From Isoetes taiwanensis (taxonomy: Eukaryota; Streptophyta; Lycopodiopsida; Isoetales; Isoetaceae): a stretch of DNA of 64,000 nt. The position numbers and the translations under genes are program-made. Below the pieces are notes generated by a model, which was not told the DNA's origin, made no database searches, and saw nothing but the letters and a program-made list of their open reading frames with translations. The DNA lies in contig JAJEKV010000126.1 in assembly GCA_021234155.1 (NCBI GenBank), positions 346,658-410,657 on the forward strand. Direction: 5' to 3'. Positions 1 to 64,000 of the stretch are shown here, piece after piece; positions within the stretch are counted from its first letter, which is position 1; each line of letters begins with the position of its first letter.

Positions 1-690
1 AAGAAGATGCAAATGCTTCAATTAGAAATCATTTGAGAAGGGTGGAACATTGTGCTGAAATTGTGCTTGGGAGCTCTGCCTCTGCTATTGTAAGTTTCAT
101 AGTTGCAATGGTGATTACAAGAATCTTCAACAAAGACTTGTTAGACATGGTTCCAACTTTGATGTCTTGTGGTGAAGCCCGACTTTGTGGCCATCATGAT
201 GCCTAATTTGATGTGGGTGAAGTGATTGTAGTCGTGGTTTTAAGAAACATGATTTCAAGGAACTTGCATACATGTTTTCCGCAATGTCTGTTGTTTGACC
301 GTAAGTATACACTCAAACAAGCTCTTAGTGCATTTCCTACACGATTCTGAAGCAAAGTTTGTACACTTAAGATACAAGCGTGTACATTTATGTAGAGCTT
401 ATGCTCTTTGATAGATTAATAATTTGGTTCCTATAATTTTGTTTTGCAAGAAATGGTTGTAGGTTTATGTGATTTTTCTATCTCAAAATTCTGGTCTAGT
501 TTTCTGTACATATGCTTTTAACTCATGTTATATCTAATAATGCAAAAGTTGTGATGTTCCACATATTTATATGCCTTTCTAGATATAAATACTTGACACG
601 TCACTAGAAATAATTAATGGTGCATTACTTATTCATAAACTAAGGTTAGCTATATTAACTCATTAATTATTAAGATGGAAAACTAATCCT
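1..690. other. Intergenic, no gene seen
   Basis: AT-rich sequence with short, unconvincing open frames on both strands. I see no splice-supported coding potential and no clear repeat. Confidence 0.5.
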
Positions 691-1860
691 AAACCCTAAT
701 TCATTTAGGGCTTAACCTAATATTAAGAAGGCTAAAATATTAAATTAGTTAATGATAACTAATCTAGAATTGCCACTTGGCCCAAATTGATTGGGCAAGG
801 CAGACCTGCTAACTTTGGGTCACCCAAATTGGGGCTTCCACGCCGGGGATGGGCCTGACACTCTTTCGACTACACGATATGGCCATTTGAGTGTCCTTAA
901 CTCGAACGGGCACGATGAGCCGGCCTTTAGATTCAGGGGAGTAAGTCAGATATGGATGCGAGGGCTGCTGATGTGGCACATGTCCTCTAGCACACCCAGG
1001 ATTCCATTGTGCCCGGGGAGGGGACGCCTCCTTAACCTGCCTCATCGGACCGGGGAGATGTAACCCAGAATAGTCTCATAGGGTGATTCCATGAGATTGC
1101 ATTTCCGGAAGGCTACAATCACGCCATAGCATGTTCTAGCCTATCTACAACGTGTGCATAGGAGGGGCAGATGGAGTGGACTATCCTAGCCATTGTGTTC
1201 TATGCCAGTCAACGCCATGTTATGCTTCTGTCTATTGTTATCCAGAGGCCCTGACTGTCAATCGACCCTCTTGAGTCTGAACTCGGGGTAGAAACCTCAT
1301 TTACAGTGCATTTCCTTTGTATATTGGTATCATATTTTCGTTTGTATTGATGATGGATGGACTACCCTTTGTGGTGGTATATTATTTATTTGTATTGTTG
1401 CCAGGTGATAACATGTATGTACGCATCCGCTATATGGGATTTCCATATAAGGCATGGGACAAATGACACCTCCGTGTCCTTCACCCAGATACTTAGCCAT
1501 CACAAGTGGTCCGAGTCAGACAGATGGCCTTTCCGTGGTGATAGAGTCGTCGTGGAAGGAGAATTTTTCGTATTTATACAATGGGAGCATCAGATAGGGT
1601 TAGGGGAGCATCCACGAAGCAAACATTGTGGAAATTGTTTCATGCCTTTATTATAGTATATTTTAGTGAAATGTTGTCTTCCCTAGGGTCTCCTATTCAA
1701 GGGGAAACAAATATCTTTGGGGAATCGGCTAAATATTCTCGAAATGAGATATTAAAAAGGGATGTGTATATAGTTTGTCCCCTATACTCAATAATATGCC
1801 CTGATGAGGATTTCACTCCTTACCAAAAAGCATTTGGGACTATGTTACTATTGAGTTAAT
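691..1860. other. GC-richer block, possible degraded LTR-element end
   Basis: From about 780 to 1330 the base composition rises sharply above the flanks and short open frames appear on both strands, none resembling a known protein. At 1324-1332 stands TTGGTATCA, which resembles the start of an initiator-Met tRNA primer-binding site of plant Copia elements. A short open frame opens at 1581. A decayed LTR followed by a leader is one reading, but I found no second LTR and no recognisable gag, so this is weak. Confidence 0.2.
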
Positions 1861-2125
1861 TGTCTAGTTGTCCTTGTAGCAAAATTTCTTACATGCTTTC
1901 ATCGATTGAATAACATGAGGGAAACCCTATATTTTGCAAATGTCTTTGAGATAGATTGACATCATTAATTTTCTTCTAGAGGCAATGGAGGATTATAAGC
2001 AATGTGGTCATAATTGACACGATTTTTTGTAGCACTTGCTCTTGCACAAAATTAGAACAAAAATAATGCAAAGATCAGAAGCCAAATATGTCTATATTTA
2101 ATAATTGTAAAATTTCTTATTAACT

Positions 2126-2330
2126 TTTAGCCACGTTCGAGTGGTTAAGGAGACAAACTTGAACTGCTAGGTTCTACCTGCACAGGTTCAAATTATGTTG
2201 TTGAGGATTCTTGTTTCTAAAAGATCATTAGTAGGCTTATACATTCTTTGGATCCCATGGCCTCATAGTCTTCGTGAACATTAAAAATCTATTATATTCT
2301 ATTCCTAAAACAAGCTAGCTATTTGGGTCC
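2126..2330 (+). repeat. tRNA-Ser-derived SINE-like copy
   Basis: The head at about 2128-2215 looks like a degenerate serine tRNA: an A-box-like GAGTGGTTAAGG at about 2140-2151, a long variable-arm region and a B-box-like GGTTCAAAT at about 2185-2193. The acceptor stem does not pair, so it is not a working tRNA. The body ends in an AT-rich tail (ATTCTATTCC) near 2315. The last 60 bases resemble the sequence just before the TTCTA tail at 21842-21912. A tRNA-like head plus a body and a simple tail is the plan of a Pol III SINE. Confidence 0.45.
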
Positions 2331-2873
2331 CATATCTTTCAAGAAAACACTAGATATTAATTAATATTATCATTCGAATTTGGCTTTGAGCAGCTTAGAA
2401 TGTCAGTTATTGGCTGCATTCTTTCCTGCCCATCAAAATTTTACACCTGAACAATAATGCTTGAACGTTGTATATCATTAAACATCTTCTTCAAAAAAAA
2501 CTGGGATCTGTCTGGGAAAGGCTGTAGACTTAGCAAGTAACCAAATTATATCCATTCTACTGTAATTTTTCTCATTTGTTGATTTCCTTTCATTGAGAGC
2601 ACAAGATTCAAACTCTTTATCACAACCACTATCACTATCTTCAGCTCATTGTCCAGCACACTCAAGTATATAGATACGGGCTTACTATAAGAAGTTCATT
2701 CAATCCAGTTGCATGGCAAATCCATTTTACTAATATCTCTATAGCAATACAATCTTGCAATTTTTCAATTTGGGTGTCGGATTTTCGTGTGTTAAATATT
2801 AACTTCAACTCAAAAACAAATTGTGCCACCATGAATTCCACATACTAAAGTAGATGTGTTGGTCCTTAGAGAC

Positions 2874-2993
2874 TAATATACAAATACATGTATTACCAGT
2901 TCCCTCACCTCTCTGAAGCAAGGTGTAACGGATTAATACACAAATACATGTGTTACCTGTTCACTCACCTCTCTTAAGCAAGGTGTAACAGAC
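2874..2993. repeat. 60-bp tandem duplication, two units
   Basis: Two head-to-tail units, 2874-2933 and 2934-2993, share CAAATACATG, CTCACCTCTCT and AAGCAAGGTGTAAC with only a few substitutions. Both lie in non-coding sequence. Confidence 0.85.
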
Positions 2994-5424
2994 CTGACCA
3001 CTTGATGGTTCAATATACATATTTAAGTACGTACATATGTATATACATGATGGATTGTACATAAGCAAAGGCTTTGCCTCTATGGAGGATTTCCAAGAGC
3101 TTTCCAAACACGTAAAGGCAAAAGAAGGAGCCGTGGCGGCATTTGGAAGACTGCATCTGAAGGATCGCATCAATGCTGGACTGCATCAATCTATTTTGTC
3201 AAGTGGAAATTCTCGCTGATTCAATTAAGATAATATATACTTTCATAAAGGCTTCATAGCTATATATATTTGAGAAGATGTGGCATAACTGGATAGCTTC
3301 CAAGCAGATGGACTGCAATCAGATTGTAGCATGCCTAATTATAGTTGCACAAGGATGAAAGACTAGTGCGAATCAATCTTAGGGTTCTCATGCCTTGTGA
3401 TATAACTTTGAAAGCATCTAAAGGAAGGCTTGGTGAATATGTGAAAGGGTAATTTGCCAATATTAGGTATGGATTGAACTAAATATTACTTGTTGAGAAT
3501 CTGAGTTAGTTATGCACTGGCAAACTCGAAAAGCACCAAGAGGATGAGGAAAGTCATGTGGATCGTGTTGAATTTGCTACTAAAGGGCTAATTTTGATGA
3601 ATCAAGGATTGTTTTTATATAATCAATGGTTGTTCCTATCCTTGGATACTGCTTGAAGAGCTCAAAGGGAAGCTCTAAGCTACCGAAAATTAGAAAATCA
3701 GGCTAGAAGATAGATCGAGATTACGAAAGGAGTAAATTCAAGCTAAGAAAGACTGATTTGTCTTGGGAGGACTCTAATATGAGGAATCAAATGCCATAAC
3801 TAAATGTTAAAGCTTCCTCAAGTAGGTCTACATTGCCTTTTTGTTGGTTCTATTATTTCTTCTTGCTGTTGTTTACATTGTTAACTAACAAGGAATAAAC
3901 CATTGGGATAACGTTGCTTTGCATGTGGTCAGAGACATGAGTTGATTATAGACTAACTCTAGCGAAAGAGACATTGTGTAAATAAAATGCTAATGAAAAG
4001 TAAAAGGATGTGTATAATTCTAATATATATGAGTCAAAGATATATTGGGAGTCTGGAGATGGAGACTAGATCAAAGTTTGTTTTGTCATGAACTTCAGGG
4101 AAAAATGGTCGTGGAGCGATGGGAATCATAAAGCTAGACATTGTTGTTTACGTATGCGTATTTTACCTCTGGGCACATATAGTACCTCATGTATGTAAAA
4201 TCGCAATTATACTATACCTTAAAGTTACTTTGCCAATTTTCCAATCGTTTTGTTTAATGCGCATTATAGCATTATTGATCCGAAAACTCATTATAATGCA
4301 TTACTTAATCCAATTAAAAATTCCAAATATCTTAAATATGCTAAATGGCCGAAATGACCCATAAAATTCGAAATTTTTAAATATGAAAAGGAACTAAATT
4401 ATTTACACTCAAAATCAAAAAAAAAAAAAGCCTTAAGTCTTAAAACACCCCAGGTATTTAAGACTTTTGTCTTACTATCCCAAAAGGACTTAAAGACCCA
4501 ATTAGCAATCCTAGAAAAAAGACAGGTGCAAACCTTTTTCCAGGCCAAGATTTGAGTCAACAAGAAAAATTTATAGTCTTTGAAACAGAAAAGTATTATT
4601 AAGACACTTAAATTATTTAGACACTGATTCTTTTCCCAAAATATGATGGAGTATATATAGTATTTCCAAGAATTAATATGTAATAAGACAAAAAACAACA
4701 TAATATATCCCAAGTAACAGCAGTTCCGAAAACAAATCAGTAGAAAAAATATGTTTATAGACTGCATTGTCTGGAACAACATATTATCTTAAACTTAAAC
4801 CAAAACGACATATTGTTTTTATGCATCCTTCATAAACTGCAAATACTGTTTAGAGATCACCATTTTCAGAATATAATTTGTGGAAAAAATAGCTCCCATG
4901 AACTAATAAAAGAAATCTGGAGGAGGAACTCCGGTTACCTGCAATAAAACCATAAGCAAGTAGCCTTGGAAGGGTAAATGCCTAAGCTACCACAGGTAAG
5001 CTATGGAGTTACTCAGCACATTGCCTTTCACCAAATTGTCCTTTACACATAAATAAATGTTAGATAGACGTTAGTATATGCTTATGAAATCAACAGAGTA
5101 TTTCAACCTTAGTCGTTTTAATCAAGTAGTGAACTCAGATCCATAACATGTCATTCTCAATCCCATTTAGGAAAAAACTAAGTCTAAGTTATCGATGGGT
5201 TCCCATATGTGTATAGCAGCATTCACCAAGTTAGCTTTACAATATTCCATCAGATCTTTATGCTGTTTATACAAAACATTCGCCCAACCAGCAACCACCA
5301 TGCTTTACAAAATTAAGGTTTACCAGTAAAGGATATGTTGAACTAAGCCTCAGATCTATGTAAAGTAGAAAACCAGTTTATAAACTTATGAGTTACATAT
5401 TAACTTTCAATAAAGAGCAGCAGT
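2994..5424. other. Intergenic, no gene recognised
   Basis: Mostly AT-rich sequence. A minus-strand open frame at 4399-4782 is low-complexity and matches no family I know. I see no repeat with other parts of the window and no RNA gene. Confidence 0.5.
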
Positions 5425-5989
5425 CTACTTTAAGCACAGAACTTGTAAACTCTTCATGAGGGTTCTTGTCATGTGTCCAATATCATACGGTAAGCTAGGG
5501 AAATTATTCTTCTTCAAAGTGTTGAATACAATCCGTACGATATCCTTTTTGTTGAAGCCATTTTCACAAAATGCCATAATTAAACATTGGATGTCTGTAG
5601 CAGCTGTAATAGGGGAGGAGTGCATATATATATGGTAGTATTTGGAATATGATGACCTTACTTGCTTGTCCTTAGGGCCTGCAACCAGATGCCTTAATGA
5701 ACTTGTTCACTTTAAAAGGTAGTTTCCTTCTTTTATCGTATCTGTAAAAGGTGAACATGCCTAAGTGTGGATTTGTGACCTGAATAGTGAGATTCATCAC
5801 ATGAATCATGTGCCCCCATGGCTTCTGTCCTGGAAATTGCTTATTGTACACCGTCTCATCTTTGTCGAGATGATTCATATTATATATAGTGCAATCCGCA
5901 TCTTTGGAAAAGAATTCTTGTACATCCCCAGCATTGATCAAAGTAAGGTCATCAAAATATCTGTAAGCAAACTAAAACCTTGGAATTCC

Positions 5990-6388
5990 ACTTGTTCTTT
6001 TCAAATGTGCCATCTTAATTATGAAGAGTTCAAACCATGCCAGATAGATGTTACACCATGCAGGGCTACATGAGAAGCCCATGGGTCTCCCTTTTTTTTG
6101 CCTCCAAAGTCATTCCCCATTTGTAAGTAACAATGGCATAGAAGCCATGTATTTATGTTCTTAAAATCCATTTTTGTCAGAATAAACTTATTTGTAACAG
6201 ATATAGATCAACACACTTATCCCATTTTGCTTTGATGCCAATACTTTTTATCTTGACAAAAAACTTCTGTAATGGAGCAATATGTAGTTTATATTCCCAA
6301 ACCAACTCAGCAACATCATCCATTATCTCAATGATTCCATCTTTTCCGAATAAAGGTATGTTTTTATAGCATTTCATAATGTCTGCTG
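5990..6388. repeat. Direct repeat inside RT1, copy 1
   Basis: About 400 bases nearly identical to 6846-7247, differing mainly by small indels and single substitutions. It encodes part of the RT1 palm upstream of the catalytic box, on the minus strand. Confidence 0.9.
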
Positions 6389-6845
6389 TAACACACCTAG
6401 GGGGTTGTGGGATAAGTAAATAATTTTTATTCTTAACCTCAGGTCAGGAATATTTAAAAGAATTGCAACGGTTGGGAAACATATTGAATACGGGTGTCTA
6501 TACTAAGGTACGGTAGGTATCTGAGAAAAATAGCGGTAATATCTGAACTGGAATAGCAGATCTATGATTAGAGGAGATAAACTAGATAAGAATTTGTAAG
6601 AGTAGAAAGATGGTCTCTATTATTGGAAAGAAGACGATATTGTTCTAATTTTAGAAAATGCCGATAGTATTAAAAAAAAGGGAAACTTTAAAACATGATA
6701 ACTCAGCGGGCGTTTATTAGACTGGAGCGAACTTAACTATTCTGGAAAGTCCTCCGAGTCTAGTTTCATAATTGGGGTGGCATCTCTCGTGACTCCTTAT
6801 GGTTAGAGAGATATCGCAGAAAAGGTGGACAGGGGTCAGAATTTA
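6389..6845. other. 457-bp stretch between the two RT1 direct repeats
   Basis: Sequence unlike RT1, with no recognised coding capacity and no evident terminal repeats of its own. Together with the flanking repeats it splits the reverse transcriptase. Confidence 0.6.
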
Positions 6846-7247
6846 ACTTGTTCTTTTCAAATGTGCCATCTTAATTATGAACTTGAGTTCAAACCACGCC
6901 AGATAGATGTTACACCATGCAAGGCTACATGAGAAGCCCACGGGTATCCCATTTTTTTGCCTCCAAAAGTCATTTCCCGTTTGTAAGTAACAATGGCATA
7001 GAAGCCATTGATTTATGTTCTTAAAACTTATTTTTGTCAGAATAAACTTATTTGTAGCAGATAGATCAGCACACTTATCCCATTTTGCTTTGATGCCAAT
7101 ACTTTTTTATCTTGACAAAGAACTTCTATAATGGAGCAATATGTAGTTTATATTCCCAAACCAACTCAGCAACAACATCCATTATCTCAATGATTCCATC
7201 TTCTCCGAATAAAGATATGTTTTCATAGCATTTCATAATGTCTGCTG
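6846..7247. repeat. Direct repeat inside RT1, copy 2
   Basis: Partner of 5990-6388. This copy is continuous with the upstream (N-terminal) part of RT1, while the other is continuous with the downstream part, so one copy is surplus. Confidence 0.9.
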
Positions 7248-8042
7248 AGAAAAGGTTATGTATCTTGTTGGGAAGGTTAAGTACAAGGTCATAAGTAGAA
7301 CTAATAGTCCAGTAATGATTTACTTTATTCCCTAACCAAATATTCGGGATGTTCTGTATTCCATTTGCATATGAGAGGCCATAGATCAGTTACACTACTT
7401 AGCATTGCAGTAATCAAATCTGCAATCTCAGTGAAGATGCTATTATGAGCATTGGTGATCCATCAATACTCACCCCTGTGTGCCTTAAAAATACCCATGA
7501 GGTAAGGTAATTTATCACTGAAACTCTTTAGAAAAGGGCACAGTCCATGTATACCTGTTATGCACTCAGATTTGGTCTCTTTAATTCCCAATGAAATTCT
7601 TTCAAAATTCAAACATTCAATCGTCGGGCCATCTCTCTGATATGCTTTTGGCATATGAAAGAGGCATTATTATTCGCCTTATCTAGACCTGAGATATACA
7701 AGTTTTGATTTAACCAGTCCAAGTTTCTCTTAACATCCCCTTGTACTTGTATAAATACCACAAAAGTTGTATTTGACATGCAAGGTATTCCCAACTCGGC
7801 CCGAAACTCCATCTCGTTAAGCCTGGGTGCCGCCATCGTTAGTTTTAGTGCATACTGAAAAACATCAGCGGAACAAACCCTAAAAAAAAAAAATGTTTTG
7901 AAATATTCTAAAAAAACAATTCCCAAAGGACTTTTGGTCATGTAAAAACACCTTAGTGAAACTTGGCAATCAGTGTCGAGTGAAAACCCAAGTATTATCT
8001 CTGTTAGTTAGAAATCTATTGTACCATCTTGATGTTCATAAG

Positions 8043-8084
8043 GAGAGAGAGAGAGAGAGAGAAAAAAAAAAAAAAAAAAAAAAA
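8043..8084. repeat. GA microsatellite followed by an A run
   Basis: About ten GA units run straight into about 22 A residues. The run sits just before the left edge of segment A. Confidence 0.95.
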
Positions 8085-10440
8085 CCGCTGAACTAGCATC
8101 ACTAGACCGGACATCCCGCCTTGGTCAATCCCTTAGCAGTATTATCATACCGTAACTAAACAGAGCATTTCTAGCATGGTACTTAATTACCCTTGTCTTT
8201 TACTTTATTTTCCTTTTTTTTTAAGAAAAGGACAACAACCAAATAAACATTAAACCATAGAGACAATTCATCTTTTATCATAGGTCAAATGCCATTTATA
8301 CTTGATCATATTATCATAAGGTAGCTTCTTATCATAAGATACCAGCCTGCTATGCCTACATATGTATAAGTAACATATGTATAAGTAATATGTCATCCTT
8401 ATGGCATTTAGTTCAAAAGGTTTTATTCAAACTACCTTACAGCCATTGATATTATTTTGAAGACCATTAAGTACCACAAACATCATGGGTCTTAGACTAA
8501 CTGAGTCTAGGTGTGACTTTGTTTTAAATCATTCACCTATCCGATGGTTTTAACCATTTGAAGATGTTACCATCATGTATTTAAGGAAAACCATCATTTT
8601 TAGAAGTCTGCCATCTCTTATCTTATTGATTATAACAGCTCTATTAACCCGTGCATTTTCACAGACCAATTGAATTTAATTATCAGTCCATGCATATGTA
8701 ACTGCAGGCTTAGTTATTCCACTATAACATGCTTATTTATGCAAATCAATGCTCAAGAAGGAATAATAACCATATATATCCAACAAAGTATCATATATTA
8801 CTCTGTTATATTGCTACTTTTATGCTCCAATGATCGTAAAACATAAGGCGATCAGAACATAGACGATTTTGGGCATATATTTTTTTGTCAAGTCTACTGC
8901 TGTATAAAAATAGAGGTCCATACAGCAGCATATTCATTTAGCTATTTTATGCTTATAGATCAACTGGAAAAAGCTCTAAGTATACTGTTACAATGTACAA
9001 AAAAGTTTTTAGAAAAGAAACACATCCTCTATTGGTTCCATGCTATCATAAGCTTCATCTCTGAGTCGTCCTTGCAACTTCCTCATCCGGTTACTCCATC
9101 ATCCATACATGCAATGTAAAGCTATTTAAGCAAAGGACACAATGGGAAGAAAGCCCCGTCCCTGCAGCCAATCAAGCAAACATTAGCGGTAAACCCGGTA
9201 AAGATGCAAGGGCCAAAAGGTACTATGGGGTTTTCAGTTTATAACTGATTACCCATTGCGCCATTTGCCCGTTAGTATTACAAAGCATATAAAGAAAAGC
9301 GGAGTATTATTTAGCCACTGCCCTTGTTTACAAAGAATACATCATTCTATATAATTTAAGAATCTGGATCAGTAATATCTGGATATGTTACTATTGTCAT
9401 GCATTATTACATGGGCTACATCATCCTGAAGTCTAGTCCATGCTAGTTAACCTTTTTCCGCAGAAATATAAGTCCTATAACTAGGATTTGGTCTCCTGTC
9501 ACTTCATATCAGTGATTTTAGAAGGAAACATAACTTAATGGTTATATTTCCATCCTATTTCTTATGACAGCCTATGCATTAGAACAACCTTATGCTTTTT
9601 TTTTTCCCTTTTTATTCTATATGATCATTAATGGCAGTCTAAGATAAGTCTACTGTAAAGCAAACATATAGATTTAAGAACCACTCTGACTACAAGGAAC
9701 CTGAGATTCGTCTGGTTCTTCAAAGTATTCTTGTGTATCTCTGACATTTTGAGCAGATTGGAAGTCCTCTTGGCGTTTTCCGCCATATGCTCTGTTGCCC
9801 TTACGATAACCAGTTATGTCATCCCTGTGGTTGAAGCTCCTCTTCTGGCCATAGCCACCTCTATACCCTCTTCCATCCATAGCCGGATCTTTGCTCCGAG
9901 TATGTAAGGCGCAACCTTCAAACTCCTGTCTAAGTGATTCCTTGTTCAGCCACTCTTCTTCAGACCCTGAGGTCTCACAACCATCAGAATAAAACCCCAT
10001 TATGTGGGTGTGGTCTCCGAGATCAAGACTTGGTATTTGGTCCAGCCGAATCCTTTTGCATATCCGCCAACCGCCGAACTATCCGACCGCGCTCTCATGC
10101 AATTTAGATTAACTCCCCCAAAGGCATTCAATTTTAAGCCGCTATGGATTTTTATCCCAACTATATTTAAAAGGAGCATTATTTTCCCATTCTTTTCATA
10201 AGGGTATTACCACACTTAGATATGGTTATGTGCTAGGCACTATATACTAGGGCCATCAATGTGATATCATACAAAATAAGTTAGTCATGCTTGATATACC
10301 CATCTCCTCATGTAGCATTGCACACTTTAACATTATACTCATTAAGAGTAGGAAGTTTAATTGAATTATATGACCTTGTATTTCCAATGCCCCTTTGCTA
10401 GTGAGCATTACAGATCATGATGCAAGATATTATAAAAAAT
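8085..10440. repeat. Segment A, uninterrupted copy of a duplicated 2.35-kb unit
   Basis: Matches four separated blocks of segment B (14766-15074, 21913-23083, 27462-27899, 30686-31105) in the same order and orientation. Similarity begins near GCATCACTAGACCG and ends at an A-rich run. Differences are dominated by small indels at CTG and CAG. The right part carries the ORF at 9674-10092. Because it lacks the three insertions found in B, it acts as the empty-site reference. Confidence 0.85.
9674..10092 (-). CDS. Small basic RG-rich ORF upstream of RT1 (ORF1-like)
   Basis: The frame opens after a stop near 10093 and the first ATG is at 10000, giving 108 residues; the frame upstream of the ATG is open for about 30 codons, so the start could be an exon edge. 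The product begins with an acidic Ser/Glu part (TSGSEEEW), then a basic Arg/Gly/Tyr part (GRGYRGGYGQKR, then GNRAYGGKR), and ends in an acidic tail. RG-rich basic proteins often bind RNA. It lies on the same strand as RT1 and about 1.7 kb upstream, and a second damaged copy lies in segment B. An ORF1-like partner of the reverse transcriptase is an inference; a 3' exon of a host RNA-binding gene is the alternative. Confidence 0.45.
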
Positions 10441-10639
10441 AAAAATCCCCCGCCCTCAATGTGGAATGTGACTAACATACCTTGATTATCTTGTCGCGGA
10501 GCATTGGGATGGCTAACCCCCCAATCGCTACAGGGGTTATGCCACATCCCATAATCACGTTAGCCTTGAAACTGTTTTTTACAGACATAATACAAAGGAA
10601 AGGAAAATATCATAAAATCCGTGCATTTATAGTCACACC

Positions 10640-12430
10640 TTCTTTAGTATGGTTTTAGAAATTGGAGCAGTACTGCACAATCATATTGCAACCCAGGGAA
10701 GTTGTTAATTTGGATGTACTTATATACTCCTTTTCTTAGACCTCTTTGATCAAAGCCATTGTTCTGAAAATTCTGAATCAGTAGCTTAATGTCTTTGGCA
10801 GCAGCTCTTGGACATGTATGAACATACATGTATGGTAGTATTTGAGACACAATGACATTCCTTGCCTGGTAATATGGCCTGCAGCTACTGGCATGGACAT
10901 ATTTGAGGACTTCGAATGGTAATACATCTCTTTTATCAAACTTAGTGGTCTGGTATATGCCATTAGCTCTGCTAAGGATCTCTATTGTCATATTTAGAAA
11001 GTTAGCTTTATACGCGTAAGCATGCATTGAATCTTCTTTGAAAGCAATACTGGTTTCCTCTTTAATCCCAAGATACTCCATGTCGTAGATCATTATCTTG
11101 TCTTGTTTACTAGAAGAAGTATAGTTCAGAAATTCTCTAATGATATGACAGCTAATGGACAACAGATCATCCATATACCTGAATGTTAACTTGAACTATT
11201 CAGCCTCATTGTATCTGCCATGTTCAGCCAAGGTCTTTAGAAATTTAGCTTCGAACCAAGCAAGGTATAGATTGCACCAACAAGGGCTACATGCAAACCC
11301 CATTGGTATACCACATGTTTGGATCCATGGCTATTCTGGCCTTGGTGAAAACAATTGGCTAAAAGCCATATATATTAGCCCTGATGCATGTAGCCTCTGT
11401 CATTAAGGACCAACACTTATCCTTTTGGGATCCACTTTGAACCATTTGGCTACATATTTCGTCCCTCATCTTTTTGGATCCAAAAGCTTTATTGTTATGG
11501 GTGAATACTATTCATATAGTCCCAAGTGGCCTTAATAACTTGTGTCATAACATCACAGATAATGTACCCCAAATAATGGGATACTCTCATAAGATGGTTA
11601 TATCGCCACATATACCGTTATTTTAAGGTGGAGGTTTATAACCACATCAAAATATGGACACCATCCAATTGGGATTAATCTTTCAGAAATATATTGCGTA
11701 CTTACATAATTTCCCTAGCTATGTCCGCCATATTTCAATAATCATATTAAGAGTTGCGTAATAATTTGTGAGAATTGTAAATAAAGTTAAGCCGCGGTGC
11801 ATCGGTAATCCAATCCAGTATTTTCTTATGAGCTTTGTAAATGCTAAGTAGGTATGAAAGTTTCTCGTGAACTGCATCAATGTATGGCATAATAGCTTGC
11901 ATTTCACTGTGAACTTTCCATGATCAAGTATTTGATCAATGTTTACTTCTAAAGTCTCTTTTGCTATTTAGCTGTCAAGTGCCAATTCTCAGATATGGCC
12001 TTTGGACAAATAAATGCTGGATTGTTTGTGGTTTGTTTACCCCTACATATATAAATACTTTTACAGAGCTGTATCCAATACTTTGGTGACATTTTCATCA
12101 TTTAGCGAAACTTTCTAATAGTGTCTTTTTGGCTGTTGTTCCATCCATGTGATGTGCTCTTTTCAAGAATTCAAATCTGCCATCAAGCTTCCTATATGTA
12201 TCGAGTATATGTGGATAAGTGAATTTATGTAATTCAAATATCTTATCTATGCCGGATTTCAATTCTACCTTGAATTTTCCCATTCCAAGCTTTTATCGTA
12301 TACATTTGAACTCCCCAGCAGCTAAAGCATACTGAGATGCTTGTTCCTGCATAACATTGATATCAGGTTCTAATGTGACCAATATCCTGGGTCAACAAAT
12401 TTGTGTAATCGAGGTATTGAACATGGACAA
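10640..12430 (-). pseudogene. Penelope-like reverse transcriptase, copy RT2 (broken)
   Basis: The longest frame, 10644-11174, starts inside the catalytic box. Just upstream in the same frame is FKLTFRYMDDLLSI (box at about 11163-11183), preceded by an in-frame TAG at 11196-11198. Upstream of that comes GIPMGFACSPCWCNLYLAWF (about 11240-11310), the family's GxPMG...SP...NLYL box. After RYMDD come ANFLNMTIEI, FDKRDVLPF, SCRP, a VIVSQILPY stretch and NNGFDQRGL, in Penelope-like order. Farther upstream (11.7-12.4 kb) are KLSYLLSIYKAH and WITDA stretches matching RT1, but in shifted frames. RT1 and RT2 share boxes yet differ widely, so they are old paralogs or different subfamilies. Confidence 0.65.
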
Positions 12431-14765
12431 ATCTCTCCTCACTTTCCCCGGCAAATATGTAGAATGGCTTATAGCACAAATCTCTCATATTTTCGTGATA
12501 TTTCAAGAGAACATGGTGTGTTGCTCATAATGTCCATGCCAATATTACCCAACACATCCTCCTATAGCTTTATAGACTATTTGCAAGCAGATTTATCTAG
12601 TATTTTACAGAATGTGCAAAATGAACAACTTTTGGTTTATATCATTCTCTAGGTGACTCTTCCTAGGCATCTTTCATCAGCCTTTGGTTTCTCAGATAGC
12701 AATACGTAAAAAAATCCCACTCATGTTAGTTCTAAAATGCATTTTTCAGAGATAGAATTACTTCCATGTTAGACCAAAGATCTATGTCTAAATTTGGATG
12801 ATCCAGACATCGGAAGTGTGCAGCCGAGTGGCATATATGATCTCATATCATATGAGTTAGTTACTTTACATCAGTCAAATAGGTAAGGTAATTTATTTCT
12901 GGGCTTATCATGTATACATTCACATTATTACCATGTACTAGAATGATCCTACCAAATAATTTTTTGTACTTAATTCGTGACATCATACCTATGCATCATA
13001 CATCGCTTATACCGTACATCATCATATTCTGTGATCTATAATTTCGTTGCCTTTGCACAGAATGCCCCACGCTTCTCGGAGTTTCCAAGCCTTCCAATCG
13101 CGGAAATTATCGATTTTTCAATTTGGAAAGGGTAGGTCAGACCAGAAGTCTAGTGGGAGTACTAATCACGCCTGAATTGCTTGCTTTGTTGGACCTCGCT
13201 AACCCTTGATCGTTTGTTGCTGCCAAGTATAACAAGAGCCATTGAACCACACAAATAGTCAATAGACTTAATGGTCTTCTCGCATATATCCTACCATCCG
13301 CCCTTAGGGTAACAAGTCTTCAAGTCAAGATTGGTTAGCCGCGCCAGCCATCCTCACGTCATGCCAATCAACATGTTTTAACTCTGTATCCAATGTATGC
13401 CAAAATGCCCGCTTAGAGTTGTCTTGAGGCAATTCTCGAAAGCTAACAAATTATTTGTCCAGCGAAGGGACATATTAGATATATTCATTCAAATTATTGA
13501 GTTATTATACCGATAGCTTGATCAAGTTTACATCATGTTATCATCACATTTGTTGTCCCTTGTCGCTGTTTTATCCTCTAGATATACATTTGAGATAATG
13601 CACACATTGTCCCTCCGCATTCGCTTTAAATAGAAGTCATCTCTTTTCATATCTTGGTATGCCATGTGTCCTTTCTCTCAAGCGTACCACTTTTAGCACA
13701 TTTTTTATCAAAAAGTTGGGAAGTAACTTCCAACTTGATTCCGTTTTCTTCATTTTAATCATTTTGAAGGCAGCCCATCTTGCCTCTATAAGCCTCCCTC
13801 CATAGTGATATTCTCAATATTAGCCAGACATCTTCATCAATTGGAGCAAGTGCACCGTAAAGTTTTTTGTCCGCCATATGGCTGACACATAAAAGCCTGA
13901 TTTTCTACCAATCGCCTATTAATGGGAATTTTAAGCAGCTTTCTCAAGGTAAATTTGAACCTTACACTTGAATAAATAGCTATCAACTGAGTGTTTTTGG
14001 TTGCAGCGGAAAGCCTTATCCTCTTCCTCGTATGAGGCTTACTCCTAATATATATCAATATCATGCATTTGTATCTTTATCTTCAATTTGGTTTTCCACT
14101 TATCATTTCTCCTCCCTTAGCATGCGAAGCTTTTTAATTTCATTAACATCTTCTAGTGCGTTGACTCCAATGATGAAACTTTAGTGTCTATCTTCATGAG
14201 TCCAATGTATATTTTTGAGCTAAATCAGCTATACATCCCATATATGAAGGAGCAACTCTTTATCTCGGAAGCCCTCGCTGTCTTATATATGAAGGGCAAC
14301 CTCCTCCCTCTTTATCCGAAAGCCCTGATAAGGGGTAATAAGAGTATTCCATTCGGGCTAAACCAAGGTGAGACACAACCTAGAACCGATTTGGACTCTC
14401 ATTGCTTCCCTTTCCAAAGACTATTTCATGTAATTCTGTACGATGCAAAGATATATAATGGTTTGTACAAGACCGCTTGGCTATCTAACTTATTTTTGTC
14501 ATACCCAGTAATGGTCTTAGCTCAAGTTCCAAATAGGCTAATAATTTCATACTCCTCCTCAAATGCTTCCTCGCAATTTTCAGCCGATGCAACCAATGTA
14601 GAGTCAGTAAGATATTACTCATAGTATATTATTACAAAGGAACTTTTCGATATTTTTTTTTTCCCCAGATGCTATTCTAGATAATCTTACAACTCGCCAC
14701 AAGGCGTATAAGTAGAAGTATCAACAATGTACCAAGTGAGATGAAGTTCCTAAAGAAAACCCGCA
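12431..14765. other. Region upstream of RT2, no gene recognised
   Basis: May hold the decayed N-terminal half of RT2: a minus-strand frame at 13837-14064 is open and basic, but I cannot tie it to a domain. The plus-strand frame at 14184-14624 (146 codons) has no recognisable features. No repeats were seen. Confidence 0.35.
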
Positions 14766-15074
14766 AATTAACCAGCATCACTAGACCGTATATCCTACCT
14801 TTGGTCAATCCCTACAGATTATCATTCCGTAGAATTAAACGTATATTTCTAGTACTCCAGACTTCACACTGTCTTTTATTTTATTTTTAAAAAGGACAAC
14901 AAACTAAATAAACATTAAAACCATGTAGACAATTCATCTTTTATCATAGGTCAAATGCCATTTATACTTGATCATATTATCATAAGGTAGTTTCTATCAT
15001 AAGATACCACCGCTATGCCTACATATGTATAAGTCATATGTCATCCTTATGGCATTTACTTCAAAAGGTTTTAT
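14766..15074. repeat. Segment B, block 1
   Basis: Aligns with 8085-8425 of segment A, for example around ATAAACATTAAA and ATCATAAGGTAG. It ends at the junction with the LINE-bearing insertion, where A continues for about 20 more bases before B resumes at 21913. Confidence 0.8.
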
Positions 15075-18000
15075 CCACCCCCATCCATACCATACATCTT
15101 CATGGCCGCCTCAGAGGCCCCTGCCCGCATCTCCCATTTGAGGGAGATATCCTCACCCCCAGCCCCCACATCACACTTCAAACCCCACTGAGAACCAGTA
15201 GGAGGGGTCACACAAGGAAACGGCCCTACGATAACAAAGACAAGGGAGAAACCTCTTCCATGAGGAGGAAGCCCTGACAAAGGCCCAATCGCGAGATTGA
15301 CTCCTGAGATGGATTAGCTATCGCCAAGCCCTTATCAAAAAGCAGACGAGACTAAGGAAATGTACCGGAGGAACAGACGAGAGCAACTTTTAACCCTGGG
15401 ATTGCGTGGATCGACAAGCAGAGATAATAAATTCTCAAGATCCCATCGCGTACTCAAAAAGACAGCTGGCGCTGGAAAGGCAACGGTTACGTAGATGGAG
15501 ACCCGCATGCTGCTTAGGGAAGATCTGCTTCGCTTTTGGCCCACTTCCACTTTGAGAGGTAACAGATACAAGGTGGCTCCTCACGACTTGCGAGCTCGCT
15601 GCGGATTCCCTCCTCACCACCATGGAGACTACATATGGCAGGCGCGCATAAGTGGTGTTGAGTAGATACAAGGCAACTATTTCCTTCAAGTCGTGGCCGA
15701 GGGGCATGCCAACAAGGATAGGAAATGTCCGAGCCATCATCGGCCTAGGCAGAGCTAAGAACCCTGCAGAGTAGGGTCAGACACAAGATCGAGATCCGTG
15801 AGCTCAAAGCAACCATTGCCTGTACAGGCAAATACCATGCCGTAGGTCCATGAACACCAAGTAAGATCAAGACAAATGAGTTGGCTAAGCCAAACAGAGA
15901 TTCCAACAGAGCTAGGCTCTCACTGTGCGCCAGAGGTCAAGAACACGCGGGACGCCTGCCGCGACGCGTTCTACGTGCCCCCACGTCGCCAAACAAGGTG
16001 ACCGACACCACCTCCTCCATCTCAAGACACACCACACCGCCCTCACGCGGAGCAGCCCACACCCAGCCCAGCGCCACCGGGCCGGAACAACACGTTTCAA
16101 CTCGCGAGATGCTAGAGCAGAGCCAGCCGACGCCATAATGTGGTGGTGCGTGGACTCCTGAGAGGAGGTAGGAGAAGATCCCACCGTTTATCCGTGATGA
16201 GATCCTATTTCGGTTTTCAGCATTCCCAACTACTTCAAGACACTACTAGAGCAAGTCAGCCTTTGGGCCTTTAACGTTATCGTGACGCCAAGGTTTTACC
16301 TTCACGGTGGCGTATACGCGAGTATCGCGAGGCCATCCTCAAGGCCGTAGTAGGCAAATTGCTGGGATCAAGCTCAGATGTCGCATCAGATTCACCCCGA
16401 GCGTAACAGGAAAACCTACTTCTAAGCAAAGAATGTCAGTCGGTGGACGCCCGGCCAGAGGGGGGCTTGGTGCCTTGTCCGTAAGTAAGCTTCATTTTCA
16501 AAATTCTCGCATACCGCCGAGGTTGCCGCAGGCAATGCGCCGCTGCCACACCGCTTGCCGCCGCTGCTATCGTGCCAGCATTCCCATCGCACCTCCTCAA
16601 GCCCCGGGCTGGCCCGGATCAGGCCGCCAAGGTTACTGCGACACCGCCCCCGGCAACCGGCGCGGTGATCATCGCAGCATCCACATCAATGCCACAACAA
16701 ATAGGAACTGCGGCTCCAGATGGTGTCTTGAACCGGGCCGGCTTCCCCTCGCGTAGAAGGCGAGTCTCAACGCTTATTGCATCGATATGGATCTCATTTC
16801 CTTTCCCTCATGGAAACATGGGAGCATGCAGGTACGTGACCACCTGACCTCCCAGCGTCCGTGATTTCTCTGTTCAATGAGTGCACAGTGTTTAGGCATG
16901 CATGGTTGCTCACAATACCGCGGGTAACCTTGAGGCACTACCGCTGCACAAAAATGCATGTGCACAATCGCTTACTATGGGTGCGAAAAAGATGACAAAG
17001 GGCTATTTACACTTTTCTCATAGCAAAGATATTACTTTCCACATGCCGAGAGCAACCTTTATAACACTCATTCTGGATGTGATAGATTTGGAGCCCTATA
17101 TATCGATCTATATGATGACATACAGAAGTACAAACAGCCAAGGTGGATTATGTTGCTTGGCGACTTTTAATGTACCTATCGTGAACCTAAGGTGTTCCAA
17201 AATTTGAGCCCCCGGGCAGAGGACGCCTTGCGCTTGAGGTGGTTTCGTCAAGGATATCGACGACATCCATATTTCAAGGCTTATGGCGTGCAAAGCTTGT
17301 TGTTGCCGGGTAGTATCTTTGACCGGTTATTTGTAATGGCTGCTACAATGGTCACTCTTCCACCGCCAGATCAGAGTATGTGAGAACCAAGGGGGCGGCT
17401 CCAAAGGTGGTGGATTATCTCACTGGTCGAGGAACCCGGATCAGACCGTTATCATTTTTCCATCGACGCATAATTCTGACGAGGAAGTGACCGGACCACC
17501 GCCCCCTCGTTCATGCATCTCCATTGGGAGGCTCCCCTGCATCTACTTCACCTCAACACACCGTGTGCCCCAAATTGCACTGACTACGCACTGCAGGACC
17601 TATGCCCGCTGTTTGAGCATGATCCGCGGGATCACAGAATTCCCCACACTTCAAGAGCACCGCCACCGACCTATCCGGCTTCTCGACGGCCGCATAAAGA
17701 TGCTTTGGGAGAGGTACGCTTCACCTACGTAACCTCGTGCACTACCACCTTCCCCCGCACGCATGGTTTGATGATGAATGTCGGAGCTCAAACGCATAAT
17801 TCGCAAGTCATCGATCCCATCTCCTTCACAAAGCGCCGGCCAAATAATATTGCCGCTTTCTCAAGAACAAGAAGGCTTATACCTCGCTGGTAACATCAGC
17901 AATGTGATGTTTGGTCTCCCCGGACCTACACCCCAGACATCTCCCCGAAGGGTCTTGAGATAGCCTCGCGACGTTTCCACATGAACATCACTCCTGAGCA

Positions 18001-19985
18001 ATGGGTACGGCAAGACTCTTGCAATGTACCGCATTAATTCGGGCCGGGCCGCACCGCCTCCACGATAGGCATGGCTCGCTATCACTGCATGGGGATAAGC
18101 CATCATGGCCTACGTCAGTCAGGCCACCGGGAAGGCGATTTAGATGGCATGCAAAAGCGTAACTTCAAATGGGTCACCTACATCAGCTCGGCCTCACGCA
18201 TATTGTTCAATAAAGCATTACAGAAGGCTTCCCCACGCAATGGACCACTAGTAGGGTAGTGCCCATATACAAAGCGTGGGGACCCTAATGCCCTACTAAC
18301 TACCGCATTCATTATGGTCACCCCTCTTTGCAAATCATATTGCATCCTTGAAAGCAACAATAATAATATGGGCGAGGGAAGCGAGGAGCGAAGCCTACAC
18401 AAAGGGTTTCCGCCCAGTATATTCCACTATTGATCATATCTTCACTACAAGACATCGATTGAAGATAGCAGAATCAGCCAAGCAGTAACCTCGCATCGTT
18501 GTTTCGCGGATTTTGCAAAAGCTGCCGACACAAGAGACTCTAATGTTATGGACATTGCGTTACCGGGACCCCCGACTTAATGCAGATATCTATTGTAAGG
18601 AGACATGCTCGCATCAGATTACATCGGCAAAGACAAAATGGCAGATCGCGAGGCATTGAGCGCGCCGTGGCTGCCCCTCCCCCAAGAACACTCTTTGGCC
18701 TCGTATATTGATCAGCTGGAAGATTTCGCTCTTCAACATGGAGGTGCTGACGCGACATCTCATGCATCACACAATCCTAAGAACTCATATATGCTCTAAT
18801 GCATGTCAACCCCCATGGCCTATACTCCAGGACATGCAACGCCACTGATGCTCTTGACACTTTTGCCAATTCACCGCATGCGAAGTTAATTTGGCCAAAA
18901 GTTCGGTGTCATTAGTTGCATCATCCCGCCAGCCAAGGCTTCCCACATCTACTTACTGTGGGCGTGGAGGTAGAGGTGGCTCCACCTACAAGTACTGGGA
19001 TTGAGTTCTCAACTACCACTCATTGGGATGCAGCCATCGCTGCGGGTCATGGCGTGGTTGGAAAGCGTTGTATGCCATGCGTACCTACAGCGTAGCTGTA
19101 TGCCTCAGCTATTAGTCACATTTGTTTCGCCTTGCTGAGCCGCCTTTGTATGGAGCAGTTTTGTACCGTGATCCTACCCAGAGACAGTTTTCTATCCCTT
19201 CAATCTGGCCGCATTGGAACGCCATGTCGCTTACTTCCAAAAGGTGGTCGCTTATGGCTACTGGCACGCTTGCCCCACCTTATGCTTTTGGCCATCACAT
19301 GGGTTCCCAACGCCAAATCCTCGCCGGAAAGACAAAAGGCCTGCTGGTTCTCACTGCGCGGGCAAACAGAGCGCGCCCGGTGTCAGACAAAGAAAAGATC
19401 GCGAGGCAATTTAAATCAGACTTAGATGCTACTTTCCTTTGCAAGCCTGGATGGCAGAGGCTCGGACGCGATGTTGTCGGGCACACCATCGCCAGCAGTC
19501 AATCCTAGGTCTACAAGAGGCCCACACCAAGATTTGTGCCACCCACCGCTTCCATGAAGAAGCGCTAGACTTATAGTCGACCAAGACGGTGCACATCAGC
19601 CCGCATTGAAATGTATGCTGGGCCCTGAACCACGGTGAACAAAGGTTTTGCTGCCGCTGTTGCCACCTCGTGGCGCTGACATTGAGGATGAATGTCATAC
19701 CCTCCGTGACCGGGCCAAAGATTTGCCCACATCCGAGAGCCGTATATGTTCGACATTAGTACCGCCACCGCTGTAATCGCCATTGACTACAAAAGATCGG
19801 GATTGTTGGGGGTCATACCTGTGAGGTTATGGATGCATCTGACTCGCTTGTGTCCTACGATCTATATTGAACTCGGGTCTCTGGTAATTGTAATGCAGAA
19901 CGAACTATCATCAATTAGCCAACATCACCATGTTCCATGATATACTTAAAACCCAGCCTATTCTCGCTCCTAAAAAACATTAAAA
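15075..19985 (+). pseudogene. LINE (non-LTR retrotransposon), frame-broken
   Basis: A GC-rich insertion in segment B. An endonuclease signature, RWIMLLGDF then N, lies at about 17140-17170 but needs one T removed from a T run to read GDFN. An SDH-like endonuclease box lies near 17440. Reverse transcriptase signatures follow: STIDHIFTTRH at about 18420-18456, CFADFAKAADTRD at about 18500-18538 (motif A, first catalytic Asp), MA then LLSRT near 18820 where the YADD box should be, and CEVNLAKSSV at about 18880-18912. The frame changes between nearly every motif. The 5' part (15.1-16.9 kb) is GC-rich and may be ORF1 or leader, with no recognised domain. The CFxDFxKAxDT form is unlike the KAYDRV form of common plant L1 elements. 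Confidence 0.65.
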
Positions 19986-21887
19986 ATTATGGTTACTACC
20001 TAGCTCGATTCTAATGTGTATGTGCCGTGCGCTCTAGCATTTGCATAAGATGCATGTGATTCTCTATCAGAAACGACCGTCATAGATATCTTAATGAGAA
20101 ACATTGAAGCCCTATTTGAATGTGTAGTGTATTTTCGTAATTTTTCTCTCATCAGCAATGGTAGTCGTAATACCACCGCAACTTCGTAAAGAACCTTGTC
20201 TACCTCCTCCTCAATCTCCTCTTCCATATCCTCTAATCAAGTGCGCTGTCCACCGCATCATCAATTCATTTCTTCAATAACCCCAAATTTACACAAGCAA
20301 TCTTCTATGTCAATACATAAAGCTTCTTTTATCCTCAACACAAAGCAAAATAAAGTTGCTAATGCTCCCTCGACATTTTCTAAGTTTACATTTTCCGAAA
20401 GCAACATTTTGATAAACCGCATTTTACAAAAAGAATCAATATTTAGCCGACAAAAGAAACAAAGTGGTTACCACCTTCATCATTTCTTTTGATAATTCCT
20501 CGCATTTGTCGTACTATCTCTCGTGCCTTCATTAATACATTTACCAACTTCTATTATTTCTCGCACTCTTTGGAGATGTCCAACAGCCTTTGCGCTTACA
20601 CACATTGAAAAGAATTGAGGTAAAAAAGTCCGTAGGAAATAAAAGGTTTGTCCCTCTTCCCGTGAGAGAAAAGAAGAACTAACCACTTACCAACAATTTC
20701 CTAGATGCATGGAGACGTAATTGAGTCGAGCATGATTCTATTAAAGACGAATCACCACCTTCTTAAGCTTACAATCTCTTTGCAAGAGCCTCATTCAAAT
20801 TTTCTCATAACTTGTATTTCAAACTAATTTGATAGTGGACCTCGCTCACCTGCTCTAAGTGTCACAACCCGTGAACTCTTGAAGAAAGTAGCATCCCACC
20901 ATATGTAAAGATGGTATAGAGATGAAGTACAGCCATCACACCTTTGGTCGGGAGGCCGGATCATTTTGTTTGACTCCGCTTTTACGCCTTTCTGCGACAT
21001 TCTCTTTCCTCATCAGATATCCGAATACCAAGACAGGAAAGAGAGTATTTTATGACCGTGAGCTAGGAGACATCCAGCAGACCAGCCTTTTCAGAATAAA
21101 GGGAAAAACTCCCGTGATAAATTCATGCTTAGAACTTCTGGTGTGCCGGGTTTTCTAGTTTAACAATAAAGATCTCACAATTAGCAACTCATCTTACTAA
21201 TTAATCAAATGAAGAGATCTAGAGTTGTCTAAAATTACTCGAGACTCGTGATCATGTACTAAACCTCGGAATTTAGGTAAAGGATTATATCACAAGAACT
21301 AAGAGTGTGACGTTTCCAAAGACAAAGATAACACGGCCCCGTGATTTATATCAGACCGGGCCAATACGCCGTATTAATGCCATCCTTAACCGACGTGTAC
21401 GCCAACGTAGCCAAAGTGTGTAGAGCCCTAGGGGCAAATCTCTGTAAGCAAAAGGTGTATTTATTTATGTGCACATTTACCCATGTGCACATTTATCTAG
21501 GGTAATATTTTCCCATGTGGACACTTTATGCCACATACATAAAGGCAGTATACACCTAATTATCCCACATGCCTAAAAGGGATAATTGGAAACTCTAGCC
21601 CTAACCTCCCTTGTCTATTTAGGTAAAGGAAACCCCAACTTTCCATTTTCGGCCCATAGGCTTTAGGGCTCGCTTTGCTTTGATCCAAGAGCCACCCGCT
21701 TCCCACATTCAAGGCTCTCGCCAGCCTAGCTCGTTAGTTTCCCCTTTCTAGCATACATATCATAAGGTTTTTCCTCTAAATCTCTTTCTGGGCGGGGTTT
21801 TTAATCCCACAAGAATAATGCTTTGTCGCTTCTCTTTTGTTTGGGTCCCCAGGCCAATTGGTTCCTCGTGGACGCTTAAAACCTATC
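19986..21887. other. 3' part of the LINE-bearing insertion, uncertain content
   Basis: 20.0-20.9 kb is AT-rich with a short minus-strand acidic frame (20000-20227) that I cannot place. 21.3-21.85 kb is GC-richer and includes a small iteration of GTGCACATTTA near 21470. The motif at 21764-21823 recurs at 54673-54729. It could be the LINE 3' region, or a separate LTR-like fragment nested in or beside it. Confidence 0.3.
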
Positions 21888-21912
21888 TTCTATTCTATTC
21901 TATTCTATTCTT
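21888..21912 (+). repeat. TTCTA pentanucleotide tail at the end of the insertion
   Basis: About five TTCTA units sit exactly at the junction where segment B resumes. A simple repeat at the 3' junction is what several LINE families leave. A similar run is at 55132-55154, and a shorter degenerate one ends the SINE-like copy at 2.3 kb. Confidence 0.8.
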
Positions 21913-23083
21913 ACAAAATGCCATTGATATTATTTGGAAGACCATTAGGTACCACAAACATCCCGGGCCTTAGACTAATCGAGTCTAGGTGTGACTTTGT
22001 TTTAAATCATTCACCTATCCGGTTTTAATCCATTTGAAGATGTTACCATCATGTATTTAAGGAAAACCATCATTTTTAGAAGTCCATACCTCTTTTATCT
22101 TATTGATTATAACAAATTTATTAACCTCGTACTTTCACGCACTTCAATTGAATTTAATTATCACCCACGATATGTAACTACAGCTTAGTTATTCCAATTC
22201 ATAACATGCTTATTTATGCAAATCAATGCTCAAGAAGGAATAATAACTATATATATCCAACAAAGTATCATATATTACCGTTATATTGCTACTTTGTGCT
22301 CCAAATGATCGTAAACATAAGGCAGACCCAGAACGTAGACGTATTTGGCCGCGATATATTTTTGTCAGTGTCTAATGTCAGATAAAAATAGACGGCCCAT
22401 ACAGCATATTCTGTTTATGCTTATAGATCAACCGGAAAGCTCTAAGCATACTCTTACAATGTACAAAAAAGAGGTTTTAGAAAAGAAACACATCCTCTAT
22501 TGGTTCCATGCTATCATGTTTCATCTCCGAAGTCAGTTCTTGCAACTTCTATCCTGCTACTCCATCATCCACATGCAATGTAAAGCCATTTAAGTAAAGG
22601 ACACAATGGGAAGAAAGCCACGCGGCCTCGCTGTACCAATCAAGCAAACATTAGCTTGAAACCCTAAGAAGATGCAAGGGCCAAAAGGTAATTATGGTTT
22701 TCTACTTATAACCGGGAAATTCATTGCTACTTCATTTCTGTCTGCTAGTATTACAAAGCATATAAAGAAAAGCTGAGTATTATTTAGCCACGCTCTTGTT
22801 TACAAAGAATACATCATTCTATATAATTTAAGAACTGATCAAGAATATCCGATATGTTACTATTGCTTCAGTGTACTATTACATGGGCTACATCATCCCT
22901 AAGTCTAGTCCATGCTGCTTAACCTTTTCTAAGAAATATAAGTCCTATAACTAGATTTGGTCTCCGTCACTTCATATCGATTTTAGAAGGAAACATAACT
23001 TAATGGTTATATTTCCATCTTATTTCTTATGACACTTATGCATTAGAACAACTTATGCTTTTTTTTTTTCCTTTTATTCTATA
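21913..23083. repeat. Segment B, block 2
   Basis: Aligns base for base, with many small indels, to about 8436-9615 of segment A. Long identical runs include TGTGACTTTGTTTTAAATC and AACATGCTTATTTATGC. It ends at TTATTCTATA, where the second insertion begins. Confidence 0.9.
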
Positions 23084-24845
23084 CTAGAAAAAGTGCTCAG
23101 CCAAGTTGCCGGGCTTTTCATCTAGATAAGTCTAAAAGAGAATATAGATGTAAAGTTGTGGTGAGTATTTATTTCTAGACCTCGCATATGTTTGATGATT
23201 TGAAGATCTCTCGAGAGAACTTAGCTTTGGATTGAGGCTACACTATCACACATTGTTCTCTGGACATAAGGTAGAGTGTGTCTATATCAATCGGGTTTCC
23301 GCATATAGAGGAAGTGTATCTCTATATGAGTTCTTGATGTACAACCATAACTTCCAAAGGTGCATATGGGCTTTGATATGCTCTCTAGATTTCATGCAAA
23401 CGAATTGACATTAAAAGATGGAATATTATAAAATTAGTGACTATAAATGTGCGCCCACATGTCAAACATTATAGTTATATAGTATGTTAGCAAATGTAAT
23501 ATATAATCTACACATTCGGATGTGGGATGTATGTGTGTATATTCCCATTTATTATAGTTATCATAAATATTTTACCTATTGTATCATTTCATTTCAGATT
23601 TTCTTTTCTTGTGTATATTATTTAGGATGTATATATTTGGACTGCTTTCACGGAGATTTTGCCAAGTGTGTCAATAAATGGATCCTTTTACTAAGATGTG
23701 AAGGAGGGATGAAATTATAGTCGAGCTTATTATGGAGAAGATTAAATAGTTGATGATGTAAAGAGATGCCATAATTATTTCCCTTACTTCAGCTTATGTA
23801 GAGACCTTATAAATAAGTTCCCCATTTATTATTGTGTTTTTAAATAGAAAATTTTTGCTTAGGCTTAAACATTCACATAAGCCTTCTACATGTTGCAATA
23901 ATCCTTGGCTTGCCACTTTGAAATAAGAGAAGAGTAACAAATCCTTGAATGTAAATCAAGCAGCTAATTTGCTAGCATTGCAAGTCAGCATCAAGAAATT
24001 GTACACTCATATAATTAGGTGTGTATATTTTGGTAATTGCTCCATATCCTTGACAAATAAGACATCTAAAATCAAACTAATTAACAATACAAGTGGTAAT
24101 GAATATTCAAGATGCATTTGAAATGAAAGAAACTTCTCAAGGTAAGATACAAGTACCAAAAAACAGTTTGTTTTTTGTCTCTAAATCGTTATTCGTTATT
24201 CTCAAGAATTGCCCCTATCATGTAGGAATATCTAGGCTTAATATGTTTCACATAAACTGAAGATGGGTATGAATACCTTCTTCATGTATTTCACAAATTA
24301 AAAGCTTGTGTTTAGAAATTATAACCTCAACACCTATATGTCACTCCATCTATATGGTATCTTGAGCGCCTATACATTATGTACATAGTGCAACATTTTG
24401 AATTCATGTACAGGCTAGTATAATAACAGGAAGATTGTATTAATGGCAGGAACCCTTACTCAAAGAACATCAACGCATTATTAGTTCATCAAAAGCGAAA
24501 GATATATAATGTTATTTTAGTAAAGGAGCCCTTGCTCAAAGACAAGATATATAATGTTATTCTTAGTACAGGAGCTGCATTTGAATGTTCCTAAGGTATT
24601 AACACCCGTATCTAATATAGCTATGAAATATTAAGAGACGAAGCACAAAGTCTTTGTAGATCTTACCATGAATGTTCCTGGTAGGAACAACACTTATCTA
24701 ATAGGTGTAGAGTTAGCTGGATCCAAATATATAAAGCATGTTCAGCATCAGCCTTTCCATCCTCAATGGCAAGATATATAATACATGACCCACCATGATT
24801 ACATTACTGTTAATTGGCATGCAGGTAATAAAAGTTGCTGCAACC
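23084..24845. other. Left part of the 4.4-kb insertion, no gene recognised
   Basis: AT-rich. Contains imperfect direct repeats at 24501-24545 and 24546-24590 (GATATATAATGTTATT...AGGAGC), with a related piece near 24446-24470. The plus-strand frame at 23484-23720 is not convincing. Confidence 0.4.
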
Positions 24846-24846
24846 T

Positions 24847-25305
24847 CTAAATCTCCAGCTCGCCCAAGGAGATCGACCATACAATTCTGATGTTATAGAG
24901 AAAACGATTGCAAACTTGATGCATTTCTCTAAAACCTTTGAGCATATCTTCTCCATGCCCATATTGGCAGCAAGTTGCAAGCATGGCATTCCATGATACC
25001 ACATCACGCTTTGGCATCTGCTCGAAGAAATGACAAGCCTTGGTCAATTTTTCTTCTTCGGCATAACCTGTAATCATGGCATTCCACGCAATCACATTTT
25101 GCCTAGGCATTTTTTTGCAATAGTTGGGAAGCTTTCCTAAGCTGCCCTTGTGGAGCACACGCTGCAACCACTCATGACTATTGGGGCAACACAAATATAT
25201 AATGTTAGGAAAGTTTTGAATGAACTTATATTTAACCTGCCTTGCAGGTCTTACGCTAAGCCATCCCTTGTAAGAAACTTGCATTTTTTTGTTAAGGGTA
25301 CCCAT
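24847..25305 (-). pseudogene. PPR protein fragment (PLS type)
   Basis: The minus-strand frame contains two successive pentatricopeptide motifs: a KKMPRQNVIAWNAMITGYAE stretch (about 25040-25110), then FEQMPKRDVVSWNAML with the following CQYGHGEDML (about 24930-25030). The NVIAWNAMI and RDVVSWNAM signatures are diagnostic of organelle RNA-editing PPR proteins, which bind RNA in plastids or mitochondria. A full PLS protein has ten or more motifs and a C-terminal E/DYW domain; here only about two remain and both sides are unrelated. It is a fragment or a decayed retrocopy. Confidence 0.8.
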
Positions 25306-26355
25306 GCCTTCAGATGACAGAAGACATCATTTCGACCTTTTGTTGGATTGATAGGATGCTGCAAGAATATGTGTCAGATCTGCAAGACTGCATAACTGTA
25401 CCAAGACAGATTGAAACGAATAGAAAAAGTCATAGCAAAGAAAGAGTTTTTGACCTTGCAAGGAGCATGCAACATCCCATTTACTACCAAACAATCTGCA
25501 GATCCTACATATAAGCCAATCATGCACATAATAAATAAACAAATAATCTGACTTTGCCCTACCTCATGCACAATGAAACAAGCAACTAATATCTTTCCTA
25601 CCTGATTTAAAATGCATTGAATAGAAGGGAAGTAGCAGAACCAACGTAAAATCGATGCTTTTTAAATCTATAATACATGTTGAATGATCAAAGAAGCAGT
25701 TTTGCCCCTGAAGTTTTGCCTGTTATTATGATGCTCCAGAAGCCTAGGGAAGTCAAAATGAATATTTAGTAATGTCAGTGTCATTAGCAAAATGGATATT
25801 TAGCATCATTGCCATAAGCAAAATGTCTCCAGAATGTTATCAGAAAAATCAATTAAGGCTCATCTTTTTGAATAGAGAGTTTCATTAGGACTAATTACCT
25901 TGAACATTTCAGTAATATCCTGCCCAGTTCCAACTCAATTGATGGGGAGCATTAGCAGAAAGCACCTGCATCATCTTGTATTCTGGAGTGAAACTGCACC
26001 CTGCCAAATAACTACAAAATGTAAGAAGAATATGAAAAATCAATACATCTTAAAGAGAGATTCATTTATCTCAAAGTGCAACAGTAGACCACTAACATGC
26101 AAAAGAGGAAACCTTCAAAATGTAGCACCGGGTTGGCTTGTATATCCTCCTTGATTATGGTCATATAACAACTCCAAAGTATTTTCTTTGAATGCTAGCC
26201 TGATGATTCGAACCAAGAGTTTGAGCTTATTAGCTCCATTAATTACCAGCACTAAGTCTCTAGCTTCTGGCATGGGTCTACAGGCTATAAACTGCAGAGA
26301 TACATCAGGAAAGGATATACTCAATTGAGAGTTTATCAACAGAAGAACATACCTT
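25306..26355. other. Between the PPR fragment and the three-exon gene
   Basis: No gene recognised. It probably includes the 3' untranslated region of the minus-strand gene. CTG and CAG are frequent here (I count ten in 25321-25620, with no CTCG or CGAG), unlike the repeat regions. Confidence 0.45.
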
Positions 26356-27115
26356 TCAAGCAAGCCGTGCCTTAAAGAAAAGGTTGCTATTGATGAGAAA
26401 ATACAAACCGCAAGAGCCAAAGCAAACGGCTGTGGTTGCAAGTGCAAAAGCTGCCTCGATCCTAACTTTGCAAAATGCCTGTACAGCATGAGAAAGGACG
26501 GGTTTTACTACTGAAATCATGCATACACAACATATCTACAGATTAGATTCTGTTTGACCTAACAGAACATGCATCTGAGACATCTGCAAATACATCTTCC
26601 ATACCCCCAAAATTATAACACGGGATTAAAATTAAGCTAAAACCATAGCAGGATGCTAGCGGGATTGTTTCACTGGCAGAATTAATTTCAATAAGGCAAG
26701 ATTTAAGACCATCTGATACAAAAAATATTGAGAAACAGTATATCTAAAACATGATTTAATTTTATAATTATACCTGGACGTTTTGCCACTGGATGCATGT
26801 GGCTAAATGAATGTTTTAATCCTGGATGCTTCTGGATCCCTCTTCTAAGCTGCAAAAATAAATAGAGATATATTTGGACCAATTTGACAGAGTGGTCGTC
26901 ATTCTTGGATGGCCATTGTTGCTCCACAGTTAACAAACCATGAAAATTACTGGTGTGAAAGAAGGAACCTATATGCAAATGTGACAGACTAATTTCGCAA
27001 GGCAAGAACCACCAGGCAGTTCTGAAGCTGTATTCGTTGTAAGTAACAGGAAATCCGGTACCTTCTGTGGCCACATGGGTGCCAAATCCGTGCCAAACCC
27101 GACTGCCTTTGCCAT
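26356..27115 (-). CDS. Three-exon gene for a 94-aa single-pass membrane protein
   Basis: My model joins exon 1 27062-27115 (ATG at 27115), exon 2 26774-26849 and exon 3 26356-26510 (stop TGA at 26356-26358). Lengths of 54, 76 and 155 bases total 285, exactly 95 codons. Introns are GTACC...TTGCAG (212 bp) and GTATAA...TTTCAG (263 bp). The split codon across intron 2 reads Val and keeps the frame. The product has a short N-terminus, a basic His/Lys-rich middle (residues 19-60) and one hydrophobic helix at about 63-83 ending in a short basic tail. Small single-helix proteins like this are common among respiratory-complex subunits, but I do not recognise the family. It lies within the 4.4-kb insertion of segment B and its CTG/CAG content looks undamaged. 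Expression is unproven. Confidence 0.6.
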
Positions 27116-27461
27116 AGTAGAGGCACCGTTAAAACGACGTCGGTGTGAAGAAAAATAATGGTAAAGAGGGAAAAAAAAAAAGCTTCGGATGTAATGCCAT
27201 AAATTAAAGTGGGCATGAATATATGACATATATCGTAATTCCGGTAGCAGCAACGTGACCAAAACGACCACCTCCAAGCAAACGGGCGAGATGATGAATG
27301 AGAGGAATGAATACTCTGCTCGCAGTATGAACCGCTTAATGAACCTGAAACTCCGTGCAGCGCTTAAACCGCTTTACCATCGAATATCGAACGATGTACA
27401 ACAAAAATTGTAAAAATCGATGTACTAAGATTAAGTGCACAGACTATCATAAACGCCATTA

Positions 27462-27899
27462 TTATTATATATGATATAGATATCATTAATGGCAGATAAG
27501 ATAAGTCTATCAGAAAGCAACATATAGATGCAGAACATCACTACAAGGAACCCGGTGATTTGTCTCACCTTCACAGCATTCTTATGTATCTCCTCGACAT
27601 TTTGAGCAGACAAAGTCCTCTTGGTGTTTCCTCGCCATATGCTTTGTTGCCCTTTTACGAGCAACTTCCGGCTATCCCTATGGTTGAAGCTCCTCTTCTC
27701 GCCGTGAGCTACCTTCTATACCCTCTTCCATCCATAGCTCTGGATCTTTGCTCCGAAAGTATGTAAGGTACAACCTTCAAACTCCTCGCCTAAGTGATTC
27801 CTTTGTTCAACCACTCTTCTTCGCACCTCGAGGTCTCACAACCATCGAATCAAACCCCATTATGTGGGTGTGGTCTCCTAGATCAAGACTTGATATTTA
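27462..27899. repeat. Segment B, block 3
   Basis: Aligns to about 9620-10035 of segment A, from CATTAATGGCAG to GATCAAGACTTG. It carries the second, damaged copy of the RG-rich ORF on the minus strand, and ends at TATTT (27895-27899), where the third insertion starts. Confidence 0.9.
27500..27890 (-). pseudogene. Damaged second copy of the RG-rich ORF
   Basis: Homologous to 9674-10000, but the frame is broken by several indels. Most of the differences turn a CTG or CAG of the other copy into CTCG, CG or a similar string, so the damage may be a sequencing artefact. The start ATGGGGTTT region is preserved at about 27860. Confidence 0.7.
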
Positions 27900-27915
27900 T
27901 ATAATTTATAATATT

Positions 27916-28281
27916 AAACTATTACATTACATGCATTAAATTAAATTCCCCTTAAAACCCCCTTTGTTTGGGTGCATATTCACACTGGGGTGACTCGCAC
28001 CAGAGTCGCTTGGATAGGCATATCTACCCTTATTCCTTAATCTACACCCATACACAAAATTCTCGCCAGGGGTAAGTGGATGTATAGAATCTGGTCATAA
28101 TCGTGATAACAAGATTTACAAAATACTATATGTTCTCGTGCAATATACTATACTGTTGATTTCATAATGCGAAACATAATTATAAGTGGCTCACGCTCTT
28201 ACTGCCACCGCGGTGAATATGCACCCAAAACAAAAAGGGGTTTAAGGGGAATTTAATTTTAATGCAGTAATGTAATGGTTT
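27916..28281. mobile_element. MITE-like element with long terminal inverted repeats
   Basis: The left end at 27916-27986 and the reverse complement of the right end at 28213-28281 match over about 65-70 bases, sharing ATTACATTAC, AAATTCCCCTTAAA and GGGTGCATATTCAC. The central 225 bases are non-coding. A total of about 366 bp with long inverted repeats and no transposase fits a MITE or foldback element. No clear target-site duplication was found. Confidence 0.8.
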
Positions 28282-30685
28282 GTGTGTTATAGGTTGTAAA
28301 ATTTAGCCCCTTCTAGCAATGGAAATCGTGGTACATTCTGCCATAGGTTTTGTGTCTAAGACAATGTGGCCTTTGAAGACACTTACGCTTGTGCTAAAAA
28401 TTTATAATATATATTTGTAATAAGTAAGTAGGCCAAAAAATTTATATCATCATTATGAGGGTCTCCATTCTCATATTGAAATACAAAAGGAAACTCTTAC
28501 AATATTGATGAAAATAATGTCAAGAGAATGCATTTATGATGTAAACCACTTACAATATCCCTCTAGGTAGTAGAATTCCACATGCTAGACATGTTAGAAT
28601 ATGTGTTTAGGACATGGAGCCATGAAGGATGTCAATACGCTTGCTTAAGTCACTAGTCAAATCACAATCATATCAAGTATGGGTAATAATAAGAAAAAGA
28701 AAGAGGTGTGCAACCAAACATCTTATTCCAAATGTAATTTTGTAAGTACATGTATTGCCAATATATGGTAGCATGATAGAACTAAATCAAATTCCCCTAT
28801 GTTTTCAATGAATCAGAAACTGTGGCAAGATTGGCTCATCAAAAGTGCATCACCTCTTAGTAAAACATAACATAACCTGTGAGTTTGAAGAAAGGATGCA
28901 AAAAATGAAAGACTGATCATGGTTTCAAAGAAATATAAAAAGTTCTTCAAGTAGTTATCTTACATATCAAATATTCCATGCTTGTAAGGCACATCTTTGT
29001 ACACATCTTCAAATATCTATGTATATAGCAAAAGCCAATAGTAAGGCCACCGAAAAATCACAAATATTAGTTGTTATTGAGCCACACAATTTTAGAATAG
29101 CGCATAATGTAAACACTAAAAACGCATCTAAACTATCCATGCATCACATACGTCACCACAGACTATACTACAAATTCGTAATCGGGTTTTAAGATGTGAG
29201 TAACAAATTCATACAAAGAAAAACCACAAAACCTCTAAGGTGCTTAATCACTAGCTTTGTAAAGAAGCATCTACAAAGGCCAAATAAAGCATTTCTATCT
29301 ATTGCCAAAAGCTCATGGAATGTCCCCTGCGGTGCCTCGATAGCCTGCTCAAGCCCTCGAGTAGCTGCCCCTCAAGATTTGTAATTTCATAACTTGCATC
29401 TACATGCCATATTAAATAATTTGCATCCGGCTGCTTAAGGGGATACATGCTTACCTTTTAGCATATGATAGATTCAGTGGAAATGTCGAGGCATCGGGGT
29501 CAAGATTTGAAGTGTAGCTTCACAATCAATTTGAGAAGTTGTTTAAACCAAAAAAATACTGGGAAGGATTTGAGCCTTGTGGTTTAGGGCATCACTTAGT
29601 TTCTGGCCATTCAATCACTTACTTTTTTGCTCCGAAATTTGAGGAAAAAGCTCGCCCAGACACTAAGCCCCCGTGCCAAGAGAGATATGGCTATATGTTT
29701 TATGCATTATGCAAGTGCACTATTGAATTGAGAGGAGTTTGTCACCTGAATATGATGTGTTGTAATAAATTGTCAATTTGTGTGCCATTGCCGCATCATT
29801 TTAGTAACTCCTTCATTGTTCTCTCGATCACCAGAAAAGTACAGAAATAAGTATTATGATCTTGATGTCAGCTTATGACTAATCTATTACGTAAAACAAA
29901 ATTTAGACAATAGGGAGATACATACCACAAACTAATTTCTTCTCGCACTTAACGCTTTCCTCGTGTTTTCTAAATATAGAGTTTACTAACCGCAGGTGCT
30001 ATTTGAAAATATAGTGATATCAAATCTCCGTAGAGACATTTAAGATTTAGGCATGCATTCCTTACCTCGTTGCGTATATGCTTTTTCCTCAAACACAGTA
30101 CCAAGAACCGCTCCTATTCTGGCAGGAGCTTCAGGAGCTCAACCAACGGAAATGCCTTCGGCCTCGCTCACGTTTTGGTTTGATGGTTCTTCCGCGGAGA
30201 TGAAGCCTCGGCAAGAATTGTTTTCCATACGCTGATACAGCTTTCTCCGCCCCAGCCTAAGAAAGCTGCCCTAAGATATGAGATGTAAGATTTCCTACCT
30301 CGTAGATTTTCAAATCATTTATGCCGCAAAAACTAAACCTCTTTAAAGCTACTAATCTAGCCTAATGTGAGAACTCTGGTGGAAGCTATAGCGAGGAGAA
30401 AAAACTGCCTAAAATGGTCCCTCTAAATCCCCTTCACTCCAAGAACCCTAAAGTCAACCCTAAAGTTGAATGGCTCGCTGTTTGCATGGCTTCTATAAAA
30501 TTAAATTCACTGTTTTTATGAACAAAAACATGCAAAACCATCGCGAAAACCAGGATAAAATGCCATTCAAATATGAGAATCCAAAGGTGCACTCTAGATA
30601 TACCGATAGTATGCCCTGCAATACTGAAATCATAAAACCATGCCAAAAGCTTATAAAATCACAAAAGACCGCTATAATGCTATGC
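28282..30685. other. Rest of the 2.8-kb insertion, possible exons on the minus strand
   Basis: Possible exons of an unidentified minus-strand gene lie at 30066-30231 and about 29262-29372; the first is described separately. The second reads as a plausible peptide (EQAIEAPQGTFHELLAIDRN) but its boundaries are unclear. The remainder is AT-rich with nothing recognised. The block is bounded by TATTT at 27895-27899 and 30686-30690. Confidence 0.3.
30066..30231 (-). pseudogene. Putative exon of an unrecognised gene
   Basis: Bounded by an acceptor-like GTATCAG at the upper edge and a strong donor-like GAG/GTAAGG at the lower edge, with an ATG at 30228. The frame from this ATG (MENNSCRGFISAEEPSNQ) runs to one internal TGA, after which the same frame stays open to the donor (VLGTVFEEKAYTQR). 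The TGA could be real or an indel artefact. I do not recognise the product, and no complete gene model could be built. Confidence 0.3.
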
Positions 30686-31105
30686 TATTTGGTCCAAATT
30701 AACTTTCAGATATCCGCACGCTTAACTCTGTCGACCAAGCCTCATGCAATTTAGGTTAACTCCCCAAAGGCATTCAATTTCTAAGAAATGCTTTTATGGA
30801 TTTTTGTCCCAACTATATAATAAATCCCATTAAATACTTTCCCCATTATTTTCATATGGGTATTACCACACTTAGATATGGTTATGTGCTGTGCACTATA
30901 TACTAGGGCTAATAATGTGATATCACACAAAACAAGTTAGTCATGCATGATATACCCATCTCCTCATGCAGTACTGCACACTTTAACATTATATTCATTA
31001 AGAGTAGGAAGTTTAATTGAATTATCCGACACTTTGTATTTCCACGCCCCTTTGCTAGTGAGCACATGCATCATGATGCAAGATATTATAAAAATAAAAA
31101 ATAAA
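30686..31105. repeat. Segment B, block 4
   Basis: Aligns to about 10022-10440 of segment A, starting at TATTTGGTCC and including CACACTTAGATATGGTTATG and AAGAGTAGGAAGTTTAATTG. It ends in an AAAAAT-rich run like segment A. Confidence 0.9.
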
Positions 31106-34100
31106 AAATAAAAAAAAGCCTTGTAAGCAAAAATTTTCCTCTCTCTCTTTGTTTCCCTTCCATTTGCCCTAACAAATTTCTACCACATGCCTTGCTACAT
31201 ACATGTCGCATTTATAGAGGTTCTCGACCAATGTACTTTCAGTCCTGGTTAGATGAAGGTTTGTGAGGCATAAGATTAGACAAAAATAAACAAGATCCCT
31301 AAGCATTCGTGATAATTAAAAATCTTGGTAAGATGGAGGAGTGTGCAAAGTAAGTGTTTCCATTATACATGCAATATTCGCTTGTATTTGCGTACTCTCC
31401 AAGAAATTATTTAGTGTTCTAATGGCTCCGCCCGGCCTTATACAGCCATAATTTGATACCAGCCTACATCTACAACAAAACATCATTATTTGGTTGGTGA
31501 ATAGCAGCATGCTGTGCCTCAACCTCAGCTTCTTCTTAAAGTGCTTTCAGAGATATTTGTGATAGAAGCATCCTTAGGTATTCTGCCAAATATCCCCGAT
31601 GTATTATATACTCCGGGGAAAATGCCTCATGATGCTTTTGTTCAGGGCATGTCTTGAATTTTGCCTCCATGTATTTACAAGGCTAGTCTCCCATGTGTCC
31701 ATAATTTCTAGTAACTAGCTTTCAGGGTATCCACTCATAACCAATGTAGTTTCATGGAACTTTTTATTAACATTCTATGGTTTTTTGAAGTCATAAAGAT
31801 TAATATTGAATCAGCCTATATTTTATAAATGAATGTAGTAAAAGGACTCAGTCGTTGTTTAAATAAGTGAAATTTAAAGAATAAAAGTGATATAAGCATG
31901 TTTTATATTTCTCATATTAAAAGACATTTTCTAAGGTTCTAAAGATGCAAGGCAGCATGTGCTTTTCTAATTTGGATATCAAATTTGGTTCTTTTACTTG
32001 AATGTTTCCCTAACTTGTGTTGTGCAAAGAAGTACACTTTGATTGAAGAAAATGGCATGTGACAAATATTGGGATCTTTTATTGTACCAATGTTTCAAGA
32101 ACTCGCTTGGAAGTGTGGACTGACATGCAAATATTGGCTAAAATTTTAGAGAAAATACTTATATATAGAGAATGTAGTGTGATCTATTGTTTAAAACTCA
32201 AAATCCATTGTAATTGCAACTATTATAAACTGTATAACCGTTTTTAAAAATGTCATTAAGTACTTAACGTACTATACATAAAGTATGTATTTTACGAAGT
32301 ACCTAATAAATACAAAAAACACACTTAAAGTACTTTTAATCCGAGAGGTATGCAACTCGTATTTATACGTTAAATATATATCGTACACGTATCATACTCG
32401 AAGTACCTAACACTGAAGCTAGAAGATGCGAATTTAATGAGGCCACATTAGTTGTCATTGAGGCGGCTGGATAGTGTGTGCGCTTGTAGCGGTGCAGCAG
32501 TGGCATGGGCTAGCGTGTCTTGAGCCTCAGCAGGAGGGCTCCTAAGGGTTTTCAGACTGTGAGTTGTTTGGCGGCTGGAAGATTTACATCTAGCCCTAGA
32601 CTAGTCCCACAACTCCTCCCTATCTACGCATATTCTTGACCTCGCCTAACTCGTGTCATGGACTTCTTTTGTTGTGCTCTCATGAGTCGATCCTACAATC
32701 CATTAACGCCGTCCCCCTCGCAAATGCTTCCCTCGATGAAGGATGTACGCTAGTTCACAAGGCCCCTCGCTACCAGTACTTTAAGATAGAAGAGCTGCGG
32801 CACACAAATTATGCATACTTGATCAACTATTATAGCCTAAAAACTTATAAAAAGTACCATGTGATATGAAGACTCACGCCCTGAAGATTTATGACACTTG
32901 CTTGAAGAACCATGAAAGCGATATCTATTGAGATCATGCAAATAAAGCAAGGAAGAGAAGATTCAAGCAAGGCAAACCAGGAATTTGAAGATCATCTTGG
33001 CATGAAGCTTCACATGGTTCACTACATGAGTTCACCATCTCATTCCTATCATCCATGATACCTTGTTACCATAATCCATGTCTCACCTTCATTTTCTCTA
33101 GCAAACTTGGCAAATGGCCTTTTCTCTAGTAGAAACACACCACTCATACACCATTCATACATCACACACTCATTATACCTCCAACCATCTTAAAAAAGCA
33201 AAAATTCCACCCATTTGGCGTTTTCTATAATCTAGTAATCACATTCTCTCTAAAAGTCAAACTATAGAGAGAGAAAGTGCACAATTTTCCAAGAAAAGCT
33301 ACGAAGAAGTCAAATGATCAAGTTGATGCATAAGTGATTCAAGTTATGTGCAATTCAGCCAAAGTTGTCCATATGTCATCATCAAAAGATGCCAAAACTC
33401 ACCGTGAGATACCATACCATCCACATCACCACCATGTATGCTATGTCATCATACATGTCACCTTCCATAAACTTCCTCTATTCAAAATATTTTACCCAAG
33501 AGAAGTCATTTTGATACTTAGGGTGACATGTCATCACTTCATTATGCCACATCATCACTAAATGCCTTCACATCATCCTACACGGCCATTCACATATTCC
33601 TATCTCTATAAAAGTTTTGACTAGAGAAAAGACATTTTACCAATTTGCTTATTGCCATGTCATCTTCTACTTGCTAAGTCACCATACCAACTTCTGCTAC
33701 ATCATCAATCCTACCCCATTTTGAGTCAAAATATCAAATGTCTTTGCAAAAATATTCTTCCATGTCATAGAGCATCAAAAATTTCATGTGGGGAAAAGAT
33801 TTTGAAAAAAAAAGACCATAAGCCTTTTGACCTTCATTTTTGAGTTCTTGGGATTCGTGCCAAGTTTAAAAACTACCACACCTACCTCCCCTACCTAGCC
33901 ACCATCCCATCTAGTCTCTCTCCGGGCCACGGGTGCTCCCCAGTACGTGAGTCGGGCAATCCAGTTTACATCACGCGGGAGACAACACGCTAATCTTGAT
34001 AATACACGTTTAATGGTCATTAGTATTCTGAGCCGTAAACTAAATGCATGTGGGATATTTCGACCAAATCTCAAGAAATCTGTGGAATTTCCATGCCAAG

Positions 34101-35160
34101 ATCCTAAATTTCAATGATCCAACCACCTAATCATGGCCATGCTCCCTAAGTTGACTTAATCTAAGCCAATAACTCCTCAAATTAAGAAAAAGACAAAAGA
34201 TTTGAGCCGGATTTGCCAAGAATAGACCAAACAAAGGATTTCATAAAGAGGGAAAATTGTCAAGACCGCATCAAGGTTGCTCATTTGTGAGACCGGGTTT
34301 GAATCAACGCCAGTTTGAAATTTGCCTTCCTTGCTTTTGAATCTATTGATTACTTTGAAGCACCAATTATTTGCTGGCTGTGAAGACTTTCTCTCGATCC
34401 CCGGCCCCAAGACAATGAGTTTGGGAATTTCTTGTATGCCTTATGGTTATCCTTTTGAATGAAAATCCACTTTGGCATTACAATATTGCACGATTTGCAT
34501 TCCACATCCAAAACAAGGTAAACAAAAAAGGTAGAAGCGATATGGAAGATAATTTATCTGTTTCAAGCACATCATATCTCAGGTTACATCTTATTATGTT
34601 TCAGTAATCAAAAACAAGATTAAAAATTAGATTAAGCTATCTTTAGTGTGAATCTGTGTGGGCATTTGACAAGTTTTTAGTAATAACATTTAGTTAATTC
34701 TCAATAGAGTTGATGATATGCTTAGAAACATAAAGAGCCCTCAAAAATCTCAAAACAATTTGCAATAGTCTGCCATCTCGTATTTTGCATACCATTGCAT
34801 CAGAGTAAGTGTAAATTTACCTTGGAGATTTTAGCTATAATCTTGAGCAAACAATTAATTCCCCCTTGCTTACAGACTAATGAAAGATATTAAAAATTTT
34901 CAGATCTTAAAAAGACCAAGACATATCGACCGTATAATATTTGCTTGTCAAGCTTTTTCATAACAAAGATGTTTGGTAAAGAATTTGAGTTACAGATCCT
35001 ACCTGCACCTATTCTTCCAAAAGAAGTGTTTGATTCTCAAGTGCAGATTTATCAGAGATAGAATTAAGTGACAAAACTCAAGAAACTTTGATCTACAAAA
35101 AATTGCTCACTGTTAGGGATATTGACTTATTTTTGACTTGGTCAAGAGTATATTTGAATG
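31106..35160. other. No gene recognised
   Basis: Mostly AT-rich. 32250-32410 has six GTAC tetramers in palindrome-like settings. 33370-33770 has many copies of an ATGTCATC or ACATCATC motif. A short minus-strand frame at 31316-31522 looks faintly protein-like but was not placed. No RNA gene seen. Confidence 0.4.
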
Positions 35161-36817
35161 ATCATCAGAATCTATTGGCATCCCACCTTAGGCCCCGTGA
35201 CTTTTGAAACCTTAAGTAGCCTTTTGAATTGGAATCATGATAAAATCTCATCTTGCTTGCAAAAGGCATCATTTTTGTTGAGGCATCCTTTTTTCTGATT
35301 GGGGAAAGCAATACTGATCGTGTGTTTATGCTTTCTTTTTGGGATTTTCTTGTATAGAGTGGTTGCCCCGCCAAACGGAGTACGGTCATTGAGGTCGGCG
35401 GTTTGCCGTGAACACCTTCAACGTCCCCGATCATGGATATGGTTAGCCGGCGTCAGATGTCAGCCCTTGGCTTAATTTGCCCTAACAATGTTGTATGGAA
35501 CGCCATCCAACAAGGATCTGCATTCGGTTGATGGATGAGATTCTTCTTCCTATCTCCTCTCAAGCCGTGCCACTCACACCGTGATTGTGGCTCCTATGTC
35601 TCCAGCCCTGGAGCTCTCTGGATGGTCGGTCGATAGTTGGACGCTACAAAGAAATGCCGCCATGCTAGCGGTAATACGTGGACTACACTACTTGGTGTGG
35701 GTATTAGGCGGCTTGGTGGTGAAGCAAAGGAGCGCCTTGACCGACATCGCGGTAGGTGGCTAGCGGTGGAACTTTCAAGGGTTCAGGCTGTGGCCTCCTT
35801 TTGAGCCGGGAGCTCAGCCCGCCGGGATTCCCCAGCATCGCCTCTTGCCAGCTCAAGGACACACCACTCACCGCTCCTTATGAGCCTTAAATGGGGGTAT
35901 GCCTTGCCCCACACTCTGATGCCCGCAGTCCCAACCATCTCGGCAGCGGTTATACTCGAGGTTTTACAAACAAGTATTCGGCCAGGGTTTATCTCCAAGA
36001 AGGGTACTTCCCCGTCTCAATCTCTACTCTAAAGTGCTCTCGCGATGCGGACCGGCTTTCCGAAGGCGTTTTGATGATTTGCATCATGGGTGGCAAATTT
36101 CCCCGATTGAAGGCAGAGACGCTGTTACGCTCTCCTCGCCAGCACACCGCCTTCGTCCCGCGGTCATGGCTTCTATGGTGGTGGGACAGGAGTTCACGTG
36201 AGCCTCGCGGTGTCATCAGATTCGCTTTGTCTGTCGCCTCTCAAAGTGCGCCAAACGGATGCTATCTTTCCATCTCTGCTGTGTGCGAAGTCTCCAACTC
36301 GGCAAATAGCCTATTGCTTCTCCATTGCCAACTCTCTCCTCAACACTGGGTACCAGGATTGCATCTCTTCTATCAAAACCTGCAATGCTGATGTCATACC
36401 CACTACTATCACTCTCGAAGTTGTTTCCAAGGCCCTATTGGCACCTGCTTGCTGCTGGACCTCGAAAAGGCCAAACCTCGGCCTGATTTCCACTCCATTG
36501 ATTGGGCCTTGCCTGTGCCTCCCAATCTTTTATAAAAGAGGCTTCTCCCCCTCGCCTTTGCTATCCTGCTCCAAGGCCATTGTTAGGTGGCTCCCACCAC
36601 CTGGTCCTCCCAAGAGGGCTCGCCATGAGGGTTTCCGGCCAGTGGTTGGTAAGCTATTGTGTATGAGGCTAGGTAAGGGAGGTGTCCGACCAGGATCAGG
36701 GGCATGGAGATGGATGAAGGGGTTGGGTGCTGCATTTGGGCTCCTGGATAGGTTCCATAAGTGGGCAGTGGATATGGATGGCTGGGGTGTATGTGAGATG
36801 GAGGGCTGGCGAGCGTG
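35161..36817. other. GC-rich block of unknown identity
   Basis: Base composition rises from about 35340 and open frames of up to 209 codons appear on both strands, the usual effect of GC-rich DNA. None shows a domain I know. CTCG is frequent, as in the retroelements here. It may be a decayed mobile element, but I found no terminal repeats. Confidence 0.3.
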
Positions 36818-37104
36818 CAAACCCTAGAGAGAATAAAAGGGAGAAGTGTTGCTTTAAAGATGTTTTAAACGTTTAGAATCCAAAACAAGGACTCAAAAAT
36901 GTTGTTGACACAACAATTTGAGTCTTGGAATCAAAACCCTAGTGAGAGAATTGGCAAGTTGCTTCAAAAACACTTTGAACACTTAGAAATCCAAATAGGA
37001 ACTCAAAAACGTCGACACAATAAAGAGCCCTGGATGCAAAACCCTAGTGGGGGAATAGGCAAAAGAGGAGTGTTGTTTCAAAGACATTTTGGACACTCTA
37101 TCTG
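36818..37104. repeat. Tandem repeat, three imperfect units of about 105-114 bp
   Basis: Units start at 36818, 36932 and 37037, each with CAAA(A)CCCTAG, then a GTTGCTTCAAA-like stretch and a CACTTTGAACA-like stretch. The third unit is truncated near 37104. The array lies immediately upstream of the Gypsy coding remnant. Confidence 0.8.
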
Positions 37105-37159
37105 ATAAAATGCCAAGTAAATCAAGTATCCAATTATACCCTGCACCTTGTAGCATCTT

Positions 37160-39560
37160 TTAGAGGAGGATTGAGTAGTAGACTAAGAGTACATAGAAAG
37201 ATGTTGAAAATACAAAAACAAGAAGGGTTTGATACAATTCATAAAGCTTTTAACAAAGCCATTGAAATTGCTGACATGCTGTCTTATCTTCTCATGATTT
37301 GCATGTTCCTAATGATCCTTTTTATCCATATTATGAGCAGGAATATCTGGGGTCTGGTCCTACTCCAATTTATACTCTTCAAAAAGAAAAAAAGAAGCCA
37401 AGAATGGTGGATCGCATGTACCCATGTATTGATGTCGAGCGTAAACTCAAAGGTTTTAGAGGTACTAGTAGAAGTGACAAAGCAGCTTGCAGCAAATGAA
37501 ATCAGTAAGGCCTCTAGAGAAGAACGATACTCCTAAGGTACATTGCATGAGGGACACACATTTCCCCGATGTTTGTCAGATACGTGCCATGTACCAAGTG
37601 TGGTAAAAGAGGACATAATGGTAAGGAATGTCCCATCTGTAAGCTTTTTGTATACACACGCTACTCATCGATATGTGCGTTGTTAAGGATTATTTTGCTA
37701 GACAACAAAGCCAAGAACAGAGCCTAGTGCATCAAGAAGGTTTGCATCCAACCTATTGTCTGACCATTTGTGCAGGACGTGAGAGGAGCAAGAAGAGATT
37801 ATGGATGTCCATACTAGAGGTATGTCAAACCCAAAGAACAAGGAATCAGCACAAGCCAATGAGGAGGTAAATATCCACAAGGATAAACCAAATGAAGAAA
37901 ATCAGGTTGTACCTCTTCTTCCCTTCCAAAGATTCACTAAGAAGGAAAAGAAAAATGATGAGTTTAAGCTCTTGTTAAGAAATTCTAAAATTAGTGTGGA
38001 TTTGCTCATTTTGCTGCGAATTGCTCCCTCTTATAGGAGAAAGATGCTGAGTTTGACTCAAGCATAATAGGTCAACTTATCCCAAGAAGAACAAGTAGCT
38101 TACAAAACCATATTGAAGAACAAATGTTGATTCAAGATGAGTATGACTCTGCATTCACATGTGTGGCAAAACATTGGTAAGAAAGTCTTGACATAAGTAT
38201 TGTTTCTGATGGAGGATCACCTCTAAATGCGATGCCTCTCCGTGTTATAAAGATGTGTGGCCTCGAAATTGATAAAAGGGCACCTATGGTGCTCAAATCC
38301 TTTCCAACTCAAAATAAATCCTATGGGAATAGTGAGCAAGATGCCAATTGATATTGAAGGTAATCATTGTGGCCTAAACTTATGGTGGTTGCTTTGAAGG
38401 TATAAATGAAAGTCTCGTGATATCTATGATTTTACTATTGGCTGAGATAGCTATCAACAAAGGATGCAAGGCCTATACCTGGCCAAGAGAGAATGTACCA
38501 TAACCGATGGGAGAAAATAAATACATTATATAACACGCTTTAGGAATTAGGAGGCCCTTAACTTCATTGAGAAAGATGTGCTAATATCAAATCACTTTAG
38601 TGAGTAACAGCTCACCGCGGCAAGCTTCTCAAAACATCGTAATGTGGGTTGCTAGTAGAGGTAACACTTCCCAAAAGCAAGGTTTTGTATATATCTATGG
38701 TTTGATAGTGGAATGTGTCCAAGAAATTGAATGTGGCTTTCTCTCTGCTATATAGTTATGATAATTTTACAAATTGTTGTCTAAAGTTGGCAAGATCTTC
38801 TATAATGTCACCTCAAACATGGTGGCTGAGTACAAAGCTCTTATTATGGGATTACAAGAAGCCAAACATCTTGGTATTTCCAACATTGTCAATTTGAGAT
38901 TCTCACAGGGGTGTGTAGGCAAATCTTGGGAGAATATCAAGCTGGGAAACGAGAGATGATCCAACTAAGACCAAGCTTAGGAGAATTACCAAATTCTTCA
39001 AGACTTGGAAGTTGCACCATGTACCAAGGAGCTTCTAATGATGAAGTCAAGTGCTTTATGTAGAAGTCTCCTCGAGCACTTGGCTGGAAGGAGCCTACTC
39101 AAAGAGGAAGATCTGGAGGAAAAAGGAAAATTGCAGCAGCTACATCCAATCCTCGGGTGATCAATGCTGGTAATGAAGCAAGTCAAAAGAGGTAAGAATT
39201 AAAAAGAATGGTCAAGGTAGGGTTCTATGTTAGTGACATGTTTAGAGAGGAAGATGAGTGTAGGGGTCATGGAATTTTTAATGAATGGAAGGATGTGTTT
39301 GCTTGGGACTACAATGAGTCATTGATGTTGATAAGTGGTGTGTGTGAATTTGAGATAAAAAATCAAAGGAGGACCGGCCCGCCATGCAAAAAAAACTCAG
39401 AGGATAAATGTGGCATCATTCTGATCTCATTAAGGATGAATCTGTATAGGATGAAAGATACCGTGTGATATCGATTGGCAAATCCCACAGTTGTCTTCTT
39501 GCATTGTGCCTCGCTTGGAAAAAAAAAGAACAAAACCATTAGGATTCTAGAGCCTAGTTG
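37160..39560 (+). pseudogene. Ty3/Gypsy retrotransposon remnant
   Basis: Signatures on the plus strand, in changing frames: a gag zinc knuckle CTKCGKRGHNGKEC (about 37597-37640), then a retropepsin-like stretch IVSDGGSPLNAMPL (about 38195-38240, with DGGS in place of DTG). Next comes an RNase H-like stretch around SNMVAEYKALIMGLQEAKHL (about 38810-38872) followed by QILGEYQAGKREM. After that comes WKDVFAWDYNE (about 39290-39320), normally found just before the reverse transcriptase, and the start of the fingers (KKKNKTIRI, about 39520-39545). The palm and integrase are missing. The RNase H-like part before the reverse transcriptase start is unusual, and could be a rearrangement or two joined fragments. 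No LTRs were found. Confidence 0.6.
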
Positions 39561-39588
39561 AACTCCAACACAAACCAACAACCATCCT
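39545..39588. repeat. Short direct repeat, copy 1
   Basis: TTCTAGAGCCTAGT followed by ACAAACCAACAACCATCC, repeated at 40509-40550. It starts exactly where Gypsy coding similarity stops. Confidence 0.75.
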
Positions 39589-40508
39589 AAGGAGCCATAG
39601 GAGCCCCTCCTCTTACTCCAAAATGAAATGTACATCATATTCTTAGAACATCAACAAAAATCCCCAGCGCCTACCGCCTTTTCGGGGTACAAGTATAATC
39701 AAATACCATGACAAACTTGTGGCAGTGGACTACAAGGTGAGAATGAAAAAAGCTTTAAGCCTACAACCCGCTGTTCGCAAAACAATGACCCCAACAACAT
39801 AAGAGTCCAACAACCTGAGAGAAACACCCACCCAACCTAACAAACGCACCCAACTCCATGAGGCGCCTCATGCCTACAAGGCCATCCATCTACAAGCCTA
39901 ATTCAATCACGCAGGATAAATGCAACTATGCCAATTGACCTCGACCAGAACCTGCAAAATCACCAAATGCGATCCACTCCTGCATGAGGGCTCCTAATCC
40001 GTGCACGTAGGCCACCAAATCTCGTGCACGAGGGGTGAAATACATGCACAAGGTCCACCACTACATCCACAATCGGTCTCGCTAGGCTACCTAGCACGAG
40101 GGCCAAACCTCGCTAGCACAAGGACCATCACAAATAACACCAAATTCATTAATGAACGAAAGATCGAAAACAAAGGCACGCGTAAAAGACTATCAACTGC
40201 GAAAAGGAAACCATTACAAATATCTATATTCTGTCACGCATTTCCACCATCTGGCCATTGCAATATGACTCGCTACGCTGAACCATAAAAGCATGAGACT
40301 ATTGACCAAACAAGGAAACACTTAACCAAAAGGCCCAAAGAAACGAGGGTGGGAGGCAGGGACACAAGCTTAATCTAAGATGGAGAGGCTCAAGAACGGC
40401 CGGCGTCGAAAGGAGGTGGAAATGGATTTAAATACTCTAGAGGAATATTATCAATTCAGCTCAAGCAGTGGATTTATCTCTTATCTCAAAACGCAGTATA
40501 ACTCATAC
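39589..40508. other. Sequence between the short direct repeats
   Basis: No gene recognised. The spacing and flanking repeats could suit a small non-autonomous LTR element (TRIM), but the repeats are only about 43 bp long and lack clear TG...CA ends. Confidence 0.25.
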
Positions 40509-40550
40509 TTCTAGAGCCTAGTCAACCTAAATACAAACCAACAACCATCC
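40509..40550. repeat. Short direct repeat, copy 2
   Basis: Partner of 39545-39588, with a few substitutions and small indels. It lies about 180 bp left of the Copia LTR. Confidence 0.75.
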
Positions 40551-40727
40551 CCGAAAAAAGAGGCAGAGAAAAGTACAAGAATCAACCGCATAAATGACCA
40601 CAACTACAAGATGAGGAAGCTATGAACACCCTACGCAACCTTGATGACGCGGATAGGGGTCATAAAGAGCATAGACTATCGCTAAATTCTAAAGCTAAAC
40701 AAAGTTTGATGACCAACAAGTAAGAAG

Positions 40728-41463
40728 TGTAAGAAAAGAAATCAATACATCAATATTCTTTCCTTATATCATAATGTTGGACTTCATTCTTATTGATCAA
40801 ACACCTGTCTTAATTCCACAATGTTCATATTCTCATATTCATTGCACTCAATGAATAAATTTAAAACCATTCCTCACACAAACAATACAACGATCAATAC
40901 ATTATTGAGTACTGGCTAAACTTCATTTCATAAATCCAAGTCTCAATCCATTATAAGTTAAATAGCTCAATGGTTATCTACAACATCCTTTATGAGCAAT
41001 ATACCAGTTACCAATCAATTCTTTTATCAGAGTAATAAACAAACTCGCTACTTCATACCTGAAAAGCTTTTACGGATCAACTGAATTCAACTATCTAATC
41101 TAACTACATCTTCATTCATATAGAATCGATTCTCGGGCGGTTGTGCCGTTAATCAATCAATCCTCGCCCTTCCGCTTTCAAGTCTTCATTGGACCGAGTC
41201 CGCTTATACAAATATGGCTCAATCCCATTGGACCGAGCCCATATTCAAGACTTGACAAGGTTGGGGCCACCATATTTTACACCTAAGAAACAAAAGAACC
41301 TTTAGATCATAGATCTTTATGTTTCCACTATGCTAATATCTAGACTTAGGTTTTGAACCATATGATCTTAGATATTTTACTTCCATTTCTTTTGTGCAAT
41401 TGATGTGTTCCTCGCCGATTCACCGTTTTCTCGATTATGATATGATCTCAAAGATATTCAACA
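40728..41463 (-). repeat. Copia 3' LTR
   Basis: Starts TGTAAGAAAAG on the plus strand and ends ATTCAACA, matching the other LTR throughout with many small indels. It contains CTTATATCATAATGTTGG and TTAGATCATAGATCTTTATG stretches shared by both LTRs. Confidence 0.9.
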
Positions 41464-41475
41464 TCCTCCTTCGTA
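41464..41475 (-). promoter_or_regulatory. Copia polypurine tract
   Basis: On the minus strand the bases just before the 3' LTR read GAAGGAGGA, a purine run that primes plus-strand DNA synthesis in LTR elements. Confidence 0.7.
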
Positions 41476-41559
41476 TCATAACTGCTAATTATTACTTGAT
41501 AAAAGCCAATTCCTCTTGCTTCACTACTCATTAGCTTCTTTACAATTAATAGATCTCAC

Positions 41560-43000
41560 AAAGTCTTAAACCCGGAGCACGCCACTTAAGCCTTTGTTAG
41601 AATATCTCAAGTAGTTGTTTATCCTGCTTTCACATGCGTCGTGACCGACCACCCCTTGACACCATATCTTCGATAAAAATGCATTTGCATCTCAATATGT
41701 TTTGTCCTTCATGCAACACGTGGTTTTTAGCCATGGCAATGCAACTTTGGCTATCACAATACAGTATGGTACTCTCCTTGATGAATTCCCAAATGGCATG
41801 ACCTCCCGGCCCAAATTATTTCTTTAGCAGCTAAAGTGGTTGATGCCACTCGTCAAGTAGCTTGATAAAGCAATGGATGTTTGTTTTTACCTCCCAAATT
41901 ATAGGTGCACCACCAAGCATAATTATGTACCCCGGTTGATTTTCTTCGTGATAAATCATCATCAAGACTAACCAAAGATCACAAAAACCTTAAGTTCTAA
42001 ATCCTCCGAATGTTAAAACCAAACCTACTTTTATGCTTCCTTTCAAATACCTCAAGACTTTTTTCATGCTAACCATCGGTCTTTTAATTCGATCAGGATT
42101 GTATCTGCTCAACATATCTACCTATAAATGCAATATCAAAGCCTAGTATTATTTGTAATATATAATAAGCTTTCCAATCACTTATATGGGACATTTTCCA
42201 TTTCTTCTTCTTGTTCCTTTCACTTATTGACATATTTCTTTGATATTCTCGCAAACTACTTAGAACAGTGCCTCATCGGATTGCAATCAATATATTAAAT
42301 TTGTTTAGTACTCTGTCTCAATATATGTGTTCGGGAAAAGCACTTTATTGTTTCGTCTCCAGTTACTTCAATTCCAAGAAATTTTCTAACTCTCCAAGAT
42401 CCGTCATTTGATATTTCTTCTTCAACATTTCTTTCGCAGAATGATTCGCACATCAATATTGCTCGCCATAATACAATCATCAATATATACGTTATTATGC
42501 AAGATCGACCATCCTTCTGAACATATAAACATTCCTATCATTATTTAACTTTACACTGCTCTTTCAGATGGCGCATTTCTCCATGCATTTGTACCACCAT
42601 TTTGAGACCTATTAACCCATAAACCCATGGTTAAGCTTCCAAAACTTTGTTCTTTCCCTTTCTACATCCAGGCCTCGCCTATAAAAATCTCCTCTTCTAA
42701 CTCAAAGATTTAAAAATGCTGTACCACATCCATATGATGCACCGAGATTTGAGCATTTGTTATTGCAATAATCATTCTTAAGGTTTGCAAGTTTTTGACC
42801 ACAGGAGAGAAAGTTTCTTCATAATTCAGGGCCTCTTTTGTGAAACCCTTGAGCAACTAACTGGCCTTTATATTTAGGTGTGTACCATCAAGATTAATTT
42901 TGACTTTTATACACCCATTTGTTTCCTACAACATTCTTTTCCTTCTCGCAAATCGATAACTTCATAAGTAGGATGTTCACTCAAAAAGCTTTCATTTCTT
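41560..43000 (-). pseudogene. Copia reverse transcriptase and RNase H region
   Basis: Right to left: KKMGV near 42900, YKARLVAQGF-like residues near 42870, a HHMDVVTAFLN-like stretch near 42740, a GLYGLKQ-like stretch near 42620, then VYIDDCIMAS (about 42463-42495), the catalytic Y(I/V)DD box. FLGIEV follows near 42370. RNase H signatures are a LAAKEIIW stretch near 41830 and LYCDSQSCIAMAKNHVLHE near 41710-41765. Indels separate nearly every motif, many at CAG or CTG. Confidence 0.8.
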
Positions 43001-43699
43001 CATCCATCATTGATTTCCATTTGTCCCTCTAGAGAGTTAATTGCTTCTTCTCAAATGTGTGTCTGGCCAGTCCGCATTCTAACACCATTAGGATCTCATC
43101 ATTTTCTTCAGCTCGCTTGTAATCTTATAGATCTCCACCTCATTTCTACCATATATGTTTCCTCTTTTTCTAGTCTTGCTTCATCCCTAAGTATTTCAGC
43201 TTCTGATCTTCTCTCTTTCTTTCTCAATGATGTGCTGTGCCTCACTTTCATTTTCCATGTTAACATTTTGTGGCTCATTCCTCAAGCTTTCATCGATCTT
43301 TCAAAGGTCAAAGCATCTACCTTTCGTCATCATCCAATATTTTATTCATCATTCACTATTTGTTCCCTAGAATTTTCGCTGTGTCTTGTTTCCATTTTAG
43401 TTGTTGCCGCAGATTTGTTAGAATTATAGCTCATTCTCAACAAATACCACATCCCTCGCCAGGAAAACCCTTCTTCTCTCGTGCTGAAAAACTCTATAAC
43501 CCTTAGATTCTTCATCATACCCTATTAGATATGTGACCATTGATCCGTCATCAAGTTTTGCCTCTTTCCTGGCACATGTGTATATGTCAAACAACTATAT
43601 ATTTTTGAACTGTCAAAACTGCAATCTTCCCGACCATAAGAGTTCGATTCTTTTCCATTTATACCGGGTTGATGGCAAGTAAATTTTTGAATGAGTACA

Positions 43700-44160
43700 A
43701 CATTTTACCGCTTCTTCCCGTAGATAATTGGCAAGCTCGCATGCTTAAGCATTGCTCTTACAAAGATTTAAAATTGTTTTAAGTTATTTCTTTCGCCACT
43801 CCATTTTGTCAGGAGTATAGCCGCATGTATATTGTCTCCTAATGCCTTTCGATACAACTTTTGAATTTAGAAGAAAGATACTCACCTCCGTCTCGAGCGT
43901 ACACATTTGATTTTTCGCCCCTAGAACATTCCACCACGTAAAAGCCTTAAATGCCTCGAATGCCATGTCTGTCCCGAGACAACACACTTAGTTTTCTATC
44001 GAATCATCAACAAAGGTTATAAAATACTTTTTCCCTGTAATTCCTCGTGGACATTGAGTGGTCCATACAGACCGTATGGCTAGATCCAATATTCCCTGCT
44101 CTTTCTTTGATTTGTGAAATGGAAGTCTACAATGCTTGCCAAGCATACATCCTTTTGCAA
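43700..44160 (-). pseudogene. Copia integrase core region
   Basis: Right to left: a LDLAHT-like stretch near 44080, then DMAFEAFKAF (about 43930-43970) and RRQYTCGYTP (about 43810-43845). GVAERKN follows, which here needs an A restored between GC and GA (near 43795). These are the DDE integrase landmarks of Copia. The frame is broken several times. Confidence 0.75.
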
Positions 44161-44169
44161 ATATAGGGC

Positions 44170-44990
44170 TCAGATCTGATCCAGAATTCTCGCTTTTATC
44201 ATGAATTCAATATCTTTAATGTTTACATGTCCAAGCCTTTCATGCCAAGTGGAAATGTTTGATACTGTTGCAAGATTTGCACTTCCCATACATTTAGGAC
44301 TTAAGCCAAAAAGGTTACCAACACGCTTGCCCAAAAATTTCAATTCATTCCCTTCATAGATTTTACATTGCTTTTGCTCAAAGATCACTTTAAATCCCAA
44401 ATCTACCAGCTGACTTACTGAAATTAGATTCCTAACTAAACTAGGAACACAAAGTACATTCTTCAAGTTAACTACTCTTCCATTCAAATCAAACAGCTCC
44501 AATACTCCTTCATCTTCTATTTTTGTATCTTCCATTGCCCACTTGATGACCCGTTTATTTCAACGATTCCTTCAAAAGCTTTGGTGTACAAGTTATGGAT
44601 TTCTCAGCTCCACTATCTAAAATCAGCAAATCATCATTATTGATCCCTTTAAAAACTGAATTAACTTGACTATCTCTTACCTCTTCATTCTCATCAGTTG
44701 GTTCCTCCTCTAAAGCAACCTCCTCAGCAACATTGGCTTCAAATTTGACATTTTTTCCCCTTTCTCTGCCTCTATGAGCAATATTACTTCCTCTGCCTCT
44801 ATGACCAGCATTGAAACCTCTTCCTCTTCCTTTAGAATTTTCTTTTGGTGTGGAACATGTAGAAGCTAGATGCCCTCTTCCTCCACAATTATAACAGTAC
44901 ACCTCTTTGGAAATACTAGGGCAATTCACCTTTAAATGCCCATATTTGTTGCAGTTATAACAGGGACCTATTTTGCCTTGGCGTGAATTA
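44170..44990 (-). CDS. Copia gag C-terminus, protease and pre-integrase domain
   Basis: The best-preserved part. Two CCHC zinc knuckles stand in order, CYNCNKYGHLKVNC (about 44925-44970) and CYNCGGRGHLASTC (about 44865-44905). Then come an Arg/Gly-rich linker, the protease active site LILDSGAEKSIT (about 44585-44625) and the pre-integrase box STWHERLGHVNI (about 44215-44255). The two long frames meet near 44535-44555 with an in-frame break between them, so this is not a single intact protein. The polyprotein forms the capsid and processes itself. This stretch has normal CTG/CAG content, unlike the rest of the element. Confidence 0.8.
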
Positions 44991-45705
44991 TCTCCCCTGC
45001 TTTTAGTAAATAAAACTTGTGTAGCATCTTCCTCATTTATTACTTTGCCTGCTCTAGTTCTGCTTTTAACATTCTCTCACCAAACCTTAGTTTTGAAGTA
45101 ATGGTTATAATAGTGATAGATATGTTACCAAGGGTGAGACCGCCTCGATATTGCTAAAACTACGTTGTGTAATGAAGACCAGACCTTCCAAGTCAGCTAT
45201 TATATTGTCAAAGTTCGCGAAGAACCATTGACATCATCATCATTTTCCTCGCAAATTTCAACCTCCTTAGTTTATTTTCAAAACATCTATTTGTGAGGAT
45301 GTCTTTCCTCATAATTCAAAAAGCATAACCCACATCTCACTAGGATGCATACCTCTGATTTTTAGCACAATGCTTGAGCTCACCTTGCTCATAATTATAC
45401 CCTGTTTCTTTATTTTTGAAGTCTCATCATCTCCTCTTTTTTCTCGTTACGTAGAATTTCTTCAAATGCCACAAGATTCACGCATTGACCGAGCTTGAAC
45501 TTCCTTCAACAGAACTCTCAGGTTCTCGTCCTCATTCCTTTTATCTCAAAGCCAACTGACATTCCACAAGTTTTCCACTTGCAATACATGCTTTACTTTC
45601 CTTTCCAAACTTGAAACCCTCAATCTCCTTTGAACACATCAATGGCACTTTAATAGCCCTCAAGCCCAAACCTCGCTAGACATTTTGTCTCCAAGTAAAA
45701 GACCG
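44991..45705 (-). pseudogene. Copia gag N-terminal region and leader
   Basis: Position between the primer-binding site and the zinc knuckles implies the gag capsid part. Frames are short and broken and no single motif is clear. CTCG is frequent. Confidence 0.5.
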
Positions 45706-45721
45706 TAGCCTCTCGATACCA
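45706..45721 (-). promoter_or_regulatory. Copia primer-binding site
   Basis: The minus strand reads TGGTATCGAGAGGCTA, six bases inside the 5' LTR. The usual plant Copia site, complementary to initiator Met tRNA, begins TGGTATCAGAG. Here CAG reads CGAG. Confidence 0.75.
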
Positions 45722-45727
45722 CCACAA

Positions 45728-46484
45728 TGTAAGAAAAGAAATCAATACATCGAATATTCTTTTCCTTATATCATAATGTTGGACTTCATTCTTATTGATC
45801 AAACACCACCTTAATTCCTACAATGTTCATATACTTCATATTCATTGCACTCACGAATAAATTTTAAAACCATTCTCAATAATAAATAATAAATGATCAA
45901 TACATTATTGAGTATTGCCAAACTTCATTTCAAATCCAAGTCTCAACCATTATAAGTTAAATAGCTCAATGGCTATCTACAACATCCTTTATGAGCAATA
46001 TACCGCTTATCAATTAGTTCCTTTATCGTAGCAATAAAACAAACTTCTACTTCATACCTTTGAAAGTTTTACTATCAATCCGAATTAACCGCATGTACTT
46101 AACTACATCTTTCATTTTCATATATAGAATCGACTCCTACGTTGTGTCAGCATCAATCAATCTCCGCCCTTCGCCAAGCTTTCATCGACCGAAGCCGCTA
46201 AATATGGCTCAATCCCATTGAACCAGCCCATATTCAAGACTTGGACAAATATATCCATTCAAATATTTAACCATGCAACCTTAGGTTAAATACTATATTT
46301 TACAATTTAAGAAACAGAACCTTTTTAGATCATAGATCTTTATGTTTCCACCATGCTAATATCTAGACTTAGGTTTTGGAACCATAAGAGACTGTAGATA
46401 TTTTACTCATTTCTTGTGCAATTGACAGTTCCCGCCGCATTCACTGCTCTTTTCTCGATATGATATGACCAAACATATTCAACA
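45728..46484 (-). repeat. Copia 5' LTR
   Basis: Partner of 40728-41463. It differs by small indels and by about 60 bases near 46250-46300 that look inserted here or lost from the other copy. Confidence 0.9.
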
Positions 46485-48636
46485 CATTATTCAAAAAAAA
46501 AAAGTTGGTTTTTAGTCATAGTTTAATGGATTACCATTATATGCAAACAAGGGTAGACAATACCCATGGATGTCAAGTTAGGTTCATAATTTCTCAAATT
46601 ATGCTAGACATTGACGTATCGATTAGGATTGTAACAAAGAAATAAGAATTTCGCTTCCTCATGATTAGAAAATGTTCGATCAAGTTGGGGATCCTCATGC
46701 ATTAGAGCTCAATTATGATGAAACAACGCTTGGGAGACAAATTTCCTTAACACTAGACCTCAAGTCTCCATGATGACCATTAAAGGGCATTTGAAGGTTC
46801 ACAAAAAAATCATATATAAAATCAAGAACGCAAAAACTAGCCACAAACCCTTTCTAGGAATCTATAGTATACCATACCACATAAAAATACACAAAAATGT
46901 ATCAGCTCCTATTCTTGTGAGTTATGCTCTAGCAAACCCAAGGGGGTCAAGTACCAAAAAGCTTCATGTTCACACACAAAATAAAACCGCCTCGATGAAA
47001 AAGATTTTTTTGATTTTTTATTATAATGTTATTTTTCTGCACACTAGAGAGAGCAAGACACAAAAACCACATCTCAATTGGAACTCGTGGAAGAAAGATA
47101 GAGTTCAACGTTAAACATGACAGGTCAAAATCGTTTTCAAGCCTTCCGGGAAACTAGCATCGGTTCCCGTGAAAAGCAGTTGTGGGATATAAAACAACAA
47201 CTTTGGAGAAGATGTCCAACCCTGTCCATCCAACCCCAACCTGATGTTTTGATCTCCTTTAGTTTCTATTTTCTATTTAGGAATTTATACAAATGGATAA
47301 CATTGCTACATATGACTCTAGGTTATCCTCTAAAAATCACATTTTATAAAGTTGTGGCAGATATGAAACTAATGCAAAACAAACTTGTAAAAAAAGAGCA
47401 AAAGACGTGGTAAAAAAATCAAAAACGACATCTCAGACTGCCCCATTATCGGGTCCATAGTTCATTAAAAAATTGATAATATCCTTATGTTAGTCCAGTC
47501 GCACAGTTGAGCTTTGGGGACACCTAGTAGCTCTTGGACTATTTTGTTCACAAAAAATATTTGTTGTTCACATCTTGAGGATTGTACTCAGAAGATAACA
47601 TCACTATATTATATATCTTCCATAAGTTTATTCTAGATTTAGCAGAAAGGTGTGACTTTATAAAATCACATCCTCAAAATATCTCATGTCAAGAAACCAA
47701 TGCAAAAATACCAAGGAAAAATATGGAAAACATTTACTATAAAAAAATAAAAGATAGATCACATTGGCAATTCAAGCCAGTGCACTCATCATTGGTCCAA
47801 ATGATCTAAAAGTTTGAAAATCATTAGTGGTGCCATCTTAATAATTTTGATCTCAACTTTCACATATAGTTTACTTGTAAGGATTCTCTATAGGGAACAA
47901 AAATTAATTGACAGGGGTTAGCTTGCATAATTTACCTGTGGGTATTGAAGCACAAAAATTGAGAATTTATAAGGTAGTTGATACTAATTAAACTCATAGC
48001 GGACTTTCACTTACACCTTTCAAAAATCATGTGATAGAAGCCGTAAAAGTCATAGTATCATTCTCCGGGGAAAAATGGATAAGGTTAGTGAGAGATATAT
48101 GCTCTTATAAGTAATTGGTCTCGTGGGACCATAAATGGTAAATCGAGAAGTGGAATGTTCGGCGCTAGTCGTGGTTTTAGTTACAACAAAGTGAGTGCCC
48201 CACTTCATAAAGCCTATCAAATTTATGCACCGATAGATTTGCAATGTATGTTGAGGTTTAGATTTTACTGAGGATATGCCTAAACTAGGTTAGGCCTCTG
48301 GACAGAGTTGGCTCCATTTATTCTTTTTAAGATTAACCGAGTAAAAAAGGAAAACCCATCAATGTTTTATATGCAGTGCACTAAGCATGAACAATTTGGG
48401 TGATATACGCTCCTCAAAAGAAACAATAGAGTCCGCCATTTGAAATTGCCCGTGGTGGAGCATGTCTTCGTAGTAAAGGCTACAAATAATAAATTTCGTT
48501 AGTTCTTGGTTTTCATGCATATTATGAGGGCAAAGATCAGAGTATTCCAAGAGTTAACTTTGTAAGTGATTACGTGATTAAAGAACATGCCTGGTGTGCC
48601 ATAGAGATAATGTTTTGACACTTGCTTGATGTTTAG
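46485..48636. other. No gene recognised
   Basis: Starts with an A-rich run next to the LTR. Plus-strand frames at 46770-47114 and 47117-47413 are about 100 codons long but AT-biased and match no family I know. Confidence 0.45.
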
Positions 48637-48799
48637 ATACTATGTTGGTATAGACCATGCTATGAGTTTTTACCATCACTTTTTTCGAGACATTGGCTTT
48701 ACCTGGTCTATCTTTTTAATACTATGTTAGTATAGGCCATGCTATGAGTTTTTGCCAGTGTTATTTTCGAGACATGGCATTACTTGGTCTATCTTTTTC
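48637..48799. repeat. 82-bp tandem duplication
   Basis: Units 48637-48718 and 48719-48799 share ATACTATGTT, CCATGCTATGAGTTTTT, TTCGAGACAT and TGGTCTATCTTTTT. Confidence 0.9.
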
Positions 48800-48885
48800 C
48801 CATAATGTCAACAATAGCTAGGTCAAACATTGAACAAAACTATTAAAGACCCAGACATTTATTGTAAAAGGAATTTTCAAAAATT

Positions 48886-49027
48886 GGCATTAACATGTCA
48901 ACATGCTATAGCGGAACCATGGCTAAACAATGACATGTTGAGTTATGCGGAACCATGGCATTAACATGTCAACATGCTATAGCGGAACCATGGCTAAACA
49001 ATAATGCATTGAGTTTTGCAATCATGC
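48886..49027. repeat. 71-bp tandem duplication
   Basis: Units 48886-48956 and 48957-49027 are identical over the first 45 or so bases (GGCATTAACATGTCAACATG onward). Each also contains GCGGAACCATGG, which occurs twice in unit 1. Confidence 0.9.
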
Positions 49028-52000
49028 AAATGTGATAGTTCTAGGATAACATTCTGGCGCATCCGCAGACTAAACAAAAAGGCAGATTGGTTTCTGTGGT
49101 AACATTTGAATTACCAGAACTTGAATAACCATGACGGTGGGCGCCTTGTAAAATTCTGGTGCAGTAAAGTATCTTGGGATTCAAACTTCAGCAAACAAAC
49201 CTAAGGTACTATAATATCAATACTCTTTCCTCGACAATAACGCCGAAGTTTGTAAGCAAGCCTTTTTAATAACTCATCGCTGGTCCAAGTGAAACTCGGT
49301 GAGAACATTAACTGTTAAATATCTTACTTTGAATATACTAACTTACCGTAAAGGTCCTGACTTGGAGAGAACCCGAACAATGTTGAGTTGCTTTAAATTG
49401 AAAGAGCATATTGCCGAGTAACAAATCCCTATATTTGATGCTCGCTCATGTCATAGAATTTCATGAGCTATTGCATTTCAGGAGGCAAGAGACAAAAGTC
49501 ATCAATTCTTGTCGGGGTCCCTAGTCCCAATTTCTAATTTCTGTGGATGCACTCAAAACATTATTAGAAACAGTCTCATTTCTCAAGAACAAAATATAAG
49601 ATGGCTAACTTAGCTGTATTGCAGTTATGGAGCTAAGAAACAGAGCAGTATCAAATTTAGCCTCAAATTTCCATTAATAATCAAGTTAGATTTTCAATGG
49701 AGGTCATGATGAACGAAGAGAGGCTTGTCGAAACTCTCGGAATGAGATGCACCCACCTGCTACATATAAATTTGACACTCGTATGGAATTGCAAGGATTC
49801 ATCCAATTGTTCATCATAGAAGAGATTAACTGCCAAATGCAAAGTAGGCGCGTCAAAGATAGTTGCTAGTTGCTACGTTGGTGCAAATATCACTACAATT
49901 TTCCCCATAGCAGGACTTTCCCAGCCATACTCTAGTTCAAAAAACATGCAAATTAGTTGCATAGAGATCTTTGCTAGATTGATGAAGCCTACATCTAGAT
50001 CGATTGAAAGTGGTAGAATAAGCATAATCCAAACCTAGCCACCAAATTGATGACAGATGGGCCCTCAGATCGCATGAGGCAGAAATGACATGGACTGCCT
50101 GGGACACTTTTGGAAATGTCTTCCTACTGCATGGTTGGAAACAAACAGAGGCAAGCAAAAATGGCAGAAAATGTGTAGATTGCCACAGAATTAAATGCAT
50201 GGAACCTATTAATGAAGCTAAGACACATGCAGTGGCTGCAACCACCAAATTTAGATTCTCTAAATATGCTATAGAATTCAAGCCATGACAACAATAAAAC
50301 AAAAGATGTAGCATAACTATTTCGAAACATACTAAACATTTCAAGAGACAAATCATTAAAAAGCTATAGAAAAAGCAGAGCTTGTCCTCAACAATATCTA
50401 AAACCGTGTCATTGATATGGAAAATAGCGAATCCAAGGAGAAAATCCTAATGTTGAAGAGCATGCCATTTTTTGAATGCATCGGGCCCTCATTGTCGCCG
50501 ATAAAAGTCCCTGAATATACACACAGCTATAGGAAATCAAAGATTAAAATGACTATCTACAATTATGAGATATCAGTTTAAATCATGCAAAGAATTTACC
50601 TCGCAGCGAATTCAACATAGTATCTATAATACCATCCTTGTTTTTTCTCACCTTGCAAGCATATCAAATCTTTAGCTTGAGTCGAAACTGGCCTAATATG
50701 AATATGAATGGTATTTTTCTCTAAGAACTTGCAAAACATCAAAAGATATAGAAGGAAGCTCTACATTAAAGCTCAACAGGAGTGTTGCAAGAGATTTATG
50801 GAAGGAAGCATGAAAATTGCATTAGACATTACATTACCTGTAGATTGAGTTGCTGAGCCTAATGGAGCAGGGACAATCATGATTGTTTTAGAAGATCAAT
50901 ATGGGCCACATACTTTTAAAACTATCTCGCCGCATCATCTTCTCCAAACACCCATGGCGAAATGTGAATTCCTTCAACAACAAATAAAGTCCAATTATCT
51001 GCAGAATGCATCAAGATATGTCAATGGCGCAACATAAATAAGGTTTCTATCTACCTAAATAGATCTTCTAAGGCAAGAGATGTTCTCAAGATATAGTAAT
51101 AGCAATAACACTACATATCTGGCTAATCCAAGGAATTTCGAAGGTATGTAATACAAATCAGAGAAGTAAAGACTATGAACCACTTCGGCAAGTTAAGCAC
51201 CACAAACATTCTTATGCTCTATTGGTATTATTCACCTGATCATCCATAGCACTCCTACCATCCATAATCTGTGCCCTATATTCCAATAAATGAACTCAAC
51301 TGGGTCCACATATCATCAACAACATGGGACCCAGCACATCCAAAGTTAATGTCTAAAACTAAAGCACCAACCACAATTATCCATCCATGCTAGATTGATA
51401 GAAGAACCAATAAAATTCCAAAGGGTCTCTTTGTTTAGAAAAACACCAAAGACTGTGTTAGACATAATTGAATTTCTTAAAACTCGCGAGCTCCGCTAAA
51501 CCCATGTAACTTATTTTTGCGCATGGCTAATGTACTGCCTCCCAGAGGGAAGCAAAAGACGAAGATAATCAAGGAAAAGGCTGAGATACTTTATACATCA
51601 TGCATAGTTTTGGTTAGAATATTTTATCTGCAAGTGACGCCTTCCATATGTTCTCGATTGTCGCAATCAGGGCCCCCTTGGGTCGGATTTTCAGGCCGAT
51701 AGATCCGTGAATGATTCATCAGGTGCCATCAGCGACAAAGCGTAATGTAAGGAACCAGAACTTAAGTTTTTCACGCTCGTTGTTGGGCAACATGCCATCC
51801 GCATTATGAATCTCTCGGTTGAATCGATGGAAGGATATCCCAAGATTGAAAGCCAAAATAGTATCTAAGGCAAACAAATGGATTGATTATAGCAAAACCT
51901 ACATTTAATTGTGGTTAGTTTATTCTTGCTCCTCCACATCTCAGACCTTCCCTTTCTTACGAATGATCTTTCCTTCTCCCTAATGCCTCTTCACCAAAAT

Positions 52001-54659
52001 CGCTAGGAGAGTAAAGACAGGCAATAAAATCGATTAGAAGGGAAACCAAAGATTGACCTCAAAAGCCATGGAAGCTTATTACTTTATAGTTAACGCCGTC
52101 CTACCGAATTTATTGCAACAAACCCATATCCATCCTTTTTTCATGTCCATAATCTTTCCTTATTAGGGCTAGCACGCCTAAAGTGTAGGGACAAACTCAT
52201 TGCATGCCGTAACTGGAAACGGGCAGCCCAGAAAAGGGCAAATCGACGTGAAATGAGATAGGAAAGCGGAAAACGAAAATCCGTGATCATAACAGTGAAA
52301 TTTTTCCGATTTTTTGAAGACTGATTTTTTGGGCAGCCAAAACCCATTAAACCCTAGAAAATCGATCTTAAGAAAATAACGCCGTAAATGTTTTTGGCCA
52401 AGTTTAAAAACCCAAAAGAGTTGGATTAAAACCTTGAAATATGTTACTTAACATGCAACTAGAGATTTCTATTGCCAATAGTGAAGCATCCATCTAAATA
52501 TAATGTACATGAAAGTTAACTTACATGTAATATTTATTTTTACTTGGATGACAATGCTTTATAGTAAGAACACGTGATATGGTTTATGCTAGTAAGAAAT
52601 AAGCGCATTTCATGGTATTTTTTTCAATAAAACCATACAACTTATATAAGAGAGATGTCTATATATGTCATTTCTCACATTTGAACTATTTTAAAGGCAT
52701 ATTTAGGAAAAGAAGTGTGTCTTTTTCTATGAACCTAAGAAAGTATATATGAAATGTTATGTGGTCTATTTATATTATGGCATGGCTAAATTTCAGCCAA
52801 CATCCACTTGAATTCATCAATAAACATCACCAACTTTAATCAGTTGTGGGGTTTTGGACCTATAATTATAGAGAGTTGACCCAATCCTTTTTATGTCACA
52901 CAAGCGAGATCCTAATCGGGTTGTACATCATGTTTGAATTCAAAAATTGCATGGTTACAATTCTGTAGTTAACTATATGTTATAGAGTTATGTTCTATGT
53001 AGTTATAAATAGAATGCATCATTTATTACACACATGGCATTATGGATGGTTGTTATTGATATTTTAACATATACTTTGTCCGAATTGGTATAGCAGATTC
53101 TTTTAGATATTGAGGTTATTATGACTTTATGAAATTCATCAAAAATCATGAAACTATAGTCTGTATAGTTAGCAATTCGCATTGGGGCAAGAATTAAATC
53201 TAAAACTGCTATAATTAGAGAGTAACAATTTTTAAACCTCGCTGCCTTTTGACCAAAATAGGGTTTGTTGGTGGCTTCACCAATGTCGATGATAGCAAAA
53301 ACATGGGAACATAAAACTCAATGTGTTCTATGATAAACAAAGCAAATGCCTCCAACTTTAGCAAGGTTTAAATAATTTTATGCTATAGAAAGATTGAAGA
53401 AGGCGCTTTGGACTGCGCAACCGCCAAATTCCTTTATGTTTGAGCAATCACCACAAGGTATAGGGTGAGCCCATTGTCTTGAAATTCTCGTAGATCATTA
53501 AGAAAGTTAGTGAAGACTCAAATGATAGTGGTATATTATAAAATTGAAATTTCTTTCTTGAGTTACATGGGTTTAAGCAGCATGAGGTCATAAGTACGCT
53601 TTTGTCCATGGATCGTGAATGGTCCTGTGGACGTCTAGTGTTAAAACAATAAGTTAGAAGAAGATATTGCAGCCGTGTTTCCATAATGGATGAATAGTCC
53701 AAATATCCTTGTGGTATTTAGACCATTAAAGATGCTATCCTTTGAATAAAACAAGTGCCTAACATAGGTGAGAAAAGTTTTAATTTCTTTTGCTTTGACC
53801 ATGAGCAATATGGGCTATAGTCTATACCGATATACTGCACTTAAAACTCACAGAGCCTTGTAGTTTAAATGCCGCAGCCTAATATGGTAGTGCTTTCTCA
53901 TTATCAAGCATAATTATATGGCCGGGCAATGAGCAGATATGCTTGCATGCTCATGCAAAGTACGATTTTTAGTCAGTATGCCGTAAGACATGCAATACTA
54001 CATGATGCATCATGTCTTTACGCCTCAGGACATGTCTTTTTGGCGAAGACCCTCCTCTCGTACTTTTATCTATTTAGATTTGATTTGGTGTAAAATTGGA
54101 GATGCACAAAGAGGATTTGCGTAGATATTTTGAGCATAATGAAACTATGTTTTTCAAGAATCACTTTATCTTCCGGGCCCTAAGGCTTAGTGGTCTTCTA
54201 ACCAGACACCGGAAGTTTTGCAAAGCTTAGGATGAGATGGATGCCTACAACTTATAGATTAGATGAACGCCACACAACTACAAATTTACAACTTAAAAGG
54301 AAATGTTTGAAAACATGGATTTTGGCAAAGAAAGATCATTTCGTAGGCTTCTGACTTGTGTGCAGATTGGTCAAATATAGAAATAATGGGTTGGCCACGT
54401 AGAAGGGCAAGGGTAAGGAAAAGGAATAGTAAAGAATGATTTAGTTGTTACTCCCACAAACAGAGGGGGGCCATAATAACGCACTTCAAGATATAGGGGA
54501 AGGAAAATTGTGGGGAAGTGGCATCAAGAAAATTCAAAATTCAATGTTTAGAAAAGAAATGAGTGGCAATGGAAAAATCCGTAATCCATGTAAGGGAAAA
54601 AAGGATAAGTGGCTCCAAAATGATGGAAGAAGAATCATAATAATAACACATGCATTGTG
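49028..54659. other. No gene recognised
   Basis: A minus-strand frame at 49937-50356 (139 codons) and plus and minus frames near 50.1, 51.5 and 52.2 kb have no domain I recognise. Some stretches (50.0-51.2 kb) keep normal CTG/CAG content and could belong to a transcribed region, but no exon model can be defended. Confidence 0.4.
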
Positions 54660-54727
54660 AGCGATTACTATTAAGGTTTTTCCTCGAAACCCTTCGTGGT
54701 GGTGTTTTTAATCCCATAGTAATCGCT
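54660..54727. other. Inverted repeat (12-bp arms)
   Basis: AGCGATTACTAT at 54660-54671 is the exact reverse complement of ATAGTAATCGCT at 54716-54727, with a 44-base loop. The loop holds the AAGGTTTTTCCTC...TTTTTAATCCCA motif also found at 21764-21823. Confidence 0.75.
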
Positions 54728-55429
54728 TCACCAATGTGGTTCAGATCAATGCGATTTTGTTGTCGCTGGGCACCACTTATTGGGCACCAAGATAGTGAGG
54801 GGACTCAACGTATCGCCATAATAGAGCGTAACGATAGAGCGTGCTCTATTTCCACATTCGAGTTTTGGTGCACCATAAACCTGAGGATTCATAATTTGAC
54901 CCATTATTAAAGGTGAGACAAGAGAATCCACAATGTGTATAGCTCAAAGCCGGTAATGGCAAAGCACACTACATGGCTATGAAGCTTTATATGCTGTGGT
55001 GCTAGTATCAATAAAAATAAGATAAACCTCTAAAGGGCTACAATGAACCAACATGATGCGCTAGTAGCATCCCCCTGAGGAGCCTACCCATGCTACATGA
55101 ATCCAGGCCTCAGGCAATTAGGGACAATAATTTCTATTCTATTCTATTCTATTTTACTTATTCTAAATCCTACATGCCCCGCTTAGGACCTTATATATAT
55201 CATGAGAATAAGTCATGAACCCCGGCGTCCTTGTGAACATATAACTTATTCTTACAATAAAGAAGGTTACCTTCTTCTTATAATGGCAAAAAGCTTCTTC
55301 TTTCCCTATCTATTCTCGGGCTTCGAGATAGACTTACCATATCTCTTGAAATTGTGATCCAGAGAAGAGTTCGCTTCATTCACTTACCAACTCAATCGTG
55401 AGAGTGGAATTGCATTATGATGCGCTTCG
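54728..55429. other. Between the hairpin and Gypsy 2
   Basis: No gene recognised. The Gypsy integrase expected here on the minus strand was not found. Confidence 0.4.
55132..55154. repeat. TTCTA pentanucleotide run
   Basis: About four to five TTCTA units, like the run at 21888-21912. It may be the tail of a small retroposed copy whose body lies to the left. Confidence 0.8.
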
Positions 55430-57900
55430 AGTGATCAATGGATGCCTCCGGAAAGAGAGTCGGCAACAACATTGTGTTTGGCTCGACTTATACACAACTT
55501 GAAAATCACATTCTCCAGAATTTAATAATCATCACGCTTAAGATTATAGTGTGGGGTTGCGAAGATATACCGAAACTTTGATCCAGATTCAACTAGAATC
55601 GCCTTCCAAGCAAGTAATATTCCATATACGCAAGACATATAATCAAGTAAATAATTCCTTGGTCATGGTATCGCCATTCCGCAGACTATTCATCTTCCTA
55701 GAATCATATGCGATTACCCTACCTCTTTCATTAATATTAATAGTCCGCTTATAGCGATCTTATCAAAATTCAGAAAACCACTTATCCTTCTCGAGGATCT
55801 CGTAAAAGTAAGAATCGGAGCAATGAAGTCAAGGCATCCCAATGACCTAAATCCACTGACATTCTCTTTCCAATGTGTCATCCAATCCTTAACCTTCTAT
55901 GTTTTGTAAGGTCTATAAGAGGCGCTACATTGCAAAGTCCTTAACAAATTTTCGTGAATAGCCTCGCCAAACTTAGGAAAAACTGCGGACCGACATTCGT
56001 TGGCACAATCCAATCTTTTACTACCTCAATCTTAGCTGATCCATATTCCCTCGCAAACAATGTGTCCCAATAATTTACCTGAGGTCAGGAACTCCGTGAT
56101 TTGGAAAAACTTAGCATGTGTTGATGGCGTCTCGACTTCGCGTGGCTAACCAAAGATGGCGCCATGGTCTTAAAGTTTTGCTATAAATTAGGATATCCTC
56201 AAGAAAATAATGACAAAATCATTGAGATATTCAAGGAAGACATCATTCATTAATCTCTATGAAGGTAGCAAAGACACTCAGCCCAAAAGGCATAATGGTA
56301 AATTCATAGTGTCCATAATGTGTCCGAAATGCGACTTATGGATGTCATCCTTTAATTCTTATCCGTAATAACTTGACCGAAGATCAATTCAGAAATACTT
56401 GGCCCCTTGCACTGATCCATCAAATATCAACGCCGACAAAGCATACCAATTTAATTGTGTGCTTATTCAATTGCCCCGAATCAATGCACATATGCAAGGT
56501 ACCATCCTTTTCTTCACAAACAAAATAGGGGCGCCAAATGTGATACGCTTATCAATGAATCCTAACTTAAGAAGCTCTTGCACTACACGACATCGAGCCT
56601 TACCGGGTAGGCTTAGTACCAGTTCCATGGTAATTTCACATTCAACACCCTAAAAGGTGGTAACTTTTGAATCCGTCTCAAAAAGGTCACGAAAACTCAT
56701 GAAGCAAGCAATGAATTGGTTCGGCAAGCCCATGACTTTTCTCTCGCTTTGACTTGGTCTCTATTGATGCAAGTCTAACAACGAAGCAACTTGATAATTT
56801 ATTGATGGCTTTATCCAACTCGATGCAATGAACATCAGATAATTGGAATAACTGGTTTACTCCGCTATAGTTACACGAGCTCCATTAATGCATTAAAGGT
56901 AACTTCCTCTTCACAATCAATATTTATTTTTGCGCAGCCCAAGAACTTCATTCCTGGCTAATGACTGGCATTTGCCGATGTTCATAATCTCGACTCTAGA
57001 AACAATGTGTTCTCCGGTAAATCGGATGTTCAAATTAATGTGTTGGCCTTGAGTATGACGACGCCCCACTAGCCATCATAATCGACATGGCTTTGATTTC
57101 AAAGTGGCAAGTCAGAAGACCTCGCCATTCTAGATGAAGCAAAATTATACGTATACCATATCCATAAGGATGACAAAGGTTTATCAAGCACTTGGCCAAC
57201 CATTATATCAATCGTAGGGTTGACTATCCGCTTGACGTGTTTCAATAGTGGCATAAATGTGGACCCACTCAATATAGTCCTGAGCTTCTGCCAAGAACGG
57301 CCAGCGACCAAATGAGGGCACCATATGATCCCAATCCACTGCAAGGGCAGCCGAAACCAGTAATATATGCGGGCGCTCCTGCATAATATGTCCTTGGCTG
57401 AAAACACCGACAACAGTTTTGTCTTTTCGTGAATCGCCACGAGCTCTTTTCGCATTACTGCAAAATCTCGCATGGCTCCCCGTGGTATTGGGCAGATTTA
57501 TCTAGATATTGAAAGAAACTTTCTGCCCCGCTTCTAATAACCAACCAATTGAGGAAGTCCCCACTAGGAGAGCATGCCCGGCAAGGTGGCAGTCTCGCTT
57601 AGGCCAAAGGTGGAGGAACGCGCCTGGTATTTGGGACTATCCCCATCAAGTAATCGTTTTGGACCTATGGCTCAACACCATTTCTTAAGTGTGGAGGATA
57701 ACTCTTCAATATAACCTTCCACCGCCTCTACATTCATTAATTCCCCGAGACATATAGCCTTGCTTACGAACTCATCCGTGTATGCTTGACCGTGTTTTTT
57801 GTTCCGTGCGACAGGAAAGTTTGAATCGCTTGGCAACAATGAGCCCGAGGACATGCCTCCGTGTCCATGAGAATGTGTACATCCTTTCCACCAAATATGG
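55430..57900 (-). pseudogene. Ty3/Gypsy retrotransposon remnant (gag, protease, RT, RNase H)
   Basis: Right to left on the minus strand: a gag-like stretch YTDEFVSKAICLGELMNV (about 57740-57795), then a protease-like YNFASSRMARSSDLPL (about 57099-57150), where the DTGA residues are lost. RT follows with a LFVKKKDGTLHMCIDSGQLN stretch (about 56450-56530), MPFGL (about 56279-56293) and FLEDILIYS (56180-56206). RNase H shows VIAYDSRKMN (about 55680-55710) and NVVADSLSGG near 55450. The catalytic FLDD box reads FLED. Frames shift between motifs. No integrase and no LTR pair were found. Confidence 0.75.
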
Positions 57901-60900
57901 GATGACCTTATGAGGTTAGTGGTATAAACTTGTCGATCTCTTTTCCATCATCCCATAAGATTTGGCTGACCATGCATCTCATCCAACCAGATTCAAAAGA
58001 TCCACACCCTTAGCTTTGGTCTGATCCGGGAATTGGGCTAACTTTTACTGCTTCTTCCAATGCTTGTGATAGCAGAGCCCACCGTTTTTGATAGTCCTTT
58101 CTTCTTCCCGCTTAGCATGATCTCCCGAGGACTCGAGACTTTGAAGGAATCGACGACTGTAACTTGTATCGACATGATGAGCTACTTCCAGAACGCTTTG
58201 AGTGTGTGGATGAAATAAGTGCATCGGGTGCAGTGTGTGGTGGTGGTCGTGATTAGCTGCAGCAGTGAAAGGACCATACTCCCCGTAGTATTGCCAGGTG
58301 GATTGTCTTTTGAAGCACGAGGCTTGGAGCCCAAGAAGCTAGCGCTTTCATAACCATGCGAGCCTTGCTCAGGAGTTGCCGACCGGGTTGCGTGGGGCTC
58401 ACGGCGGAGAGGACGCGGGTAATTTAAAAATATAAACAAAGAGTAGATAAGCAAGATGTACAACCATTGACTTATAACTTGCGTGCAAGGCATTTGTCAG
58501 AGAGAGAGGATAAGATATACAATATCAAAAGTTATATTAAAGGATGGCATATAAATTAAATTCTCGCTGACATATTTCTTAATGGCCTAAGGCCACGTTC
58601 ATAACAATGAATACACACGAATCCAGGGTCCTTCCATGGGAGTAGGAGGCTGCCATACCGGTGGTATCAAGTAAAGTGACACCGGGCTAATGGAAGAGCA
58701 AAGCAGGAGGCACCCATGGGGAAATGCCATGAATATCTGCCCTAGAGCGACCAAAGAAGTATCCCGACGACGAGCAATATATGCCACCATGGTTGGAGCT
58801 TTTATCTCGCCTAAGGTGGATAGAGCATGGCACCCACCATGATGTCATTTAGAGCCGATCCCAATCAATAAAAGGACCCGTTTGGCCGAAATGAAGGAAG
58901 AAGCGATGGTGATTTCCTGCTGGCAACGAACCTCGTGAATAACAGAGATGGCTGCTACCTCCTTATCGAGGGGTCCATATCACCTCATCTCTTAGCTTCT
59001 TGCTTCTCTTCCCTCAAATGATCTTTATTGTCACAAAGATCTTCCTTCCTCATCCGACTGAGGATATCCACCAAATTAATATTTAGGACGCGAGGTCCCA
59101 TAGCAAATAAAAGCCGCCAGTGGTTGTGACAAAATTTTGCAACATAAGAAGTCGCAGCGCAAGAGGGTAATTAACCTGCCTCGATAGTCTCCTCGATGAA
59201 ACTAAAGCAATTGTGGTACCTCGTGAGGAGCTCGCTGTGCTAAAGCTCTATTGCTGTCTATATACAATACTCTACGAGCTCTTATAAGATATGTGTCTTC
59301 TTCTTGAACTTGAGATCAGCAATAATGTGGTATGTCCACATGATATCCTCCAATAGGAGATATTTTTACCTTGATGCTGGATAATTGGGAGGGTATCCAG
59401 TCCTGTAAGTCGAGGTCCCTGGTCTCAATGTAGCGGCATTTGCTCAGTTAACTGATTATAATGAACAGTCATCCCTGATCGACACGCCATCTCTCTTCTG
59501 GCCTAGTATAGCCGGTGCTTTCCTTCGCAGTGTGGCTTCATCTCGACGCATCGATCCATTAGAATGGCCAAGGCAACCTTACATCAAGCATGGTTGGCCC
59601 TCATGTAGCACGGCTGTGGTGCTTGGGCCCAACGAAGCTTCCTTTGAGGACGTTAGCCGCATGAGCATCATCCCCTAGCATGTCACACACAGTTGCCCTT
59701 TCTAAATACAGGCGAGGTGGATCTCCGAGGGTGATGCAAAACGGGACCATCTCTTGAGTATAAAACTCAAGGAATGCAAAGATAGTCCGGTGTGCTTGTA
59801 TGTTATAACGTTTACATCTTGGGCAAGTAGGATGAAAGAATGTACTGGACGTGGGGATTTCAATGCTCACTGTCCTGGTACCATTAGAAAAGAGTAGGAG
59901 CATCCATTTGTGCAAGAGGAACATGTAGGCAGAATGAGAGAATAGGAAAATAAAAGAGAAATGAAACTCTAAATTTGTTTAGTGTCACTCTATTTAAAAG
60001 TATGCTAATGTCAGCATCAGATGTCATAATAATTATATTATTTTTTTAATAGCTATGGGACAAATACAACAAGAGATTATGGATGAAATGGAGGTTCCAG
60101 AGACCACAACATCGAAAAGATATACAAACAAAATGATTTACAAAAAATGGCTGGAAAATGGGCCAGTCCTCCTAATCCTCACAAGGCCAACTTTGCATGA
60201 TGGTAACCCTCTTAGCATGGATATGTAGAGGTTGGTATCCCAAAAGGCCACCAAGTAGTCTTTGGCTTTACCTCGAGTGGCTTAGCATAGCAAAAGGCTG
60301 TCCGGAACCAGTCGGGCCCCGATACTCCCGGTGGTTGTGATTCGACCAGAGTTGGAAGAGAAGCCTCTCCAGAACAAAAGTTTGCAGTCTCCTCCGACAC
60401 CGGATTCTCTCTCTCAATGCCACGGTACCGCCTACTTTATGAGGCTTCTTTGCCGCTGCTTGGAGTGGGTCTTGCCCCCGTCACTCGGCTTAGCTCGAGC
60501 CAAGCATTCATGCGTCTGCCACGGAAAGCTTGTGGCCTGCTAAGATTCCCATCGCTTTGAGCTTCTCCTCAGGAGCCCCGATTTTGCGCTGTAATTTTCA
60601 CCATTTAACAACAACAAGGTTTTCGCCTAACTGGTTTCGCTTCGTACCCTCGCTTCCTCATCTTATTGAGTCCGGTGTTGGGTCTTCAAAGATTTAGCTT
60701 TTGGATTAACTTTTGTTGCACCTGGCCGCCGCCTCACACAGGTACCGTGATCTTTCTACCTCTGGGCTTAAGAAGTAACTGGGCTAACCTTTCTTAGCAG
60801 CTCGGGCCTTTGTATCCGTCCGCCTAGTTCGGTGATGTCCTTCAAGTTGAATGAGTTGTATGCTCCCTCGGCCAAGGCAGGTATGATCGGACTACCTTTA

Positions 60901-61930
60901 AATAAAACTCGACGCTTCTCATATCAAAGTGGTGGGGAGAAGGCGGTAAAAGAGGCTTCGCAACTATGTTCCTCCTCGTCATTCCATCTCCATGTAGATA
61001 CATATACTCTATACCCCTGCCTGCCCGGCCTCGGCCCATCTTCCCACAAGATCATCCATTTTTGGCTAGGCCCATAATCCTTTCTACCCTCGATCGCTTC
61101 ACTAACCTCCATGCAAGAAGGAGGTAGAACATGACTAACATCAAAACTTGTCCATTTTGCTCCACCAATGTGTAAGGCTCCCCTATATGCCTTTAGCTTC
61201 GCCATAGCTAGGCACCACGCCGTGGAAAATAGGCATCCTATTCCCTCAGGCGGCTAATTTAACAAGCTTCAGCTAAGAGGAGCTCTCGACCTTTTGGTCC
61301 CTCGACGAAGCCCTCAAATTAAGCCTCGTCAAAGATTTGGTGGGTGGATGTTGAGGTTGGAGTAGCTAACAACAAACTCCCGAAAGTAGGGGGCCATGGT
61401 CATTTGCAATACGAGAAGGTAATCGGCGAGGGCTGAACATGGGCAATGTCAAGGTCACCTGGCCACAAGGTTCTCTCCCACGCCATAGTTTTAGCTTTTC
61501 TTTACGGAGGCGCTGGGCGTATTAGAAGTGAAAATAAAAAAAAATAAATCAATACTTTTCAAATTTTAAATTTCAACCCTGTGGCATATAAGTGGATGAA
61601 AAGCTCTCCCAAGATGCAAATGTGCATGGGTATACATATTTCATTTACATATTATGTGAGAAATTCCAATTGCTTTGAGGGTATAATTTTTACATGATTT
61701 CTTATGACGCCGCTATTCATCCTTCTAGAGTGTTGAGAACCTGAAGGAAATCGCACTTCGCTGCTTCCTGACTCTATGCTTGATGCCCATGTTCCAAAAG
61801 AGCCCCCAGGGTTGTTTAATTTAACTCTTTTGTATTTTCTTTCAAAAATACAAAGAATTTGTGAAAAGCACCCACTAAGCACCATGTGTCACCGGACACA
61901 TAAAAAGTGTCCCCCACCTCTATGTTTCAC
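57901..61930. other. Unrecognised, GC-richer region
   Basis: Contains several frames of 60-107 codons on both strands, such as 59601-59924 minus (with a CPRCKRYNI pair of cysteines) and 60924-61205 minus. None matches a family I know. The area just right of Gypsy 2 may contain its gag N-terminus and leader. Confidence 0.3.
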
Positions 61931-61933
61931 CCC

Positions 61934-61952
61934 TATCTATCTATTCCTCCAT

Positions 61953-61988
<36 letters not shown>

Positions 61989-62068
61989 ATCTATATCTTA
62001 TCTTATCTATTCCATCTTATCACCGTATCTTATCTATCTATCTATCTATCAAACAAACAAACAAAAAA
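61934..62068. repeat. TATC microsatellite followed by AAAC units
   Basis: An imperfect TATC array with TATCTTATC interruptions runs to 62050, then about three to four AAAC units and an A run. Confidence 0.95.
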
Positions 62069-62099
62069 AATCTATTCTAGCCTCGGCCACTAAATCCAT

Positions 62100-63585
62100 T
62101 CTTATGCTACCATTTAATCTTACCAATTTCATAGTATGCTACTAGCATGGTCGCTGCTCGAATCGAAACCACTTGTATTTTGAGATCATCACCAAAAGAT
62201 GACATGATAACAACAAGAATATTTTTGCTGGAAGGACGTCAACAAAATATCGTAAAAAGGTATGTTTATATTAGCGGTATACAAAAAGCACATGTCACTT
62301 CCAAGACATCTATGCTAGCCAGGTGTTGCGACCAATGCTTTCTTCATGCCCGCTACCTATTTTTTCAAGGCCTTTCGCGAAGAAGTTGGATCACACTTCT
62401 TCCCCAAAGATCCTAATGGTTGATCAACAAGCCATCTCATCAACTGGAATCCTCAAGACACCTTCATCTGCCATCTCATCAATCCCAAATTTGCCGTTGT
62501 ATAATCATGCTTTCAATTTTGAGTAAGTGCAAAGGTTGGCGCAACCCGACAAAGAATGGCTGGCTACGCCAAAGATATATCGCTTCGTGATGGAGGTGCT
62601 TTTCTTTTGGTGTATTTCGCCATGAATTGGGAGGAAAGATTCCAATCTCAAGCTTCAAGCAAAATGTCGTGCTTTTGATGCAAAACTCATAAGCAAGCAT
62701 CCACAATTTGGGACAACAATCCGGAGGAATTATATGCTTATGCTCTTGGCGATAATTTTCTCCATTCAACTCAAAAATTGCCCTCGTCGGTGGAGGCAGC
62801 AGAGTATTCTATTCTTCATGTTGGTGAAAAGAAATGCAAATATTGAGGGAGAATTTTACTTTTAATACCAACAATGGTAATATCTTTGAATTACCGGATC
62901 AATTGCTTGCAAATATGATGGCTAACCAAGAAAACCCGATTTTTCGTGATGAATGTGAGGCTAATAGTCAATTCGAACTCCATTTGATAGAATGGAACAT
63001 TTTTGTTGGTGAAAGAACCGGAAATTGTGAAGAGGAATTTTTGGATTAAACACTTTGATGCGTTTGTGATTCTACCACCCACTGTGGAGTCACCAAAGAC
63101 ATTCAATCTGGAAGAAAGATGTGATAGTTTTCGCAGCTTTGTGATTTACCTGCCTTTGGGTAAGTGCTTGAAACTGCTTCCATGTTAAACGCCTGAACAT
63201 TAGTTTGTCACATTGTTTTAAAAGGTGGTGCTGAGGCTCCCAGCATCAACGAAAGGTTTGAAGACTCCGAGAGTCACTCTATAGAAAAATTGCATGCAAT
63301 GAAAAAGTGAGAGAACAAAAAGAGCGAAAAGAGCAAGGAGTAAAGTAGAGTTAAAGAAAAGATGGCTCCGTACCATGGATCTGCTAAAAGAGAAGAAAAC
63401 ACAAATTTAAAAAAATGCGCCTATAATAATAAGGTATGGAGCAAAATGCTTCACAAGAGGACAGAGAACACACTTGAAGGTGTTGGGCGCGAACCCCGGC
63501 TTTATTATCTACTTTAGTCTCCATTGTTGTATTTCTGTGACCGTCATATCTTCAATACTAAACAAGTTTTATGGAAAATTACAGG
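62100..63585. other. Region upstream of the transposase-like fragment
   Basis: Plus-strand frames at 62147-62416, 62834-63049 and 63003-63188 read partly like protein but I cannot place them. An intron-like stretch ends in TTACAG at 63580-63585. They could be upstream exons of the fragment that follows. Confidence 0.3.
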
Positions 63586-63930
63586 TGTTTGACCCCATCT
63601 TACCCAACCTCGACATGGAACTGGAGATTTGAAAGAAAGCATTCAAAAATCAATAGTTGCTCTGCAAGGGCGACAAAGTACTCATCACGTATATCTTGGA
63701 GTATGCAAAGAATGTTTTGACGATTTTATTCCTCAACTATGGAAGTCGGCATGGCGTGCTAAACAGCTTAGGGATCGCTTAGCCACTTTTCCAAAGACAC
63801 TCGCTGTATCGCGAATAGACTTTGTTGAGAATTGCACATTCAAAATGCAGCAGTAGTATCCAAAGTTTGCATTGGAGGAATGAAACGGCGTTTCTAATAA
63901 TACTGCGCACATCACATACTGCATAAATCT
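63586..63930 (+). pseudogene. Fragment of a DFAENY-type transposase-like protein
   Basis: Begins after an acceptor-like TTACAG. The frame at 63629-63856 contains WRAKQLRDRLATFP and then SRIDFVENCTFKMQQ. One base later another frame continues with SIQSLHWRNETAFLIIL. Together these resemble the core of a widespread transposase-like family in which a DFAENY box is followed by a QSxHW box. Here the box reads DFVENC and a frameshift separates the two parts. The family name is from memory of its signature, and related host genes cannot be excluded. The window ends shortly after. Confidence 0.45.
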
Positions 63931-64000
63931 ACAGGTTCAAGAGAACTCGCTCAAGGAGTGGAACATAATCACAATACGCAACTGAACGAAGCAATAACAA

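Follow-up and report, generated by a model that had tools for sequence, protein, structure and literature searches.

A high-copy, T-bounded retroelement family of Isoetes taiwanensis whose reverse transcriptase resembles those of Penelope-like elements

Results

Two decayed elements lie head to tail in the window

The window, that is, the whole stretch of 64,000 nucleotides that was analysed from the aquatic quillwort Isoetes taiwanensis, had been read as carrying two neighbouring reverse transcriptase (RT) genes, RT1 and RT2, between positions 5425 and 12430. The RT boxes named in that sequence-only reading are real, and every one of them was located on the minus strand: FAYRYFDDL, YDKR and SGCRP of RT1 all fall within 5672-5971 in the window translation, FRYMDDLL, FDKR and SSCRP of RT2 lie in 10644-11195, and CGIPMGFACSPCWCNLYLAWFEAKF of RT2 is encoded in 11199-11330. 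The supposed neighbouring genes are actually broken copies of two lineages that meet head to tail at a T run. RT2 (10647-12693) contains several stops and frame breaks, with 10647-11195 still open and the upstream part broken. RT1 survives as two pieces from a single lineage, 7740-6839 and 6388-5457, which overlap because of an internal duplication; this copy has lost ORF1 as well as the N-terminal portion of its RT. The two RT lineages are about 40% identical, and the two elements jointly cover about 4417-15077, thus extending beyond the region first noted. RT1 and RT2 are decayed copies from two lineages of a single high-copy retroelement family, with the following features (segments A and B as in the full copies described below):

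14752-15077, minus strand: remnant of the RT2 element's left terminal repeat, from where segment B ends; 348 bases aligned with the L005 repeat end are 79% identical
13023-14628, minus strand: remnant of the RT2 element's ORF1 in a broken frame, detected by tblastn from five open ORF1 proteins of other copies (best E 3e-45)
10647-12693, minus strand: RT2 remnant, 73% protein identity to L005 over 337 residues
10434-10447, minus strand: decayed A/B boundary of the RT2 element, where its right terminal repeat starts, a purine-rich stretch followed by a T run
8085-10445, minus strand: right terminal repeat (segment B) of the RT2 element, 81-84% identity to the L005 and L013 repeats
9674-10078, minus strand: ORF3 of the RT2 element, within the repeat, open, acidic then RG-rich, at most 76% identity to ORF3 of other copies
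8062-8084, minus strand: T23 run, the right end of the RT2 element, by comparison with the T-run-bounded ends of other copies; a CT repeat and then the left end of the RT1 element follow
7747-8042, minus strand: left repeat start (segment B) of the RT1 element, 78% identity to L043 6618-6915
6839-7740, minus strand: first piece of the RT1 fragment, 91% DNA identity to L043 5007-5910
5457-6388, minus strand: second piece of the RT1 fragment, overlapping the first in the RT, 92% DNA identity to L043 5503-6441
4418-5456, minus strand: two remaining pieces of the RT1 element's right terminal repeat, 78% identical to segment B of L043
4417-4429, minus strand: T13 run read from the sequence, the right end of the RT1 element (A13 on the plus strand)

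The family is abundant and its best-preserved copies carry three ORFs between and within long direct repeats

A copy count had been proposed as a check, and genome searches gave 150 scored places for the RT2 stretch 10647-11195 (out of 2639 first-look candidates) and 150 for the RT1 stretch (out of 1980), each including the query itself. Since the 149 other scored RT2-like places show 52-90% protein identity, many of them inside open frames of about 690-705 aa, the boxes are not there by chance. A cellular rvt-type gene had also been considered, but such a high copy number excludes a single-copy rvt gene; the Isoetes family is multicopy and also mobile, with two insertions for which empty sites were recovered.

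The best-preserved relatives encode an ORF1 of about 525 aa, an RT of about 690 aa and a small ORF3. ORF1 and RT were seen in both lineages, and ORF3 also in L006, L010 and L043. These copies are bounded by direct repeats of 2.2-2.6 kb, often head to tail, and the terminal repeats are 92-99.6% alike. The organisation of a full copy is T(n)-[B]-T7/8-[A]-T7/8-[B]-T(n), where A holds ORF1 and RT and B is the 2.2-2.6 kb repeat with ORF3. Tandem copies are frequent: same-strand clusters hold 33 of the 100 junctions listed, and C1018 has 15 same-strand junctions, nine of the 14 steps between them measuring 6.65-6.76 kb. Many copies are found deep within contigs that measure 10-53 Mb, and short non-autonomous derivatives carry the same junctions as the family.

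Both ORF1 and RT are under selection (pN 0.12-0.42 versus pS 0.71-0.88); ORF1 is broken in L010 and L044, and L010 was excluded from the ORF1 alignments. Pfam, PDB profile and IMG/VR searches gave no known match for ORF1, those against PDB returning only unrelated weak hits; its product may possibly be an RNA-binding or particle protein.

Internal T tracts and an RNA hairpin are conserved

One repeat boundary carries a signature whose last bases are T7; it has exactly 765 matches in the genome, against none for the reversed control, and a conserved purine tract, part of this junction signature region, immediately precedes the right repeat. At the B/A junction, T8 was found in all six RT2-lineage copies and T7 in both RT1-lineage copies. 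A hairpin lies 13 nt past this T7-8 tract (187 genome matches versus eight in the control). In an alignment of 43 distinct sequences, taken from the first 100 of the 187 matches, 97.1% of the cells are paired, five of the eight pairs vary on both sides, and the covariation score was reached by none of 500 shuffles. Wobble cells comprise 31 U-G or G-U against three C-A or A-C, which means that it is the sense strand that keeps the hairpin. Rfam searches detected no hammerhead ribozyme; one sub-threshold snoRNA match was observed.

Copies end in T runs, and two insertions interrupt pre-existing T tracts

Element ends were sought in 34 copies, among them L005, L008, L009, L010 and L043, and both ends were obtained in nine, the remaining copies being tandem, ambiguous or extending beyond the extracted stretch. 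An earlier set of eight flank pairs included L027 and L039, absent from the later nine, giving 11 different pairs overall. The ends are T runs, T11-T31 on the left and T8-T35 on the right. Most were located via T runs, whose presence at these ends is thus partly a product of the search; for L005, L008, L010 and L043, alignment had fixed the repeat boundaries beforehand. Elements also abut at T runs, at 8062-8084 in the window and, by eye, at the left ends of L027, L087 and L093.

Empty sites cover two independent insertions. For L025, the three sites read among nine places spanning the junction hold T7, T8 and T6; for L005, the single place spanning the junction holds T26. No target duplication beyond T's was seen in the 11 flank pairs with a test that sees only long matches and would miss a duplication consisting of T's, or one just a few bases long that falls inside the tract. 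A 35-bp direct repeat around L005 was considered as a target-site duplication, a reading that was dropped because the empty site already contains this repeat. Inverted flank similarity was clear in one of nine copies (L033) and borderline in L056, and was taken as a local palindrome. No telomere-like repeats were seen by eye at the ends of the nine copies with both ends read.

The RT points to Penelope-like elements

The order of the RT motifs had been described as Penelope-like, a description that holds, and the RTs differ from those of plant LTR and LINE elements: five better-preserved RTs scored 20.2-28.4 bits against Pfam RVT_1, under the 29.6 cut-off, when the 150 best RVT_1 places in the genome score 144.5-150.2 bits, and PDB profile searches with the RT matched no solved RT, giving only unrelated weak hits. 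No firm grouping with a known plant LTR, LINE or group II intron lineage emerged from these profile searches. The absence of a GIY-YIG nuclease also held up, since neither GIY-YIG nor RNase H, integrase or protease was matched in the six ORF1, five RT and two ORF3 proteins scanned against Pfam. An RNase III-like match for L043 ORF3 (E 0.034, 14.8 bits, cut-off 35) and other sub-threshold Pfam matches were taken as chance.

The RT profile (A3) matched L083, a YDKRDDF-type RT fragment (E 5.8e-12), and L085 (E 0.0037), both of which we take to be RTs of Penelope-like elements (PLEs), with L083 presumably of the Naiad type. L083 sits in a Bathymodiolus gill-symbiont record and is probably mussel DNA; no GIY-YIG was found on the scanned pieces of this animal RT. 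PHROGs gave one weak RT match (E 0.0012) for L005 and nothing for the L043 RT. No relatives were found for the RT in GTDB genomes, or for the RT and ORF1 in IMG/VR. Used as a DNA pattern, the canonical PLE motif was absent from the Isoetes genome and hit six places in IMG/VR, none of them a PLE when read. Three of 121 genome places with GIY-YIG repeats were opened as potential PLE partners and none of these had an RT; two of the three carry a helicase frame.

From these comparisons, a relationship between the family RT and Penelope-like RTs appears well supported, with the animal RT that was matched taken as a PLE. That this is an undescribed lineage is plausible: no title or abstract on the family was found in a literature collection whose coverage leaves out key retroelement papers.

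Discussion

A proposed route into homopolymer tracts

We lean towards the view that the family is an endonuclease (EN)-less, Penelope-like, three-ORF element that would enter poly(T)/poly(A) tracts by base pairing. Sense RNA would start in B and extend to where B ends, finishing in a run of U, and the hairpin located 13 nt after the first U7-8 tract may be a cis signal for the RT or for packaging. Because the RT has no endonuclease, it would prime on pre-existing 3'-OH ends, here those of poly(dA) tracts paired with the terminal U run; for EN-deficient PLEs, the published view is that synthesis is primed by 3' ends that are exposed (PMC3846280). The completed cDNA, A-ended, would then anneal to the T strand on the opposite side, and the outcome would be an element placed inside a T tract that was already there, with the T's on its coding strand and nothing but T's duplicated. 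T runs at element ends would in turn become new targets, which would give rise to head-to-tail neighbours such as RT2-RT1. Forming two full B repeats would require template switching or RNA from a tandem array. The left runs (T11-T31) exceed the internal tracts (T7-8), an excess that plain copying does not account for and whose source could be slippage or the poly(A) tail of an antisense RNA.

Comparison with known elements and alternative explanations

The Naiad/Chlamys clade of PLEs, reportedly described by Craig et al. in 2021, shares with the Isoetes family an RT core with GIPMG..C(A/S)P, RY.DD and a YDKR-type thumb motif, and it is a fragment presumably of this type, L083, that the Isoetes RT profile matched. 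Naiad/Chlamys elements have an N-terminal GIY-YIG domain, whereas no GIY-YIG was found in the Isoetes family, which has extra ORFs, T-bounded repeats of 2.2-2.6 kb and poly-T sites. Canonical, EN-containing Penelope elements resemble it in their direct repeats (pLTRs) and partial tandems, and in terminal repeats that serve as cis signals for passengers; the Isoetes repeats are about ten times longer than the 218-bp pLTR described for Penelope, and the family differs in lacking a GIY-YIG match and in showing no 8-10 bp duplication.

The alternative that survives best, although we find it rather unlikely, is an EN-deficient PLE similar to Athena and Coprina, which would be primed at telomeres or at double-strand breaks without special targeting, the T runs being incidental. 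Such elements likewise have a PLE-like RT without endonuclease, and the tandem copies would fit. A review (PMC9033089) lists EN-less PLEs for Selaginella, Pinus and Picea, so that such elements have precedents in plants, and the Selaginella entry is in line with this alternative. Yet many Isoetes copies lie deep inside their contigs, their ends showed no telomere-like repeats, and both recovered empty sites have T tracts at the point of insertion; precise repeats, T-tract ends and high copy number also set the family apart, as do its several ORFs when compared with these and other single-ORF PLEs.

It is less probable still that an antisense RNA was inserted by target-primed reverse transcription, its poly(A) tail giving the long T run on the left and another element, such as a LINE, providing the endonuclease in trans. 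The length of the left runs relative to the encoded T7-8 would be explained, and for Penelope itself an antisense template has been suggested, though for different reasons (PMC3846280). Nevertheless, the right end likewise bears T8-T35, the empty sites read already contain T tracts, long target-site duplications were not seen, and the hairpin preserves wobble pairs of the sense strand.

Precise, closely similar direct repeats with a conserved purine tract just ahead of the right one recall plant LTR retrotransposons, and the short relatives recall LARD and TRIM elements. We nonetheless regard as improbable a true LTR retrotransposon in which B is the LTR, the purine-rich stretch is the polypurine tract and integrase and RNase H are diverged or act in trans. 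There is room for a short duplication made of T's, but the copies are bordered by T runs and not by TG..CA, the repeat itself contains ORF3, protease, RNase H and integrase went unmatched in the ORFs scanned, and the RT is of a different kind, its profile matching a YDKRDDF-type RT and no solved RT. An endogenous pararetrovirus-like agent, whose circular genome would be integrated as more-than-unit-length and tandem copies, would account for tandem units such as those of C1018 and for an ORF1 acting as coat protein, but it is highly improbable given that the ends, where read, coincide with the T-bounded limits of B and are not permuted, that non-autonomous derivatives share these junctions, that RVT_1 matches stay below threshold and that no IMG/VR relative was found.

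Beyond the proposed insertion of a Penelope-like element into homopolymer tracts, it is conceivable, though we hold this more tentatively, that the family stands for a separate plant retroelement order, combining a Penelope-like RT with an unrelated ORF1 particle or nucleoprotein, long T-bounded repeats and a covarying hairpin as cis signal, and in which the pairing of encoded U/A tracts with genomic homopolymers would replace endonuclease or integrase.

Significance

To the question of how endonuclease-less retroelements reach 3' ends away from telomeres, the Isoetes family offers a concrete and testable answer: encoded T tracts would pair with homopolymer tracts. In this lycophyte, a Penelope-like RT occurs at high copy number within elements that have several ORFs and an LTR-like layout, and such elements may sit among the unclassified repeats of published annotations. 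The family also provides a covariation-backed RNA hairpin, putatively cis-acting, for a group whose replication is poorly understood.

RT1 and RT2 adjoin as decayed copies

All the RT boxes named in the sequence-only reading were found, on the minus strand of the window. The same reading placed two RTs side by side, and two diverged RTs do adjoin, but both are broken, RT1 consisting of two overlapping pieces of one lineage. They lie side by side because one element ends where the other begins:

8084-8062, minus strand: T23, right end of the RT2 element, followed by a CT repeat
8042, minus strand: start of the RT1 element

A high-copy family with open frames

In the searched I. taiwanensis genome (1,658,258,908 bases in 1,110 contigs, plant rbcL present), the RT2 stretch was scored at at least 150 places, the window's own included, as the best of 2639 first-look candidates, and the RT1 stretch also at at least 150 places, as the best of 1980; many scored places fall within open frames of about 690-705 aa. 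Eight loci, each spanning about 9 kb, were examined (L005-L010, L043 and L044), and every one of them has an open RT frame of 686-705 aa between stops. L010 and L044 have a broken ORF1; in the other six loci the ORF1 frame, about 525 aa long, is open. A small ORF3 of 113-119 aa between stops remains open in L006, L010 and L043, and others show pieces of it; all three frames are open in two of the eight, L006 and L043. The label ORF3 is used for both lineages and claims no likeness between them. Between lineages, identity is about 40% for the RT and 32-35% for complete ORF1s. Synonymous measures exceed nonsynonymous ones for the RT (pS 0.77-0.88 vs pN 0.12-0.42) and for ORF1 (pS 0.71-0.84 vs pN 0.12-0.23), no ratio being used because synonymous sites are near saturation. 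RT and ORF1 are evidently under selection.

Domain content and RT affinity

A GIY-YIG, RNase H, integrase or protease domain was found in none of the proteins scanned with Pfam (five RTs, six ORF1 and two ORF3), in agreement with the earlier remark that no GIY-YIG nuclease was seen. RVT_1 was the sole informative match of the RTs (20.2-28.4 bits vs a cut-off of 29.6), the ORF1 and ORF3 proteins gave weak sub-threshold matches only, and searches of PHROGs, PDB and Rfam gave nothing useful. GIY-YIG frames are multi-copy in this genome (121 places; for example L020, L021 and L022 on contigs C1030, C1034 and C1078), adjoined by eye in L020 and L022 by a PIF1/Helitron-like helicase frame, and are distinct from the Isoetes RT family.

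Using an animal RT sequence as bait, we obtained four loci, L083-L086, in records whose titles name Bathymodiolus gill symbiont, Thiodubiliella or Thioglobus; these animal-type RT fragments in symbiont assemblies are most likely contaminating mussel DNA. Their RT is putatively of the Naiad-like PLE type, and the Naiad clade carries GIY-YIG at the N-terminus. An Isoetes RT profile built without these loci matched L083 at 1111-1725 (E 5.8e-12) and L085 (E 0.0037; both at Z 100,000). One L086 piece and a second L083 piece remained below threshold, and no frame of the decayed L084 was among the matches listed. None of the four L083-L086 pieces scanned with Pfam was recognised as an RT.

Terminal repeats and head-to-tail arrays

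Direct terminal repeats were present in copies with both sides examined: about 2.5 kb at 92-94% identity in L005, 2.6 kb at 98.5-99% in L008, 2.25 kb at 98% in L010 and at least 2.36 kb at 99.6% in L043. ORF3 lies inside this repeat (B), the interior being A. An additional ORF3-like remnant at 27530-27846 on the window's minus strand (weak tblastn match, best E 7e-06) is probably part of a further decayed repeat copy.

A T tract stands at both the A/B and B/A boundaries: at A/B the purine stretch ACGGNAGGNGGNAGGN precedes T7-8, and at B/A in RT2-lineage copies GGG precedes T8. The A/B signature with T7 had 765 exact genome matches vs 0 for the reversed control. Among the first 100 listed, 33 cluster with others on the same strand, and where neighbours lie less than 10 kb apart, 21 of 22 pairs share a strand. 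Spacings of about 6-6.8 kb fit full units, and those of 2.7-3.9 kb include non-autonomous units. Two such arrays were examined, both keeping the two T-tract junctions and showing no protein match:

C46:124000-132800 (L070): head-to-tail array of non-autonomous 3.2 kb units, hairpin kept
C907:7984500-7993500 (L071): head-to-tail array of non-autonomous 3.2 kb units, hairpin kept

In the hairpin listing, C1018:4459968-4601470 (142 kb) holds 15 hairpin junctions on a single strand, with nine of the 14 steps at 6.65-6.76 kb, four at 2-3.2 kb and one of 71 kb.

A conserved hairpin at the start of A

The hairpin begins 13 nt past the T7-8 that opens A, in copies of both lineages and in non-autonomous units; its predicted minimum-energy pairing differs among RT2-lineage copies. 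A pattern in which the loop, both of its closing pairs, a single outer base, a purine and the flanks were fixed had 187 genome matches vs 8 in the control. An alignment of 43 distinct sequences, drawn from the first 100 listed, has 97.1% of its cells paired, and both sides change in five of eight pairs. Three pairs are invariant, two being fixed by the pattern and one having a single side fixed by it, and in pair 13-29 the pattern restricts the 3' side to A or G. None of 500 shuffles reached the covariation score, 0.500, a test that overstates significance because the sequences are related; sliding the pairing partner by one column, a control without this bias, halved the score. U-G or G-U cells number 31 vs 3 for C-A or A-C, and thus it is the sense strand that keeps the structure.

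T tracts at insertion sites

Nine copies with both ends, for which a terminal run of at least T6 was required, have left runs of T11-T31 and right runs of T8-T35; alignment had already fixed the repeat boundaries of L005, L008, L010 and L043 before T runs were looked at. The T lies on the coding strand at the element ends examined. Empty sites were sought across the genome with joined flanks. The L025 junction is spanned by nine places, and the three of them examined have T7, T8 and T6 there. The one empty site found for L005 has T26 at the point; it also already contains the 35-bp repeat flanking that copy, which was therefore rejected as a target-site duplication. L005 excepted, no duplication stood out in 11 different flank pairs (two overlapping sets of 8 and 9), in a test that a few-base or T-only duplication escapes.

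L008, L062 and L043 have repeats as their right flanks. In six of the seven other places examined with these flanks (not in L080) a T run directly precedes the flank, two of the six being preceded by ends that by eye resemble the Isoetes RT family. The left ends of L027, L087 and L093 abut, by eye, another element's end at a T run. The flanks of the L033/L034 insertion are imperfect inverted copies of each other over about 55 bp, which places this insertion in or near a palindrome.

Relation to known elements and proposed mechanism

EN(-)PLEs are recorded for Selaginella and conifers (PMC9033089). The word Penelope is absent from the main text of the I. taiwanensis (PMC8566536) and I. sinensis genome papers, and titles and abstract starts on Penelope-like elements of Isoetes, lycophytes or ferns and on Isoetes endogenous viral RTs, in a collection whose coverage leaves out key PLE papers, contained nothing on this family.

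The family combines an RT without recognisable nuclease, conserved T tracts and a hairpin, and T tracts at two empty sites. We propose that its RNA would end at a U run, that this terminal run would prime on poly(dA) 3' ends and that the cDNA would then pair with the T strand; ORF1 may be an RNP- or particle-forming protein and ORF3 an RNA-binding one. Whereas priming of EN-deficient PLEs is thought to occur at exposed telomeres or breaks (PMC3846280), the pairing partner of the Isoetes family would be a homopolymer tract.
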